A stretch of DNA of 64,000 nt, from contig NZ_CP036261.1 of the NCBI RefSeq assembly GCF_007741475.1, positions 5,705,798 to 5,769,797 of the forward strand. The letters are read 5' to 3'. A model generated the notes under the pieces. It ran no database searches and was not told the DNA's origin. It saw nothing but the letters and a program-made list of their open reading frames with translations. The stretch is from Rosistilla ulvae (lineage in GTDB: Bacteria; Planctomycetota; Planctomycetia; Pirellulales; Pirellulaceae). The first letter of the stretch is position 1. The number at the start of each line of letters is the position of its first letter. Positions 1-64,000 of the stretch are shown piece by piece. The translations under genes were made by a program, and so were the position numbers.

Positions 1-191
1 CGTTGCCCGATCCCGACCCTATTCTGGCAAAAGAGGGGACGGCGACCAACTCACAGCGATCAGTGTCGTCTTCGCATTATATACGAATGATTTCCGCGAG
101 GGGACGGCGATTACTCCCTTTTTCGCCGCCCAAGGGCCGCGAATCGCCCAACGATCGACTCGACCGTCGGAATCGTTCGCACAGCCCCTTT
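1..191. repeat. Edge spacer with a 13-bp direct repeat
   Basis: This short stretch at the window edge holds no convincing gene. The 13-mer GAGGGGACGGCGA occurs at 33-45 and again at 98-110, 65 bp apart. It is followed by TCGCC-containing sequence that could pair with it. This is seen directly. It resembles scattered REP-like intergenic elements, but I see no transposase here to support that reading. Confidence 0.4.
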
Positions 192-3005
192 TTAGCGGGC
201 CTGAACCTGCAACCGCGTCTCGTCACCGACGCCATCGGGCGACTGGCGGCTGGTCGCTTCGGCCCGCACGGTCATCAATTGCGGCTGATTTCCCGTGATT
301 AACACCGTGTAGCGGATCGCCTCACCCGCCCTCAACTGGCTGATCGGCTGCAACCGAACAATCCCATCGGCGGAGATGTTTTCGACGGGATCCCCTTGGA
401 ACATCGTCGATTGCACCGCCTCCAGCCGCGTTCCGGCTGGCAACAGGATGTTCAGTATGACGTCGTCCTCGGGAACGTTGCGATTGTTCGTCACGACCAA
501 GTCCAGCGAGATGCGATCGCCGACGACGACCGGGTTGTCGCGAGATTCGATGTCGACCTGCAGGCCGCCGATTCCGCTGCCAACCGCACCTGGCGTTTGA
601 GCCGGTGGAGTCGTCGGGCCGGGGATCGGAGTCGTGCTGCCATTGATTGGCGGAGCACCGATCGGGGGCGGCTGAGGCGTCGGTTGCTGCCGCGGCTGTG
701 TTGGCTGCGGCGTGGGAGTTGGCCCCGTCGCGGGAGGAGGAGCCACCGCTGGCGGCAACACCTCCAGCGTGGTATCAGCCGATGCGTTGGCACCCTGTTC
801 CGTCGAGATCGCCACATCCAGTCGAGCCACGCCAGGGCGGCCGTCGACGCGGAACTCCCCTTCGACCGGCAATTCCTCACCTGGTTGGATGCTTGGTAAA
901 ACCCAGCTGACTGTGAAGATCCCTAGCTGCGACGAGTCGTAACCTTGGGTGAATTGCAACGCAGTCAACGCGGGGTCGTAGGTGGCCACGACGCGGACGT
1001 CGGTCAGCGGCACGGTCCCGTTGTTGTAGACGAAGTACTTCACCAGCACTTCCTCCCCCTGTTGCACCGACTGACTCCCGGTCACGATGCGAGCCGAAAC
1101 CATCGGGTTCGCGGGTGGCGGATTGACCGCGTTGACGCACGCCGATTCCGTCGCTCGTTGAGCATTGCCGCCGGTCGCTGTCGCTTGAACACAGCGTTGC
1201 CCCGGTTCACGAACCTGGTAGGTCGCTTGAATTGTCCAAGGCTTGCCAGGCAGTAGAGGCTCTTCCAAGACCTTCACGACATGCTGTTGCCACTGCCCGG
1301 TGTCGGCGGCAAAGGCCAACAGACCTTGATCCCCTTGAGCGTGCACTTGGACGCCCGAGATCGGTTGATCGCCGTTGTTGCGTACTTCAATATTGAACGT
1401 CGTCTCTTGCCCTACCTCGGCACGAGCGTTCGGATCGGCTGGCGTGATCGTCACGACCAGGTTCCGTTGGACAACGGTCACGTTGACGGTGTCCTCGGCA
1501 AACGTGTTCTCCGCTCCACGAGCCTGCACCGGAATCTGGAAGCTCGCTTTGGCGCGAACGTTCAATTCAATGTCCAGTTGCGTCTGAGCGGGCAGGTTGT
1601 CGATGTCCCACAAAATCTGAGCTCCGACCAGCGTATGTTGCGCGGGCACTCGGCTGCCATCAGCTTGGATCAACGAGGTGCTGACCAGTTCGACGCCAGG
1701 CGGCAGTTCGGTCAAAACGCGAACGTTTTCCGCAGTCAAATCGCCCGAGTTGGAGACGTTGATGCCGATCGCAAACTCTTCGTCGCGAGCGACAAACGGC
1801 GGGGCACCGGTCCGAACGACCAACCGTGGTGCCGACCAAGTGACCATCGTCTGACCGGCTCCCAACGTCATCCGCGGCAACGCTTCGTCGAGTCCCGCGG
1901 GACGGATCACTGTGGTTTGAATGAACGCGGTTCCGGCAACCGGTGCGATCGGACGCAGAATCGCGGTGGCATCACCATTTTCGTTGACGACCGCTTCGAT
2001 CACCGCTTGCGGTTGCGATTGGCCATTGTCGAACAGTGCGACTTCAGGATTCATCACCTGATAACGGACCTTCCAGCCCGATGCCGGCAGTTCGCCCTCT
2101 TTGCGAGTCACATGTGTGGTCAGTTGAGCTTGTTCGCCAGCCCGCAGATTCAGCGGCGCAGGGAATTGCCAATGCGCATCGACCCAGTAGATCGTGGCGG
2201 TCGCTTTGCGTTGATCCCAGCAATCGCTTTCGGGAGCCATCACCGTGACGCGGCTGATCCCTTCGCTGGGCGAGCTGATCGACAACCAAGTCTCTCCCTT
2301 TTTGACAGGCACATCGTCGCCGCGGCGGAGGTTCCCACGCGTGATCAACGATGCGACGGTGCTGGTCCGCCCAAGCGCATAGCTGCCGGTTTTCTTTTCG
2401 ACCGGGTTACGAGCGACCAAGCGATGCAGCGCTCCTTGTTTATCGTCGCCGACGTCGATGAAGGTGCCGACGCTATCGGGCGTCAACATCCATTCCAACG
2501 GTTCGCCGGTCATCAGATAACCATCGGTTCCACATACACCCGACAGCAGGACGACTTCGCCGCCGACCGGCGCGATGATCTTGCGATGGTTCAATAGGAT
2601 TCGGCCGCGTTTGCCGCGATCGGGCAGATGCAACAACTTATGCAGATCGCAATGTTTGTCGAACAGAACCGCTTTGGGACCGTCGGCGCACTCATCGACC
2701 ACCTTGGCTGGTGGCGGAGCGGGGGCGGTTCGCGGCACACCTGCTCCCTGCAGGCACGGCGGCGGCGGCGCAGGATCGGTGAACGCCGGCTCGGGCAGAC
2801 ACCCAAACGGACCGCAGCCATTTTGCAATTTATCGGTGCAAGGCAGCGTCAGTGTCGTAGTATTCGGGCAAGGCAGGAAAAAGCAGTCGCCCGTCGGATC
2901 GATAGCCGGCAGCTGCAAATGAGTGCAACCGGTGACGCATGGCATCAACAGAAAGCACGCCAAAAGCGCCGCGGTGAAGTGGTGGTGGGTCCTTGTAGCA
3001 AACAT
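192..3005 (-). CDS. DUF11-repeat cell-surface lipoprotein
   Basis: A 937-residue exported protein. The N-terminus has a basic stretch, a hydrophobic segment and a lipobox ending VTGC, so a lipid-anchored envelope protein is likely. Beta-sandwich repeats of the DUF11 / conserved-repeat type occur at about residues 410-530, 540-640, 660-780 and 855-937. They are recognised by recurring phrases such as NVSNSGD, EVRNNGDQP and VVTNNRNVPED. A Pro/Thr-rich linker (about 785-850) separates the last repeat. The N-terminal third is Cys- and Pro-rich and less clear. The ATG at 3005 is chosen because the in-frame GTG nine codons upstream adds charged residues before the signal sequence. The family is common in Planctomycetes as surface or adhesion-like proteins. 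The exact role is unknown. Confidence 0.85.
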   Translation of the reverse strand: MFATRTHHHFTAALLACFLLMPCVTGCTHLQLPAIDPTGDCFFLPCPNTTTLTLPCTDKLQNGCGPFGCLPEPAFTDPAPPPPCLQGAGVPRTAPAPPPAKVVDECADGPKAVLFDKHCDLHKLLHLPDRGKRGRILLNHRKIIAPVGGEVVLLSGVCGTDGYLMTGEPLEWMLTPDSVGTFIDVGDDKQGALHRLVARNPVEKKTGSYALGRTSTVASLITRGNLRRGDDVPVKKGETWLSISSPSEGISRVTVMAPESDCWDQRKATATIYWVDAHWQFPAPLNLRAGEQAQLTTHVTRKEGELPASGWKVRYQVMNPEVALFDNGQSQPQAVIEAVVNENGDATAILRPIAPVAGTAFIQTTVIRPAGLDEALPRMTLGAGQTMVTWSAPRLVVRTGAPPFVARDEEFAIGINVSNSGDLTAENVRVLTELPPGVELVSTSLIQADGSRVPAQHTLVGAQILWDIDNLPAQTQLDIELNVRAKASFQIPVQARGAENTFAEDTVNVTVVQRNLVVTITPADPNARAEVGQETTFNIEVRNNGDQPISGVQVHAQGDQGLLAFAADTGQWQQHVVKVLEEPLLPGKPWTIQATYQVREPGQRCVQATATGGNAQRATESACVNAVNPPPANPMVSARIVTGSQSVQQGEEVLVKYFVYNNGTVPLTDVRVVATYDPALTALQFTQGYDSSQLGIFTVSWVLPSIQPGEELPVEGEFRVDGRPGVARLDVAISTEQGANASADTTLEVLPPAVAPPPATGPTPTPQPTQPRQQPTPQPPPIGAPPINGSTTPIPGPTTPPAQTPGAVGSGIGGLQVDIESRDNPVVVGDRISLDLVVTNNRNVPEDDVILNILLPAGTRLEAVQSTMFQGDPVENISADGIVRLQPISQLRAGEAIRYTVLITGNQPQLMTVRAEATSRQSPDGVGDETRLQVQAR

Positions 3006-3980
3006 CGCTCTTGCAGTTTTTGCGGGTTCCACAAACGAATCCGTTCAGGCAGACCTTGCCCGCAGAAACCTAGCATTCCCATGGCGCAATGATGCCTGGA
3101 TGCAACATTTGGCGTTGAGAATTCGCCACGTTTGGGCATCCTGCGCACGACCCTATCGACTGCAACGATTCTCGGGGCCCCAGCAGTGGCCCCGTTGGGG
3201 CTCCGCCGCCGTTTTCATCGCCCCCAAAACCCTGGGCGATGCCCTGGGCTGGCGTAGCACCGGCCCCGTTGGGCCTGTCGAACAGGAACATGTTGAGCGC
3301 TATCGTTTGACCGCGGCGGCAACGCACCGCGTCCACACGCACCAACGCGCTGGCGTGACGTAACGGGACCGTGGCTCAGGGCCGCCGTCGTTTGTGCCGC
3401 TCCCCAAACCCAGGGCGTCGCCCTGGGCTGGCATAGAGCTACCCCGTTGGGGCGGTGCACGAACGGTTACAACGCACCGAATCGGATGGCAATGCGTTTG
3501 GCGTATGCACCGGTTCATCGACGCGGACATTCAGGCAACCTTCCACGGGCCCAACCGAGCGGACATGCGAGCAACGTTCCTTAGGCCCAACGGGGCCGGC
3601 CGTATGCCAGCCCAGGGCAACGCCCTGGGAAACCGATGCCCACAAAACCGTTTCAGGCCCAACGGGCCGGCTGTACGATCATGCGAGCAGTAGCGGAAGT
3701 CGTACCCGCAAAACCGAAGCCGCTGCTATTGCCCGCCTCGCACGACACCTTGAATCATTCTGCCACTTCCCATGCTGGACTACGGATCGATCGAGGCGAC
3801 TCGTTTGGCAGAATAACCGGGTCAGAATGACAAGAGGGAATAGCGAACAACAAACCTCATCTTACACCGGCACATCACACCAAAATCATTCTGCCACTTT
3901 CCATTCGGGGAACACGAATCCGTTCGCACGCAGCCACGTCTCGCTGCCGTCTGCCGCCCAAGATTCTTCGGCTAACAAGA
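3006..3980. repeat. Intergenic region with palindromic repeat elements
   Basis: This 975-bp gap has no credible gene. It carries at least three copies of a short element with the core CCCAGGGC-loop-GCCCTGGG followed by CTGGC(A/G)TA. Copies lie at 3230-3248 (one stem mismatch), 3409-3427 (perfect) and, in inverse orientation, 3611-3629 (perfect). They are accompanied by CCCGTTGGG(G)C blocks at several places. Further right, ATTCTGCCACTT occurs at about 3757 and 3890, and its partial inverse TGGCAGAAT at about 3808. The small open frames here translate Arg/Pro/Ala-rich low-complexity sequence and look spurious. Confidence 0.65.
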
Positions 3981-5018
3981 TCATTCCTGCGGTGCAGTTG
4001 GAGTGATGAAGCGGGCGTCGAAGACGCGGGCGGCTGGGACCTTGTCGGCATCGACAAGTTCGATTTCGACCATTTGATCGATCAACGTCTTCCATCGCGC
4101 GGCGGTCATCTGGCCCAGCGGCGCGGCGGGATCTTCGCGATCGCATAACGGGCGAATCTGCTCTGCCCCAAACGCGAGCGCGCCGGCGTCCATGTCGGGA
4201 TTGATCGAATCGATCAGGGCGTTGGTTTCGACCGGATCGTCGAGGTACTTCTGCCAACCGCGAGCGCTCGCTCGCACGATTCGCTGGGCCAGGTCGCTCT
4301 GCGTATCCAACGTCTTGCGGCTCGCAACCAGCACGCTGGCGTACGGGTTATATCCGATCTCGGAGACCATCAGCGCGACCGGATCGGCTCCCTGTTGCTT
4401 GGCGACGTAGGGCTCGCTGAAGATGTAAGCCTGTTGCGCGAACCGCTTGTTCGCCAGGAACGGGCCGATGCTGCCGGGATAGGCGATCGTTTCGACACCG
4501 GTCAGCGGCAGATGCTTCTGCATATATTGAAAGAACGCCGGGCCGGTGCCGATCGCCAGCGTGACGTCGCGAAGATCGGCCAGCTTCGAAATCCCCGATT
4601 CGCGATGGACCATGATGCATCGCGGCGTGTTCTGGATCGGTGCAAAAAGAGCGACAACTTCCGCGCCGGCTTGATGGCCAAACAAAACCCGATCGGCATT
4701 GGTCACGGCAAATGCAACTCGCCCGGCCGCAACCGACTGGACGACCGGGACGTTTGGCCCGCCGGGCAACAACGTCACTTCGAGCCCTTCGTCGGCGAAG
4801 TAGCCATGCACGTCGGCCGCGTAATAGCCGCCATGTTCGGCTTCGGGGAACCAGTTCAATTGCAGCGACACCTGCTGCAATCCGGACGCTTCGGAGGTCG
4901 ATCCGCCGGCCGAAGAGTCGCTGCTGGACGAACAGCCCGACAGCAGCAACGCGATACAGATCACCAGCGAAACGGATTTCGATCGCGCAGCGGTTATTGG
5001 CGACAACGTTCGATTCAT
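3981..5018 (-). CDS. ABC transporter substrate-binding lipoprotein, NMT1/THI5-like
   Basis: A 345-residue periplasmic-type binding protein. The N-terminus has a hydrophobic signal ending in the lipobox LLSGC, then a Ser-rich linker. The mature part opens with LQLNWFPEAEHGGYYAA, the hallmark start of the NMT1/THI5-like family, which binds pyrimidine/thiamine precursors or nitrate/sulfonate-type ligands. The ATG at 5018 is chosen because it gives a proper signal peptide and begins 22 bp after the upstream gene's stop. The longer frame would overlap that gene. The close spacing suggests co-transcription with the trehalohydrolase fusion. No permease or ATPase partner is adjacent, so the transporter must be completed elsewhere. 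The ligand cannot be read from the sequence. Confidence 0.85.
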   Translation of the reverse strand: MNRTLSPITAARSKSVSLVICIALLLSGCSSSSDSSAGGSTSEASGLQQVSLQLNWFPEAEHGGYYAADVHGYFADEGLEVTLLPGGPNVPVVQSVAAGRVAFAVTNADRVLFGHQAGAEVVALFAPIQNTPRCIMVHRESGISKLADLRDVTLAIGTGPAFFQYMQKHLPLTGVETIAYPGSIGPFLANKRFAQQAYIFSEPYVAKQQGADPVALMVSEIGYNPYASVLVASRKTLDTQSDLAQRIVRASARGWQKYLDDPVETNALIDSINPDMDAGALAFGAEQIRPLCDREDPAAPLGQMTAARWKTLIDQMVEIELVDADKVPAARVFDARFITPTAPQE

Positions 5019-5040
5019 ATTCAAGTTTCCAGGATGTGCA

Positions 5041-7677
5041 CTATTGGCCCGCGGCGAGATTCCATGTCCCCTCACCGATCAGAACCGCTTGATTTTGTAG
5101 GGTCAACTGTGTCGGCGAATCGCGATGAGTCGACGACTGCATCAACACCTCGCCGTCGATTTGCAGCGACAGCGGAGGCAAATCATGCGCGGGAGCGGAA
5201 AATCGCGAAACGACAAACTTCGGTCGGCCGGTGGGAGCTTGATATTGTAGCGCGAACAACGACCGCGCGGGATCGCAGACGACCGACAGATTTTTCCAAT
5301 CCAACAACGACTCCTTCTGCCATGTTTTCCGCAGCGCGATCAAGTCGCGATACCATTGCCAGATCGCGGGGTCTTTGATCTGGATCGACTTGGAATTCGC
5401 AAACGCATCATCGTGGCTCGGCGCGATCGCACCTTTCCATTGGTGATGCGGGTATTCGTTGCGGCGACCGCGGTCGACAGCGCGACGCAATCGTAGATCG
5501 CCAAAGTCGACAAAAAACATGAAGGGTGCGTCGCAGGCGTACTCTTCCCCCATGAAGATCATCGGGATCGATGGATAGAGCATCAGCAGCGGGATCGCAG
5601 CGCGTTGGGTTTCGGTCGAGGTGAGTTGATGGAAGCGGGAGCCATGCGGATGGTTGCCGACACAATCGTGCGTCTGCAAACCGCAGATCAGCGATGGCAA
5701 AAACGAGAAGTCTCCCTCGGCGTGCATCTGGCGGCGGACTTCGCTATCGATCCGCGTGACCTTGGGCCCGGTGTGCAGGTAGCCGTGCTGCAACGCTTCT
5801 TCGATGTCGCTCGCCCCCGCGTAATGGCGATGCGCGAGATTGATCTCCGGAACGGTGTGGGAATAGATCGCGTGCATGATATCGTCGGCCCAGATCGCAT
5901 CGTACGCAGTCCCATCGGTCGGCGAGACGAGGGCGTGATCGTAGATATTCGCTTCGCCGATCAAATGAATCGGGCGATCGACGGTGCCGGTAAAATCGGT
6001 GACCGCGTGACGGATGCTGCGGAGGATCGGCTGGTCGCTGTCGTCGAACATGAAATGGACCGCATCCAAACGCAAACCGTCCAGATGGTATTCGCGCAGC
6101 CAATAGATGGCGTTCTCGATCACAAACCGCCGCGCCGCTTCGCTGTTCTCGCCGTCGTAGTTGAACGCGTCGCCCCAAGGCGTGTGGTGTCGCTTGGAGA
6201 AATAGGGACCGAAGTCGTGAAGGTAGTTCCCCTCGGGCCCCAGATGGTTGTAGACGACGTCTAAGATCACCGCGATTCCGGCGGCGTGACAGGCGTCGAC
6301 GAAGCGTTTGAAATCGTCGGGAGTCCCGTAATTTTCAGTGGCTGCGTACAGTTGGACTCCGTCATAGCCCCAGTTGCGCGAGCCCGCACACTGGGCCAAC
6401 GGTAACACTTCGACAGCGGTAATGCCTAGCGAGACAAGTTCTTCGATCCGATCGATCGCTGCCAGATAAGATCCCTCGCTTGTAAAGGTTCCGAAGTGCA
6501 TTTCGTAGATCACCAGGTCGCTTTTTGCGACGCCGCGATAGTCCGCATCGTGCCACGGATATTTGCGATGATCGACGACCATCGAAGGGCCGTGAACGCC
6601 TTGTGGTTGAAATCGCGAAGCGGGATCGGGCCGACTGACGCGATCGTCCAACGAGATCTGATACCGATCGCCGCCACCGATTCCGCGGACCGTGCGATGG
6701 AAGTATCCATCCTCGTCGGGCTGGATGCGGAAGCGTTGGATCTCGTCGCCGTTCTGCTTTTCGATCGCCAGTCGGCCGGCGTAGGGAGCCCAGATATTGA
6801 AGTGGGTCGCGTTGCAGGAGACCGGGACAGCGCCCAGTGGATCGCTGGAACGAGACTCTCGTTTTTCGGGCGGCACGAGCTCGAACCAACAACATCCTTC
6901 CAAGACACCCGACGTCGCTCGAGCCTCCGACAGATAGAATCGATCCAACGTATTGCCGGTGCGGTGCGATGCATAAACTGTCGACGCGATCTCCGGTTCG
7001 GCATTGCCAACGACGATCGTGCGATATCCCGCGAGGAAGACCTCCAAGTCGTTGCCACCATCACCGGCAAAGACAACTTGTTCGCGATCATTTCCGCTGC
7101 GGTCCAACCACCACTGCAAGGCGTAGGCTTTGGAAAGTCCCGCCGGCAGGATGTCGACCAGCCCTTCACCCCAATGGAGATTGAAACCCGAGATCACATC
7201 GCAATCGATCCCCGAGTCGCGCAGACGGCTTTGAATCGTGGCAACCGTCGCTTGCAACGTCTTTGCTTCGGCGAAGTAGCTGATCTTGAACTGGTTTTGT
7301 TTTTCGGTGGCGCGGAACCGCAGGTCGACTAGATCTCGCAACAGGTAGGAGACGTCGTCGGTCGCAAAGCTGGCGAAGTTCGCTTCCAGATGCGTTTGGA
7401 AGTCGGGCAGGTAGTCGAAGCCACCGTCGTCGTTGCGGACAACGATCGTCGTGCCGCCATCGCAGATCGCGACTTCGGGTGCCGGAATCTGAAACGTCTG
7501 CAACGCTTCGATCATCGCTGCGCGATCGCGTCCCGTGATGGGAAGCAGCTGCACCTGGTTGGCTTGCAAATTTCCAAGCAAGGTTTGCAGGTCGGCGATG
7601 TGAGTCGGATCGTCTTGCAGCGGCAGCAGCGTACCGTCCAGATCGGTCGCAAGGATCGAGCGGGGGCGAATGGGCAT
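5041..7677 (-). CDS. HAD phosphatase fused to malto-oligosyltrehalose trehalohydrolase-like GH13
   Basis: An 878-residue two-domain enzyme. Residues 1-260 form a HAD domain of the sucrose-phosphatase/Cof type, with DLDGTLL (nucleophile Asp), PITGRD and FAGDGGNDLEVF (Mg-binding). Residues about 285-870 match malto-oligosyltrehalose trehalohydrolase (TreZ): an early-set domain (HFNIWAPYA), then a GH13 barrel with DVVYNHLG, GLRLDAVH (nucleophile Asp), LIGEAN (acid/base Glu) and THDCVGN (third Asp). All the GH13 catalytic residues I can check are present. TreZ releases trehalose from malto-oligosyltrehalose in the cytoplasm. TreY is not in this window. The fusion suggests a link between phosphorylated sugar and glucan metabolism, perhaps compatible-solute formation; that is inference. 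The fusion looks genuine because one uninterrupted frame crosses the junction. Confidence 0.88.
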   Translation of the reverse strand: MPIRPRSILATDLDGTLLPLQDDPTHIADLQTLLGNLQANQVQLLPITGRDRAAMIEALQTFQIPAPEVAICDGGTTIVVRNDDGGFDYLPDFQTHLEANFASFATDDVSYLLRDLVDLRFRATEKQNQFKISYFAEAKTLQATVATIQSRLRDSGIDCDVISGFNLHWGEGLVDILPAGLSKAYALQWWLDRSGNDREQVVFAGDGGNDLEVFLAGYRTIVVGNAEPEIASTVYASHRTGNTLDRFYLSEARATSGVLEGCCWFELVPPEKRESRSSDPLGAVPVSCNATHFNIWAPYAGRLAIEKQNGDEIQRFRIQPDEDGYFHRTVRGIGGGDRYQISLDDRVSRPDPASRFQPQGVHGPSMVVDHRKYPWHDADYRGVAKSDLVIYEMHFGTFTSEGSYLAAIDRIEELVSLGITAVEVLPLAQCAGSRNWGYDGVQLYAATENYGTPDDFKRFVDACHAAGIAVILDVVYNHLGPEGNYLHDFGPYFSKRHHTPWGDAFNYDGENSEAARRFVIENAIYWLREYHLDGLRLDAVHFMFDDSDQPILRSIRHAVTDFTGTVDRPIHLIGEANIYDHALVSPTDGTAYDAIWADDIMHAIYSHTVPEINLAHRHYAGASDIEEALQHGYLHTGPKVTRIDSEVRRQMHAEGDFSFLPSLICGLQTHDCVGNHPHGSRFHQLTSTETQRAAIPLLMLYPSIPMIFMGEEYACDAPFMFFVDFGDLRLRRAVDRGRRNEYPHHQWKGAIAPSHDDAFANSKSIQIKDPAIWQWYRDLIALRKTWQKESLLDWKNLSVVCDPARSLFALQYQAPTGRPKFVVSRFSAPAHDLPPLSLQIDGEVLMQSSTHRDSPTQLTLQNQAVLIGEGTWNLAAGQ

Positions 7678-7805
7678 AGGTGGGAAAAATCAAATGCGAG
7701 TAGTGAGGAGCATGGTTTGCGAAGCGGTCTACCTGACCGTAGCATATTCCTCTCGCGGCGAGTAGCGCAGGGGAGCGTCGGATCATCGCAGCGGTTGGCA
7801 GCGAC

Positions 7806-10800
7806 TTAGGCTTCGCGGTTGAGATGCTCCAACATCGCTTCGACCTCGTCCTGCAATTCGTCCAACAGCGCACGGCACTCGGCCAATTTGTTGGCACGCG
7901 CGAGTTCTTCGAGTCGAATCGAAACCGCCACCACGCGACTGGCGGCAAAGACGTCGGCGGATCCTTTTAAGGTATGGGCTGCACGCGCCAACGATTTGCA
8001 ATCTCCCATCTGCAGGGCGTGATGGATCTGATCGATCAGGATCGGGCCTTCCTGACGCATCGCGCTGGTCAGCGGTTCCAACAGTTCCCAGCCGCCGTCG
8101 ATTCGTTCGATCGCATGCCGCAGGTCGACGATCTGAGTCGGATTTGCCAGCTCCAATGGCGGCAGATATCGTTCGGGAGCCGCGGCGGCAGTCGGAGGTT
8201 CGCGGTCGAAAACCCCGGCGATCACAGCTTGCAATTGCGACGGGTTGATCGGTTTGGAAATGTAATCGTCCATGCCCGCGCTAAGACAGCGTTCGCGATC
8301 GCCATCCATCGCCGCGGCGGTCATGGCGATGATCGGAGTATGAATTCCCAGATGGCGATCGCGGACTCGGATTTCCAGCGTCGCTTCGACGCCGTCCATC
8401 TCCGGCATCTGCAGGTCCATCAGGACAAGGTCAAAGGGTTGGCGAGCGACCTCCATGACGGCTTCGATCCCGTTCCGGGCCAACGTGACATTGTGCCCCT
8501 CGCGGCTCAAGAATCCGATCGCGACGCGTTGGTTCACCAATCCATCTTCCGCCAACAGAATGTTCAATGGACGCTGATTGCCGCCGGGTTCTAGCAAAGG
8601 TGTCGACGTGGCGTGGTGGCTGCGAATGTCCATCGCGTCGAGAATTGAATCGAACAGATCCGACTGCAGCACCGGCTTGGTGAGATAACGCTGAATCCCC
8701 ATTTCGCGGCACCGCTGCGAATCGTCGGCTCGCGCGGCCGAGGAGATCATGATGATCGGCAGCCCCTTCAACAGCGGCGACTGACGAATACACTCGGCTA
8801 ACGCAAATCCATCCATGTGCGGCATCATGCAATCCAGCAGCACCAATCGATAGGGATCCTCGGTCGACGCGGCCCGTTGCAGTTCGGCCAATGCCGCCGG
8901 AGCGCTAGCGACCAACGTTGGGTTCAACTGCCAAGCGTCCAGCATCTCGCCGAAGATCTGACGATTGGTGTTGTTGTCGTCGACGACGATCGTCGGGAGG
9001 CCACGTAGGCTGTCGAGATTTTCGGTCGGAGCCACGGCCGCATCGGCCAACAGGAACTCCGCCGTAAAATAGAAGGTCGTGCCGACGCCCACCTGACTGT
9101 CGAGCCAGATGTTGCCGTGCATCAGATCGACAAGGCGAGCGGAGATCGCCAATCCCAAACCGGTGCCGCCGAACTGCCGCGTGGTCGAGACGTCGGCCTG
9201 GGCAAACTCTTCGAAAACTGTCTGCACCTTTTCGCCGGGAATCCCGATCCCCGTATCGCGAACGGCAAACTGCAACCGAATCGCACCGGCGTCGAGAGCT
9301 TCGAGCGGCAGATGCGATTGACCGTTTGCCAGCGGATTGGTGATCGCGATCACTTTGGGATCGTCGGCGTTGGTGACTTCGACAACCACCTCGCCCTGCT
9401 GCGTAAATTTGATCGCGTTGCCGACCAAATTCACGACGATCTGTCGCAAGCGGACCGGATCGCCAGCGACTTGGTTGGGGAGATGGGGATCGATCCGGCA
9501 GGCGAGTTCCAAGCCTTTTTCGGCAGCTTTGACGGCAAGCGTTTGCACGGTGCGGCCGACGCAATCGCGAAGGTTGAACGAGGTCTCTTCGAGTTCGAGT
9601 TTGCCCGCTTCGATTTTAGAGAAGTCGAGGATGTCGTTGATGATCCGCAGCAGCGAATCGGCGGAATCCTTGATCGTCCGCAGGTAATCGCGCTGCTCGA
9701 TCGAAAGATTGGTGTGAGCCATCAGGTCGGCCATCCCGATGATCCCATTCATCGGCGTGCGAATTTCGTGACTCATGTTCGCCAGGAAATCACTCTTCGC
9801 CTGGTTCGCCGCGTCAGCCGCCTCCTTGGCTGTTTTCAACTCCTGTTCGGTCCGCTTCAGATCGGTGACATCGCGAGTGATCCCGAAGGTCCCGACAATT
9901 CGGCCGGCATCATCGCGGAGCGGCATCTTGGTCGACGAACACCAGCTGTCGGGGCGATCGGCCCAGGTTTCGCGTTCGATCTCGGCGACCATCGGCACGC
10001 CGGTATCCATGATCTCCAGCTCGCTAGCTCGGGCGTTGGCCGCGTGTTCGCTGGTGAAGATATCGGCATCGGTCTTGCCGACTGCGATCTCGGCGTTTTT
10101 CCAATGGAACTTCTTCGCCATGCTGCGGCTGATCCGGATGAACCGACTGTCGCGATCTTTGAAATAGATGCTGTCGGGGATATTGTTCAGCAGCGTGTTC
10201 AGCAGATAGCGGGCTTTCTCCAGGTCTTGGTCCAAATGCTTCCGCTCGGTGACGTCCCAGAACAGCAACTGCACGCCGGTGATTTTTCCCTGGGCGTCGC
10301 GGACGGGAGCTTTGACCCGTTCGATCCAACACTCGTTCCCATCTTTCGCCAGATAGGGTTCGGTGTCGTGCAGAACGATCCCCTCGCGGATCACCTGTTG
10401 ATCGTCCAGCTGGTACGCCTTGGCGAGATGTTCCGGGAAGATATCAAAGTCGGTCTTGCCGCGGAGTTCCTGCAACGTCATCTGATGCAGTTGAAGGTAG
10501 CGTTCATTGGCGAACACTCGGCGGCCGTGCAAATCCTTTAAGACCAAATTGATCGGAAGGTTATCGACCAGCGTGTGGTACAGAATCCGCGTCTCTCCCA
10601 GCGCCGAACTCGGATCTTGGGAGTCGATAAAAATTTCGCTCGGTTGCTGCGGCGGCAGCTGAGAAAACGTCGATTCAGCCGCTTCGGCGCGGCGAGCAAT
10701 CTGATCCCAGGCTGCCAGCAATTCTTCTTCATCGGCAGAACCGTCGGTTTGCGCGACGAGTCGAGACCGCACCTTTTGCAGTGCGGATTGCAGATCGAAA

Positions 10801-10820
10801 GGGCCGGTGGGATCGGTCAT
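7806..10820 (-). CDS. Hybrid sensor histidine kinase, PAS-PAS-HisKA-HATPase-REC-REC-Hpt
   Basis: A 1004-residue cytoplasmic hybrid kinase with no obvious membrane segment. After a short N-terminal helix come two PAS domains (about 85-205 and 210-335), each ending in DVTERK/DVTDLK-like sequence. HisKA contains the H-box SHEIRTPMNGIIGM. The HATPase domain has N, G1 (DTGIGIP) and G2 (GGTGLGLAIS) boxes. Two receiver domains follow, with LVLLDCMMPHMDG and LVLMDLQMPEMDG holding the likely phospho-Asp. A C-terminal Hpt domain holds the transfer His in ARAAHTLKGSA. This is the BarA/multistep phosphorelay layout. The output regulator is not identifiable. A 128-bp gap separates it from the downstream trehalohydrolase fusion, so it may be a separate unit. 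Confidence 0.93.
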   Translation of the reverse strand: MTDPTGPFDLQSALQKVRSRLVAQTDGSADEEELLAAWDQIARRAEAAESTFSQLPPQQPSEIFIDSQDPSSALGETRILYHTLVDNLPINLVLKDLHGRRVFANERYLQLHQMTLQELRGKTDFDIFPEHLAKAYQLDDQQVIREGIVLHDTEPYLAKDGNECWIERVKAPVRDAQGKITGVQLLFWDVTERKHLDQDLEKARYLLNTLLNNIPDSIYFKDRDSRFIRISRSMAKKFHWKNAEIAVGKTDADIFTSEHAANARASELEIMDTGVPMVAEIERETWADRPDSWCSSTKMPLRDDAGRIVGTFGITRDVTDLKRTEQELKTAKEAADAANQAKSDFLANMSHEIRTPMNGIIGMADLMAHTNLSIEQRDYLRTIKDSADSLLRIINDILDFSKIEAGKLELEETSFNLRDCVGRTVQTLAVKAAEKGLELACRIDPHLPNQVAGDPVRLRQIVVNLVGNAIKFTQQGEVVVEVTNADDPKVIAITNPLANGQSHLPLEALDAGAIRLQFAVRDTGIGIPGEKVQTVFEEFAQADVSTTRQFGGTGLGLAISARLVDLMHGNIWLDSQVGVGTTFYFTAEFLLADAAVAPTENLDSLRGLPTIVVDDNNTNRQIFGEMLDAWQLNPTLVASAPAALAELQRAASTEDPYRLVLLDCMMPHMDGFALAECIRQSPLLKGLPIIMISSAARADDSQRCREMGIQRYLTKPVLQSDLFDSILDAMDIRSHHATSTPLLEPGGNQRPLNILLAEDGLVNQRVAIGFLSREGHNVTLARNGIEAVMEVARQPFDLVLMDLQMPEMDGVEATLEIRVRDRHLGIHTPIIAMTAAAMDGDRERCLSAGMDDYISKPINPSQLQAVIAGVFDREPPTAAAAPERYLPPLELANPTQIVDLRHAIERIDGGWELLEPLTSAMRQEGPILIDQIHHALQMGDCKSLARAAHTLKGSADVFAASRVVAVSIRLEELARANKLAECRALLDELQDEVEAMLEHLNREA

Positions 10821-11310
10821 GGAAGATCTATCGCGCTGGCAGGATACTTCGCTTGGAATCTTTGCCGCAGTGTACCATCTGCGGTGCCGCTTGTACTCAT
10901 CATCTGTATTACAAATCGGGGCGGAGCAGTGTTTCTATTTGAGCTATCAGCTGGCACGCGCTAGCGTCCGGTTCTCTGGCCAACACCGCGCTGCCGCGGG
11001 CTGGCGAATTCGCCCGAGCTGAAACACTAAATTGCCCTGCATTTCAAATATAGGACAGAGTCTTGCAGGTGACAGCAAAACCATCGGCGATCGGTTTGCG
11101 CCGCCGCGATCTCTCGCCCGCGGAAGTCGCCCAGCTCAGGTGCCCTTCTATTTGACTCCGCTTCGGGCAAATCGTTCACTCAAAAAGGCTGCTCGCTCTA
11201 CTTACCATACCAGCCCCCATCGCCGAGGGGGCCTGATTGTTATTGCCTCGCGATTCCCGTTCCTGCTACACTCCGCCCCCCAATTGTCTCGTCTATACGG
11301 AGGGTCGCGC
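10821..11310. other. Intergenic region between divergent sensor-kinase genes
   Basis: This 490-bp gap between divergent genes must hold both promoters. I see no tRNA, repeat or recognisable operator. An open frame continues upstream of the kinase start at 11311, but its sequence has no domain character and is better read as leader. Confidence 0.4.
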
Positions 11311-12945
11311 GTGCTCCGAAACTACAAAATCCGAACCAAACTACTGATCGCCCTCGGATTGCTATGCGCGATTGTGTTGACAATTTCGCTCGGCGGTTTT
11401 CAGTCGATCTATGCCTATCGGCAACTCGCCAGCAGCATTAGCGATCGGGCGGCGGAGCTGCCGCTGACCAGTTCGCTGACTCGCGACGTCGAGCTGCTGC
11501 GGAACACCTACCACCGCATCCACGACCATTCGAGCAGCGAAAATCCGCTGGCTCGAATCTCGTTGACCAACGAACGCGATCAATTTCGGACCTGCGTTGC
11601 CGACGTTCGCTCTTCAGCCAACGCCTACCGTGGCGAACTGGACGCTGGAGATGATGAAGCGACAGTCCTTTCGGATCGGTCGCGCGAACGACATACCATC
11701 GATGCGATGTTGCGTGGGCTCGAACGCATCGACGACATCGTCCGCGCCGAAAACTGGGCGCTCAAAGAGATCGATTACGCCCGCTTGGAGATCGAGCTGG
11801 ATAGCTTGGCCGATTCGGCGCAACAGCTGCCAACCTTTCTGCAGCAACACATGCTCAGCCTACGCGACGACGTTCGCGGTTTTTACCGCACGGCGATCGC
11901 CGTGATGTGGGGCAGTTCGCTGCTGGCGTTAGGAATGTTCGCCGCCTTGATCTTCCTGTTCCATCTCGTCGTCGTTAAACCGTTTGGGTCGCTGCTGCAG
12001 GGCAGCCGCACGATCAGCGAAGGAGTCTTCGCCCATCGGATCGAACTGGGGACCGGCGACGAACTGGCGGAACTGGCAAATTCGATGAACGACATGACCG
12101 CTCGGTTCTTGAGCACCGAATCGGAATTGAAGGATGTGATCGCGGGCAAAGAGGAAGAGATCCGCAATCGAACCAACGAAGCGATCCGCAACGAACAACT
12201 GGCCAGCGTCGGGTTCCTCGCCGCCGGGGTCGCTCACGAGATCAACAATCCGTTGGCGTCGATCGCGTGGAGTGCCGAAGCGCTCGAATCGCGGCTGCAC
12301 GATCAACTCTACGACACCGATTCCGACGGACCATCGCAACCGCTGAACAACGACCAATTGTCGACGCTGCGAACCAACCTGCGTCGAATTCAAGACGAGG
12401 CGTTCCGTTGCAAAGGGATCACCGAACACCTGCTGGACTTCAGCCGCTTGGGGAACGTCAAACGCGAACCGACCGACCTGAAGCACTTGGTCGAAGACGT
12501 TGTTGCGATGGTTGGCACGCTAGGCCAATACCGCTGCAAGACGATCCGTTTGGACTGTCCCGATGAAGTCAATGCGGCGATCAACGGCCAGGAGATCAAA
12601 CAAGTTGTCCTGAACCTGCTGACCAACGCGTTGGAGAGCGTCGACACCGACGGAGCGATCGACGTCCGGCTGCGGCAACGCGGCGATGTCGCCGTGCTGA
12701 CTGTCGAAGACGACGGCTGCGGGATGGATGAACACGTTCAGAACCATCTGTTCGAACCCTTTTTCACCAGCGGTAAAGAAGGGCAGGGAACCGGTTTGGG
12801 GCTGAGCATTTCCTATCGTATCGTCCAACAGCATGGCGGCCGGATGTCGGCGCAGAGCGAAGGACGGGGCCGGGGCGCCCGTTTAGATGTCACACTACCT
12901 CTTGAACACACCATGGAAGCCGATGTCCAAAAAAACGCAGCCTAA
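11311..12945 (+). CDS. Membrane sensor histidine kinase with HAMP domain
   Basis: A 544-residue sensor kinase. It starts at GTG 11311 with a good ribosome-binding site (ACGGAGG, about 7 nt upstream). A frame open back to 11032 would add an unrelated N-terminus before the first membrane segment. TM1 is at about residues 10-31, an extracytoplasmic helical sensor at 32-188, TM2 at about 190-213, then HAMP. The H-box is AAGVAHEINNPLASIAW with His309. HATPase boxes DDGCGMDEH and GTGLGLSIS are present. The HEINNPL form is typical of NtrB-class kinases, which pair with sigma54 activators. It overlaps the next gene by 23 nt, so the two are translationally coupled partners. The signal sensed is unknown. 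Confidence 0.93.
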   Translation: MLRNYKIRTKLLIALGLLCAIVLTISLGGFQSIYAYRQLASSISDRAAELPLTSSLTRDVELLRNTYHRIHDHSSSENPLARISLTNERDQFRTCVADVRSSANAYRGELDAGDDEATVLSDRSRERHTIDAMLRGLERIDDIVRAENWALKEIDYARLEIELDSLADSAQQLPTFLQQHMLSLRDDVRGFYRTAIAVMWGSSLLALGMFAALIFLFHLVVVKPFGSLLQGSRTISEGVFAHRIELGTGDELAELANSMNDMTARFLSTESELKDVIAGKEEEIRNRTNEAIRNEQLASVGFLAAGVAHEINNPLASIAWSAEALESRLHDQLYDTDSDGPSQPLNNDQLSTLRTNLRRIQDEAFRCKGITEHLLDFSRLGNVKREPTDLKHLVEDVVAMVGTLGQYRCKTIRLDCPDEVNAAINGQEIKQVVLNLLTNALESVDTDGAIDVRLRQRGDVAVLTVEDDGCGMDEHVQNHLFEPFFTSGKEGQGTGLGLSISYRIVQQHGGRMSAQSEGRGRGARLDVTLPLEHTMEADVQKNAA

Positions 12946-14305
12946 CGCCGGTTTGTCGATCATGTTCGCCGACGATGAGCCCGGCCTGCAGGAGTTGATG
13001 GCAGCCGAATTGCCCCGCTTGGGACACACCGTCACCGTCTGCCCCGATGGGCTGACCGCGTTGGCGGCTGTCGAAAAGCAGGCTTACGATTGCATCATCG
13101 TCGATCTCGACATGCCTGGCATGAACGGGATCGAAGTCTTGCAGCGAACCAAAGAACTGCAACCGCTGTGCGAAGCGATCGTGCTGACCGGTAAATCGAC
13201 GACCGAATCGGCGATCATCGCTGTGAAGTGCGGCGCCTTCGACTATCTGACTAAACCGTCGCGGCTGGCCGATCTCGCCACGCTCTTGGGACGCGTTGCC
13301 GAACGCCGCCAGATCAGCAAGCAGATGTCGGCGCTTCAGTTGCGGCTGCGCCGCGCCGAGGGAGATCCTCAATTGATCGGTAAGCATCCGTCGATGGAGC
13401 GTGTTGCGAAATTGATCGCCAAAGTCGCGCCAACCGAAAGCACCGTCTTGATCCGTGGCGAAACCGGATGCGGTAAAGAGCTAGTCGCTCGCGCGGTCCA
13501 CGACCAGAGCCGACGAGCGGCAGAATCGTTTGTCGCGATCAACTGTGGCGCACTTCCCGAAAACCTGATCGAAAGCGAACTGTTCGGTCATTGCCGCGGT
13601 GCCTTCACCGGCGCCGATGCGGCTCGCACCGGCATGTTCCAAGTCGCCGATGGCGGAACGATTTTCCTGGACGAGATCGGCGAGCTGCCGCTGTCGATGC
13701 AAGCCAAGTTGTTGCGCGTGCTCGAATCGCGTGAGATCCGCCGCGTCGGCGACAACCAAGTCGAAAAGATCGATGTTCGCGTCGTCTGTGCGACGCACCG
13801 AAATCTCGAACAGATGGTCGAACAGGGCGAATTCCGCGAGGACTTGATGTTCCGCATCAACACCTTTGAGATCGACGTTCCGTCGCTCCGCGAGCGGGCG
13901 AGCGACATTCCGGAACTGGCCGCGCATCTGCTGCGTCGCTTCAACAACGAACAACTGAGCGATGCGGAGCTGTTCACGCCCGAAACGATGAGCGCTCTGA
14001 CGGCCCACGTCTGGCCGGGCAATGTTCGCGAACTGGCTAACGTGATCGAACACGCAGTCATTTTGTGCGACGCGCTGCCGATCCGCCCCGAACATCTGCC
14101 GCGGCACTTTGGCGATCGTCAGCTACGAAAAGAGTTACGCAGCAGCGGCCCGATGAGCCTGCGAGAGATGGAGCACGTGGCGATCGAACAGGCGTTGGAA
14201 CGGCACGACGGCAACAAATCGGCTGTCGCGGCGGAACTGGGCATTAGCCTGAAAACCCTGTATAACAAGCTGAACACGGTTGCTGCCGAAAAGCAATCGG
14301 CGTAA
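12923..14305 (+). CDS. Sigma54-dependent response regulator, NtrC family
   Basis: A 460-residue activator. The receiver domain (about 8-125) has the phospho-acceptor Asp61 in IIVDLDMPGMNG. The AAA+ domain (about 150-385) shows Walker A GETGCGKE, the sigma54-contacting loop GAFTGA, Walker B GTIFLDEIGEL and the arginine-finger region. A FIS-type helix-turn-helix closes the protein (ALERHDGNKSAVAAELGIS). The ATG at 12923 is chosen because the receiver starts right after it; it lies within the 3' end of the kinase gene. It should turn on RpoN-dependent genes when phosphorylated by the upstream kinase. The targets are not evident from the window. Confidence 0.95.
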   Translation: MSKKTQPNAGLSIMFADDEPGLQELMAAELPRLGHTVTVCPDGLTALAAVEKQAYDCIIVDLDMPGMNGIEVLQRTKELQPLCEAIVLTGKSTTESAIIAVKCGAFDYLTKPSRLADLATLLGRVAERRQISKQMSALQLRLRRAEGDPQLIGKHPSMERVAKLIAKVAPTESTVLIRGETGCGKELVARAVHDQSRRAAESFVAINCGALPENLIESELFGHCRGAFTGADAARTGMFQVADGGTIFLDEIGELPLSMQAKLLRVLESREIRRVGDNQVEKIDVRVVCATHRNLEQMVEQGEFREDLMFRINTFEIDVPSLRERASDIPELAAHLLRRFNNEQLSDAELFTPETMSALTAHVWPGNVRELANVIEHAVILCDALPIRPEHLPRHFGDRQLRKELRSSGPMSLREMEHVAIEQALERHDGNKSAVAAELGISLKTLYNKLNTVAAEKQSA

Positions 14306-14354
14306 TCCTCACCGTCGCCACTGCGCCGGTTTTCGCTTGTGCAGATCTTCTTTT

Positions 14355-14768
14355 ATGAACACCGATTCCGCATCGCTTCGATCCAGCGACATCGAACTGG
14401 TGGAACCGACGCCGCAATTGCGGATCGTTTCCGATAGCGAAGCTGCGGAACTGGCTGCGGAGATTCCGACGGGATCTCCCTTTGCCCCCGGGACCGCGTT
14501 GCCGTTGGATCTGGTTGGACAACCGATCAGCTTCGAAGCGGGCGTATGGCGCGAGACGATGTTAGGCGGGCTCTTGGCGTCGTTGATCATGATTCTGTTT
14601 GGTCTTGGTGCGGTTGCCATTTTCCCGATCGGTGCGGTATTGATCGGTGCGGGGGGCTGTTTGTTGGGGGCGATGGCATTGGTCACGCGACGTCCCACGT
14701 TAGCGTTGGCGGCGACCTTGGGGAATCTGGTCGTACTGGCGATTGGTTTCTTTCGGTCGTTCAGCTAG
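14355..14768 (+). CDS. Small two-TM hypothetical membrane protein
   Basis: A 137-residue protein of unknown family. The first 70 residues are soluble and acidic. Two hydrophobic stretches follow (about residues 72-108 and 113-134), rich in Gly, Leu and Ile. The ATG at 14355 is preferred to an upstream in-frame start because the extra sequence would be Arg/Cys-rich and unlike the rest. It follows the NtrC-type gene by 49 bp, so it could be the last gene of that operon. Confidence 0.7.
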   Translation: MNTDSASLRSSDIELVEPTPQLRIVSDSEAAELAAEIPTGSPFAPGTALPLDLVGQPISFEAGVWRETMLGGLLASLIMILFGLGAVAIFPIGAVLIGAGGCLLGAMALVTRRPTLALAATLGNLVVLAIGFFRSFS

Positions 14769-14830
14769 CTTCATCCGCCGACAATCCAGCCAAACGATTC
14801 CCAGGCGAACCAAATTGGAGTGCGACAGTG

Positions 14831-16054
14831 ATGAGTCCAACCGATGGTTTACGCGATGCCAGCGATTGGCTGCGGTCTCAAGAGCCGGCGATCAAAGAAC
14901 AACTGGTGCAGTGGGCTGAAATCGCTTCGGGATCGCACGACACCGTGGGCTTGCAACGGATGTCTAATCGGCTGCGGGCAGACTGGCAGCATCATGGTTT
15001 CACATTGCAACCGACGCCGTTGTCGGCGATCCAAGAGGTCGCTTCCCAGGGGGAGATTGTGGAATGGAAGAGTGTCGATGCCTTGGTCGCCCGCCAACGT
15101 CCCGGGGCCGCCCGGCGGGTGTTATTGGCGATTCACTTCGACACCGTTTACGAACAAGAGAGCGATTTCAAGCAGTGCCAGTGGCTCGATGCCGATCGCT
15201 TGCGCGGCCCCGGCGTCGTTGATGCCAAGGGAGGGCTGTTGGTGATGATGTGGGCCTTGGCAGCGATCGAGAAGTTTGATCTCGCGGGAGAGATCGGATG
15301 GACCGCGATCCTGAATCCCGATGAAGAGATCGGTTCGCCAGCCAGCGCGGCGCTGTTCCAACAACAGGCGGGGCTGCACGATTTTGGTCTGCTGTTCGAA
15401 CCCTGTCTCCCCGATGGCGCGATGGTCTCACAGCGAAAGGGTTCGGGGAACTTTACGATCGTCGTTCGCGGCCGCTCGGCGCACTCCGGCCGCGATCCCG
15501 AAGACGGTCGCAACGCGATCGTGTTGTTGTCGCAGGTGGTCGGTGAGGTCGATCGGTTGAACGATCCGCATGCTGGCACGACGGTCAACGTTGGCCGCAT
15601 CGAAGGAGGCGGGCCGCTGAACCGCGTTCCCGATCTGGCGATCGGCCGCTTGAACGTTCGCGTCAACGATGCGTCGGCGCTAGCGGACTTTGAGAATCGG
15701 CTGAGCCAGATTGTCGACCAAGCCAATGAACGCGAAGGCTTTGAGGTTCGCTTGCATGGCGGTTTCCATGCGCCGCCAAAGAGTGTCGACGATCGCACAC
15801 GGGAAATTCAACGCGCTGTCGAAGCTTCTTTAGATGCTTCGGAACCGGCGATCCGATGGCAACCGACCGGCGGAGCTTGCGACGGCAGCAAGCTCGCATT
15901 TTATGGACTGCCCAACGTCGACACGTTGGGCCCTCGCGGCGGCAATCTACACAGCCCCGATGAATGGGTCGACACCGCGTCGATCGTTCCCAAAGCCACG
16001 TCGATCGTCCGTCTGTTGACAGCCTATGCGCGTGGCGATAAATGGATGTGTTAG
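14831..16054 (+). CDS. M20 family metallopeptidase (carboxypeptidase G2/ArgE-like)
   Basis: A 407-residue zinc-dependent amidohydrolase/peptidase. Family marks in order: AIHFDTVYEQ (metal His and Asp), GPGVVDAKGGL (bridging Asp), NPDEEIGSPAS (catalytic Glu-Glu pair), the dimerisation region around GRSAHSGRDPEDGRNA, and a late metal His in NLHSPDEW. All core residues are present, so it is probably active. No signal peptide is seen, so it should be cytoplasmic. It probably removes an N-acyl or C-terminal residue; the substrate is not deducible. ATG 14831 directly follows a GTG at 14828, either of which could start; upstream sequence in the frame lacks family character. Confidence 0.9.
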   Translation: MSPTDGLRDASDWLRSQEPAIKEQLVQWAEIASGSHDTVGLQRMSNRLRADWQHHGFTLQPTPLSAIQEVASQGEIVEWKSVDALVARQRPGAARRVLLAIHFDTVYEQESDFKQCQWLDADRLRGPGVVDAKGGLLVMMWALAAIEKFDLAGEIGWTAILNPDEEIGSPASAALFQQQAGLHDFGLLFEPCLPDGAMVSQRKGSGNFTIVVRGRSAHSGRDPEDGRNAIVLLSQVVGEVDRLNDPHAGTTVNVGRIEGGGPLNRVPDLAIGRLNVRVNDASALADFENRLSQIVDQANEREGFEVRLHGGFHAPPKSVDDRTREIQRAVEASLDASEPAIRWQPTGGACDGSKLAFYGLPNVDTLGPRGGNLHSPDEWVDTASIVPKATSIVRLLTAYARGDKWMC

Positions 16055-16070
16055 GACTGGTGCGGTCGAC

Positions 16071-16535
16071 CTAACGTTTGCGTTTCGAGTTCAGATCGAA
16101 TTCCATTTCCGGATTGGTTCCGGCTTTGATGTCGGCAAACATCGTGCACATCTCCGGGTTGTTGTATGCGGGAGGCAAGATGTTTTCGGCCCCCACATCT
16201 GCGGCGGTAGCTCCAGGAGGGATCGGCGAGCCATCGGGTTGAGCCAGCTTTTGGAAGATGACTTTGTATTTGCCTTCCCGAACGCCATCTTGCCCCTCGA
16301 CCGACGTGACGCTGAACGCGCCGTTCGCATCGGTGACACCAAAACCGCCGCGTCCAGCGACGCCCGCTTCGGGCAACAACGATACCGAGACACCTTCGAT
16401 TGGCTTGCCATCCATTAGCACGCGGCCCGATGCCGGATAGACGTCGGCCAACGGAGGACCGCCGTCACAGCCAACGGCCAGCAGAACCAACAAAGAAGCG
16501 GCACAGAACAAGCGACGATCATAAACGAGAGTCAT
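16071..16535 (-). CDS. Small lipoprotein with carboxypeptidase-regulatory-like fold
   Basis: A 154-residue exported protein. A signal peptide with lipobox LAVGC is followed by a single beta-sandwich-like domain (ASGRVLMDGKPIEGVSV, then GRGGFGVTDANGAFSV). That is the transthyretin/carboxypeptidase-regulatory pattern often seen in small planctomycete lipoproteins. It ends in KRKR. The ATG at 16535 is chosen because it places the signal sequence at the N-terminus. It lies 134 bp downstream of the DUF1559 gene, a pairing common in Pirellulaceae, so co-transcription is plausible. Function unknown. Confidence 0.82.
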   Translation of the reverse strand: MTLVYDRRLFCAASLLVLLAVGCDGGPPLADVYPASGRVLMDGKPIEGVSVSLLPEAGVAGRGGFGVTDANGAFSVTSVEGQDGVREGKYKVIFQKLAQPDGSPIPPGATAADVGAENILPPAYNNPEMCTMFADIKAGTNPEMEFDLNSKRKR

Positions 16536-16669
16536 CAGAAGGGGGCTCCAGAACGAGAGGGAATTGACTTGCGAGATGAGTATTGGGTAGTGTTTTAACC
16601 GCGGCGACGCTTCCAGGACCGGCGAATCGGCCCGTCCTGGAATTGTGCGCCGCAAGGCATGGTTCGAGA

Positions 16670-17722
16670 TTAAAATTCACCAACGACGTTTCCGTCGGAG
16701 ATCGCGGTGATGTTGTTGAGGACCACTTGGTCGGTGGTTTCGGTCATGAAATGGACCGATCCATCGGCGAATACCGCTTGGGCTCCGCCGGGATGGGTGC
16801 TTCCGGCGGTTCCCCATTCGCCCAATTGGCTAGCGCGGGGCGTTCGCGAATTGGGAGGCGAATCCCAGTTGCAGCACTCGTTGTCGTTGATACCGCGAGA
16901 CCATCCCAGATCGACGCCTTGACCGGCCCATTTGGCATAGCCCCAAGTGGGAACCGATCCATCGACGACCGCACGCAGCGTTTCGGCTACGGCAACGGTG
17001 TTGCTGGTTCCATCGGTGATATCGCGAAACCGCGACGATTCGTCGTGTCCAAACAGACGTTTGCTGGTGAACCCGGTGTCACGGCTCCACTTCTCGGCGG
17101 TGCTGGACAACCGACGCATGCTGAAGTCGTAATTCGTGTAGGCACCCAACAAGCTGGTCGTACCGGCCGAAATCGAATAGCTCGCCGAGTCGGTGGGGTA
17201 GTGGGTTGGGTTGGGATCCGATGGGCACAAGAAGGCTTCGACCGATGTGCTGACGACGACATCGTTGGCGTTGCCCGCTTCACCTGGTTTCGGGCCGGCG
17301 AATCCAACGCCACCGCGATCGTAGCCGCCGGTGGGGAGGTTCATGTCGATTTGATCCTGCAGGTTTTGCAGTTCGATAAAGGGTAGCAACAGCATCCAAC
17401 CGCGATGGTTCAAAACGCCGTTTGCTGCGGGAGCGGCACTTTCGGCGGTGACCGAACCGTCACCCGAAGTGGAGTAGGGAAAGACTCGATGCGTGTCGTG
17501 ATAGTTGTGCAGCGCCAGACCGATCTGCTTCATGTTATTGGAACATGACATCCGACGAGCGGCTTCGCGAGCGGCTTGAACGGCAGGCAAAAGCAGCCCA
17601 ACCAGAATACCAATGATCGCAATTACGACTAACAATTCGACAAGTGTGAACCCCGAGCGGTGTGGTTGCGTGTTGGGGCGAAGTGAGCGGTGCTGGGACG
17701 GGGAAACGTGCCGTGATTTCAT
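16670..17722 (-). CDS. DUF1559 prepilin-type N-cleavage protein
   Basis: A 350-residue type IV pilin-like protein of the planctomycete DUF1559 family. After a short basic leader comes the prepilin peptidase site G/FTLVELLVVIAIIG, with the conserved Glu at mature position 5. The long N-terminal helix continues into LLLPAVQAAREAARR. The globular part includes CSNNMKQIGLALHNYHD. The C-terminus carries the family's HPGGAQAVFADGSVHF signature. These proteins occur in many paralogues in Planctomycetes and are thought to form pseudopilus-like or surface structures; that role is inferred for the family. Confidence 0.95.
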   Translation of the reverse strand: MKSRHVSPSQHRSLRPNTQPHRSGFTLVELLVVIAIIGILVGLLLPAVQAAREAARRMSCSNNMKQIGLALHNYHDTHRVFPYSTSGDGSVTAESAAPAANGVLNHRGWMLLLPFIELQNLQDQIDMNLPTGGYDRGGVGFAGPKPGEAGNANDVVVSTSVEAFLCPSDPNPTHYPTDSASYSISAGTTSLLGAYTNYDFSMRRLSSTAEKWSRDTGFTSKRLFGHDESSRFRDITDGTSNTVAVAETLRAVVDGSVPTWGYAKWAGQGVDLGWSRGINDNECCNWDSPPNSRTPRASQLGEWGTAGSTHPGGAQAVFADGSVHFMTETTDQVVLNNITAISDGNVVGEF

Positions 17723-18145
17723 GCGGGCGGGTCCTGAATTTAGAGGGGTGAGAATTTAATATTGGGATTGGGGCCCCGGCTGATAGATGCACACGGAGTG
17801 CCAAGAAATGTCGCTGCAACGCTTCTGGTGTATCGCGGTTGTGCCACACGGGCTCTGCACCACAATGGCTAGAACGCATGGTGGGTGGCGAGGATTACTT
17901 CGCTGATGCCTCGCTTACGGCATGTTGGATTCCGTAACGGAAGTTGGGCACGATGCCTTTGCGGCGCCGTTTTTTTTTTGAGTTATTTGTGTTTCGCAAC
18001 GAATGCCTTGTCGTTGAGCTACGCTGCTTAAAACTAGGGCATGAGGTTTGGTAGGAATGGCGTGTGTGTGTTGGACCGAGCGAGTGGTTGCTGTGGTGGC
18101 GTTATTCCGCAATGACCTGGACTCTTCTTTTGACTGGAATCGATC
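17723..18145. other. Intergenic region with a T10 run and a short palindrome
   Basis: This 423-bp gap lies between divergent genes. It contains the palindrome TTCCGTAACGGAA (17930-17942) and the palindrome GGCGCC followed almost directly by ten T residues (17970-17979). The T run looks like a terminator tail, but its stem is too short for a confident call. No supported gene or RNA is visible. Confidence 0.4.
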
Positions 18146-18754
18146 GTGAAGAAACCGGAATCGACCGACCCGCCGATGCCGCCGCCGCGTTTTTCAACGC
18201 GCCGGTTTCCTGTCTACGCCTACGTTCCGGGGATGCATCCCCATCCGTTCTCGGATCCTCGCGGGCACAGCTGGGACGCGGTGGCCAGGGCGGTTGATCC
18301 CGCCGACCGGGTGTCGATCCGCAATCGTCACCTTTGGGCGGTCGATCTGTTTAACCACGGCTACGTCTGGGAAGCGCATGAAGCGTGGGAGTCGCTGTGG
18401 ATCGCTGCTGGACGCGTCGGCCCTGCGGCGACGTTTCTGAAGGGGCTGATCAAACTCGCCGCGGCCGGTGTCAAAGCGCGGCAGGGGAAACTGGTTGGCG
18501 TTCGGCGCCACGCGCGGCGAGCGGCGGAGCTGTTTTTGGAAGCTGCCGACGATCGAGGCTTTTCCTGCGAGCTGCAGTTTGGGCTTTCATGTCAGTTGAT
18601 GCGACAGAACAGCATGAATGTGTTGGATGCCGCGGCAAGCATCGTCGATCGCGCGCCGCAACCTGTCGTGCGGGTGTTGCCGGTCGTGTTGCAGCCGATC
18701 TTTCCCAGCGATGATGCCGAATCCCCTCCGCCCGCAGCGGATGAGCCATCGTAG
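18146..18754 (+). CDS. DUF309 family protein
   Basis: A 202-residue protein recognised by the DUF309 core: NHGYVWEAHEAWESLW followed after about 10 residues by FLKGLIKLAAAGVK. The two conserved His/Glu segments suggest a small helical domain with a metal or ligand site; the biochemical role of the family is not established. The start is a GTG at 18146. The N-terminal 40 residues are Pro-rich and the C-terminal 20 are Pro/Ala/Asp-rich, so both ends are probably disordered. It stands alone on the plus strand. Confidence 0.8.
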   Translation: MKKPESTDPPMPPPRFSTRRFPVYAYVPGMHPHPFSDPRGHSWDAVARAVDPADRVSIRNRHLWAVDLFNHGYVWEAHEAWESLWIAAGRVGPAATFLKGLIKLAAAGVKARQGKLVGVRRHARRAAELFLEAADDRGFSCELQFGLSCQLMRQNSMNVLDAAASIVDRAPQPVVRVLPVVLQPIFPSDDAESPPPAADEPS

Positions 18755-18776
18755 CGAGGGACCAAAGCCGGCAGGA

Positions 18777-19121
18777 CTAATCCGTTTGTTTCGGTGCTTG
18801 CAGGTCTTCGCGGATGATCGCAACGGTCAGAGCGATCCGGATCGTCTGGCCGTTCTTGTGGAGTGCTGGAACGCGGATCAGGTTGGTCCCCAGATGCGTC
18901 TGCCCCGACGCGATCGCACTATGAAAACCGTCCCAGTGTGGTTTTCGCGAAGCGTGGGGAATAAAGAAGTCCATCGATTTGCCCAGGACTTCGTCGGCGC
19001 TGTACCCCAGCAAGCGAACGGCTCCCGGATTCCACAAGATGATCTCGCCGCGGCGATCGACGGCGATGATGGCATCGCCGACACATTGAACGAATTGGTC
19101 GAGGTCCAAATCGGTTTTCAT
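18777..19121 (-). CDS. Stand-alone PAS domain protein
   Basis: A 114-residue protein consisting of a single PAS fold (FVQCVGDAIIAVDRRGEI, LLGYSADEVLGKSMDFF, FHSAIASGQ) with no attached kinase, cyclase or DNA-binding domain. The length fits one complete PAS with nothing missing. It starts 19 bp after the end of the sulfite/nitrite reductase gene on the same strand, so it is probably co-transcribed with it. That invites a role as a small redox or ligand sensor for that pathway; this is inference. Confidence 0.82.
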   Translation of the reverse strand: MKTDLDLDQFVQCVGDAIIAVDRRGEIILWNPGAVRLLGYSADEVLGKSMDFFIPHASRKPHWDGFHSAIASGQTHLGTNLIRVPALHKNGQTIRIALTVAIIREDLQAPKQTD

Positions 19122-19140
19122 TAACTCAGTTCTCGAGGAC

Positions 19141-20919
19141 TCACGTTTCTTGATCTAACTGCAACAACGCTTCGACGCCGACGCGATTGCAGTAATCGCC
19201 AAGACTCTCCCCCGCGGTTCGATGCTGTTTGAAATGAACCAACACGGGACGCAGTTCGTCGACGATCCGGCTCATCGGAACCTGATCCTTGAAGACTTTG
19301 TTCATTCGCGTACCCAGCAGGTTGCCACCGATGAACAGCGTGTAGCGGCCTTCGCCCGTCTTGCCGTCGGCACTACGGCCAACCAGACCGATGTCGGCGT
19401 TATAGGGTCGGGCACAGCCGTTGGGACATCCGGTCATCCGGATCGTGAACTGTTCGTCCGCCAAACCAAGTAAGCTGAGTTCGGCTTCGACCGCGCCGAT
19501 CACAGTCGGCAACACGCGTTCGCTTTCGGTAATCGCCAAGCCGCAGGTTGGCAGCGCCGGACATGCGAACGCAAACCGCCGGGCGTTGCTGATCTGATCG
19601 ACAGTGACAACGCCGTGTTCGGCCAGCAGTTGTTGGATAGTGTCGCGTTGATCTTCTTCGAGATCGCACAACAAGATGTTTTGCTGAGCGGTCAGTCGAG
19701 CGTTGCTGACATGGTCGGTGAACAGCTTGCGAAGAGCTGTCTTCAGTCGCAGCGGGCCATCGTCTTTGACTCGACCGTTTTCGATCGGCAGCCCCAAGAA
19801 GAACTTGCCGTCTCCTTGCGCGTGCCATCCCATGTGATCATCGTGTCGTGTCACGTCGACCGGATTGGGAGCGGGCAACGGACGTGGCAAGCTGCCATCG
19901 GCAACGCCGCAGATCGATTCGGCTTCGGACAGATACGATTCGACTTTCGCTTTAAACGCCGCGAGACCCAGGTTGTGGATCAGATATTTCATCCGGGCTT
20001 GGCTGCGGTCGGCGCGGTTGCCGAAGTCGCGTTGCACCAGGATGATCGCGGTGATGATCGGCAGCAATTGATCGGGCGTGACAAACGTCAATCGATGCGC
20101 TAGTGCTGGGAAACAGTTCTTCTTGCTGGGAGTCGTCCCCATGCCGCCGCCAACCAAAACGTTGAATCCAACCAGTTCGTCCCCGCTGGTGACGCCCAGC
20201 AGGCCGAGGTCGTTGTCGTAGACGTCGATGCAATTGTCATCGCTGAGCGCGAGGCCGATTTTAAATTTCCGCGGCAGATAGGCTTTGCCATAGATCGGAT
20301 CGGGTTCGGGTTCATCCGGCGGTCCGACGACCTGCTGGCGTTCACCCGACTGCGGATCCTTGATCCAGATTTCATGATAGGCTTGCGTCTTTGGCCGCAC
20401 GTGGACAGCGATCTCGTCGGCAATTTCCTGCAAGCGATCGCGGAGCCCGTTCTGGCGCAGCGGTGCCGGGCAACAGCAGACGTTGCGCGTCACGTCGCCG
20501 CAAGCCGATTGCGTGGAAAGCTTGATCTCATTGATGCGATGAATCGTGCTCCAGAGATTGGCTTTCACCACCCCGTGCAACTGGATGCTCTGTCGCGTCG
20601 TGATCCGAATCGTCCCATTGCCCAGTTCGTCGGCGATGTCCAGTTCCCCGAGAAACTGTGTGGCGGTGATCTTGCCGCCGGGGATGCGATTGCGAACCAT
20701 GAAGGAATAGGCTTTGCCAAGCCCTTCTTTTCGGCGAGGCGTCCGCAGGTCGCGGTCGTCCTGTTGGTAGGTGCCGTGAAATTTCAGCAGCTTGGTTGTG
20801 GCATCGGCGACGTGGTCGGTAGCGGCATCGGCCAATTCGTCGGCGATCGAACCACGCAACCCACAGCTGGCTTCTTTGATCACTTCAACTTTCGTTTTTT
20901 TTGGCTCCGGATCCGACAT
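19141..20919 (-). CDS. Sirohaem sulfite/nitrite reductase (assimilatory, Sir/CysI/NirA family)
   Basis: A 592-residue two-repeat reductase. The substrate-side sequence TIRITTRQSIQLHGVVK has the conserved Arg residues that hold the anion over sirohaem. The four Cys that bind the 4Fe-4S/sirohaem pair are visible in CPALPTCGLA (C-x5-C) and TGCPNGCARPY (C-x3-C). CPALPTCGLA followed by ESERVLP is closer to assimilatory sulfite reductases than to NirA, so sulfite to sulfide is the better guess; nitrite reduction cannot be excluded. The length fits the ferredoxin or hemoprotein-subunit type with no flavin domain. The upstream neighbour is a DUF3365 haem protein and the downstream one a PAS protein. 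Confidence 0.92.
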   Translation of the reverse strand: MSDPEPKKTKVEVIKEASCGLRGSIADELADAATDHVADATTKLLKFHGTYQQDDRDLRTPRRKEGLGKAYSFMVRNRIPGGKITATQFLGELDIADELGNGTIRITTRQSIQLHGVVKANLWSTIHRINEIKLSTQSACGDVTRNVCCCPAPLRQNGLRDRLQEIADEIAVHVRPKTQAYHEIWIKDPQSGERQQVVGPPDEPEPDPIYGKAYLPRKFKIGLALSDDNCIDVYDNDLGLLGVTSGDELVGFNVLVGGGMGTTPSKKNCFPALAHRLTFVTPDQLLPIITAIILVQRDFGNRADRSQARMKYLIHNLGLAAFKAKVESYLSEAESICGVADGSLPRPLPAPNPVDVTRHDDHMGWHAQGDGKFFLGLPIENGRVKDDGPLRLKTALRKLFTDHVSNARLTAQQNILLCDLEEDQRDTIQQLLAEHGVVTVDQISNARRFAFACPALPTCGLAITESERVLPTVIGAVEAELSLLGLADEQFTIRMTGCPNGCARPYNADIGLVGRSADGKTGEGRYTLFIGGNLLGTRMNKVFKDQVPMSRIVDELRPVLVHFKQHRTAGESLGDYCNRVGVEALLQLDQET

Positions 20920-21061
20920 GCGTCGTGTTCCTCGTTGTGGGTGTGGCGGTTGAATATCTCGTTATTGTCGAGTTGATAGAAAGACGCTCCGTGAAAAACG
21001 AAGCGTCTGGTTGTTGCCGCGTCGTGGTATCGCAAACGGCATTGCCTGAGTGGTTGCCAAC

Positions 21062-21604
21062 CTATTGGATCGGCACGGTGTAACTGATCGCTCCGATCGG
21101 TTCGCCTGGTTTGGCGTCAGCGTAGTGCGCGTGGCACATTACACATTTTTGCATCACCACGGGTACGGGAGTCAACGCGCGCAGATAATGTTTGCCGTCG
21201 CGGACGACCACTTGATCGACAGTCTTTGCACCCGCTTTCAATTTCTTGATACCCGATTTTTCAAAGTCGTCTTTGGCGACGTTGTCCGATTCGTAGGGAT
21301 CGCCGGTGGCGTCGATCAAGCGAATCGTATTGTCGCTCCCCTCGGAGATGTTTTTGAACAACAGGACCGCGGCGCTTCCGGCGGCAAAGTCGTCATCGTC
21401 GTTGACGTATTTGTCGGTCACCAAAACGATCGTTTGCTTAAAGATGTTGTCGAGCGTTTGCACGGTCTGCCGCGATCGCTGGACCGCTTTCGCGTTGGGG
21501 GCCGGGTCCTGAGCCGGTGCGTTGGGGGAGGTGATCACCTGAAAACCACCAATCGCAGCGACGGCCAGTGTCGCCAGACGGACTTTAAGAGAGATTCGCT
21601 TCAT
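21062..21604 (-). CDS. DUF3365 / Tll0287-like c-type haem protein
   Basis: A 180-residue exported protein. The signal peptide spans about residues 1-31. The mature part contains the single haem-binding motif CVMCHAHY near the C-terminus, with YADAKPGEPIGAIS after it, as in the Tll0287-like DUF3365 sensor/haem domain. The ATG at 21604 is chosen because it has AGGAG about 8 nt upstream; the longer frame lacks a signal-like start. It lies 142 bp upstream of the sulfite/nitrite reductase gene on the same strand. A periplasmic redox sensing or electron transfer role is plausible but inferred. Confidence 0.85.
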   Translation of the reverse strand: MKRISLKVRLATLAVAAIGGFQVITSPNAPAQDPAPNAKAVQRSRQTVQTLDNIFKQTIVLVTDKYVNDDDDFAAGSAAVLLFKNISEGSDNTIRLIDATGDPYESDNVAKDDFEKSGIKKLKAGAKTVDQVVVRDGKHYLRALTPVPVVMQKCVMCHAHYADAKPGEPIGAISYTVPIQ

Positions 21605-21930
21605 TCCAGAGTCTCCTGTTCGCAGAAAGGGGAGCAAGATTCGCGTCGATCGCTAAAGATGCATATTTGGCACAGCTTTTGTAGATCTTCTGGGGAACGG
21701 TGTCAACTGTGACAGATCGTCCGTTGTTGGACGCGGTTGGATCGGATGTCCGCCACAGCGCAGCCGCCATCGCAAAGTGACCAGTTGCGTTGGTGAGAGA
21801 GCTTGCAGCGTTGGGCCACCGCGAACCAACCCTTCGCGAATACCGTCTATCGGGTTAAAATCGCCGAGCAACGCGGCACAGGCCCGAAATCAACGCATCC
21901 GTCAAACGAAACTCCACCGGCCAAGTCATC

Positions 21931-22551
21931 ATGATCACGATTGTCGATTACCAAATGGGCAACCTCCGCAGCGTCAGTAAGGCGATCCAACGCGTGGGGG
22001 AAGAGACGCTGATCACGTCGGACCCGGGCGAGATCGCGTCGGCGGAGAAGTTGATTTTGCCGGGCGTCGGCGGTTTCAAAGATGCCATCGCCGAACTGAA
22101 TCGCCGCGACCTAGCCAACCCAATCCGTGATTTCATCGATTCGGGACTCCCCTTTCTGGGGATCTGCCTGGGGCTGCAGATGCTATTCGACAGCAGCGAA
22201 GAGGGGGGGCAGCACGAGGGACTGGGAATCATTCCCGGAGAAGTCGTTCGCTTTCCCGCAGACCCCGCGTTGAAGGTGCCGCACATGGGCTGGAACCAGG
22301 TCCAGATCACGCAACCGACGCCGCTGATGCAGGGGATCGAGCCGGGGACGCACTTCTACTTCGTTCACTCCTATTACGTCAAGCCGAGCGATCGCAGCGT
22401 CGTCGCGATCGAAGCCGACTACGGGGCTCCTTTCTGTGCCGCGATCTGGCGCGACAATCTGCACGCGACTCAGTTCCATCCCGAAAAGAGCCAAGGCAAC
22501 GGAATGAAGTTGCTGAAGAACTTCGTCTCGCTGGATGCGCCCGGCGAGTGA
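21931..22551 (+). CDS. hisH: Imidazole glycerol phosphate synthase glutaminase subunit HisH
   Basis: A 206-residue class I glutamine amidotransferase of normal length. It starts MITIVDYQMGNLRSV, typical for HisH. The nucleophile Cys is in LGICLGLQMLFDSS. The His and Glu of the triad are in TQFHPEKSQGNG. With HisF it makes imidazole glycerol phosphate and AICAR in histidine synthesis, supplying ammonia from glutamine. No other his gene is adjacent. Its stop codon lies within sequence that matches the start of the downstream 181-bp repeat, which is unusual. Confidence 0.96.
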   Translation: MITIVDYQMGNLRSVSKAIQRVGEETLITSDPGEIASAEKLILPGVGGFKDAIAELNRRDLANPIRDFIDSGLPFLGICLGLQMLFDSSEEGGQHEGLGIIPGEVVRFPADPALKVPHMGWNQVQITQPTPLMQGIEPGTHFYFVHSYYVKPSDRSVVAIEADYGAPFCAAIWRDNLHATQFHPEKSQGNGMKLLKNFVSLDAPGE

Positions 22552-23350
22552 AGTTTGTCGTTCTTCACCCTCCGCCAGACGCAGTTTGAAGGGGAGGGTC
22601 GAACGAGCGCAGCGTTGATCGGGGAGGCTTTGCGTGAGATCGACTTCGGCGTCTTTGACTCACGGACAGCCCTCCCCGAAAAACTCGCTAAACGCTCGTT
22701 TTTCGACCCTCCCGGCGTTGCCGGGCGGGTGAAGTTGCGCGTTCTTCACCCTCCGCCAAACGTAGTTTGAAGGGGAGGGTCGAACGAGCGCAGCGTTGTT
22801 CGGGGAGGCTTTGCGTGAGATCGACTTCGGCGTCTTTGACTCACGGACAGCCCTCCCCGAAAAACTCGCTAAACGCTCGTTTTTCGACCCTCCCGGCGTT
22901 GCCGGGCGGGTGAAGTTGCGCGTTCTTCACCCTCCGCCAAACGTAGTTTGAAGGGGAGGGTCGAACGAGCGCAGCGTTGTTCGGGGAGGCTTTGCGTGAG
23001 ATCGACTTCGGCGTCTTTGACTCACGGACAGCCCTCCCCGAAAAACTTGCTAAACGCTCGTTTTGCGACCCTCCCGGCGTTGCCGGACGGGTGAAGTTGC
23101 GCGTTCTTCACCCTCCCCAAACGTAGTTTGAAGGGGAGGGTCGAACGAGCGCAGCGTTGTTCGGGGAGGCTTTGCGTGAGATCGACTCCGGCGTCTTTGA
23201 CTCACGGACAGCCCTCCCCGAAAAACTTGCTAAACGCTCGTTTTTTGACCCTCCCGGCGTTGCCGGGCGGGTGAAGTTGCGCGTTCTTCACCCTCCGCCA
23301 GACGTAGTTTGAAGCGGAGGGTCGAACGAGCGCAGCGTTGTTCGGGGAGG
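22540..23350. repeat. 181-bp tandem repeat array, first locus
   Basis: Four full copies and a partial fifth of a 181-bp unit. Units begin at the TTCTTCACCC phrase at 22561, 22742, 22923, 23104 and 23284, so the period is 181, 181, 181 and 180. Each unit contains several inverted repeats. Stem 1 is CCCTCC(N)C with its complement around an AAACG(T/C)AGTTT turn. Stem 2 pairs TCGGGGAGG...CGTGAG with CTCACG...CCTCCCCGA. Stem 3 is CCCGGC-GTT-GCCGGG. Because 181 is not a multiple of three, open frames here shift from unit to unit and are not genes. The array begins inside the last codons of hisH. A related array lies at 61.1-61.9 kb. Confidence 0.92.
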
Positions 23351-23445
23351 TGAGTTCGCTGTGCAAAGATGTGTCGGTGCGACCTCGTGCTGTGCCCTCG
23401 TCGGGAAACTCGTTGGCTTTGCTGGGCGAATAAAGGTGGGCTGTC

Positions 23446-26214
23446 TTAATTGCCACCGCGAAAACGTTTCAGTTGTTCGTGCAGGTGGTAGTCGTCGGGA
23501 ACGTCTAACAAACAGTTCATTTCGACTTGGATCGCTTGATCGGTCTCGCCCATCCGAAACAGGACCTCGGCCAACGTATCGCGGTAGGAATACGACTCGG
23601 GAAATTCCGCCACCGCCGACATCGACAGCTCCAATGCGCGATCCAAGTGGCGATTGTGGATCGCGGCAACCCAAGCGATGTTGTTGGCCATGTTGGCGTT
23701 CAACGGAAAGCGAGTCAGGTGTTTGGTTGCCGCAGCAAAGATCTTGTCCAAGGTTTGGTCGGCGAATTGGGTGTGTCCTTGTGCGCGGATTTCCAGCAAT
23801 TGCTGCTCGGCAAAATCAATGTTGGCTGGGCTGGAGCGGAGCGCCATTTTCATTTGCTGTGTCGCCGTCGCGACGTCTCCGCGGTTGAGTGCCTGCCGCG
23901 CGGACGCTTCGTAAGAATCGAAGACGATGTTTTGGTAAGACCCCATGTCTCGCAACATCGTGGGACTCAGCGTCCGGTCCAGCAAGCGTTGGTTCAGCCG
24001 AGCGATCTCCTGTGGCGACTTGTTGTCCTCTAGTCCCAACAGCAATCGGATCGCGCGGTAGTGATACGAACCGGAGGAGTTCTCGGGAGTATCGTGAATG
24101 ACTTTGTTGGCGTATCGGATGGCGCCTGGCAGATCGTCGAACTGACCGAACGCGACCGCGACGTCGAAGTACTGGGCGGCATCCAAAGCTAACAGGTCCA
24201 ACCGATCGACGATCGCTTTCGCTTCGTCCTCTTGTCCGGCTAGCCGTCGCGATTTGGACAAACCGACAAGGGTTTCGGGATGGTTCGGAAAGCGTTCCCA
24301 GAGATTTTGATAAGAGTCCGCCGCGGCCCGCATGTTCCCCAATTGGAACTGCCGGCGTGCGAGTGCGGTCGTCGCTTCATAGTCGTTGTTTTGAGCGGCC
24401 CTTCGATAAAACGTATTGGCCCAGTCGTCGCGAGCATAAGTTTGGAAGAACTCGGCAATTTCTCGGCACAACACGACGTTGAACTGCCCATCGTCGCTGT
24501 CCAATTGATCGTACAACCAGGTTGCCAAACGATTCAGGTCGATACTACGATTCCAGCCCGCGGGCAATTTGCCGTGCGACAGATCGACCAACACGCGAGC
24601 CCGCTGTGTGACCGTCCAGCCAGGTTCCAGTTGGTCTAAAGCATGCCAAAGTTCATTGCCGATCGATGTTCCAAACAACGCTTCGGTCGCTTTCCCATCG
24701 CTCGAAGGCATCCTCAGCAACGGTTCGGCAAGTTCGATCGCAAAGGTTGAGTCGTTGCGTTGCAGCACCGTTTGGATAACTTCCAAACGGTGCATAATCC
24801 CTTCGCCACGCGTCAGCGACGAGACGCGTCGCAGCGCTTGCCGCGCCGCCGGAGCATAGCCTAACTGGTAGGCCAGCGAACAGGCGGCGAGGCAACGTTC
24901 GAAGGCTTGTGGCCGCTGCGTTGGAAGGTCGTCATCCTCCAGGTTTTCCGCCTGCTGTCGCGTTTCATCCGCCATTGCCAACAGGCTCGATTCCAGCGAG
25001 GCGGTATCGCCCCCAAGGATTTCCAATGCGCGCTGGTAATCGGTTTGCTGGACCAACAGTTCGGCCGCTTGAAGCGGCATTCGATCCGATAATACCTCGA
25101 TGGCCCGATCGGTTCGGTCGACCGCGATCAACGTCTCCGCTGCTTCGAAGACTGTGGTTGTGAGATCGCTGCGATACCGTCGGGATTGCGACTGAAGCGT
25201 ATCGATCGCCGTTAGGAAGTCGTCGGACGTAACCAGTTCGACCAACCGATTCACGATCTCGTCGCATTGTTCGGTTTGTTGGCTGCGATACAGTCCAATG
25301 ATCCACAACAACATCGGTTTCGCTTTTTCACGACATCGCATCAAATAGGAGGCAGCGTTTTGAGCGTCATCGAGTTCGATGGGCTCGAGCAATTCCACCG
25401 CATCGGTTTGTTGTCGCGATGATTCGACCAACCCCTTCCAATCCAAAGCGGCAAACTGCAGACGCGACATCAATTCCGGATCGTCCTGGCCGGCCCATTG
25501 GATCGCTTCGTCCTGCATGCCCATCGTCCAACGGATGAAAACTTCGACCTTCCGGCGGCTGGCAGGCTGCATCTCATCGGCGGCTTGCGCGAGCGTGAGG
25601 CAATCGTCGTGGCTGCTGCCCATTTGAAACATCATCTGGCTGCGTCGGAGCGCGACGATCGGCATGTGCGACATCTCGCCTAACAGTTCGATAAACGGTT
25701 CGGACTGGCCTCTTTCCAGAGCGAGGTAGGCGAGGTAAGGGAAATGACGCAACAGATCAATTTGCACACGCTGACGAAACGCCTGGGACTTCGATTGTCG
25801 CAGCGCCACGTTTAACCCGCTCAATTGTTCCAACGCGATCAGGTCGGCAAGGCTGGGCTGATTTTCGTCGTCGGCACCGCGCAACAATCGGGCAACGTTT
25901 GCAGGGGTCTGTTGGCGAATCCCCAGTTTCCATTGCTCCTGAATCCAACGGGCCCGCATGCGCACTTCGGGGTCGTCGCTCTGTTCCGCCGCCAGCACCT
26001 CCGCCTCACTGCCCAGTTCCCACATCTCCTGCATGGCGTTCTGACGGTCGGAGAATTCGCGGCTGGAGAGCCTCTGCTGCAAGCGATCGTCATGGGGCGA
26101 CGGCTGAGGCGATTGCGCCAAGGCGGGCGACCGCATCAGGCAACCGCTCACAAGAACAGCCACCGAGAACCAGCATCGTTTACGTTGCAGCAATCGCAGA
26201 ATCATCGGAGACAT
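23446..26214 (-). CDS. Large secreted TPR-like repeat protein
   Basis: A 922-residue protein with a signal peptide (hydrophobic stretch followed by SPALAQS). The rest is almost entirely alpha-helical. Leu/Ala-rich helix pairs of TPR/HEAT type are clear in the C-terminal half, for example ALARRQFQLGNMRAAADSY and LAEVLFRMGETDQAIQVEM. Two Cys just before the signal cleavage region might make it a lipoprotein, but the lipobox is not convincing. ATG 26214 is taken because the longer frame begins with TTG two codons earlier. It should act as an envelope scaffold or assembly protein; nothing more specific can be read. Confidence 0.8.
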   Translation of the reverse strand: MSPMILRLLQRKRCWFSVAVLVSGCLMRSPALAQSPQPSPHDDRLQQRLSSREFSDRQNAMQEMWELGSEAEVLAAEQSDDPEVRMRARWIQEQWKLGIRQQTPANVARLLRGADDENQPSLADLIALEQLSGLNVALRQSKSQAFRQRVQIDLLRHFPYLAYLALERGQSEPFIELLGEMSHMPIVALRRSQMMFQMGSSHDDCLTLAQAADEMQPASRRKVEVFIRWTMGMQDEAIQWAGQDDPELMSRLQFAALDWKGLVESSRQQTDAVELLEPIELDDAQNAASYLMRCREKAKPMLLWIIGLYRSQQTEQCDEIVNRLVELVTSDDFLTAIDTLQSQSRRYRSDLTTTVFEAAETLIAVDRTDRAIEVLSDRMPLQAAELLVQQTDYQRALEILGGDTASLESSLLAMADETRQQAENLEDDDLPTQRPQAFERCLAACSLAYQLGYAPAARQALRRVSSLTRGEGIMHRLEVIQTVLQRNDSTFAIELAEPLLRMPSSDGKATEALFGTSIGNELWHALDQLEPGWTVTQRARVLVDLSHGKLPAGWNRSIDLNRLATWLYDQLDSDDGQFNVVLCREIAEFFQTYARDDWANTFYRRAAQNNDYEATTALARRQFQLGNMRAAADSYQNLWERFPNHPETLVGLSKSRRLAGQEDEAKAIVDRLDLLALDAAQYFDVAVAFGQFDDLPGAIRYANKVIHDTPENSSGSYHYRAIRLLLGLEDNKSPQEIARLNQRLLDRTLSPTMLRDMGSYQNIVFDSYEASARQALNRGDVATATQQMKMALRSSPANIDFAEQQLLEIRAQGHTQFADQTLDKIFAAATKHLTRFPLNANMANNIAWVAAIHNRHLDRALELSMSAVAEFPESYSYRDTLAEVLFRMGETDQAIQVEMNCLLDVPDDYHLHEQLKRFRGGN

Positions 26215-26361
26215 CACCAAGCGTTTCGATTCAGGGAATCGGGATGCGGAATTTGCGTCTTTCTATCCTAACGCATCGCGGCGGAAACAAAAGTCAAATC
26301 GAATCTGTCCCCAACGCGGCGGTGTCGGGACAGCTGGCAGCCGCCGGAAACGTTTGGGGTG

Positions 26362-28656
26362 TTAAAAGTCTTGTCGCGAAACGTAGTAGCAGCCGCAGCC
26401 GAGCATCAAAAGCGTGAAAATCCCACAGTTCACCAACGGCTGCCAGATCTTCAAGACGCGTCGATCGTAGGCCAAATCGACTTCCGATGGTGGCCCGGCG
26501 GCGATTTCTCGCTCGCCGATCACGATCCCTTCGACAGTTTCTCCCAATTCGCCCGGCTTGGGGAAAACCGTATGGATCGGTTGGACGATCCAATCCTGCA
26601 GCCAGCGCCAAATACCACGCTCGGGTTGCCATGTTGCCTGGACCGAACCGTCGGTCAGGTCGAGCGCCAGAACATGGTCCAATTCGTAAGCGATCAACAA
26701 TGTGTTTGAATCGCTCCAGTTCAGTTGGGCAATCGAACCTTGGTGCGGGATCGAGACGGGGATGGAGGTTCCCATCGACGTATCGATCACCTGGACCGTT
26801 TTGTCGGCAAACAGGATCGCGACGCGATCACCGCCATCGCGGGCCGCCCGCAGTTCGGTCGGGGTGCTAGCCGCATCGAGGTCGACGTCGTACAGCTTCT
26901 CCAGCGTTTGCAGGTCGTAGATTTCGATTCCCGAATCCTCCCGCGCGATCATCAGGTGTTGGGATGTCGCAGCGATGGCGCCCCGTTGGTTCGCCGCCCC
27001 CGGCAGGCTGATCTCTCGATCGATCTTCAGTCGTCGGTCTTCGCCGGCGGTCAAACGAATCAAGCGACCACGCGTGTAAGCGACCACCGATGACGACCGC
27101 GGTACGGCGTCGACACTCATCGGCGTATCGAGATTCAAGTCGGGAGGACTGATCACGGTGAATCCATCGGTTTCGGATTGCAGCATCGACATTAGCCCGC
27201 CGAACATACCGCTGTCCTTCTTCTCCGACGGTTCCGATTCCAGACCACCGGCGGCAGCTCGCGAGATGCCTCGCGTACCGTAGACGATCAACGCTCCATC
27301 GGAACCCGCAAGCATCTCGCGACTGCCCGGCGGAAGCTTGATACCATCGATCGGTTTCCATTCTTCTCGACTCGACAACAGCAACAGATTGTCGTTGCTG
27401 CCGGAGAACTGTCGGAAACGTCCACTCGAAATTTGGGCGACCAGAACCTGATCGGATTCGGGGAGAGCCAGCGGGCCGAGGGCGCGCGTTCCGCTGCCAA
27501 ACTCCGTCTCCAGCAAGGTTTGCCATTTGGATTCTTCTTCGTCATACCGCAACACCTCCCCCTTCCGCGTCGCAGCGAACAATTCGCCATCCAGCTGGGC
27601 AAGTTGTGTGATCGTCGCTGGTTGAGCGACCAATTGATCAAACAATTCGTGGGTTACGTCGACCAGGAAACAAGCCATCCAAAAGATCACTGTCACGGCG
27701 ATCGATACGATTGCGTTTCGCCAGATCAGTCCCGCCACGGCGGAAACGCTGTAGTAGACGACGAACAGAAAGACAAACAACGGAATGCACAGCAACAGGT
27801 TGTGGTTCCAGATCTGTAAGCGAAAGCCGACGATCAGCCAAAGGCCAACGATCATCAACGTGATGTTGACGAAGACGAACGAGCAGCCGCCGATAAATTT
27901 GGCAAGAAACAGCAGCGATCGGGAGATCGGTTTGCTGAGCAGCAGTTGCAGCGATCCACTTTGAAACATTTCTGGGATGATCGATCCGGTGACCAAGATC
28001 GCGATGAACACCCCTAACACGCCCAGCAGCAAATTGACGATTAATGGCAGCGCGATCTTGTTTAAGATCTCCAGGAATTGCGTTCGGGTGACGACAAACG
28101 CGTCGGGGAAGTCGAACGCAGCGTACCGCAATCGGACCGAATCGCCCGATCTTGGATGGAACGCACCGGGCAGGGCGGCTTCCAAACGCAAGCGGTTGCG
28201 ACGGCGCAATTGCTCTTCGCTCAAGGTCTCCGCGTCGGCTTGGTCCAGTTCCCGCAGTTCGCTCAATCGCGTCGTCGATTTCCACAACTCGGCGTCGTGC
28301 CAGTCTTGTTTGTCCAACAAACCGTTTAGGCCGTCGAGTACTTCGTGCGTTCGCAAGCGATCGACGTTGGCTTTCCCCGCGTCGCGCAGCCGGGTTTGGA
28401 TCGTGGGATCCAACGCCTGCACGACTCGCGAGGCGGCCGAATCGCGAGTCGACTTGGCCGACGATTCCAGCAACGATTTCAAGCGTTGGCTGCTGGTAAC
28501 ATCAAACCGCTTAAATTGCGTGGTGACTTCGTCTCGCACTCCCAATGGCGCAAGGACGGCCAAGAACAACAGAACGCCTAACAAGACAAGCCACAAGACG
28601 CGTGAGGCGAGCGCTTCGCGAAATGCATCGGTGATAACGGCGATGTACGGTTTCAC
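26362..28656 (-). CDS. ABC-2 type permease with a large inserted beta-propeller-like domain
   Basis: A 764-residue membrane protein. The N-terminal part has a membrane segment near residues 15-35, a long helical loop, then a cluster of hydrophobic segments (about 190-360) as in ABC-2 permeases. Residues about 375-690 are soluble and beta-rich, with repeating phrases such as SDGALIVYGTRG and DRVAILFADKTVQVID. This resembles a WD40/PQQ-like propeller. A final membrane segment ends the protein (FTLLMLGCGCYYV). The GTG start at 28656 overlaps the stop of the ATPase gene as GTGA, so the pair is translationally coupled. Sequence farther upstream is antisense-like and not part of the protein. Substrate unknown. 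Confidence 0.85.
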   Translation of the reverse strand: MKPYIAVITDAFREALASRVLWLVLLGVLLFLAVLAPLGVRDEVTTQFKRFDVTSSQRLKSLLESSAKSTRDSAASRVVQALDPTIQTRLRDAGKANVDRLRTHEVLDGLNGLLDKQDWHDAELWKSTTRLSELRELDQADAETLSEEQLRRRNRLRLEAALPGAFHPRSGDSVRLRYAAFDFPDAFVVTRTQFLEILNKIALPLIVNLLLGVLGVFIAILVTGSIIPEMFQSGSLQLLLSKPISRSLLFLAKFIGGCSFVFVNITLMIVGLWLIVGFRLQIWNHNLLLCIPLFVFLFVVYYSVSAVAGLIWRNAIVSIAVTVIFWMACFLVDVTHELFDQLVAQPATITQLAQLDGELFAATRKGEVLRYDEEESKWQTLLETEFGSGTRALGPLALPESDQVLVAQISSGRFRQFSGSNDNLLLLSSREEWKPIDGIKLPPGSREMLAGSDGALIVYGTRGISRAAAGGLESEPSEKKDSGMFGGLMSMLQSETDGFTVISPPDLNLDTPMSVDAVPRSSSVVAYTRGRLIRLTAGEDRRLKIDREISLPGAANQRGAIAATSQHLMIAREDSGIEIYDLQTLEKLYDVDLDAASTPTELRAARDGGDRVAILFADKTVQVIDTSMGTSIPVSIPHQGSIAQLNWSDSNTLLIAYELDHVLALDLTDGSVQATWQPERGIWRWLQDWIVQPIHTVFPKPGELGETVEGIVIGEREIAAGPPSEVDLAYDRRVLKIWQPLVNCGIFTLLMLGCGCYYVSRQDF

Positions 28657-29621
28657 AATGACTCGGGCGGTTGAGGCTGGACCAGGGAGAGAAAGATCTG
28701 TTCCAACGTCGACGTGCCGCGTTGAATCTGATGGATACTGGCACCCGCCGCCCGCAACGCGTCGACGGCGCGATCGAGATCGGCTTGCGGACATCGATCG
28801 ATCAGCACACGCTGCAAGTCGGGATTGATCGTCTCGGTCGTTGCGGTCACGTCTGCTTGTGCCAATTTTTCGATCGCGTCGCTGGGCAGATGACTGACGA
28901 TCAACGTTGCCGCGGTCTCTGCGTTTGTGCCTCGCAGGTCATCGATCGAACCGATCGCTCGCACTTCGCCCTGAGCCAGAATCGCAAACCGGTCGCAGAT
29001 CGTTTCGACCTCTTGCAGAATGTGGCTGTTCAAGAAGATCGTCTTCCCTTGTCCCTTCAGTTGGTTGATGATGTCGCGAACTTGCGAACGTCCCAACGGA
29101 TCGAGGCCATCGGTTGGTTCATCGAGGATCAAGAGATCGGGATCGTGCAACAACGCTTGAGCCAGTCCCAGGCGTTGGCCCATCCCTTTGCTGAAGCCGC
29201 GAACCGATTCGCGGTCGCGATGTCGAAGGCCGACCAATTCCAAAAGTTCATCGCTGCGGCGGGCGATCTGCTGCGTCGACATTCGGCTCAAGCGACCGTA
29301 AAAATTGAGTGCCGTTCGCGCCGTGTGATGCCTGGCGACGCGTAGGTTCTCTGGCAGGTAGCCAACACGACTGCGGCTGATCTGGCTGCCCGCAGCGTGT
29401 CCCAGCAACGAAGCCGTGCCGCTCGACTTGTGCACGATCCCCAGCAGGATCTTGATCATCGTCGTCTTGCCCGCGCCGTTGGGGCCCAGCAACCCGAAGA
29501 CCTCCCCCGGTCGCACATCCAACGAGACTCCACGCAGGGCTTGTTGACGGCGTTTGCGGAAGATCCCTTCGCGATAGGTTTTGCGAAGATCCTGAATGTC
29601 GATGGCGAGAGGCGAATCCAC
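28653..29621 (-). CDS. ABC transporter ATP-binding protein (ABC-2 exporter type)
   Basis: A 322-residue ATPase. It has Walker A GLLGPNGAGKTTMIK, the exporter-type signature FSKGMGQRLGLA, Walker B LLILDEPTDGLDP and the H-loop in FLNSHILQEVE. A C-terminal DUF4162-like extension follows, as in gliding-motility or drug exporter ATPases. The GTG at 29621 is the most sensible start because the ABC fold begins just after it (LAIDIQDLRKTY). Upstream codons read as unrelated sequence, and no strong ribosome-binding site decides the point. It overlaps the permease by 4 nt and follows a small membrane protein gene by 89 bp. Confidence 0.93.
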   Translation of the reverse strand: MDSPLAIDIQDLRKTYREGIFRKRRQQALRGVSLDVRPGEVFGLLGPNGAGKTTMIKILLGIVHKSSGTASLLGHAAGSQISRSRVGYLPENLRVARHHTARTALNFYGRLSRMSTQQIARRSDELLELVGLRHRDRESVRGFSKGMGQRLGLAQALLHDPDLLILDEPTDGLDPLGRSQVRDIINQLKGQGKTIFLNSHILQEVETICDRFAILAQGEVRAIGSIDDLRGTNAETAATLIVSHLPSDAIEKLAQADVTATTETINPDLQRVLIDRCPQADLDRAVDALRAAGASIHQIQRGTSTLEQIFLSLVQPQPPESL

Positions 29622-29710
29622 GGGCGTCCGAATTTCTGCGTGTTGCGAAGCTCTTGAAAATGCACCGGACGTGTCACAGACACCAGAATCCACCGCGGGA
29701 GCGAAAAAAT

Positions 29711-30154
29711 CTAGCCTGCCAAACGGGAAGCGACGTAGGCCAGATAAGCGGCGGCGACGCCAAAGGTCCCCGCGATCAATAACCGAACCGACGGGTGCCG
29801 CCACGAAAATCGGGAGGGAACGTGATGGTAGATCTCGCGAAACCTGTCGCGTTGATCGGGAGCATCAAAGACGCCATCCTCGATCAATTCCTGCAACCCA
29901 TACTGGACCGAATATTCGATCACGCCGTAGACGCGCACGCGACGATCATCGGTCGAAAGGGCACGTCCTTCGAAGTACCACAATTGACGCCCAAACTGAT
30001 CTTCCGTTTCATCTTGGTCGTCGACACAACGCAAACGCTCGACCCGCGATTGCTCCACATCGAATTGGCCGCGCTGCAGCGAACGACGACAATCGGCAGC
30101 TACCTGCCGAAGCGTTTGTTCAGAATACTGTTGTTTGCTGGCATGAGATGGCAT
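29711..30154 (-). CDS. Hypothetical protein with C-terminal membrane anchor
   Basis: A 147-residue protein I do not recognise. The first 110 residues are charged and soluble, with many Arg, Gln and Asp. One hydrophobic segment near the C-terminus (LLIAGTFGVAAAYLAYVA) could anchor it with its bulk in the cytoplasm. The ATG at 30154 is chosen for its GGAGG site about 7 nt upstream. It lies directly upstream of the ABC exporter genes on the same strand and may belong to that operon. Confidence 0.7.
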   Translation of the reverse strand: MPSHASKQQYSEQTLRQVAADCRRSLQRGQFDVEQSRVERLRCVDDQDETEDQFGRQLWYFEGRALSTDDRRVRVYGVIEYSVQYGLQELIEDGVFDAPDQRDRFREIYHHVPSRFSWRHPSVRLLIAGTFGVAAAYLAYVASRLAG

Positions 30155-30311
30155 CGGCTGTCCCTCCAAGGATCCGCCAACGAAATATGCTGTGAGTTGA
30201 TCCAGACCTAACACCCAACTGGTTATTATAGAGAAGGCGATTCTTTCACGTCACGCTCGGTTTTGAAAAATCGTCCCGTTTTCCGCCTCTTTCCCACTCG
30301 CGAATTCCTGC

Positions 30312-31286
30312 ATGTTCGAACGTCGCAGTATTAAATGGCCCGTAATTCTGGGCGTCGTCATGATCCTGTTGGTGGTCACGTTGACCATTGGCTGGGTGAT
30401 TTTGACCGTTATCGGCGGACTCAAAGACCCTGAGAGTGCGCCGATCTATTGGGTCAGCCTGAGTATCGGGGCGGTGCTGCTGATTTGTATGTTGGCCGGC
30501 GTAATCGTCTACCTGACGGTGACCGTCAAAGCGATCAAGCTGAATCAACGGCAATCGAACTTCATTGATAGCGTGACGCACGAGCTGAAGAGTCCGATTG
30601 CAAGCCTGAAGCTGTACCTACAAACACTCAGTCGTCGGCAGGTGAGCGAGCAGCAGCGTCAGGATTTCCATCGCTTCATGATGGAGGATGTCGAGCGTTT
30701 AGATAATCTGATCAACCACCTGTTGGATGCGGCAAGATTGGATCGCGAAGCGGAACCAAATCCGGCAGAAGATTGCCGCGTCGATCAGATCCTGAACCAA
30801 TGTGCACACGCGGTTTGTCTGCGATACCGCCAACCATTGGAGACGGTGACGGTGCATGCCGAACCGGCGATGATCACCGCGCCGCCGGTCGATCTGGGAA
30901 TTCTGTTCCGTAATCTGATCGACAACGCTGTCAAATACAGCGGTTCCCCGCCGGAGGTGATCGTTCGCTTGCGGCCGATGTCCGCGGGCAAGTTGTGCAT
31001 TCGGATCACCGACAACGGGCCGGGGATTCCGAAGGAGCTGCGGCGGAGAATATTTGGTCGCTTCATTCGCGTCGGTAATGAACTGGAGCGAGCCAAGCCA
31101 GGGACAGGGCTGGGACTGTATCTGGTCCGGACGTTGGTGAAGTCGCTGCGCGGCACGATCCGTGTCGAAGATCGTCGCGGGACGACGGGGACCGAATTCG
31201 AAGTGATCCTGCCGGGGCTGCGGATCGAACCTCCCGAGAACGACCCACCGGAACAATCGCATGTCGCACCGACGCCGCTGCTGTAA
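30312..31286 (+). CDS. Membrane histidine kinase with two TM segments
   Basis: A 324-residue kinase with almost no extracytoplasmic domain. TM1 (about 10-35) and TM2 (about 45-70) are joined by only about 12 residues. The HisKA box is DSVTHELKSPIASLKLYL. HATPase boxes N (NLIDNAVKYSG), G1 (DNGPGIP) and G2 (GTGLGLYLV) are complete. The short loop suggests an intramembrane-sensing kinase, which usually detects envelope stress or works with a transporter. The OmpR-type regulator gene starts 77 bp downstream on the same strand and is the likely partner. The ABC exporter upstream points the other way. Confidence 0.93.
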   Translation: MFERRSIKWPVILGVVMILLVVTLTIGWVILTVIGGLKDPESAPIYWVSLSIGAVLLICMLAGVIVYLTVTVKAIKLNQRQSNFIDSVTHELKSPIASLKLYLQTLSRRQVSEQQRQDFHRFMMEDVERLDNLINHLLDAARLDREAEPNPAEDCRVDQILNQCAHAVCLRYRQPLETVTVHAEPAMITAPPVDLGILFRNLIDNAVKYSGSPPEVIVRLRPMSAGKLCIRITDNGPGIPKELRRRIFGRFIRVGNELERAKPGTGLGLYLVRTLVKSLRGTIRVEDRRGTTGTEFEVILPGLRIEPPENDPPEQSHVAPTPLL

Positions 31287-31363
31287 CGCATCGACGGTCC
31301 CTATCGACCCGGCACTTAATCCAACACAATGTCGACTCCGAAACCGCGCAGACGAAGAAGGCA

Positions 31364-32110
31364 ATGAAAGGTTCCACTCATATATTGATCGTCGAAGACG
31401 AAGAACACCTGGGGGTTGGCATCAAGTACAACCTGGAACAGGAAGGTTATCGTGTGACGCTGTGCGCCGATGGGCCGACGGCGCTGAAGCTGATCGAACA
31501 GATGCCCGAATCGATCGACCTGATGGTTCTGGATCTGATGCTGCCCGGAATGAGTGGCTATACGGTTTGCGAAACCGTCCGCGACTGGGGGCTGACTCTG
31601 CCGATCCTGATGCTGTCGGCTCGCACCTTGGCCGAAGATCGCACCCGAGGTTTCGACGTTGGGGCGAATCAGTATTTGGCCAAGCCGTTTGATCTGGACG
31701 AACTGTTAAGCCGCGTGAAGAACCTGTTGCAGCTGTCGCGGCCGAATCGAACGCCGCGAAAACCGAAACCCGAGCCGGTCAAAGAGGTCCGTTTTGCGAC
31801 GACGTTCGTGAACTTCGAAACCTTCGAGGTCGAAGTCGACGACAAACCGGCGCGGATGACTCCCAAGGAGCTTCGCTTGCTGAAGTACTTCGTCGAAAAC
31901 GAAGGCCGCGTGATCAGCCGCCAGGAATTGTTGACCGAGGTTTGGGAGCTGCCCGGCCAATTGCAAACCCGCGCCGTCGATCAGTTTATCGTGCGGTTGA
32001 GGAAAGTGTTTGAAGTCGATCCGTCGAACCCGAGGCATCTGCTGACGATCCGCGATGCCGGTTATCGGTTTGTCAAAGAGCCTGCCGATGCGGATGACGG
32101 CGAGGAGTAA
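31364..32110 (+). CDS. OmpR/PhoB-family response regulator
   Basis: A 248-residue regulator. The receiver domain spans about 5-120, with acidic residues in ILIVEDEEH, the phospho-Asp in MVLDLMLPGMSG, and the conserved Lys in YLAKPFDLDEL. The C-terminal winged-helix DNA-binding domain spans about 145-240, with MTPKELRLLKYFVEN and DQFIVRLRKVFEVD, ending in the typical AGYRFV motif. It presumably forms a two-component pair with the kinase just upstream. Target promoters are not visible in the sequence. Confidence 0.95.
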   Translation: MKGSTHILIVEDEEHLGVGIKYNLEQEGYRVTLCADGPTALKLIEQMPESIDLMVLDLMLPGMSGYTVCETVRDWGLTLPILMLSARTLAEDRTRGFDVGANQYLAKPFDLDELLSRVKNLLQLSRPNRTPRKPKPEPVKEVRFATTFVNFETFEVEVDDKPARMTPKELRLLKYFVENEGRVISRQELLTEVWELPGQLQTRAVDQFIVRLRKVFEVDPSNPRHLLTIRDAGYRFVKEPADADDGEE

Positions 32111-32172
32111 ATTCTCGCAGGTCAGCGGCAAGCTAATGGCAAGCCGCGACTGGCGGCGGCGGGCGCTTCGAT

Positions 32173-34689
32173 TTATCCGCCTTTGGGCCAGGGGCTCTGC
32201 CGCCACGTGCGGACCACGATTCCATCTCGGGTGATGCTCACGCGGATCGCTCCGTCGCGGTGAGTCACAAATCCTTGGGCTCCCGTTTCGGTCAGCATCT
32301 TCCGCACCCGCGGTCCCGCGGCGCGCTTGCCGCCGCTGGCGATAACGATCGATGGATCGGCCCACTGCAGGATCGGAAAGATATCCTGCGACAGGCTGCC
32401 GTGATGCGGCGCCATCAACACGCCGCCAGGTCGCGGTCTCGATTGGCTCAACAGTAACGCGGTCCCCGGTTGTTCCAGATCGCCCGGCAGCAGGATCGTG
32501 CGATCGAAGCAATCGATCCGCAGCACGATGCTGTTGGCGTTGTCCTTCCCCGGCACGTGTTTGGCTGGCGGATGGAGCGCCGTGACGCGGCAATGAGGTT
32601 GCTGCAACAACAGGTCTCCGGCCGCAAGGCTTTCGATCGGAATCCCCTTTGCGTTTAAAACACGCTCGACTTCGATGATCCCTTGCTGTTTGTCCTCGAA
32701 CAATTCGCGTGATCCCACGACGCGAGCGATCGAAAATCGTTCGGCTAATCCGGCGATCGCGTTGTAGTGGTCCGAATCGGCATGCGAGACGATCAGGCCG
32801 TCGAGATGCCGAATCCCCTCGCTCCAAAGGACAGCTTCGATCGGCCAGCGAGCGAATGCGGGATCGCCCAAGCGTCCCGCGTCGTACAGCCAATTTTCGC
32901 CGTTGGGAAACTCCAGAAGGACGCTTGTTCCGTGCCCCACGTCGATGAAGGTCGCGACCATGCGATCGGGATCGGCCCGCCGCGTCGCTAGCCCCATCGC
33001 GACGGCGAGCCAGAGGGCGGCGCAGGCCAGGACTGCAGGTCTCTTATATCGATGGGGCATCAGAAAAGCTGCGGCGGCGATCCCAAGATAAAAGACTGGC
33101 AGCATCCAGTGCGGTGGCGAGGGGAGCCAGAAGAACGCGCCGTCGACGTTTGCCAGTCCGTCGACCAGGCGAACTATGATTTGCAGCGACCGACTGCAGA
33201 TCTCTCCCGATATCGAACCGAGGGGAAGCCAGATTCCGCCCAGCACCGCGGTCACCAATCCCGAGACGAGGGCCACCGTCAAAGGGATCCACAACAGAAC
33301 GTTGGCGATGACCGAGATCGGCGTGATGACGTGGAAGTGGTGCCAGACGATAGGCAATCCGATGATCCAGATCCAGAAACTTATCGAGATCAGCTGGCGG
33401 ACGCTCTGCCACGCGGTTTGCCCTAAGGCCAGCAGCATCGCCCAGCGGCTCTGCAGCAGTTCATCCAGCGGGTCCAGTTGAGGCCGTGGATCGGGCAGAT
33501 CGCTGCACAACACGATCGTCGCGACCGCGAGAAACGAGAGGTGTGTGCCGATCTGGCCGATCGACAATGGATCGATCAACATCAGCAAGACCGCGGCGCT
33601 GGCCAGCGCGTTCAATGGATCGGAGCGTTTCCCGATCAAGCGACCGATCAGAAAGATGCTGATCAACGTCGCCGCTCGAACGACTGGCGGTCGCGCTCCG
33701 GTGACGAGCATGTAGGCCAAACAGACGCCGATCACAAATAGAAGGTTCGTGGTTCGCGAACCGCCCAGAAAGATCGCCAGCCAGGAAGCTGCAATCGCCA
33801 CGATGCCGACATGCAAACCGCTGACAGCCAGCAGATGGATCGTGCCGGTTTCCAACAACCGATCTCGCATCGATCGGTCGACAGCTTCGCGGCGGCCTAA
33901 AACCAACGCCTCGGCGAGCGGAGCTTGTTCCGGTTTCAGGTTCGCCACAAGCGCCTGCTGACCGCGATTTCCAATCGCATCGATCGCGCGGCGCAGCGAC
34001 CAGTTGCCCGCGGCAACGACGTCGATTTGCGCGGGCGTATCGACGTGCATGCGGACCAGTTGGCGACGGGCACGATAGGCCTGTTGCAAGTCGACCTCGC
34101 CCGGATTCGACGCGGCGGGAATGCGTTGGGCGTGGCCTGCGAAACGAATTCGATCGCCGTACAGCAGGCCAGTCACTTCGCCTTCAACGATCACTCGCGC
34201 TGTGCCGCTGGCCGCGCGGTAGCTGGCCCCATCGCGAATGGCCACCGCTTCGATGGTCATCAATGATTGCCAAGCCTCCGCCGGATGTTCGGATCGCTGT
34301 TCGGCGAGCACATCGGGCCGCCGTTGGATCGGGGAGCGGACGATCGCTTCGACCCAGATCGGTTGCCAAGCGTCGCTCAAGAACCCAGCCAACGTTTGGC
34401 GTTCGTATTGGTACAGTTGTTGATGGTGATAGAAACCGAAGCTGCCTGCGGTTGCCAGCAGGATCGCTGCGATGCGGAGCGGCTGGCAGACCCACGCAAT
34501 CGTTACCACCGCGATTGCGACGGCGACCAACAGCGGCCAATGGTCCGACGAAATGTCCAAGCGATGATCGCACAAGATCCCGATCAAACCGGCCACGGCG
34601 ATCATCAGCATCGGTTGCCGTGGAGCGTTGAGCAAGCGCGTCTCTCGCCCCAGTCGCGATGGGCAACTGGGGCTGTGTTGCGAACTCAT
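32173..34689 (-). CDS. comEC: ComEC/Rec2-type DNA uptake protein
   Basis: An 838-residue membrane protein with the full ComEC layout. N-terminal membrane segments and a DUF4131-like region are followed by the competence domain, with EALVLGRREAVD and LLAVSGLHVGIVAI. Further membrane helices and a C-terminal metallo-beta-lactamase domain complete it (TFIDVGHGTSVLLEFPNG, VSHADSDHYNAI, and a late APHHGS). The His/Asp metal ligands are present. ComEC forms the inner-membrane channel for incoming single-stranded DNA and may degrade one strand. The ATG at 34689 is chosen because the frame upstream encodes no membrane or domain sequence. Confidence 0.93.
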   Translation of the reverse strand: MSSQHSPSCPSRLGRETRLLNAPRQPMLMIAVAGLIGILCDHRLDISSDHWPLLVAVAIAVVTIAWVCQPLRIAAILLATAGSFGFYHHQQLYQYERQTLAGFLSDAWQPIWVEAIVRSPIQRRPDVLAEQRSEHPAEAWQSLMTIEAVAIRDGASYRAASGTARVIVEGEVTGLLYGDRIRFAGHAQRIPAASNPGEVDLQQAYRARRQLVRMHVDTPAQIDVVAAGNWSLRRAIDAIGNRGQQALVANLKPEQAPLAEALVLGRREAVDRSMRDRLLETGTIHLLAVSGLHVGIVAIAASWLAIFLGGSRTTNLLFVIGVCLAYMLVTGARPPVVRAATLISIFLIGRLIGKRSDPLNALASAAVLLMLIDPLSIGQIGTHLSFLAVATIVLCSDLPDPRPQLDPLDELLQSRWAMLLALGQTAWQSVRQLISISFWIWIIGLPIVWHHFHVITPISVIANVLLWIPLTVALVSGLVTAVLGGIWLPLGSISGEICSRSLQIIVRLVDGLANVDGAFFWLPSPPHWMLPVFYLGIAAAAFLMPHRYKRPAVLACAALWLAVAMGLATRRADPDRMVATFIDVGHGTSVLLEFPNGENWLYDAGRLGDPAFARWPIEAVLWSEGIRHLDGLIVSHADSDHYNAIAGLAERFSIARVVGSRELFEDKQQGIIEVERVLNAKGIPIESLAAGDLLLQQPHCRVTALHPPAKHVPGKDNANSIVLRIDCFDRTILLPGDLEQPGTALLLSQSRPRPGGVLMAPHHGSLSQDIFPILQWADPSIVIASGGKRAAGPRVRKMLTETGAQGFVTHRDGAIRVSITRDGIVVRTWRQSPWPKGG

Positions 34690-34943
34690 GGTGCTATATC
34701 CCGCGCGGCCCGAAAAAACAAAGCCTGTGCCGAGGTCGGCGTGCCGGATGCGCACGCTAGGGTAAGTATAACATCTGCGGATGCCCGGACGGCAGTTTTC
34801 AAGGTTCCGGCGCGACGGGGGGGAACTGCCAAAAACGCCTCGCGAAAACAGGGAGACCGTTTCTTTTCGGTTTTGAATTCGTTATCGTTTCAACGACAGA
34901 TTTTTTCCCACCTCAACAACCTTCAGAGAGCTACGGACCCACA

Positions 34944-36467
34944 ATGACAAGTGACTTTCCGAGTATTCGACGGGCAATTTTCGGATTGCTCGTTTCCGCA
35001 ACCGTCGCAACCTCCGCGATGGCCGACGTTCGCGTCCCGGCGATTTTCGGCAGCAACATGGTGCTGCAACGCGACCAAGCCAATCCCGTCTGGGGCTGGG
35101 CTGAACCGGGGGAAGAGGTCGTCGTGACGATTGCCGGTCAAACCAAAAAGACGAAGGCCGACGATCAAGGCAAATGGCGCGTGACGTTGGACCCGCTGAC
35201 TTTGGGCGACGCCAAGACAATGGTGATCGAAGGCAAGAACCGACTGGAGTTCACCGATGTCTTGATCGGAGAGGTTTGGTTGTGCAGCGGCCAATCGAAC
35301 ATGCAGTATTCGGTCAATCAAGCCAACGATGCCGATCTGGAAAAGATGACGGCCAATTACCCTCACATTCGCTTGATCTCGGTACCTCTTGTTGGCGTGC
35401 AAGAGCCAAAAGACGATTTTCAAGGGGAGTGGTTACAGTGCACTTCCAGTACTGTCGGTTCGTTCTCCGCGGTCGGCTATTTCTTCGGCCGTCAATTGCA
35501 CCAATCCCTCGGCGTGCCGATCGGTTTGATCGACAATTCGTGGGGCGGTTCGGCGTGCGAAGCTTGGGTCAACCGCGATCTGTTGGAGGCCGACGAAGCT
35601 TACGGGCCCCTGTTGGAGCGATGGGGCAAAGAGGAAGCACAGTATGAAAAATTGAGCGCCGCGGAGGCGGAGGATGACAAGCAGGCGAAGCAGCTGGCAA
35701 AACTAAAGCAACGCATGACAGGGCAGCATCGTCCCGGCAATCTGTATTGTGGCGTGCTGAATCCGATCTTGGGCTACGGGATTCGCGGTACGATCTGGTA
35801 CCAAGGTGAATCCAACGCCAGCCGCGCGTACCAATATCGCGATCTCTTCCCGTTGATGATCAAATCTTGGCGCGAGGAATGGAACCAGGGAGACTTTCCA
35901 TTCTATTGGGTTCAATTGGCCGACTACCGCAACGAAGTCAGCGAACCTGGAGATAGCGATTGGGCTGAGTTGCGTGAGGCGCAGACGATGACGATGGATC
36001 GTTTGCCCAACACGGGCGAAGCGGTGATCATCGACATCGGCGAAGGCCGCGACATCCATCCTCGCAACAAACAAGATGTTGCCAAACGGTTGGCTCGCTG
36101 GGCTTTGGCGAAGGATTACGGACTGGAGATCGAACACCAAAGTCCACGTTACAAGTCGGTAGAAACCGAAGGGAACAAGATGACGCTGACGTTTGATCAC
36201 GTCGGTGCCAAAGGGCTCTATACCTTCGACGTCAAGCACCCGATTGGGTTCACGATCGCGGGCGAGGATCAGAAGTTTGTCGATGCCCAAGCGAAGCTGG
36301 TTGGCAAGGACAAGGTTGTTGTCTGGAGCGATGAGGTTTCCGAACCGGTTGCCGTGCGTTACGCCTGGGCCACCAACCCGATCGCCAACGTAACAGCTCG
36401 CAACGGCCTGCCGCTGACTCCGTTCCGCACCGACGATTGGAAGGGTGTTACCGCCGACGCGAAGTAG
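34944..36467 (+). CDS. Sialate O-acetylesterase-like SGNH esterase
   Basis: A 507-residue secreted protein. The signal peptide (about residues 1-28) ends near SAMAD. The catalytic SASA/DUF303 domain shows [13 protein letters not shown] (nucleophile Ser and block I), [10 protein letters not shown] (block with Gly, Gln and Glu) and a late DIHPRNK (Asp-x-x-His). All the family residues expected are visible, so it is probably active. In this family it removes O-acetyl groups from sialic acids or other acetylated polysaccharides, fitting polysaccharide turnover in planctomycetes. It stands alone between convergent and divergent neighbours. Confidence 0.9.
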
Positions 36468-36579
36468 GCAGCAACAGCGACTGGTCAACGCTTCATGCTT
36501 CGCGTGTGAAGCGTTGCCGGACGGATCCGATTATCCGTCGAAGTTGCATGTTCGAAGCAGCCGATGTTTGAATCAACGC

Positions 36580-36617
36580 AACAACCCGCGGCACCATCGA
36601 GGATGCCGCGGGTTGTT
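36580..36617. terminator. Bidirectional terminator-like hairpin
   Basis: A perfect 14-bp inverted repeat, AACAACCCGCGGCA (36580-36593) and its complement (36604-36617), with a 10-nt loop. It sits between two convergent genes that end at 36467 and 36671. There is no long T run, but its placement and stability suggest it stops transcription from both sides. Confidence 0.65.
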
Positions 36618-36670
36618 CGCGTTTAGGACTTCGTGTTTCTAGCGAGCGTTCGCTGGTCGAAGGAAATCGA

Positions 36671-39600
36671 TTATCGCAGGTCCTCGTCGTCGGCTTGCCC
36701 GACGCCCGCCGGTTTGCCGGCCCACCATGCGTCTTCGTGTTCCCAGGCGTTCCGCGGACCGGAATGCTCTTCGTCCGATTCGTCATCGTCCTGCGGAAGC
36801 GGATCGGTGTCGAACCAGACCCAATTGAGATCGACTGGTTCGAGATCGTCTTCGATGACGGGAGTAGGACGCCGTCGATGACGCTCCACCTTGGTCACGA
36901 TCACGGGCTCGGGTTCTTCGTAGAACTCTTCGACCTCTTCCTCGATTTCGTCGATGATTTCCGGCTCGGGCTCGGGCGTTTCCGAAACGATCTCTTCGAT
37001 CACTTCTTCCACGATCTCCTCTTCGATCGGTTCTTCCTCGGCAACCTCTTCTTCAGCCACCTCTTCGACCTCGGGTTCCTCCCAAGTCTCCTCTTCGACA
37101 GTCTCTTCGACCACCTCAGCGACTTCGGCGACAGGTTCCTCTTCGGGTTCCTCTTCGACGATCTCCTCTACCACTTCTTCGACGATCTCTTCTGGCGGTT
37201 CGGGCAACAGCACTGTGGCGACTCCCGGCGTGCCTTGTGGCGGCAGCAGACGGACTTCGGCGGCTACCTCGTGGAAGATCTCGACGATGTGTTCGTGGCA
37301 GGTGAACATCATCACTTGGTGCCCGAGTTCAGCGAAGTGCTGCAGGGTGCGGACTGCGTGCACGGCGCGGCGACGGTCGAAGTTGACAAGCACGTCGTCC
37401 AGGACCAGCGGCAGCATCACACCACGGCGAGCGTAGGCGGCGGCCAGAGCCAATCGCAGCGCGATGAAGACAGCTTCGCGAGTACCGCGGCTGAGGACTT
37501 CGATCGGCAACGCTTTGCCATCGCGGTTATCGACGTTCAAGCGATTGGTTCCCAGCGGCGTCCAGATCCGTAGGTATTTGCCATCGGTCAGCTGCTTCAA
37601 GAACGACGACGCCTCGCGAAGCGTTTCGGGTTGGCGTTCCTTTTCAAACGTCGCACAGACTTCGTCCAACAGCTTGCTGGTCATGCCAAGCGTTTGCCAC
37701 TGTTCGATGCACTTGCGGATCTGGAGCTCGATGCAGCCGAGTTCCAGTTGTGCTTCGGTCAGTCGGCGGTCTTCGGTCAATTGCTTCATCTCGGCGGTCA
37801 ATTCGCCCTGCCGGGTTTGCAACCCGCCGATCCGTTCCTTGGTCTGTTCGATCTTTTGATTCAACGATTCCCAGCGTCGATCGAGATCTTCGGCCTTGGT
37901 CTCTTCCAATACGCGAATCACTTCGCCGGAATCAATCTTTTTGCCGATCAACGAATCGAGCTTGGTCTGCGTCGCTTCCAAGTTCTGCCGCATCTCCAGC
38001 AGCGAAGTCTTTCGATCGACAAGCGCGTAGAACTGTTCCTGCGTTGCGACACCACATTGCGCCCACAGCGAGCGGCGGTTCTGTTCGTAGCGTTCGATCG
38101 CTCGGGCGTGGCTTGCGCTCGCCTTGCGGAACTGTGCGTCGTGCTCCTTGAGCTCGCGGCGCTTCTTGATCCAGTGCTGTTGGCGTTCGAGTTCTTGAAT
38201 CATCTGATTCAATTGCTCCAACGGATCGGTAGGAATGCGTCGCGAGACCCGCGGTTCGTTGGATCGTCCCGAATCGGTTTGGCGACGCGAATCGTTGCCG
38301 CGCCGCGAGGGACGGTAATCCTCGGCCTCGTCTTCATCGTTGATGAAGTCTTTGACGGCTTGGATCGGATCTTTGAGGTCCTGTTGCGTCGCAGAGGCCA
38401 ACGCACTTTCGGGCTCTTCCTCTCCCAATGCTTCGCGATACAGCGATTCGACGCGTTTGCCAAGGGCTGCGAGTTCCCGCTTCCGCTCCGCCTTCTCGTC
38501 GCGCAATTCGTCGACACGGCGACGCGACGCTTGCAGCGTTTCGTAACCGTCACTCATCTCCCGAATGCTCTTGGGCGAGAGCGATTCGGACAGCCCCAGT
38601 TTCAGGAGCGTGCGTTTCCAATCGGCACGCGCCCGTTTGAGGCCTTCGACAGCTTCTTCGGCACGTTTCCGCGCCGCCTTGTAACGTTGCACCAACGCCT
38701 GGTTGGCGTGATACAGCGGCAGCGCGTCCTCTTGAGCTTGCAGTTCCGCGAGCGCTTCACGCAATCGCGATTCCAGCGGACCGGCCCCAGCGGGCAGATC
38801 CTTTTGGATCTCTTCGTGTTCGCGTTCGGTTTCGCGGATCTGTTTGCGAACGACTTCGATCTGCCGTTCGGTGTCGTGTAAATCGCTGCTGGTACCGCGG
38901 TCGAACAGTTGCCGACCCATATACCACATCGCCAAGCAGGCCATGCCGATCAGCATCGAGAACATGCCGAAGGTTGGATCGCGTTCGGCGACATTCCAGA
39001 TGCCCGTCGTCTTGACAAGGCCGTAGATCAATCCGACGCCACCAAACAGGAACGGTGCCGCCATGAAGATCGATCGATCGACAGGCAACGCTTCGGCGGT
39101 GGTTAGATTAATCGCTTCGTTTTCGAGTTCCTTGTAGTGTCGACGCAGCTTGTCGAGGTGTTCCTCGGTCTGGATCGCTTTGCGGAACCTCGCGATCACG
39201 GCGCCTTGCAGCTTGATCGATTCGTGCAGATCGTCGCTCTGCAAGTGTCCGATCTTCTCGCGCAGTTGTTTCTCCTGGACCTGGATCTCTTGGCGATCCT
39301 TCAGGCTCTCGTCGCGCGCTTGTTTGGCCTGGAAGAGGAATTCTTTGACGGTTCGCGCCGGCCCGCCCAGCGTCGCCAAGGTGGCTCGCGATAGATCGGG
39401 CATCTCCGATTTGGAGCCTTCGATCAGCGACTTGCGTTCCTCGTCGGTCAGCCCCAAGCGGTGTGCGTCGGCATCGAGTTGTTGCTCTGCTTTTTCCACC
39501 TGCTTGTCGAGCTTCGCGATCTGATCGCGAAGGGCTTCGATCCAAGTCGCCTGCTGCGATGCGGCTTCGATCCGCGATTGAAGGGCCAGCAAGCGTTGGC

Positions 39601-40546
39601 TCAGCGGCAGTGCGGCAGCTTTGTCGCGCAGTTCGCGACGCTGGCGTTTCACCTCTTCGAGCTTCCCTTTTCGCTCTTCGACCTGTGCTTCGATATGCAC
39701 CAACTGCATCGGAGCGTCTTCGGGGAGATCGAGTCCGCGTTCGGTCCGTTCGATCTGATCGCGCAGTTCCTGGCGTTTGACCCAGGTTTCCCGCGCTGTC
39801 GAACCGACTTCGGTAACCCGAGCGTCGTGTTCCCATTGTCCAAGCTTGACCCGCAGATGTTCGATCTCTTGGATCTGCGTGCGGCGTTGGGTGGCCAGTT
39901 CCGCCCAGCGTCGACCGCGGCGGGTGAGTTGATCGACCTCGTCGCGAAGTCGGTCGCGTCGGCTGATCAGTTCGGCCAATTGGTGTCCGTTGCGATTGGA
40001 CGATTCGCTGCCGAGGACCTGCGAACGGGCATCGCGCAATTGACGCGTGACGTCGACCAACGAAACGCGGTCCAGACCGCTGGACAGTTTATAGAGTTCG
40101 TCGGCAGCGGATGTGTCGTCGAGCGTGCCGAGTTCCTGCAATTCGCGGAGCCCGATCGCAAAGACGTTTTTGAAGATCGGTTCGTCGATCTGTCCCAGCA
40201 GCATCTTCAATCGATGCTCTCCCTGGACCAGCCCGTCGGTTCCGGTCACGGTCAGACTGCCGTTGCCATCGGCGTCGGTCAATTGGGCCCGCCGTCGCAA
40301 TTCGTACCCACCGCCAGGACCGGTGACGCGCAGCGCCCCACCGGGCGAACCACCGTAGACCGGTGGCAGGTAACGCTCGCGGCGTTCGGTAGTAAAGCCG
40401 TACAGCATCGCGCGCAGGAACTGCATCAGCGTTGTCTTGCCAGCCTCGTTGGGACCGTAGAACAACGTCATGCCATCGGGCAGACTGTCGACGCTTAAAC
40501 CCGTCCAGACGCCAAAACCATCTATTTGTAAATCTTTAATTTTCAC
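36671..40546 (-). CDS. YhaN-like SMC/SbcC-type AAA ATPase with acidic C-terminal tail
   Basis: A 1291-residue ATPase of the YhaN/SbcC-like type. Walker A (FYGPNEAGKTTLMQF) lies at the N-terminus and Walker B (PLVLDDVLVNFDRRRA) near residue 1030. Long coiled coils lie between them. Two membrane-like segments sit in the middle of the coil (about 495-515 and 535-555), a YhaN trait. After the head domain (about 1095) comes a tail of about 150 residues very rich in Glu, Val and Pro, then a Trp-containing end. It is followed 49 bp later by the metallophosphoesterase gene's end on the same strand, so the two form an SbcD/SbcC-like operon. Role in DNA end handling is inferred. Confidence 0.9.
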   Translation of the reverse strand: MKIKDLQIDGFGVWTGLSVDSLPDGMTLFYGPNEAGKTTLMQFLRAMLYGFTTERRERYLPPVYGGSPGGALRVTGPGGGYELRRRAQLTDADGNGSLTVTGTDGLVQGEHRLKMLLGQIDEPIFKNVFAIGLRELQELGTLDDTSAADELYKLSSGLDRVSLVDVTRQLRDARSQVLGSESSNRNGHQLAELISRRDRLRDEVDQLTRRGRRWAELATQRRTQIQEIEHLRVKLGQWEHDARVTEVGSTARETWVKRQELRDQIERTERGLDLPEDAPMQLVHIEAQVEERKGKLEEVKRQRRELRDKAAALPLSQRLLALQSRIEAASQQATWIEALRDQIAKLDKQVEKAEQQLDADAHRLGLTDEERKSLIEGSKSEMPDLSRATLATLGGPARTVKEFLFQAKQARDESLKDRQEIQVQEKQLREKIGHLQSDDLHESIKLQGAVIARFRKAIQTEEHLDKLRRHYKELENEAINLTTAEALPVDRSIFMAAPFLFGGVGLIYGLVKTTGIWNVAERDPTFGMFSMLIGMACLAMWYMGRQLFDRGTSSDLHDTERQIEVVRKQIRETEREHEEIQKDLPAGAGPLESRLREALAELQAQEDALPLYHANQALVQRYKAARKRAEEAVEGLKRARADWKRTLLKLGLSESLSPKSIREMSDGYETLQASRRRVDELRDEKAERKRELAALGKRVESLYREALGEEEPESALASATQQDLKDPIQAVKDFINDEDEAEDYRPSRRGNDSRRQTDSGRSNEPRVSRRIPTDPLEQLNQMIQELERQQHWIKKRRELKEHDAQFRKASASHARAIERYEQNRRSLWAQCGVATQEQFYALVDRKTSLLEMRQNLEATQTKLDSLIGKKIDSGEVIRVLEETKAEDLDRRWESLNQKIEQTKERIGGLQTRQGELTAEMKQLTEDRRLTEAQLELGCIELQIRKCIEQWQTLGMTSKLLDEVCATFEKERQPETLREASSFLKQLTDGKYLRIWTPLGTNRLNVDNRDGKALPIEVLSRGTREAVFIALRLALAAAYARRGVMLPLVLDDVLVNFDRRRAVHAVRTLQHFAELGHQVMMFTCHEHIVEIFHEVAAEVRLLPPQGTPGVATVLLPEPPEEIVEEVVEEIVEEEPEEEPVAEVAEVVEETVEEETWEEPEVEEVAEEEVAEEEPIEEEIVEEVIEEIVSETPEPEPEIIDEIEEEVEEFYEEPEPVIVTKVERHRRRPTPVIEDDLEPVDLNWVWFDTDPLPQDDDESDEEHSGPRNAWEHEDAWWAGKPAGVGQADDEDLR

Positions 40547-40595
40547 CGGTAGACCTCCCTGTGACCGGTGGCGCGATCATTTCGCCATGATGAAA

Positions 40596-41855
40596 CTATC
40601 GATACTCTTTGCCGTCACCAACCGTCGCGAGCCGCGGTTTGCCGCCACGCAGCAATTCCACCCCCAACAGCGTCGCGTGGTCCAAAGTCGCTGCGCGGCT
40701 GGCAGGATCTGCCTCGACCAACGCGGCTTCCATAGCGGGTGCCAATCCCGGATGTTCTTCGGTCAATGACGCCAATTGTAGGTCGCGCCCGCCTGTTTTA
40801 CGGTGAGTTCCTGCAGCTCGCAGGAAGTCACCTAAGATCGTATCCTCTTCGAGCCACGATTGGGGAAACTGTGGCGGAGCTATCACGTCCAGTTTCACCG
40901 ACCAAGCTGCCGGGCTGCCGTGTCCGAATTCGCGACGCAACCACGACAGCAGTTCTGTCGGGTCGCCGGCGCCCATCGGCGAATCGGCTCCCAAGTGAAT
41001 TTCCCAGCCGACCAACAAATGCCGGTCGCCATGTTCGTGCTGCAAGCGAGCGATCCGTTGCGACAGCAGGCTTCGCAAATCGCTAGCGGTCCCTAGGTCC
41101 GCCCCGCCGAGTTCGACGTTCACGTAACGGAAGCTGTCCGATTCGATGAAGTGAACGCGGCTGCTGCCATCGGCATCGATGTCGACCAAGTGGAACCCGT
41201 GGGCTCCGGTTTCGCTGAGGCTGCGTCCTTGCGGCGAACCACAATAGCTTGCACCGACGCCCGCGGCACCGTCCAAAGTGCGGCGTTGATGTTCGCCACC
41301 GAGAGCCCAGTAATCGAAGCGGCCTTCGGCCAATGCGGTTGCGTCGCTGGTGCCGTAGCCCAACGCGATCGTGAACTCTTCGACCGGATCGTGCCGGAAA
41401 CTAGGGACGTGCAGACCACTGCGTCCGTCGTTGCTGCGACCGACGACGACGGCAATCGTATCGCCGGCGCGACGCACGTACGCTTGTTCGGATCGATCCC
41501 TGGGGAAGACAGTCACGTTTGGGGGCAGAGCCAATCCGTCGCCTAGCTTGGCGAGATCGTCGACTTGCCCTGTCGTCCAGAAGACCTGAATGTTCTGTTG
41601 ATGCAGCTGTTCAAACTGTTCGACCAGCATCGCCATCCCACGGGGACCGGCGGTAATCGGATGGAACAGGTCGCCCGAGAGCAACACAAAGTCGACGTTT
41701 TCGAGAACCGCGGTTTCGAAGACCGTCGCGGCCGCCTTCCATGCCGCACCCGCCATCGCTTCGCGCAAGTGCTGTGGGACTTCGTCTAGGTCGCCCAAAG
41801 GACGTTCCAGATGAAAGTCGCTGGCATGTATAAATCGAAAGGATTCGCCAGTCAT
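40596..41855 (-). CDS. SbcD/YhaO-like metallophosphoesterase with altered active-site motifs
   Basis: A 419-residue partner of the downstream YhaN-like ATPase. The fold is that of Mre11/SbcD phosphoesterases. Motif I is present (HASDFHLE, Asp-x-His) and so is motif II (LLSGDLF). The usual GNHD motif reads GQVDD, losing Asn and His. The usual GHxH motif reads GGEHQ, keeping only the second His. Several metal ligands are therefore missing or moved, and the nuclease may be weak or inactive. The start is an ATG at 41855. Its gene lies 49 bp before the ATPase gene, consistent with a stable two-subunit complex. Confidence 0.88.
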   Translation of the reverse strand: MTGESFRFIHASDFHLERPLGDLDEVPQHLREAMAGAAWKAAATVFETAVLENVDFVLLSGDLFHPITAGPRGMAMLVEQFEQLHQQNIQVFWTTGQVDDLAKLGDGLALPPNVTVFPRDRSEQAYVRRAGDTIAVVVGRSNDGRSGLHVPSFRHDPVEEFTIALGYGTSDATALAEGRFDYWALGGEHQRRTLDGAAGVGASYCGSPQGRSLSETGAHGFHLVDIDADGSSRVHFIESDSFRYVNVELGGADLGTASDLRSLLSQRIARLQHEHGDRHLLVGWEIHLGADSPMGAGDPTELLSWLRREFGHGSPAAWSVKLDVIAPPQFPQSWLEEDTILGDFLRAAGTHRKTGGRDLQLASLTEEHPGLAPAMEAALVEADPASRAATLDHATLLGVELLRGGKPRLATVGDGKEYR

Positions 41856-42334
41856 CGTTCCCTCCTGGCCCGATCGGTTTTCAAATCTACCACGTCTGCC
41901 ACAGCCGTGCGGCGCGCTCTGTCGGTATTATCAGTCGCAGAGTTTAACGAAAATTTGGATTCTTTACCAAGATCTGTTTGGGGACATAACGGAAATCGAG
42001 GGAAGAAAAATCGTGCGTTGATTGCTAGCTTTTGCGGCGATCTCCCCGCTTAAGGGGGCATGGCCGGCCGCCCCGACGATGACAAGTGGATAAGTATTTG
42101 GCGAATAAACGGCGAACCGTTCCCCTCTGCGGGTGGGGCTGGCCGAGAGGCCGATTGTTGCGAAAGCCCGCGAATCGTTGGTGCTGGCCTGTCCAAACGG
42201 ACACGCTCAGGTGGTCTGGTGCCCCGTCTAGGGTTGTTGCTGGCTTTTTTAAAAGAACTAAACTCGGCCACCCCGCGGGAGGTCGAATGCTATCTGCCTC
42301 GCTCCCCTGGCAACACTACACCTTCTATTTATAG
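41856..42334. other. Intergenic region between divergent genes
   Basis: A 479-bp gap that must contain promoters for the phosphoesterase gene (minus) and the Na/Pi symporter gene (plus). I see no supported gene, RNA, riboswitch or clear operator. Its left part is locally A/T-richer than its surroundings. Confidence 0.35.
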
Positions 42335-43498
42335 ATGCGAGATCGCATGGACATTGCAGTACCGGAAGAAGCTTCCGAAGCGGCGTCGAATCAGAGCGCT
42401 TGGCGTCAGTGGCTGATGGTCGCCGGACTTGTCTATGTGCTGATCTGCGCTGTTGGTTTGATCGGGTCGGGGTTCAAGACCGCGACGGGCAGCCAAGCGA
42501 AAGAGATGTTCGAATTCGCCACCAATCCGTTTGCAGGCCTTGTGGTCGGAACCGTCGCCACCGCGTTGATCCAATCCTCCTCGACGGTGACCTCGATCAT
42601 CGTAGGCTTGGTTGCCGGTGGCCTGCCCGTGTCGGTCGCCGTGCCGATGGTGATGGGAGCGAACATTGGAACATCGATCACCAACACGATCGTTTCGCTT
42701 GGGCATGTCCGCGAGAAGAAGGAATTTGCCCGCGCGTTTTCGGCGGCGACGGTGCATGATTTCTTCAATCTATTGTCGGTGGTGATCTTCCTGCCGTTGG
42801 AGATGGCTACCGGGTTCCTGGAAAAGATCGGCAGCGCATTGGCGGGCATCTTTGTCGTTGGCGATGCCTCGATGGGAGGCCTGAATTTCGTCAAAGCTGC
42901 GACGGCGCCGGTCGTTAACTTCTTCAAACAGAGCGTGGAAGGGATGGGGACGACCGGCGGCGGGATCGCCCTGATTCTGGCCGGGATCGTGCTGATCTTT
43001 CTTTCGATTCATTACGTCGGCAAGCTGTTGAAGACGTTGATGGTTGGCAAAGCCAAGGAATTGATGCATGCGGCGATCGGCAAGGGGCCCGTTTCGGGAA
43101 TCTTCTCCGGCACGCTGGTGACCGTTCTTGTGCAGTCCTCCTCGACGACGACTTCGTTGATGGTGCCCCTAGCAGGGTCGGGCGCCTTTGGGCTGAAACA
43201 GATCTATCCGTTTACGCTGGGGGCAAACATTGGAACGTGCATCACTGCGCTGTTGGCCGCGACGGCGGTCGATGGGAATGCGGCGGCGGCGCTTCAGATC
43301 GCCTTCATCCACTTGACCTACAACGTCCTGGGCGTGCTGTTCATCTATGGGGTGCCGATGCTGCGGTATCTACCGGTCAAGGCGGCAGAGTGGCTTGGCG
43401 AAACGGCGTCGGAGAACAAGTTGGTCGCGTTGGCCTACATCTTGAGCGTTTTCTTTGTCATCCCCGGCATGTGCTTGGGTGTCACCAGCATGTTGTAG
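42335..43498 (+). CDS. Na/Pi cotransporter family protein
   Basis: A 387-residue membrane transporter with two inverted halves, each carrying the QSSS motif: ALIQSSSTVTSIIVG and VLVQSSSTTTSLMVP. Each is followed by GANIGT, which together mark the NptA/SLC34 Na/phosphate symporter family. About eight hydrophobic segments are visible. No PhoU-like domain is fused at the C-terminus, so it is the short form. ATG 42335 is used, but ATG 42347 (four codons later) is equally possible because neither has a strong ribosome-binding site. It would import phosphate with sodium. Confidence 0.93.
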   Translation: MRDRMDIAVPEEASEAASNQSAWRQWLMVAGLVYVLICAVGLIGSGFKTATGSQAKEMFEFATNPFAGLVVGTVATALIQSSSTVTSIIVGLVAGGLPVSVAVPMVMGANIGTSITNTIVSLGHVREKKEFARAFSAATVHDFFNLLSVVIFLPLEMATGFLEKIGSALAGIFVVGDASMGGLNFVKAATAPVVNFFKQSVEGMGTTGGGIALILAGIVLIFLSIHYVGKLLKTLMVGKAKELMHAAIGKGPVSGIFSGTLVTVLVQSSSTTTSLMVPLAGSGAFGLKQIYPFTLGANIGTCITALLAATAVDGNAAAALQIAFIHLTYNVLGVLFIYGVPMLRYLPVKAAEWLGETASENKLVALAYILSVFFVIPGMCLGVTSML

Positions 43499-43594
43499 CG
43501 CGTGGCAATGGCCGGGAGTGGCCTGCCTTAATCCGCGGTCGCCGATGCGCCGCGATCGATTTCACCAACCCACATTTCTGAAGGGAGTTTATAA

Positions 43595-43819
43595 ATGTCG
43601 GACCTGCCTCGGATGTCGATCAAGAGTCTTCGCAACCTGATCGCGGAAACCGAAACAACGCTACATGAATTAAACACCGAGCTGCAGCGTCGCGAGGAAG
43701 CCGCTCAGGATTCGGAGATCGAACATCTCGAAGACCACATGAAACATGCGGAGCTTTCGCTGCAGTCGATTCGCGACTTCTTTGTGATCTTGATCAATGA
43801 GTACCGCTCGCGACACTAG
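43595..43819 (+). CDS. Small coiled-coil hypothetical protein
   Basis: A 74-residue protein, mostly one long amphipathic helix with heptad-like Leu spacing (LRNLIAETETTLHELNTEL) and then a second helix. It has a good GAAGGGAG ribosome-binding site about 8 nt before the ATG. It starts 96 bp after the Na/Pi symporter gene on the same strand and might be co-transcribed. I do not recognise a family; it may be a small adaptor or regulatory protein. Confidence 0.75.
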   Translation: MSDLPRMSIKSLRNLIAETETTLHELNTELQRREEAAQDSEIEHLEDHMKHAELSLQSIRDFFVILINEYRSRH

Positions 43820-43850
43820 CGGTTTGTCAAACTTTGATTTTAGGACTGTT

Positions 43851-43918
43851 GGTAGTGGACGAGGTTACTAGGTCCCAATAATCTTTGGCGCGAAAGGACT
43901 CGTGCCCTCGTCCACCAC
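43851..43918. repeat. Inverted repeat in a convergent gene spacer
   Basis: GTAGTGGACGAGG (43852-43864) and CCTCGTCCACCAC (43906-43918) pair at 12 of 13 positions across a 41-nt loop. A third fragment, AGTGGACGA, follows at about 43931. AGCGTCCC-type units then appear three times between about 43955 and 43981. The element lies between the ends of two convergent genes and could act as a terminator or be a degraded mobile repeat. Confidence 0.5.
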
Positions 43919-44002
43919 GCTAAAGTCAAAAGTGGACGAAGCACTAGTGGTTGAGCGTCCCTGAGCGTCCCGAAGCGTCCCTGTGGTGTAGGACGCCGTG
44001 CT

Positions 44003-44569
44003 TTAGAAAACGCCGGCGCCAAAGCTGTCGTCGTTGTCTTTCCCGCCTCGCGGTGAGCTGGCTTCCCCGCTGGGACGTTGGTGGAAATGAGGCGCCGGAG
44101 GCGGAAGCTTGGCTGGCACTTCGGAGGCTTGGGGGGCAGCGGCCGCGGCGACATCTTCGTTGTCAAAATCGTCGTCGTAACGAGATCGGTAACCGGGCTG
44201 TTGGGCGCGTTGCAGTTCCAATTCGAACTCTTCGATCACGTGCCGTTGGATCTGTTCGCGGCATTCCGAATTGATCGGATGGGCGACGTCGGCGTACAGT
44301 TTCTGAGGCCCGTCGTTGTCGCCATTGCCACCACGCTGTTTGGTTCCGCATTGATTGCAGAACGGGGCTCGCAGGTAATTCTTGTGGCCACATCGGTTGC
44401 AGTGACCTGTCAGTTTACGGCTGGGCATCGCGACAAATGGCCCGTTGGTGCCGTCGATGATTTTCAAATCGCGGATGACAAAACAGGAATCGAAGGTGAT
44501 CGAGCAAAACGCCCGCAATCGATCCTCTGAGTTTTCCATCAGCTTGACGCGTACTTCGGTGATATCCAC
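44003..44569 (-). CDS. spoVG: SpoVG family protein with inserted zinc ribbon
   Basis: A 188-residue protein. The SpoVG core is split in two. The first half ([11 protein letters not shown] to FVAMPSRKL) is followed by an insert with four Cys, CNRCG and CNQCG about 15 residues apart, which is a zinc ribbon. The core then resumes with [16 protein letters not shown]. An Ala/Pro-rich tail of about 60 residues ends the protein. In Bacillus and Listeria SpoVG binds nucleic acid and acts as a regulator; the ribbon probably adds nucleic-acid contact here. It lies 33 bp after ispE, echoing the ispE-spoVG neighbourhood of Firmicutes. Confidence 0.9.
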
Positions 44570-44602
44570 TGTCCGACCCTCCCTAACCGAGTGCTGTTAA
44601 AA

Positions 44603-45565
44603 TTATCCCAAATCCCGCGTGGGGCTGGCAATGCAAACCGAATGCGCTGCAAAAGCGCTGCCGATGCCGGCGGCTTGTAGGTTGTGAGCGATTCTCGATG
44701 CGACCGCCGCGTTGGGGCAGACGCCAAAACATGCTGATCCGCTGCCGGTCACCTGATATCCCAAGACGGGCGTTCGAGCGATCGCCGAAAGAACGCGGTC
44801 GATCCACTCGCTGGTCGCGCGAGCGGGCTCCGACAACCGATTCAATAACTGGGATGCGATCTGAGTGCCACGTCCCCCGACGAGCGCGGCGAGCATCGCT
44901 GCAGCGGAGCTGGGGCGCGAGGGAACTTGGCAGCGGCGATAGACCTCCGCCGTCGAAACGCTTTCCGGCGGATGGACGACGACAAAGTGCAGCTTGCCGC
45001 CGATCGAAACCGGATCGATCTGTTCGCCACGTCCTGTCGCGATCGCCGCGGACATCGACCCCTGCGGCGAACCAAAGAAGAACGGAATGTCGCTCCCTAG
45101 TTCTCCCGCAAGCTGCAACAGGCGTTGGTCATGCTGGTCGATCTGGCACAACTGAGCGGCGGCTCGCAAGGCGCCGGCTGCATCGCTGCTGGCGCCGCCC
45201 ATCCCCGCTCCCGCCGGGATCGTCTTGGCGATCGTCGCGCGAAAACCGTCGGCGATGGAAAACCGTTGGCGGAATTGTTCCAGAGCTCGGGTCACGAGAT
45301 TGTCTTGCGAGCGAGGGAGCGTGGCGACGGCCTGTGAACCTCGATAGCGCTCGACGACGGCCGCTTGATGTGGCAGCCAACCGCATTCGACGCGTACATC
45401 ATCGGTATCGGAAAGGGCTACACGAATGCGATCGAAGCGATTGATCGCGACCATCACCGTTTCGAGTTCATGAAAACCGTCGGCGCGACGGTCCAGCAGC
45501 TCAAGAAACAGGTTCAGCTTGGCGGGGGTATTGATCTCAACCGCTGGGGGTTGGTTCGCATGCAT
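44603..45565 (-). CDS. ispE: 4-diphosphocytidyl-2-C-methyl-D-erythritol kinase IspE
   Basis: A 320-residue GHMP kinase. The N-terminal KLNLFLELLDRRADGFHEL is the IspE start motif. The ATP-binding loop PAGAGMGGASSDAAGAL and the C-terminal TGSGSACFGV motif are complete. It phosphorylates CDP-methylerythritol in the MEP route to isoprenoid precursors. The length is slightly above average owing to a longer middle section. It forms a likely operon with spoVG, 33 bp downstream. The ATG at 45565 is the natural start. Confidence 0.95.
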   Translation of the reverse strand: MHANQPPAVEINTPAKLNLFLELLDRRADGFHELETVMVAINRFDRIRVALSDTDDVRVECGWLPHQAAVVERYRGSQAVATLPRSQDNLVTRALEQFRQRFSIADGFRATIAKTIPAGAGMGGASSDAAGALRAAAQLCQIDQHDQRLLQLAGELGSDIPFFFGSPQGSMSAAIATGRGEQIDPVSIGGKLHFVVVHPPESVSTAEVYRRCQVPSRPSSAAAMLAALVGGRGTQIASQLLNRLSEPARATSEWIDRVLSAIARTPVLGYQVTGSGSACFGVCPNAAVASRIAHNLQAAGIGSAFAAHSVCIASPTRDLG

Positions 45566-45872
45566 GTCAAGTTGCTACCTAGCGTCAATGATGTTCATGC
45601 CACCGACATAACGATGGGGCTGCGGACAAGGTGTTCGGTTGCAAGCCCGAGATCTGTTACCAACGCGCGACCAAATAAGGAGAATACAAGCTGGAGTTAT
45701 CCGCGCGTTGCCAGCAAACCTAAGAACGGATTGTACGCCGATCCAAGGGGGGGTCAAGAAAACAAATGGCAGCTTAAAGTGAGTTAATCGCACTTTATCG
45801 GGGGGCAGCACTGCCCAGTGCCCCTAAGTTGCCAGGTTTGTTGTGGGAACTCCCGCTTGCCTGCTGCGGCGT
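45566..45872. other. Intergenic region with a short palindrome
   Basis: This 307-bp gap lies upstream of ispE, so it should hold its promoter. It contains the 14-nt inverted repeat GCACTG-CC-CAGTGC (45808-45821), flanked by G and C runs that could extend the stem. This sits 52-65 nt past the EamA transporter gene's end and may terminate it. No gene is supported. Confidence 0.4.
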
Positions 45873-46916
45873 TCAATGGGGGCCGCCCCTGCGTTGTGGC
45901 CACAGCGCCAACGCGTTGGCGGCTAGGACCAAGGCCCCCCCGATTACCAGGGGCGTGCTGAACGTTTCGTTAGCGTAGGCGACGGTGCAGCAGAGGCTGA
46001 GCGTTGCGGGAAGCGTCATCGCCCACAACGATGCAAAGACGGGCTCAAGGGTGTAGATCACGGCCGCCTGCCCCGCCGAAATCATCGGTTGGTACTTGTT
46101 CATCCAAGCGAAAGCGATCAGCGACGGGATCGAGCAGAGCAGGATCAACATTAAATAGAAGGAGGGTTTGACGGCCAGCGACGTCCAACCGCCAACGGCT
46201 GATTCGGGGACGTGGAATTGCAGCCAAGCGAATGTGCAAAAGGCGAGCAGTGCCGTGGTGGCAAACATACTGGGGGTAAAGGCGATCGAGTGGTAGCGTT
46301 TGCCCAGTTGATCCAACAGCAGGATCTGGCCGCTGAAAAAGAAGACTGAAAGCAGGGTCAACCAGTCGCCGGTGGTCCAGGTCTGCCGCATGTCGGCGGC
46401 GAAACCGATTCGCCCGTCGCGCAATTGGATCACTTCCGCCAGGACGGCTACCCCGAACAGGGCCAACATCGCTCCGGCGATCACCGTCGGCCGCGGCATC
46501 CGCCGCTGGGCGATCGCCGAAATGATCGGGGTCACCACGACCACCAGGCTGGTAAGGAAACCGCTGCGCGAGGCGGGGATCGTCCCCAGGCCGATGACTT
46601 GCAAGATCAGCCCCATCACAAACATCGCCCCGATCGCGGCGCCGGCCAGGAGATGCGGCATCTGCACCTGGCGAAGCGTGCGGTGGAAGAAGAGCAAATA
46701 GAGAAGCATCGCGGCGGTAAACCGGATTCCGATCATCCAGGCTGCCGCAGAGGATCGCAGCATCGGCGATGCGGTCAGCTGTGTTACCGAGAAGTGCTCA
46801 TCGACCTGCATGTTCAAGCACTTCATCATCGGAAACGAAAGTCCCCACATGCTGTTGACCAGCACCAGTGCGACGATGGCACGTCGACGATCGCTCGGTT
46901 GGACGGGGGCTAGCAT
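45873..46916 (-). CDS. EamA/DMT-superfamily transporter
   Basis: A 347-residue inner-membrane protein with about ten hydrophobic helices in two homologous halves (EamA repeats). The first half begins ALVLVNSMWGLSFPMMK, the characteristic start of drug/metabolite transporters. The second half includes IPSLIAFAWMNKYQPMISA and a late conserved Pro/Glu helix (YTLEPVFASLWA). The ATG at 46916 is chosen because the first membrane helix starts about 13 residues later; the longer frame adds unrelated sequence. It probably exports a small metabolite, which cannot be identified here. Confidence 0.88.
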   Translation of the reverse strand: MLAPVQPSDRRRAIVALVLVNSMWGLSFPMMKCLNMQVDEHFSVTQLTASPMLRSSAAAWMIGIRFTAAMLLYLLFFHRTLRQVQMPHLLAGAAIGAMFVMGLILQVIGLGTIPASRSGFLTSLVVVVTPIISAIAQRRMPRPTVIAGAMLALFGVAVLAEVIQLRDGRIGFAADMRQTWTTGDWLTLLSVFFFSGQILLLDQLGKRYHSIAFTPSMFATTALLAFCTFAWLQFHVPESAVGGWTSLAVKPSFYLMLILLCSIPSLIAFAWMNKYQPMISAGQAAVIYTLEPVFASLWAMTLPATLSLCCTVAYANETFSTPLVIGGALVLAANALALWPQRRGGPH

Positions 46917-47191
46917 CGCGGGGACCCAAGAGGCCGGTAGGCAGGGGATGGCAAAAGTTCCGATCTTAACGATTGCCGAATTGTTTCCCAGCCGACTTGC
47001 CTGCAGAACCGACAGGTTCCTCACCTTGCGGGCCTCTCTGAATTGTTCCGACAAAACAATCCGATAATAGAGCGTACGGTGGCTGCACGAACTTTGAGGC
47101 GCAGCGGAGAGGTCAGTCGACCAGGCTCATCGCCGTCCAGACGCATCGGTTCACCGCCCGTGGGCAACGGATTGTTTCGAAGGGGAAGACG

Positions 47192-48202
47192 TTGGAAAAA
47201 TCGAAGTTCGAAACCAGTTTGCGACGCTGTGCTGTCTTATTGATGAGCCTGTCGACCAAGGCGGCCACGATCGTGATGTCGCGTCTGACGACAGCACAGG
47301 TCGAAGCGATCAGTCTAGAGATCGCGCGGATGGAATCGGTCGGCGGGACCGAGCAAGAGGAGGTGATGCATGAGTTTATGGGAACCAAGACCAGCGCGCT
47401 GAATGTCAGCTGCGGCGGCTTGAATCTCGCCAAGGAACTAATTCGCCAATCGATGGGGAACGACGCCGATCCGGTAATCCAACGGATCGAACAATCGATC
47501 GAACAGAAACCGTTCGCCTTTGTCCGCCGGATCGAACCGCGAAATCTGATCCAGTTTGTTCAAGACGAACATCCGCAGACGATCGCGCTGATCCTGAGCC
47601 ATCTGCCCGAAGGCTATTGCGCCGAAGTCTTGTCGGGGCTGGATCCCGAAAAGCAGTTGGAGGTGATCCAACGGATCGCTGTCGTGGGAAGCGCCGACAC
47701 GTTGGCGATGGCCGATCTGGAACGCGGCCTGGAGATGCGATTGGCTAGTTTGGTCAACGGAACCAATCTACATGTCGGCGGCGTCGAACACGTGGCAGGA
47801 ATCTTGAACGTCTCCGAACGCTCGGTCGAACGGACGATCATGGAAGCGCTGGCCGAAGATGAGCCGGAACTTGTCGACGAGATCCGGCACCTGATGTTCG
47901 TCTTCGAAGATATCGCCAAGATGGGCGACAAGGACATCCAGTCGCTGTTAAAGAATGTCGAAGCGAGCAAGTGGGCTTGCGCGTTGAAGGGTTGCAGCGA
48001 GCCGTTGGTCAACAAGGTGATGAAGAACATGAGTTCCCGCGCGGCAGACAACCTCCGCGAAGAGATGGGCTTCCTGGGCGCCGTCCGCTTGTCCGATGTC
48101 GAAGCGGCGCAGCAAGGGATCGTCGATATGGTCCGCACGCTCGAAGACGCCGGCGAGATCTCGCGACCGACCGGCGAAGAAGAGGAGGAGTTTGTCAGCT
48201 AG
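47192..48202 (+). CDS. fliG: Flagellar motor switch protein FliG
   Basis: A 336-residue protein of normal FliG length. The middle-domain signature EHPQTIALILSHLP is present, as is the C-terminal torque helix region (MFVFEDIAKMGDKDIQSLL, then ALKGCSEPLVNKVMKNMSSR). The start is a TTG at 47192, with AGGGGA about 6 nt upstream; there is no ATG that keeps the full N-terminal domain. FliG forms the rotor ring that couples MotA to flagellar turning. No other flagellar gene lies nearby, so it is an isolated member of the regulon. It converges with and overlaps the next gene by 4 nt. Confidence 0.95.
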   Translation: MEKSKFETSLRRCAVLLMSLSTKAATIVMSRLTTAQVEAISLEIARMESVGGTEQEEVMHEFMGTKTSALNVSCGGLNLAKELIRQSMGNDADPVIQRIEQSIEQKPFAFVRRIEPRNLIQFVQDEHPQTIALILSHLPEGYCAEVLSGLDPEKQLEVIQRIAVVGSADTLAMADLERGLEMRLASLVNGTNLHVGGVEHVAGILNVSERSVERTIMEALAEDEPELVDEIRHLMFVFEDIAKMGDKDIQSLLKNVEASKWACALKGCSEPLVNKVMKNMSSRAADNLREEMGFLGAVRLSDVEAAQQGIVDMVRTLEDAGEISRPTGEEEEEFVS

Positions 48203-49026
48203 GGTGTCGGTGCAGGAGATTTCATCTCCATCGCGATCACTTTTTCCTCGGAGCTTGCGGCGATCATGTCCAACAGTTGCTGCAGCTTTCGATGAGTGAC
48301 GTACGTCGTCGTGACAACAAATGCATTCGCCGAACCCGTTTCGGTTTCGATCAGCCGAATTACGCTGGGGCCGCCAAGTTCCTCCCATGTCCCGGGGGTG
48401 ACGATCGCGACAATCATCTCGACCGAATTGCGATCTGCCTGCAGCCCGGTCTCCCCCGCCCAATAGATCCGCGTGATCAGCTGCGATTCGGCGGCCTCCA
48501 CGCTGGTGATGACAAGGTGCTCGTTTGTAATCGTATGCGTCAGGTCGAGGTCACGTAAAATGATCGACAGGGCCCCTTCAAGGCTGGCCTGATCGATCGC
48601 CGTGGTTACCGCAATGTCTGCTGTTAGCCCTAGATCTTCCAGCGCGCGACGATCGATGCGAATCGGGATCCCCGCCTTGTCGGCGAGGATCTTGACAACA
48701 TTTCCAAACGGTTCGTCGTGGAATTTGGCAGGGACGGGGCGGGCCAACGCTTCTTCGATTCTCTCGACCGCCGCAGATCTGCTCCTGGTCTCCGAGTTAT
48801 CGGCCCGCATCGGCTTCGACGCATTTTGCGACCCGGCAGGCGGTTGAGCAACGGTTGTGAAGGGGACTTGTTTCTGAAACGGATCGGGGGCATTCCTCGA
48901 AGGCGGTACCTCAGATGGGCTGGTGCTTGGGCGGATCGCTGGTTTCGATTGAGCCAGGCCGACGTCTGCCAAGGCGGCGATCATAAAGCCGGCGACAGCC
49001 AGTCGGACGATTGATACTGATTTCAT
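48199..49026 (-). CDS. Secreted protein with STN/secretin-like domain
   Basis: A 275-residue exported protein. A signal peptide (about 1-25, ending LAQS) leads into a Pro/Ser-rich linker. The stretch FGNVVKILADKAGIPIRID, followed by LEGALSIILRDLDLTHTI, matches the STN-like N-domain of secretins and TonB receptors. The C-terminal 100 residues have mixed alpha/beta character and no family I can name. No outer-membrane barrel is present, so it is not a secretin itself. It may act as an envelope accessory protein. Confidence 0.78.
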   Translation of the reverse strand: MKSVSIVRLAVAGFMIAALADVGLAQSKPAIRPSTSPSEVPPSRNAPDPFQKQVPFTTVAQPPAGSQNASKPMRADNSETRSRSAAVERIEEALARPVPAKFHDEPFGNVVKILADKAGIPIRIDRRALEDLGLTADIAVTTAIDQASLEGALSIILRDLDLTHTITNEHLVITSVEAAESQLITRIYWAGETGLQADRNSVEMIVAIVTPGTWEELGGPSVIRLIETETGSANAFVVTTTYVTHRKLQQLLDMIAASSEEKVIAMEMKSPAPTP

Positions 49027-49505
49027 AGCCAGGAACTCCTACGTGACAAGGAAGAGGGGGCACCGCCGGAGCAGGTTTGCGTTTAGCTACGGGGTGGGGT
49101 ATCGCTTCCCCCTAACGCGATATGCTAGAGGCTCCGCTAGGCATGTACATCAGCACATGTTCGCCACTCCCGGTACACGCAAAATTCTGAAAATTTTACG
49201 GAATGTGGAAACACTGGGATTCGCCATGCGTTACGCGTTTAGGAGTCCAAGGGATCTTCTTGGTACAGGTAATACAATCGTGATCGTTGGAACAACATTT
49301 GGTTGCCCCCCTCCTTTTGTCAAGGAATGCTATGTATTCCCGAACATCGATCTTTTGTCAACTTAATTTAGATACTTCGAATGGGGGAAACCTGTATCAC
49401 CCTCGTTCATCCCTGTTTTTTCTGCTTCTTTAAACCTATCTGGGCGGCCCGCGAACGGAAGATGATTTTGCGATGTCTCCGCTCCCCCGAATGTGAGGGT
49501 ATTCA
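49027..49505. other. Intergenic region, A/T-rich in its right half
   Basis: A 479-bp divergent promoter region. From about 49180 to 49440 the sequence is clearly richer in A/T than its neighbours, with short stretches such as AAAATTTTACGG. An open frame across 49043-49366 has no ribosome-binding site or domain and is not called. No repeat or RNA is supported. Confidence 0.35.
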
Positions 49506-50273
49506 ATGGTTCAAGCTTACAGTCCCACTCGTTTTTCGATTCCTTCTTGGCCTGCCTGGGTGCAGATGATTGTCGCCTGTTTTGCCGGATCGCTGGCGGG
49601 GGGATATATGGCCGCAAAGGTTGCTGTTTCGCGGAGCGATGAATCGATTCGCCAGCAGATGGAGATGCGATCGATCGATCGTTTTGTCTCTTTAGGGGGC
49701 GAAGTACTGCGCGACGGCGACAAATTGAGCTCCGTGGGGATGCCAGTACTGCAAGGGCTCGGGTTCTACACGATTCGCTCGGCCAACGATGTCCGCCAGG
49801 CGATTTTGTATGGCGGAACGCTGCCGGGAATTACACAGTTGCACTTTGCACCGTTTGGTGTGAACCGCGTCGGCGCCGGGGTTACCGATGGCGACGTCTT
49901 GCGTTTTGCCAACCGGAACTTCAAAAATGTCGAATACCTCGACCTTTCCAACTGCCGTATCGAGGACGCTTCGGTGATCCAACCGATGGTCAACCTGAAG
50001 CGATTGCGGCTGGCCAACAACCCACTGACGAAAAATGGTGTCGAGTCGTTGAACTTGTTGGATTCGGTTGTCGAGTTGTGGATTGGTTGGCCCGATCGAA
50101 CGATTAGCCCCGACAGCATGTACCGCAGCGCCGAGCTGCGAAAGACGCTCGTTAAAGCGTTGACCGAGATGGACAAGCTGCAGAAGGTGCATCTGTATGA
50201 TGACATACAACTGACGCAGTCTGAAAAGACTCAGTTAGGTCAACTGGAGTTGGTCAAAGCCTATATGAATTAG
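49506..50273 (+). CDS. Membrane-anchored leucine-rich-repeat protein
   Basis: A 255-residue protein. One membrane segment near residues 18-38 (IVACFAGSLAGGYMAA) is followed by a soluble domain. Residues about 140-180 contain LRR sequence (NVEYLDLSNCRIEDASVI, LKRLRLANNPLT). The ATG has GAGGG about 8 nt upstream. LRR proteins of this type are frequent in Planctomycetes and usually act in binding other proteins; no partner is visible here. Confidence 0.8.
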   Translation: MVQAYSPTRFSIPSWPAWVQMIVACFAGSLAGGYMAAKVAVSRSDESIRQQMEMRSIDRFVSLGGEVLRDGDKLSSVGMPVLQGLGFYTIRSANDVRQAILYGGTLPGITQLHFAPFGVNRVGAGVTDGDVLRFANRNFKNVEYLDLSNCRIEDASVIQPMVNLKRLRLANNPLTKNGVESLNLLDSVVELWIGWPDRTISPDSMYRSAELRKTLVKALTEMDKLQKVHLYDDIQLTQSEKTQLGQLELVKAYMN

Positions 50274-50417
50274 CCGACAGCCGGCGGGCAGATCGTAGAC
50301 GTCGCCGACAAGTTTGTGGATAATAAGCCGCACACAAACACGAGGATTCCGCCGGAATCCTCGCCACTGCGAGACTTACCCCACCTGTCTGTACTATCCA
50401 TCGAGAGGATCCCCCGC

Positions 50418-53105
50418 ATGAGATTGTCGTTGTTAATAATCGTCTTGGTGTCCGCACTCTCCGCCTCTGCGGCGGAGGTCAAGCTGGAGAAGGGGGATCA
50501 CATCTGCCTGATCGGCAACGAGTTGGGCGAGCGGATGCAGCACCATAATTATTGGGAATCGCTGCTGCACCAAAGCTTCCCCCAGCACGAACTGACCGTT
50601 CGCAACCTCTGCTTCCCCGGCGATGAGCCGATGGATCGGATCCGTTCGAAGAACTTTGGCGATCCCGATTCGCATCTGACCCACAGCAAAGCGTCGGTCG
50701 TGATGATGTTCTTCGGTTTCAACGAATCGTTTGCCGGTGAAGAGGGACTGGCGGAGTTCACCGACCAGATGACTCAATTGGTCAACGAGACCAAGGCGAA
50801 GGACTACAGCGGCAACGGGGCGCCAAAGATCATCCTCGTTTCGCCGATCGCGTTCGAGAAGACCGGCGACAAGAACCTTCCCGACGGCAGCCAGCACAAT
50901 CCGCGGTTGGAGATGTACACCGCGGCCTTAGCCGATGTTGCGAAGCAGACCGAGGTGGGATTTGTCGATCTGTTTCATCCGTCGCAAAAACTGTTCGAAT
51001 CGCACGACGAAAGGCTCACGCTCAACGGTTCGCATCTAAACGAAAAGGGCTACCAAGCGTTGGCTCCCGCGTTTGTCAGCGCGATGGGAGGCAGCGATGC
51101 CGCCGAGATCAAACCCGAACTGAAGGCGGAAGTCGACGACAAGAACTTTCATTGGTGGCACCGCTATCGCGCCGTCAACGGATTTTCGATCTACGGCGAC
51201 CGCGGTTTGGCGGGCCAAGACGGCACGCGAACCTACAACAATCGCGACGTCATGGAACGCGAGCGGGCAATCCTGGATCAGATGACCGCCAACCGAGATG
51301 CTCGGATCTGGGCGATCGCTCAGGGCGGCAGCGTCCCTGCGGAAGTCGACGACAGCAACACGCTGCCGTTTATCAACGTGACGACTAATGTTGGTGGCGC
51401 CGACGATGTAAACAAGAAGCGGGGCAAGTTGGGATCGTTGGATTACCACACCGCCGCCGAACAGCAGAAGATGTTCGAATTGGCTGATGGGCTGCAGATC
51501 GAACTGTTCGCCTCCGAAGAACAGTTCCCCGAACTTGCCAATCCGGTCTCGTTGCAGTTCGACAACAAGGGGCGACTGTGGGTCTCGACGATGGCCTCGT
51601 ATCCGCACTGGCAACCCAAGAGCAAACTGGACGACAAGCTGCTGATCTTGGAAGATGTCGATAACGACGGCAAGGCGGACGAGTGCAAGGTCTTTGCCGG
51701 CGGCTTGCACCAGCCGACTGGATTCGAGCTGGGCAAGGGAGGCGCTTTTATCGCCCAACAGCCTGACATTTTGTTCGCTCAAGATCTCGATGGTGATGAT
51801 GCCGCCGACACCGTGATTCGCAAACTGGCGGGCTTCTGTTCGGCCGACTCGCACCACGGCATCTCCGCATTCGAATGGGGCCCCGGTGGGAACCTCTACT
51901 TCGAAGAGGGAACCTTTAAATACTCGCAGGTCGAAAGTCCTTATGGCCTGAATCGTTTGCACGAAGGGGGCATTTGGCAATATCACCCCGTGACCGAGCG
52001 GTTTGGTGTGCACGTTAGCGTCGCCTTCTCGAACCCTTGGGGACACGTCTTCGACCGCTGGGGCCAGAACTTCATCGGCGATGCGTCCCCCGGCTTCAGC
52101 TACTGGGCTGCACCGATTTCGGGCAAGATTCAATACCCGATGAAACACCCTGGCGGATCGCAGCATCGCCGCGTGGCGAAACTGGAAACCAGCGACGGAA
52201 TCGCCGGTGGCGATCCCAAGTTCGCGCTGCCGACGCTGTATCCAAAGCGAACGCGTCCGCTGGGCGGATGTGCGATGATCTCCAGCCGTCACTTTCCCGA
52301 TGAATGGCAGGGCAACTTCCTTGTCACCAACTGCATCGGCGATCGAGCGGTTTTGAATCACAAGATCACCGAAGACGGTTCGGGTTTTGTCGGCGTTGAA
52401 GTCGAAAAAATCGTCGAAGGCAAAGATGGCAACTTCCGCCCCGTCGACTTGCAGATCGCCCCCGATGGCTCGCTGTACATCGTCGATTGGCACAATGCGT
52501 TGATCGGACACCTGCAGCACAACCTGCGTGATCCAAGCCGCGACCACAGCCATGGCCGAATCTGGCGGATCACGCACAAGACGCGTCCGTTGGTCGAACC
52601 GGCGAATATCGCGGGCCAGCCGATTGCGGCGCTGTTGGATCTGCTGAAGCTGCCCGAAGATCGCACTCGCTATCGCGTGCGACGTGAACTAGCCGAGCAG
52701 GATCCAGCCGAGGTCGTTGCGGCGGTAAACGAGTGGACCAAAAACTTGGACCCATCGGACGCCGACTACGATCACCATCTGACCGAAGCGTTGTGGGTTT
52801 GCCAAACGCATCATGCGATCCAGACCGAACTGTTGGGCCAAGTCTTGAACGCCAAGGACCACCGTGCGAGAGCCGCTGCGACACGCGTCGTTTCGTTCTG
52901 GGCCGATGATCTCGACAGCCCGATCGAATTGTTGACCCCACGGATCAACGACGAACATCCACGCGTCCGCTTGGAAGCGGTCCGAGCGCTCAGTTTCCTC
53001 AGTGGCGATGAAGCTGCCGAACTGGCATTGGAAGTACTGAACCACGACGTCGACGATGCGTTGCAGTACACGTTGGAAGAAACGCTGCGTCAGTTGGAAC
53101 AATAA
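50418..53105 (+). CDS. SGNH hydrolase fused to PVC-type propeller and HEAT repeats
   Basis: An 895-residue secreted protein. The signal peptide (about 1-18) ends SASA. Residues about 22-220 form an SGNH/GDSL-like esterase domain, with GNELGERM near the start and LNGSHLNEKGYQ (Asn/His block) at its end. Residues about 355-750 form the Pirellula/Verrucomicrobium membrane-bound dehydrogenase-type propeller (TIGR02604-like), from LQIELFASEEQFPELANPVS to GRIWRITHK. The last 140 residues look like HEAT repeats. The C-terminal CxxCH haem domain common in this family is absent. The ATG at 50418 is preferred because it starts the signal peptide. It probably acts on external polysaccharide or its esters. 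Confidence 0.87.
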   Translation: MRLSLLIIVLVSALSASAAEVKLEKGDHICLIGNELGERMQHHNYWESLLHQSFPQHELTVRNLCFPGDEPMDRIRSKNFGDPDSHLTHSKASVVMMFFGFNESFAGEEGLAEFTDQMTQLVNETKAKDYSGNGAPKIILVSPIAFEKTGDKNLPDGSQHNPRLEMYTAALADVAKQTEVGFVDLFHPSQKLFESHDERLTLNGSHLNEKGYQALAPAFVSAMGGSDAAEIKPELKAEVDDKNFHWWHRYRAVNGFSIYGDRGLAGQDGTRTYNNRDVMERERAILDQMTANRDARIWAIAQGGSVPAEVDDSNTLPFINVTTNVGGADDVNKKRGKLGSLDYHTAAEQQKMFELADGLQIELFASEEQFPELANPVSLQFDNKGRLWVSTMASYPHWQPKSKLDDKLLILEDVDNDGKADECKVFAGGLHQPTGFELGKGGAFIAQQPDILFAQDLDGDDAADTVIRKLAGFCSADSHHGISAFEWGPGGNLYFEEGTFKYSQVESPYGLNRLHEGGIWQYHPVTERFGVHVSVAFSNPWGHVFDRWGQNFIGDASPGFSYWAAPISGKIQYPMKHPGGSQHRRVAKLETSDGIAGGDPKFALPTLYPKRTRPLGGCAMISSRHFPDEWQGNFLVTNCIGDRAVLNHKITEDGSGFVGVEVEKIVEGKDGNFRPVDLQIAPDGSLYIVDWHNALIGHLQHNLRDPSRDHSHGRIWRITHKTRPLVEPANIAGQPIAALLDLLKLPEDRTRYRVRRELAEQDPAEVVAAVNEWTKNLDPSDADYDHHLTEALWVCQTHHAIQTELLGQVLNAKDHRARAAATRVVSFWADDLDSPIELLTPRINDEHPRVRLEAVRALSFLSGDEAAELALEVLNHDVDDALQYTLEETLRQLEQ

Positions 53106-53127
53106 CCGACGCAGCCGTTGCATGCAG

Positions 53128-53161
53128 AAAACGCGTGACCCGAAGGGCCACGCGTTTTTTT
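53128..53161 (+). terminator. Rho-independent terminator
   Basis: A 10-bp stem, AAAACGCGTG (53128-53137) with CACGCGTTTT (53149-53158), an 11-nt loop and a run of seven T residues (53155-53161). It starts 22 bp after the stop of the SGNH/propeller gene, exactly where its terminator should be. Confidence 0.85.
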
Positions 53162-53256
53162 ATGCCCACAGCCACCGGCAAATAGCGGCCGTGCTCTCTG
53201 CAATTTGTCGCAACTGCATTTCCCTTGAACGCTCTAGTTCGTGATAGAATGGGTGC

Positions 53257-53520
53257 ATGTCTCAATCAATCGAAACCTATGACGACGCCATTCTCTCGAA
53301 TCTCAGCGGAACCCTGTCGCCTCAGGCGGCCGAAGGTATTTTGTCCCTCGGCTTCTCCGAGGATCAGCGTCGGGTGATGAGGCTGCTGGCGGAGAAAGCT
53401 CGTGCGGGTGAGCTCACCGAAGAGGAACGCGAGCAGGCGACAAGTTTTGAGCGGATCAGCAGTCTGCTTGGAATTCTTCAGTCGCGTGCACGTGTCGCTT
53501 TGCGGAACGCCGGGACATGA
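53257..53520 (+). CDS. Small hypothetical protein paired with an HNH nuclease
   Basis: An 87-residue, mostly helical and acidic protein (ELTEEEREQATSFERISS). I do not recognise a family. Its stop overlaps the HNH nuclease start in an ATGA, so the two are translated together. Small acidic proteins directly upstream of nuclease genes are often antitoxin- or immunity-like, but there is no DNA-binding motif to confirm it. The gene follows a strong terminator, so the pair forms its own unit. Confidence 0.72.
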   Translation: MSQSIETYDDAILSNLSGTLSPQAAEGILSLGFSEDQRRVMRLLAEKARAGELTEEEREQATSFERISSLLGILQSRARVALRNAGT

Positions 53521-53936
53521 GTCTCTCGGTCGCTTTGCGGCAGACGATCTGGGAGCGTGCGGGTAACTGTTGCGAGTACTGCCAAATGCCGCAGGACTAC
53601 GATCCGGCGACATTTGAAGTCGACCATATTGTTCCGGGGAAGATGGGGGGCGAATCGGTCGAAGAGAACCTTGCCCTGGCTTGTTTTAAGTGCAACAACC
53701 ACAAGGGTCCCAACATCGCGGGTATTGATCCGGTGGATGGCTCAAAAGCGTTCTTGTTCGACCCGCGAAATGACAACTGGAGTCAACACTTTATTTGGGA
53801 TGGACCGCTCCTCCTTGGCCTGACCTCAAAGGGGAGGACAACGGTTGCCCTGCTGCAAATAAATGTTGGTCACCGCGTTTCGCATCGTCGCCAACTGATC
53901 ACCGAAGGCGTTTTTCCATTGAGCAAGAAATCGTAA
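53517..53936 (+). CDS. HNH endonuclease
   Basis: A 139-residue nuclease. The HNH core is complete: CCEYCQMP (zinc Cys pair), FEVDHIVPGKMGG (catalytic Asp-His), ENLALACFKCNNHKG (Asn, second Cys pair and last His). After the core is a C-terminal region of about 65 residues of unknown fold. The length suits a stand-alone HNH protein such as those near toxin or defence genes. It overlaps the upstream small gene by 4 nt. It may cut DNA in defence, competition or mobility; context alone cannot decide. Confidence 0.88.
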   Translation: MSLSVALRQTIWERAGNCCEYCQMPQDYDPATFEVDHIVPGKMGGESVEENLALACFKCNNHKGPNIAGIDPVDGSKAFLFDPRNDNWSQHFIWDGPLLLGLTSKGRTTVALLQINVGHRVSHRRQLITEGVFPLSKKS

Positions 53937-53962
53937 CTTCGATTCCCATCGAAGCGAGCGAT

Positions 53963-54943
53963 TCAATTGGCATCAAACGTCAGCATGACGTTGCCGCACT
54001 TTTCGCCGGTCAGGACGTAACCGAAGGCGTCGCGGATTTCTTCCAGCGGATATTGGCGGTCGATCAGTGGGGCAAACTTTCCCTCGGTCAGCAATGCGCT
54101 TATCTGCTGCATGCTGGCAGCGATGTTGGTTGGCAATGGGAAGCGAACGACTTTGCCCCGCAGGCACGGAGTCATCAAGGCGAGCAGCGGGTTCTGGCAG
54201 CCCCAGCCGAGTTCCGAAGAGATGTAGACGCCGCGGGGTAGCAGTAGGTGTCGGCAACGACCAAAGCTACTCTTGCCAACCGCATCGAGCACCGCGTGAA
54301 ATCGGGTGCTGGTTTCACGGAAGTCTTCGCGCTCATAATCGATGATCTCGTCGGGATTGAGCGTCTCGACTCGCGGGATATTGGGAGTGCCGCAGACCGC
54401 AGTGACGATCACGCCTTTGTTCTTTAGCAGTTGGACGACCGCCGATCCGATCGCTCCCGAGGCGCCGTTGACCAGCACGCGGTCCCCTTGGTGTACCTGC
54501 AAGCGTTTGACGAAGTTGGCTGCGTAGTGAGCCGCTTCGAGACTCGCTGCCGCATCGTCGAACGAAACTCCAGCTGGCATCTTCGCGACGTTCTCGCGTC
54601 GGCCGGCGACCAGATACTCCGCGTGCGAACTGAGCCCTTCGTCGTGAAAACCCCAGACGCGGTCTCCGATCTCAAATTCATCGACCTCCGCTCCAACGGC
54701 AACGACTTCGCCGGCAAAGTCGGTTCCGGTTGTCGCTCGCTTTGGATGGATCCAACCGGTCATCGGTCGCATGATGAACGGCTTCGCCATCAAGACGGCG
54801 CAGTCGGTGCGATTAACCGTTGTCGCGTGGACGCGAACCAGCACTTGATCGGGCCCGCAATTGGGACGATCAATCGCACGAATCTCCAAGACCTCCGGCG
54901 GTCCATAACTGTGGCGTACTGCCGCTCTCATCGGTTCTGGCAT
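53963..54943 (-). CDS. NAD(P)-dependent MDR oxidoreductase, quinone-reductase-like
   Basis: A 326-residue medium-chain dehydrogenase/reductase. It opens MRAAVRHSYGPPEVLEI, the typical start of zinc-free quinone-oxidoreductase-like enzymes. The nucleotide-binding loop reads VLVNGASGAIGSAVVQLLK, and the substrate side TGTDFAGEVVAVGAEVDEF. The zinc-ligand Cys set of true alcohol dehydrogenases is not seen. It probably reduces quinones or enones with NADPH. It lies on the opposite strand between two accessory nuclease modules and does not belong to either. ATG 54943 and ATG 54931 are both possible starts. Confidence 0.9.
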   Translation of the reverse strand: MPEPMRAAVRHSYGPPEVLEIRAIDRPNCGPDQVLVRVHATTVNRTDCAVLMAKPFIMRPMTGWIHPKRATTGTDFAGEVVAVGAEVDEFEIGDRVWGFHDEGLSSHAEYLVAGRRENVAKMPAGVSFDDAAASLEAAHYAANFVKRLQVHQGDRVLVNGASGAIGSAVVQLLKNKGVIVTAVCGTPNIPRVETLNPDEIIDYEREDFRETSTRFHAVLDAVGKSSFGRCRHLLLPRGVYISSELGWGCQNPLLALMTPCLRGKVVRFPLPTNIAASMQQISALLTEGKFAPLIDRQYPLEEIRDAFGYVLTGEKCGNVMLTFDAN

Positions 54944-55208
54944 GGTTCTTAACAGAGAGATGGTTCAGTCCTGTGTCGCATCATATTATTTTCTCGCGGA
55001 AGCGTTTTCGGGCGACATTATGCGTGCAGCGGCCCTCCGTTTCCAGGTGCGGCCCTGCATGCACAGTGATAAGATGCTCGTCGGTCGCGTGCTTTTAAGC
55101 ACTTGTTCGATACAAACCAGCGTCGAAGATGCTTTCACGGCGGTGTACAATCACGTTGTGAAGTGCTTCCAGTTGAAGTCAACGCTACAAACCTAAAAAG
55201 TCGTTTTA
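54944..55208. other. Promoter region upstream of the AAA/TOPRIM pair
   Basis: A 265-bp gap between divergent genes. It holds the palindrome GTGCTTTTAAGCAC (55089-55102), a possible operator. An 84-codon open frame is present but lacks a ribosome-binding site and any domain, so it is not called. Base composition becomes more A/T-rich here than in flanking core genes. Confidence 0.4.
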
Positions 55209-56342
55209 ATGCTTACTCGAATTCGCGTTCAAAATTTTAAAGCGATCGCCGACGCGGAACTCTCGTTGTCGCCGCTGCATTTGCTGATAGGCCCCAACGA
55301 TTCGGGCAAAACCAGTTTTCTGGAAGCAATCGCTGCCATTTCGCGAAGTCTTGATCATACGCTCGCGACCACCTTTCTTGGTCGCTGGACATCGCGCCAA
55401 CTTGTCCACTCGGACTCGGCAGAGAGGAAGGTGGCCTTCGAGGCCGATGTTGATGGCAGCGTCGATGGGACATATAGAATCGTTTGCGATTTCCCAGATC
55501 AGAACCGCAGAGTGACTTTGGCGGAGGCGAACTTGGGAGGGCAGTCAGTAGTGCTGGGCGATGAAACGTTGACTGGTTTTCACGATCGTGGTCTCGCCAT
55601 GAAAAAGGAAAATTTTCCGCTTTGTGAACGACTCGCCGACGCGATTAGTCCCTGTTGGTATCTTCGTTGGTCGGCGAGGAACCTGTCGTTGCCTGCAACG
55701 CTTTCTCCAAAGCGACACCTGCGGTTGGCGGGCAATGGATTTGGTTTACCAACGATGCTGGATGATTTGCTGGGCGAAAGCCGTGAGCGATTTGGTGAGT
55801 TGGAACGAAAGTTCTGTGCTCAGTTTTCCGGTGTGAAGGGCCTGCAGCTCAAACAGGAGCAGGCATTCGACAGTCCGGTCGATGATCCCGAGCAAACGTT
55901 GACGCTCAAGCCGGGCAACGGCAAGCAACTCTATTTTTTGCTTGAAAATGGATCGGAAATCCCAGCTCCTCAAGCTGCAGAAGGGATGCTTTATACTTTG
56001 GCTTATTTGGCGATTGCGTACCTGCCCAAACCTCCCAAGATTTTGTTAGTCGAAGAACCCGAAAACGGAATCCATCCCGGACGGGTTCGGGAAATCGTAC
56101 GCCTGCTTCGACAAATGACCGAAAACGATCCAAAGATCCAAGTAATCATGACCAGCCACTCGCCGTATCTCGTCGACGAGATGCAACCACATGAGGTCAC
56201 CTGGTGTCGCCGCGAGAATGGTCGCGTTACGACACAGCGGTTGGACGCAAATGAACTGGTGCAACAGCAAAAGGATTTGTTCGAGCTTGGTGAAATTTGG
56301 TCGAACTATTTGGACACATCATCGGAGTTGGCACCCCAGTGA
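55209..56342 (+). CDS. AAA family ATPase, OLD/RecF-like, of a two-gene module
   Basis: A 377-residue ABC-like ATPase of the AAA_21/OLD kind. The N-terminus reads LTRIRVQNFKAIADAELS, then Walker A LIGPNDSGKTSFLEA. Walker B is KILLVEEPENGIHP, and the switch His is in VIMTSHSPYLVDEM. There is no nuclease domain at its C-terminus, unlike OLD proteins. The next gene supplies a TOPRIM-like domain and overlaps by 4 nt (GTGA), so the two are made together. Such ATPase/TOPRIM pairs include known anti-phage systems such as PARIS and RloA/RloB-like pairs. The start ATG lacks a strong ribosome-binding site. Confidence 0.87.
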   Translation: MLTRIRVQNFKAIADAELSLSPLHLLIGPNDSGKTSFLEAIAAISRSLDHTLATTFLGRWTSRQLVHSDSAERKVAFEADVDGSVDGTYRIVCDFPDQNRRVTLAEANLGGQSVVLGDETLTGFHDRGLAMKKENFPLCERLADAISPCWYLRWSARNLSLPATLSPKRHLRLAGNGFGLPTMLDDLLGESRERFGELERKFCAQFSGVKGLQLKQEQAFDSPVDDPEQTLTLKPGNGKQLYFLLENGSEIPAPQAAEGMLYTLAYLAIAYLPKPPKILLVEEPENGIHPGRVREIVRLLRQMTENDPKIQVIMTSHSPYLVDEMQPHEVTWCRRENGRVTTQRLDANELVQQQKDLFELGEIWSNYLDTSSELAPQ

Positions 56343-56965
56343 TTTCAACACGTTCATTGGATGCTGCGGTCCAACGAAGGATCTGGGTGATCTGTGAAGG
56401 CAAACATGAACAAAGCGGCGCACTGGAGTGCTTGATTCGACGAATCATGCCTGCGGCGACTGCGTGTGAATTTGTTTTTGAGTCTTGGAAAAATCCGCGA
56501 GGAGTGAAGCGAAGGTTTCGGGCGTCGCCAAAAGGTGATGGCGTTTTCAAAAAGTTGATTGCGGCGTTGATCGATGCGAGTGAGCTTCAATACGATGGCG
56601 TCGTTTGTGTGATTGATTGTGACCGCGACCCTGGCAGAGTTCAGTCGGTGGATCGTGCTCAATACGACGAAACATTTGCTATGGCGCGTGCCTTTGGTGT
56701 CGCGATTGAAACTTTCGATGCATGTTTTTTGGCGGATGAAAAATCTCTATCATCGACCTTGCGATGCAACGTCGACATGCAGAAGGACCCTGAATCCAAT
56801 CGCGATGCAAAGCAAACGGTAAGAGATCTTCGGGATGCGAGCGGTATCGATTTAGGGCTTGCCGAATGTTATGCCAACCTGGCAGAGGTCGCCGATTTGT
56901 CAATTATGGCTCAGCGATGTCCCAAAGGATTTGCGGTTTGGAGAAAGCGAGTCGAGCAGCTCTGA
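56339..56965 (+). CDS. TOPRIM-like (DUF4276/RloB-like) protein of the AAA module
   Basis: A 208-residue protein. The N-terminal WVICEGKHEQSGALECLI gives the TOPRIM glutamate. VVCVIDCDRDPGRV supplies the Asp-x-Asp pair. AIETFDACFLADEKSLSS resembles a phrase common in DUF4276/RloB-like proteins. The GTG at 56339 is chosen because it overlaps the ATPase stop as GTGA; a TTG at 56297 would force a 46-nt overlap. With its partner it likely forms a nuclease or effector triggered by infection. That function is inferred from architecture. I saw no toxin-only or helicase partner. Confidence 0.8.
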   Translation: MISTRSLDAAVQRRIWVICEGKHEQSGALECLIRRIMPAATACEFVFESWKNPRGVKRRFRASPKGDGVFKKLIAALIDASELQYDGVVCVIDCDRDPGRVQSVDRAQYDETFAMARAFGVAIETFDACFLADEKSLSSTLRCNVDMQKDPESNRDAKQTVRDLRDASGIDLGLAECYANLAEVADLSIMAQRCPKGFAVWRKRVEQL

Positions 56966-57026
56966 TCAAATCTGCGATCTCTGCGCCGCGCTACACCGTT
57001 CATTTATCTCTTCCCCACAGTAGGAT

Positions 57027-57042
57027 GAGCGTCCTGACGCTC
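57027..57042. repeat. Perfect short inverted repeat
   Basis: GAGCGTC-CT-GACGCTC is a perfect 7-bp inverted repeat between two convergent gene ends (56965 and 57114). It may help stop transcription or be a remnant of a repeat; AGCGTCC-type sequence also appears in the spacer near 43.96 kb. Confidence 0.4.
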
Positions 57043-57113
57043 CGCTTCAAACGCGAAAATCGTACGCGCTAAGTTAGTCAGCTCCAGAGGCGATGACCGG
57101 ACATTTCCATCTG

Positions 57114-57839
57114 CTACCGCGTGCAGCGATAGACAAATGCAGGAGGCAGGTTGCGCCAGACGGTTGGGCTGTATTCGACGGTCGAGAAGTAATCGCCCAG
57201 GCGTCGCTTGAAGCGTTGGCCGGCGGGCAACAGCAAGCCTTGCCAGTAGGCGAACGTGGCGAATTGGCCCCCCGGCCGCAGTACCTGCATCATCGCGTCG
57301 ATGCACTCCCGCTGCAGCGTATCGGGGAACGAAGCCCAAGGCAGTCCGCAGACGATCGCATCGACTTGTTCGATGCCGCGAGCTTGGCACAGCGCGACAA
57401 CGTTGGCGACGCTCTCTTCGACAACGTCCACGTCGGGCAACTTCTGCTGGACGATTGCGACCAATTCGGGATCGCGTTCGATCGCGAAGAACTTGGCGTC
57501 GGGATGCAGTTTCTGGACGACATGTTTTGTGAAGACGCCGGTCCCCGGTCCATATTCGACGACGCCGCGAGCCGATTCCCAATCGAACCAGTCGACCATC
57601 GTTTGGGCGAGTTGTTCGGAACTGGGGGCGATCGCGCCAACCGCTCCCGGCTGACGCAGGAACGATTTTACGAATTGCAGCGAATTGTTTCCCAACAGAT
57701 CGGTCCGTTGCTTGAAGAAAGGAGGTGGGGCGTCGAGCGGCCGCGCTTCGCAGCTGCTGCCGAAATGATAACTCCCCATCGCCTCCTCGGCGACCGCACT
57801 GGCCGCGGCCGCGTTCCTGCCGGTTCCTGGCAAAACCAT
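57114..57839 (-). CDS. SAM-dependent methyltransferase, PmtA/rRNA-dimethylase-like
   Basis: A 241-residue class I methyltransferase. The SAM-binding motif is VVEYGPGTGVFTKHVV, followed by FFAIERDPELVAIV (acidic ribose contact) and AIVCGLPWASFP in the motif IV position. The early FVKSFLRQPGAVGAIAPSS is typical of bacterial phospholipid N-methyltransferase (PmtA-like) proteins. A membrane-lipid methyltransferase is therefore the best guess. ATG 57839 is used; ATG 57779 is a possible shorter start, but its GAGGAGG lies too close. It follows the upstream hypothetical gene by 23 bp, so they probably share an operon. Confidence 0.85.
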   Translation of the reverse strand: MVLPGTGRNAAAASAVAEEAMGSYHFGSSCEARPLDAPPPFFKQRTDLLGNNSLQFVKSFLRQPGAVGAIAPSSEQLAQTMVDWFDWESARGVVEYGPGTGVFTKHVVQKLHPDAKFFAIERDPELVAIVQQKLPDVDVVEESVANVVALCQARGIEQVDAIVCGLPWASFPDTLQRECIDAMMQVLRPGGQFATFAYWQGLLLPAGQRFKRRLGDYFSTVEYSPTVWRNLPPAFVYRCTR

Positions 57840-57862
57840 AACGCTTCGCGGCACCAATGTGT

Positions 57863-58591
57863 TTACGCGGTTGCGGCGCGGCGATTCAAGCTGTCGAGGA
57901 TGCCATCGAGATCCAGCGGCTTGCTGTGCAGCGATTCAAAGCCGGACGCTTGCAGGGCATGCCACGTCTCGACCCGCGGGCTGCTGACCAGCCAGTGATG
58001 TCGAGCGGTTCCGGCGTGAGCGGCAACGGCGGCGGCTTGAGCTTGCCAGTCGTCGAGCGTCGCGATCACCGAATCGTCCCACAACAGATCGCTGTACGGA
58101 CCGGCGACCGCTAATTGCTGCGGCGCGACGGCGACACAGGGGATGTTGGCATGACGCAGCGAATCGACAACTCCCGCCCCGATCCAACGGCTGCGGCTGA
58201 CGATCCCGATGTAACCCGATGTTGCCGGTGCCGATGGGAGTGCTTGGGAATCAAGGCCGCTCCACGCGACCAATTGGAAACTCCAGCGGTGCCAGTAGAT
58301 GCGTTGGCAATGGGGCCAGGGAGTTCCGGTCCGTTGCTCCCCTTCGCACAAACTGCCCAACAGCGTGGCGTAACTGGCCAGCGGATATTGTTGTTGCAGT
58401 GCGCTAAACGTTGCGGCGGGCAGCGGTTGTCGGTCGGCTCGCGCGATCACGATCCGCGGGATCGATCTCGCGACGGGGTGCTCAATTGCGGCATCGATTG
58501 AATCGCGATGTTCGCATTGGCCCGACTGGCTGGCCCAGGTCCACGCATCTCGAAATTCGGGATGTTGGTTGTCGCCGATCCACAGCATCAT
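57863..58591 (-). CDS. Hypothetical protein coupled to the EIIA-like gene
   Basis: A 242-residue protein I cannot assign. It is Ala-, Gln- and Trp-rich, with no signal peptide and no membrane segment. Alternating hydrophobic strands and helices in the second half (GYIGIVSRSRWIGAGVVDSL) suggest an alpha/beta fold, perhaps receiver-like. Its start overlaps the stop of the HTH-EIIA gene by 4 nt (ATGA), so it is translationally coupled to that protein and may act with it. Confidence 0.75.
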   Translation of the reverse strand: MMLWIGDNQHPEFRDAWTWASQSGQCEHRDSIDAAIEHPVARSIPRIVIARADRQPLPAATFSALQQQYPLASYATLLGSLCEGEQRTGTPWPHCQRIYWHRWSFQLVAWSGLDSQALPSAPATSGYIGIVSRSRWIGAGVVDSLRHANIPCVAVAPQQLAVAGPYSDLLWDDSVIATLDDWQAQAAAVAAHAGTARHHWLVSSPRVETWHALQASGFESLHSKPLDLDGILDSLNRRAATA

Positions 58592-59295
58592 ACTTCGTCG
58601 ATCCGTTCTTCGACGTCGAGGATCGCTTGCCGCGCCGAAGCGGCATCGGGAGCTTCTCGCAATTGCCCGAGGAAGATCTCGTCGGTGAGCATTCGGCTGA
58701 TCCGAGACAGAATTCGCAGGTGAACGCGATCGTCGTAAGAGGCCAGCAGGAAGAAGACGTCGGTCAATTGGCCTGTATCGGAGAAGGGAAGCGGTTGCGA
58801 AGTGCGGCCCAAGGCGACGACTGAATCGGCCAGGATCGAGGTTTGCGGACGCCGCGGGTGCAACAACGCGACGCCGCAGTCGAGCGCCGTCGGATGCAAC
58901 TCTTCACGCGCTTTGACAGCTTCGGCCATCGCGGCGGGATCCCAAAGCATTCCGCCGCGGGCTGCGAGGGCGGACATCGAACGAATCACCGAGCCTTTGG
59001 TGCGAGCCTGCAAGGGAACTTCGATCACATCCAGCGAACAGAAGCTCGCGATCGCGATGTCGTTATCGATATTGTCGGCCCGCGATAAAACCGCGTCGAC
59101 CTTGTCCAATTGTTCCAGATCGCTGGCCCCGATCTGTTGTTCGAGCCAATGGTGGACCTCGGCTTCGGAGAAGATCCACCCTCCGCTCACACGGCGTCCC
59201 GGCAGACGGCCTCGTTGTGCCATCTTGTTAACTTGATCGGGCGTCAGGTGCAGGTAAGCGGCCAGTCCAGCTACATCAAAATTTTCTTCAGACAT
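58588..59295 (-). CDS. HTH-PTS EIIA (PtsN-like) fusion protein
   Basis: A 235-residue protein. Residues about 6-55 form an excisionase/MerR-like helix-turn-helix (VAGLAAYLHLTPDQVNKMA, GGWIFSEAEVHHWL). Residues about 85-230 match the EIIA-fructose/nitrogen fold, with the probable phospho-His in GVALLHPRRPQ and VFFLLASYDDRVHLRILS after it. There is no sugar-permease domain, so a regulatory rather than transport role is likely, as for PtsN. The DNA-binding-like segment could let it act on promoters directly. It leads a coupled operon with the hypothetical protein and the methyltransferase. Confidence 0.87.
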   Translation of the reverse strand: MSEENFDVAGLAAYLHLTPDQVNKMAQRGRLPGRRVSGGWIFSEAEVHHWLEQQIGASDLEQLDKVDAVLSRADNIDNDIAIASFCSLDVIEVPLQARTKGSVIRSMSALAARGGMLWDPAAMAEAVKAREELHPTALDCGVALLHPRRPQTSILADSVVALGRTSQPLPFSDTGQLTDVFFLLASYDDRVHLRILSRISRMLTDEIFLGQLREAPDAASARQAILDVEERIDEV

Positions 59296-59540
59296 CTGCT
59301 AGCATTTCGCTGTAAGTCGTTACGCGGTCGAGGGATTGGGGTTGCATTGTCGTGTGATCGACAATTATTGTCCAGTGAACCGTCTCGATTCGGGTTGACG
59401 AACCGGTGCGGATGTAAAGAATCAATTCGACCCAGGACTTTGGATCGGGACATCGGAAGCCCCGCAAACGACGGATCGTTTGACTTCCGGTAGCGCGATC
59501 TTCACAAAACGTCCAACTTATCTAGGCAAGGAGGCCGACG

Positions 59541-61061
59541 ATGGATGTGGCGAAGCGAATCGGTTCCCAAGATGTCAGTTTGCGTCAGCTGTTCCCCGCA
59601 GCACGCATGATCTCGACCCCCGACATGACCGTGCGACGGTGTTCGGCCGACGCATCGGATTGCTCTCCCGGCGACGTGTTTGTCGCCGGCATCGACGATA
59701 CCCCCGCCGACGAAGCTGCGGCTGAAGCGGTTGCCGGCGGTGCGATCGGAATCATCACCGAACAATTGTTGCCCGTGTCGGTCCCGCAGTGCATCGTCGC
59801 CGACGCACGCCAGGCTTACGCTCATTTGGTTTCTGAACTGGCGGGCAAGCCCTCTCAACAAATGCTCTCGATCGGCGTCGCCGGAATCGATGGCAAGACC
59901 AGCACGACCTTGATGGTTGCCGCGGCGCTGCGGAAGTCGGGGCTGCGAGTTGCTTACAATTGCGACTTGGGACGCAGCGATGGGATCATCCAAGATGTTC
60001 CTCGCCGTCGACTGTCCGACGCGCAAGACCTGACCGATTGGTACGCCGACGCGTCCGACTCGGGATGCCAAGTTGCCGTCGTCGAATTGTCCGAAGCGAT
60101 GCTTCGCAGCCACGCTGCCGATGGCACTTCGTTCGACATCATGATCTTGTCGGGCGATTCGGATCACGCCTACCTGAAGAGCGCTCAAGGCGGTTCGCTG
60201 TTCAACGAAGCGATCAGCCACGTCCGCTCCAAGGGACTGGTGATCCTTAATGAAAGCAACGCCGTCGCGGCTCAGGCTGCTGAATCTTCCGACCTTTCGA
60301 TCCTGACCTACGGCACGTCGCAGGAAGCCGATGTGGTTGGACGGATCATGGAACGGCACGCTGGCGAAACGACGTTTCTGATCACCGCCGGCGATACCAC
60401 CGCTGCGGTTCGATCGCGGATGACGGGCGATTGGATGTTCCATCACCAATTGGCTGCCGCCGCAACGGCACTGGTGATGGATTTCCCGTTGGAGACCGTT
60501 GCCGCTGGGCTATCGGCGATGGAAAAAATTCCTGGCCGGATGCAACGCGTTGCTTCGTACACCGGTCCGCAGATCGTGTTGGACGATGCGGACTGTCCCG
60601 AACGCGTGATGGCGACGATCAACACACTTCGCAAAGAGCTGCCGCGTCGCGGTAAGATCTGGTGCATCGCCGCTTGCGATCATCGTCGGACCGCAACCCA
60701 CGCGGCCAACTTGGGTTACATCACCGAACGATGCAGCGATCATTTGGTGCTGACATCCGGCGTGTCGGGCACCGACGAATTCCTGTCGCTTGTTCACGAG
60801 ATGCTCGACGGCGTCGTCGACCCCGCGAAGCCTCAGTTGATCGCCAATCGTGAAGCTGCCATTCAGTGGACGATCAACAAGGCGACTCCAAACGATCTGG
60901 TCGTGATCCTTGGCGGATGGTGTCCCGATTCGCCGCGAACGATCCGAGTTGCGATTGACGCCGACACGAAACTGGCTGAGCAGGCGCTGGAACGCGTCGA
61001 AGCGATCGACGATTCGGAGCCAGTCATCCTGCCGCACCCTGCCCTCTTGGCATCGATGTAA
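59541..61061 (+). CDS. Mur ligase family protein, MurE-like paralogue
   Basis: A 506-residue protein with the three-domain Mur ligase layout. The N-terminal substrate domain includes SPGDVFVAGIDD. The ATP loop reads GVAGIDGKTSTT, where true MurE has Asn for the Asp before GKT. The C-terminal ligase domain starts around EKIPGRMQRV, a well-conserved Mur phrase. The MurE amino-acid motif DNPR is missing; ACDHRRTATHAA occupies that region. The fold is kept, but the substrate must differ from meso-diaminopimelate, or activity has changed. The start ATG has an AAGGAGG site about 9 nt upstream. A repeat array begins about 35 bp after its stop. Confidence 0.87.
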   Translation: MDVAKRIGSQDVSLRQLFPAARMISTPDMTVRRCSADASDCSPGDVFVAGIDDTPADEAAAEAVAGGAIGIITEQLLPVSVPQCIVADARQAYAHLVSELAGKPSQQMLSIGVAGIDGKTSTTLMVAAALRKSGLRVAYNCDLGRSDGIIQDVPRRRLSDAQDLTDWYADASDSGCQVAVVELSEAMLRSHAADGTSFDIMILSGDSDHAYLKSAQGGSLFNEAISHVRSKGLVILNESNAVAAQAAESSDLSILTYGTSQEADVVGRIMERHAGETTFLITAGDTTAAVRSRMTGDWMFHHQLAAAATALVMDFPLETVAAGLSAMEKIPGRMQRVASYTGPQIVLDDADCPERVMATINTLRKELPRRGKIWCIAACDHRRTATHAANLGYITERCSDHLVLTSGVSGTDEFLSLVHEMLDGVVDPAKPQLIANREAAIQWTINKATPNDLVVILGGWCPDSPRTIRVAIDADTKLAEQALERVEAIDDSEPVILPHPALLASM

Positions 61062-61094
61062 ATCGGCAGTCTTTCATTTGGTCCGCGTAGCATC

Positions 61095-61899
61095 GTCTCG
61101 CGGACGGCCCTCTCCGAAAAAATCGCTCGGCGCTCGGTTTTCGACCCTCCCTGCGTTGCCGGGCGGGTGAAGTAGCGCGTCCTTCACCCTCCACCAAACG
61201 CAGTTTGAGGTGGAGGGTCGAACGAGCGCAGCTACGTTCGGGGAGGCTTTGCGTGAGGTAGGTTTTACTAGTTTGACTCACGGATGGCCCTCCCCGAAAA
61301 ACATCGCTAAACGCTCGTTTTTCGACCCTCCCAGCGTCGCCGGGCGGGTGAAGTTGCACGTCCTTCACCCTCCACCAAACGCAGTTTGAGGTGGAGGGTC
61401 GAACGAGCGCAGCTACGTTCGGGGAGGCTTTGCGTGAGGTAGGTTTTACTAGTTTGACTCACGGATGGCCCTCCCCGAAAAACATCGCTAAACGCTCGTT
61501 TTTCGACCCTCCCAGCGTCGCCGGGCGGGTGAAGTTGCACGTCCTTCACCCTCCACCAAACGCAGTTTGAGGTGGAGGGTCGAACGAGCGTAGCTACGTT
61601 CGGGGAGGCTTTGCGTGAGGTTGTTTTTACGAGTTTGACTCACGGACAGCCCTCCCCGAAAAACATCGCTCGGCGCTCGTTTTCCGACCCTCCCGGCGTT
61701 GCCGGGCGGGTGAAGTAGCGCGTCCTTCACCCTCCACCATACGCAGTTTGAAGTGGAGGGTCGAACGAGCGCAGCTACGTTCGGGGAGGCTTTGCGTGAG
61801 GTAGGTTTTACTAGTTCTCGACTCGCGAACGGCCCTCTCCGAAAAACTCGCTCGGCGCTCGTTTTTCGCCCCTCCCGGCGTTGCCGGGCGGGTGAAGTT
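61095..61899. repeat. 181-bp tandem repeat array, second locus
   Basis: A partial unit followed by four units beginning at the CCTTCACCCT phrase at 61181, 61362, 61543 and 61724. The period is exactly 181. The sequence is clearly related to the array at 22.5-23.35 kb but differs in fixed positions, for example CCCTCCACC/GGTGGAGGG in stem 1 and TAGGTTTTACTAGTTTGA in the centre. The stems found in the first array are all present. The last unit has diverged most (CTCGCGAACGGCCCTCTCCG). The array lies between the MurE-like gene and the UvrA gene. Open frames here are artefacts of the repeat. Confidence 0.92.
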
Positions 61900-62138
61900 G
61901 GAATCATTGGCTCCGTTGACGCGGGTGGCTTTGGGGCGTGTGTCGACGGGCGCGGGCGTAAGTCGGTTTCCACGCATGCATCGTGTTTTGCTCGGTAACC
62001 GCGGCTAGAAACCAACGATTCAGCGATGGAATTGCACGACCCCCGCGATTTTCATCCCGCTCGTTGAACGCTACAGTGGAAGGTTCATCTCTCTTTAATT
62101 GACAAGCCTCTTCGAATCTTGAACCACTGGACGCGGAA
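61900..62138. other. Leader region before the UvrA gene
   Basis: A 239-bp stretch between the repeat array and the UvrA start. It should hold the uvrA promoter. No SOS/LexA-type palindrome, repeat or small gene is recognisable. Confidence 0.35.
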
Positions 62139-64000
62139 TTGAATCAACGGAGTATTCGGCTGCGCGGAGTCCGCGTTCACAACTTGCGCGATGTCGACGT
62201 CGACGTCCCTCATCATCAGCTGGTCGTGTTTTGTGGCGTCAGCGGCAGCGGCAAGACTAGCTTGGCCCTCGATACGCTTTATGCCGAGGGGCAGCGACGC
62301 TACATCGAGAGCTTCTCGGCGTATACGCGTCAGTTCCTGCAGCGGTTGGATCGACCCGATTGCGAATCGATCGAAGGCATTCCTCCGGCGATCGCCGTCA
62401 CTCGCGGTGGGGCTTCGCGTTCCAACCGCAGCACGATCGGAACGGCTACTGAAACTGCCGACTACCTGCGGTTGCTGTTCGCTAAGGTAGCCGATCTGAC
62501 TTGTCTGAACTGTGGCCAACCGGTTCGCAGCGACGATCCCCAATCGGCGGCGAACCAGTTGGCGGCGACCGAGCCGGCGGCCCGCGCGATGCTCGGTTTT
62601 CCATTGCTGTTGGAATCGAAGCTGCATGCGGTCGATGAGCTCTCCTATCTGCAGCAGCAGGGCTTCCTGCGACTGATCGTCGGCGATCGGACGTTCAATC
62701 TCGGCGATGAATCGCGCGGCGAATTGGCCGAGGCGATCGGCGATGGAGCCGAAGCGATCGTGATCGTCGATCGCTTGAAAACGTCGGACGCAGCCGGACG
62801 TTTGACCGAATCGATGGAGACGGCGTTTGCCGAAGGGGCCGGCCAAGCGGTGGCGCTGATCGAATCCGCTGAGGGCGAGACAGTTGTCGACGGCAAGTCG
62901 TGGACGGTGATGAAGTGGAGTCGCCAGCGGAAGTGTGAAACGTGCCAGATCACCTATCCCGATCCCGAGCCGCGGTTGTTCAATTTCAATAACCCTTTGG
63001 GAGCGTGTCCGGCGTGCGAAGGGTTCGGCGATATCGTCGATGTCGATATGGATTTGGTCGTTCCCGATCGGTCGAAGACGCTCCGCGAAGGGGCGATCCA
63101 ACCGTGGAACACGCCTTCGTATCAGCATGAATTGGAAGAGTTGTTGGCGTTGGCCGATGATTACGATCTGCCGGTCGACGTTCCCTTTTCGCGGCTGACC
63201 AAAAAACAGCGGCGGCTGATCGACGAAGGAGTTCCCGAGCGGGAGTTCGGTGGGCTGAATGGCTTCTTCGCCTGGTTGGAACGCAAAAAGTACAAGATGC
63301 ATATCCGCGTCTTCTTGAGCCGTTGGCGAAGCTATCGCCGGTGCACGACTTGCAACGGACAGCGACTGAAGGATGAAGTGCTTGCCTATCGCGTCGGCGG
63401 CAAGAACATCGCCCAGGTCTGCGCGATGGAAGTCGATGCGATCGCGCAGTTCTTCGCCGACGTGAAGCTTGCCGATCGGGAGGCGGAGATCGCGGACGAT
63501 GTCTTGCACCAGGTCCGCAATCGGCTGGGCTATCTGCAATCGGTCGGGCTGGGCTATCTGCAGCTGGATCGCACGCTGCGAACGCTCTCCGGCGGCGAAG
63601 CCCAACGCGTCGCGTTGACCAGCGCTCTTGGATCCAGCTTGGTCAACATGCTTTACGTTCTGGATGAACCGACGGCGGGACTGCATCCGGCCGACGTTCC
63701 CAGCTTGATTGAATCGATCGTGCGGCTGCGCGATCGAGGCAACACCGTGGCGGTCGTCGAACATAATGAAGCGGTCATTGCGGCGGCGGATCGGTTGATC
63801 GAAGTCGGCCCAGGGGCGGGAGCTTCCGGTGGCGAGATCGTCTTCGAGGGGACCGCCGACGAGATGGTCGAGACGCAGGGAAGCCTGACGGGCGATTACC
63901 TGTCGGGCCGCCGAGGGATGTTGTCGTTGCAACGCGATCGGCTGCAGCCGCGAGGGTGGCTGAAACTGACGGGGGCCAGCGGAAACAATCTGCAATCGAT
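62139..64000 (+). CDS. uvrA: UvrA excinuclease subunit A, 3' end outside the window
   Basis: A frame open to the right edge encodes the first 620 or so residues of UvrA. Visible parts are Walker A GVSGSGKTSLALDTLYAEG, then YIESFSAYTRQFL and SIEGIPPAIAV. The zinc module is CETCQ and CPACEG. RCTTCNGQRLKDEVL follows, then signature LSGGEAQRVALTSALG and Walker B LYVLDEPTAGLHP. GWLKLTGASGNNLQS marks the start of the second ATPase half, just before the edge. UvrA recognises DNA damage with UvrB. The start is uncertain; TTG 62139 is the best in-frame choice after a stop at 62100-62102. Thr in GKTS and Ala in PTAGLH differ from the usual Ser and Ile, so a paralogue is possible. Confidence 0.92.
   Translation, partial: MNQRSIRLRGVRVHNLRDVDVDVPHHQLVVFCGVSGSGKTSLALDTLYAEGQRRYIESFSAYTRQFLQRLDRPDCESIEGIPPAIAVTRGGASRSNRSTIGTATETADYLRLLFAKVADLTCLNCGQPVRSDDPQSAANQLAATEPAARAMLGFPLLLESKLHAVDELSYLQQQGFLRLIVGDRTFNLGDESRGELAEAIGDGAEAIVIVDRLKTSDAAGRLTESMETAFAEGAGQAVALIESAEGETVVDGKSWTVMKWSRQRKCETCQITYPDPEPRLFNFNNPLGACPACEGFGDIVDVDMDLVVPDRSKTLREGAIQPWNTPSYQHELEELLALADDYDLPVDVPFSRLTKKQRRLIDEGVPEREFGGLNGFFAWLERKKYKMHIRVFLSRWRSYRRCTTCNGQRLKDEVLAYRVGGKNIAQVCAMEVDAIAQFFADVKLADREAEIADDVLHQVRNRLGYLQSVGLGYLQLDRTLRTLSGGEAQRVALTSALGSSLVNMLYVLDEPTAGLHPADVPSLIESIVRLRDRGNTVAVVEHNEAVIAAADRLIEVGPGAGASGGEIVFEGTADEMVETQGSLTGDYLSGRRGMLSLQRDRLQPRGWLKLTGASGNNLQS

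Follow-up and report, generated by a model that had tools for sequence, protein, structure and literature searches.

The arrays and their neighbouring genes

The window, by which we mean the whole stretch of 64,000 nucleotides of the Rosistilla ulvae genome analysed here, contains two tandem arrays of a 181-bp unit. Both had been claimed in an initial annotation of the sequence, and TRF recovers them at both sites. Array 1 (22539..23350, unstranded) comprises 4.5 units (TRF period 181, 4.5 copies, 96% matches, score 1505) and lies directly 3' of a plus-strand gene with a Pfam GATase domain (21931..22551), which we take to be a hisH-like glutamine amidotransferase gene. The TGA stop codon of this gene (22549-22551) falls within the first repeat copy. 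On the other side of the array a gene encoding a TPR-repeat protein (23446..26220; ORF and Pfam TPR) is located on the minus strand and is convergent with the hisH-like gene. Array 2 (61088..61900, unstranded; TRF period 181 over 61097-61900, 4.4 copies, 93% matches, score 1352) comes after a gene encoding a Mur-ligase domain (Pfam) that ends at 61061; its right neighbour is uncertain, having been called co-directional where the long ORF at 62085-63995 runs on the minus strand. Four ORFs overlap the arrays, and a search for a protein hidden in them gave no Pfam match at E<=0.01.

A doublet of two REP-like elements

A profile search splits the 181-bp unit into two related REP-like elements, A and B. 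The A core is 36 nt long and reads GGGAGGGT-CGAAC..GC-GNA-GC..GTTCG-GGGAGG; on its 5' side it is accompanied by a further hairpin, hairpin 1, in which an outer stem (CCCTCC../..GGAGGG) encloses an inner GNA-capped hairpin. The B core is 45 nt long and reads GGGAGGGT-CGAAAAAC-GA-GC-GTTTA-GC-GA-GTTTTTCG-GGGAGGGC. In both arrays of the window A lies on the plus and B on the minus strand. Array 1 has the order A+ B- A+ B- A+ B- A+ B- A+, with A cores at 22592..22627, 22773..22808, 22954..22989, 23134..23169 and, at the array end, 23316..23350, and B cores at 22669..22713 (read on the minus strand as GGGAGGGT-CGAAAAAC..GTTTTTCG-GGGAGGGC), 22850..22894, 23031..23075 and 23211..23255. Array 2 has the order B- A+ B- A+ B- A+ B- A+ B-, with B cores at 61107..61151, 61287..61332, 61468..61513, 61649..61694 and 61832..61876, and A cores at 61212..61246, 61393..61427, 61574..61608 and 61755..61789. 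The period is fixed inside the window, as had been stated; elsewhere in the genome the gaps between cores show that longer units occur as well.

In the loci fetched from G000, G001, G002 and G014 the core profile gave 446 matches at E<=1, the weak ones among them possibly spurious, and these were classed as 173 A, 214 B and 59 other cores that were left out. Element order was counted in 89 arrays from three genomes, with cores at E<=1e-3. Neighbouring cores lie on opposite strands in 312 of 320 pairs, 177 being tail-to-tail, 135 head-to-head and eight on the same strand. The tail-to-tail gap is 35-50 nt in 173 of the 177 cases (median 41), the median head-to-head gap is 61 nt, and the two-element arrays are tail-to-tail with a gap below 60 nt in 21 of 23 cases; ten of the 89 arrays contain a single element. 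Judging from these orientations and gaps and from the two-element arrays, the basic unit is A-> <-B, a doublet that can also be seen by eye in genomes G102 and G049. Some arrays in G014 take a different form with B cores in direct repeats; one locus of this genome, which belongs to another genus, has direct tandem B-type cores in repeats of ~260 bp without A cores (L237).

The family thus consists of high-copy, extragenic, imperfect palindromes (446 core matches; one of 89 arrays wholly intragenic) that alternate in orientation within clusters (312/320), and its commonest small unit is an inverted doublet of fixed spacing. Its anatomy is that of a REPIN/BIME family. The GTAG/GTGG or CGTC tag is absent from the hairpin foot, which is GGGAGGGT in both A and B.

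The variable pair of hairpin 1

The argument of the initial annotation for selection on a folded structure was built on the seventh stem pair of hairpin 1, which in the first copy lies within 22568..22598 on the plus strand. Its reading of the letters was accurate: G-G in the copies at 22561, 22742 and 22923, C-G at 23104 (the hairpin 1 of the fourth A core), G-C at 23284 (that of the fifth) and A-T in the 61-kb copies, beginning with the first A core of array 2. The C-G copy has a left arm that is one base shorter (CCCTCCCC-AAACG versus CCCTCCGCC-AAACG), so that its pair 7 is an indel state rather than a plain substitution; C-G is at the same time the commonest state of the family (140/173 A copies). 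The A-T pair is common to flank-matched arrays in both sister species (L093, L117) and is for that reason best read as one old change. In three further copies (L041:4230-4301, L065:4162-4233 and L101:2717-2788) hairpin 1 lacks the inner hairpin, and the outer stem CCCTCCC/GGGAGGG is retained around a 3-nt loop.

Dispersal and history of the family

A genome-wide search for further copies had been proposed, and it found them. With one unit as BLAST query the 7.48-Mb single-contig genome returned 89 matches, some of them the same copies read again on the other strand, which we grouped into about 36 loci. The unit matches four of 30 genomes including this one and both congeners, which contain many more copies. 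A covariance model built for the B core from one row per locus (61 rows out of the 214 B-class cores) matches 13 of 119 sampled genomes of the taxonomic family at E<=1e-4, again including this genome and both congeners. Units resemble each other more within arrays (mean identity 0.90, 198 pairs) than between arrays of one genome (0.71, 5149 pairs), and arrays with matched flanks differ between the three species by whole A-B units, with for example 1/3/3 and 3/7/1 pairs.

According to the calls of a home-made codon scorer, 33 of the 89 arrays lie between convergent, 47 between co-directional and eight between divergent genes, with one wholly inside a called gene; one further array overlaps a called gene (L044). 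The 219 other gaps (307 counted minus 88 array gaps, assuming one array per gap) are 41 convergent, 119 co-directional and 59 divergent. Convergent gaps are accordingly enriched for arrays (33/88 versus 41/219, Fisher p 0.001) and divergent gaps depleted (8/88 versus 59/219, p 0.0004).

Among the 39 arrays of this genome, 27 by our count could be matched through one flank or both to an array locus fetched from a congener; as the fetched congener loci were array-bearing ones only, the remaining 12 are not thereby shown to be missing from the congeners. One of these 12, the solo B element of L058, was considered as an empty-site case and rejected, since it has a full-length match in both congeners. 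Array 1 itself is absent after the hisH-like gene of the sister species G001, where the gene end retains GCCGGGCGGGTGA, a 13-nt piece of the repeat; its loss is therefore at least as likely as its gain. The two flanks of the arrays in L051 and L052 lie far apart in G001 (L161, L164, L087, L088), with elements or arrays at the break points, which suggests that these arrays may have been sites of rearrangement or recombination with one another. No excision or new insertion of the family was seen among the loci compared, and since many positions are common to two or three species, movement of the elements is old.

Folding and covariation

The unit folds far better than its composition predicts. 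Relative to shuffled sequences a single unit scores z -6.4 as DNA and z -6.5 and -7.9 as RNA of either strand, and in each of the three tests 0 of 200 shuffles folded as well as the real unit, which excludes chance for the fold. In the minimum-energy folds the right arm of hairpin 1 is wholly or partly drawn into a longer stem that pairs A with B, so that hairpin 1 and the long hairpin of the doublet compete with each other. The loop of the A core is G-N-A in 169 of 173 copies, with A (110), C (46), G (9) or T (4) at the middle position; the inner loop of hairpin 1 is also G-N-A with any base in the middle in the 116 of 173 copies that could be parsed, although the parsing pattern itself required G-N-A. 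In DNA, GNA loops closed by G-C pairs are reported to have extraordinary stability (PMC4686876).

In 61 B cores 98.5% of the stem cells are paired, and double-sided changes number 18, compared with 3.8 in shuffled and 0-5 in slid controls. A multi-genus alignment, built from 93 matches at 38 chosen loci and comprising 71 distinct rows (B for the most part, with A in the minority), has 97.4% of its stem cells paired and 45 double-sided changes, versus 10 in shuffled and 0-5 in slid controls, and since it was fitted to the model these values lean towards structure. One pair in this alignment takes all four Watson-Crick types, and the stems vary between genera while the pairing is retained.

Covariation was scored per column pair against a self-written tree-aware null that approximates R-scape. 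For element A (151 rows, distinct within each locus, from 173 copies) the top three of 1540 column pairs are all stem pairs, with E values of 4.0, 5.8 for pair 7, and 9.7. For B (147 rows from 214 cores, with odd lengths dropped) the top pair is a stem pair with E = 2.1, followed by loop columns, and in the multi-genus B set (53 rows, after removal of A-type and gappy rows from the 71) stem pairs make up four of the top five among 990, with a best E of 0.21. No single stem pair reached E<0.05 under this null in the 151 A, 147 B or 53 multi-genus rows. Judged by the refuting condition that the initial annotation had set, no one pair thus attains significance, even with stem pairs at the head of the ranking. 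Selection on folding finds support in the pattern as a whole and not in the single site from which it had been argued. That the arrays are a structured, repeat-derived element is supported.

Strand preference of the stems

Non-Watson-Crick pairs were counted on the strand of the element itself, in cells that are not independent of one another given the relatedness of the rows. B stems contain 73 G.T against six A.C cells in 147 rows, and 22 G.T against six A.C among branch events that start from a Watson-Crick pair. The slid control for B gives 23 G.T and 93 A.C cells, and 15 events of each kind. Hairpin 1 of A has 39 G.T versus nine A.C cells (19 versus eight events), but this asymmetry is not specific because its slid control is skewed as well (15 versus three events). 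The variable pair in hairpin 2 of A comes to 35 G.T, 18 A.C, 46 other mismatches and 52 Watson-Crick pairs, and with so many other mismatches it is poorly paired.

The initial annotation had left the choice between a folded RNA and a hairpin in single-stranded DNA undecided. Single-stranded DNA is the likelier of the two, since A and B face opposite ways and no one transcript can have both in the preferred sense, as single-stranded DNA can. The letters of the elements look as if they were retained for a fold of single-stranded DNA more than for that of a single RNA.

The search for a mobilising protein

An unseen mobilising protein had also been proposed. This is plausible, but no gene was found beside a copy that could be its cognate among the Y1 loci scanned. 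Matches to Y1_Tnp (PF01797) were sought in this genome, in a set of 30 genomes that includes it and in nine more. This genome contains seven, and the counts for G000, G001, G002 and G014 are 7, 5, 5 and 8; at these 25 matches no cognate RAYT flanked by the family was found. The core profile gave no family match in 35 Y1 loci at E<=0.1, only six weak matches (best E 1.4) in 20 larger Y1 loci at E<=5, and none at E<=0.01 in 30 Y1 loci from the nine further genomes; for genomes other than those four, the scan covered the Y1 loci that were retrieved, a part of the total. The sole adjacency concerns the Y1 gene at 48354 in G088 (C8), which has a B-like core, at 49045, some 350 nt upstream of it, and since the profile missed this core in a scanned locus where the covariance model found it, the absence reported here is incomplete. 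The G088 gene itself is closely flanked on both sides by a different repeat, as judged by eye.

A second Y1-like group, mostly open frames of 350-400 aa, falls outside the PF01797 matches of this genome. It was traced from a broken gene in G102 (L225:1969-3061) and has copies in G000, G001, G002 and G014 (members L250-L261); at E<=1 the 12 of its 30 listed loci that were searched gave two weak matches, the best with E 0.38. Other REP-like repeats lie alongside the Y1 genes at L009, L010, L011 and L012 (partly judged by eye), and the flanks of the remaining three Y1 genes of this genome were checked for the present family only. On these grounds the family looks orphaned in the genomes examined, with no transposase gene found that is flanked by it. 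A linked RAYT gene, a feature of REPINs, was looked for without success, and we therefore call the family REPIN-like.

Origin of the arrays and alternative explanations

The anatomy, the dispersal, the matching positions in the sister species and the changes in size by whole units are all best accommodated by one reading: the arrays are probably tandem REPIN clusters that would have been spread in trans by an HUH/Y1 protein and afterwards resized by recombination or slippage. A and B, inverted tail-to-tail with ~41 nt between their cores, would form large hairpins whenever the DNA is single-stranded. Each hairpin is, or was, presumably recognised as single-stranded DNA by a RAYT-type HUH/Y1 transposase acting in trans, which would have seeded copies between genes in an ancestor. 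Unequal recombination or replication slippage may later have lengthened and shortened the arrays in steps of A-B units, and the same processes would have homogenised the copies within each array.

An explanation that dispenses with selection altogether is template switching or gene conversion between the arms of the inverted repeats and between tandem copies, which would spread changes to both sides of a stem. Homogenisation within arrays (0.90 versus 0.71) is what it predicts, pair 7 in its A-T form probably represents one event given that flank-matched arrays have it in common, and covariation is not significant pair by pair (pair 7 with E 5.8 under the tree-aware null). Such copying should treat both strands alike, yet G.T far exceeds A.C in the B stems; the loops keep the form G-N-A with every base represented at N, and the stems vary between genera with their pairing retained. 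We consider this explanation unlikely; it is strongest at hairpin 1 of A, the site of pair 7, since the strand asymmetry lacks specificity there. It is very unlikely that transcription through the array instead yields a structured non-coding RNA, or a hairpin of the 3'-UTR with a role in protecting mRNA ends or in termination. The strong RNA folds on both strands and the frequent position between convergent genes are in keeping with this idea, and effects of some REPs on termination and on mRNA half-life have been reported (PMC8049555). Against it, the window contains no Rfam match at gathering scores, and the region of array 1 (22400-23560) has no intrinsic-terminator-like site where shuffled sequences have 2.5 on average. 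With A and B on opposite strands and the G.T bias of B, any one transcript would hold one of the elements in its disfavoured sense. The GNA triloop is furthermore a DNA-type turn, in contrast with RNA. A single RNA spanning the unit was thus weakened as a candidate by the opposite-strand layout, the missing Rfam match and the lack of terminator-like sites at array 1.

Mobilisation as a MITE-type element by a DDE transposase is highly improbable for the family; the observations in its favour come from G102. In that genome a ~296-bp element bounded by 24-bp terminal inverted repeats encloses a B-> <-A doublet; a 23-nt stretch from the end of these repeats is matched exactly 15 times there, and a 9-bp target duplication was read by eye in five of eight copies. 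Allowing up to three mismatches, this terminal repeat is present neither in this genome nor in G057 or G125, two members of the genus of G102. It looks as though in one species a MITE had picked up a REPIN, and the case suggests that REPINs can travel by means of another transposition system. The ~296-bp element occurs in G102 as dispersed, near-identical copies (L225, L227, L228, L229, L230). A decidedly unlikely variant is that the family is a REPIN lineage without any transposase, under selection for single-stranded DNA hairpins that a host protein recognises, and in another genus a passenger of an unrelated DDE-type MITE; if true, arrays of GNA-capped hairpins would have been kept at the same sites between genes across species.

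Read as tandem REPIN clusters, the arrays carry the REPIN/BIME anatomy into a planctomycete-related genus, where they are long and built on a doublet of two element types that is unusually clean. The variable number of units at matching sites makes the family a good natural system for studying how REPINs persist without a linked RAYT, and the GNA caps together with the strand bias offer a direct test of DNA versus RNA function.

Comparison with known repeat families

Measured against the enterobacterial REP types, the present elements are longer, of two types and in a planctomycete host, which sets them apart from BIMEs. In common with BIMEs they are REPs of alternating orientation that form arrays between genes (PMC2817692, PMC3733652). 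They share with the GTAG- and CGTC-tagged REPs the short palindromes and small loops, and both of these super-families are reported from Planctomycetes among other phyla (PMC3733652); here the foot is GGGAGGGT and the tag is absent. Since the same source mentions untagged REP-like families as needing study, the tag does not define all REP-like families. Class 3 Y1 HUH proteins, found mainly in Planctomycetes, are associated with atypical flanking hairpins with a CnGA foot (PMC6006769). The present hairpins resemble these in host phylum, high copy number and unusual form, and differ from them in the foot. Related tandem arrays across one genome also recall dispersed prokaryotic satellites, which are reported as rare (PMC6749651); unlike those, the arrays here are explained by a REP doublet unit. 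In the literature covered on planctomycete REPs, intergenic repeats and RAYT/REPINs, in which subscription papers were mostly not included, no description of the A/B family was found.

A close parallel is provided by the REPINs of Pseudomonas fluorescens SBW25, for which tandem clusters and compensatory changes are documented (PMC3116915). In the present family stem length and loop are not the same in A as in B, an extra 5' hairpin accompanies each element and no RAYT gene was found alongside, all of which is unlike SBW25. Both systems have in common an inverted doublet of REPs as the unit, extragenic location and the capacity to form hairpins in single-stranded DNA, as well as tandem clusters that include flanking sequence and compensatory changes in their stems (PMC3116915).
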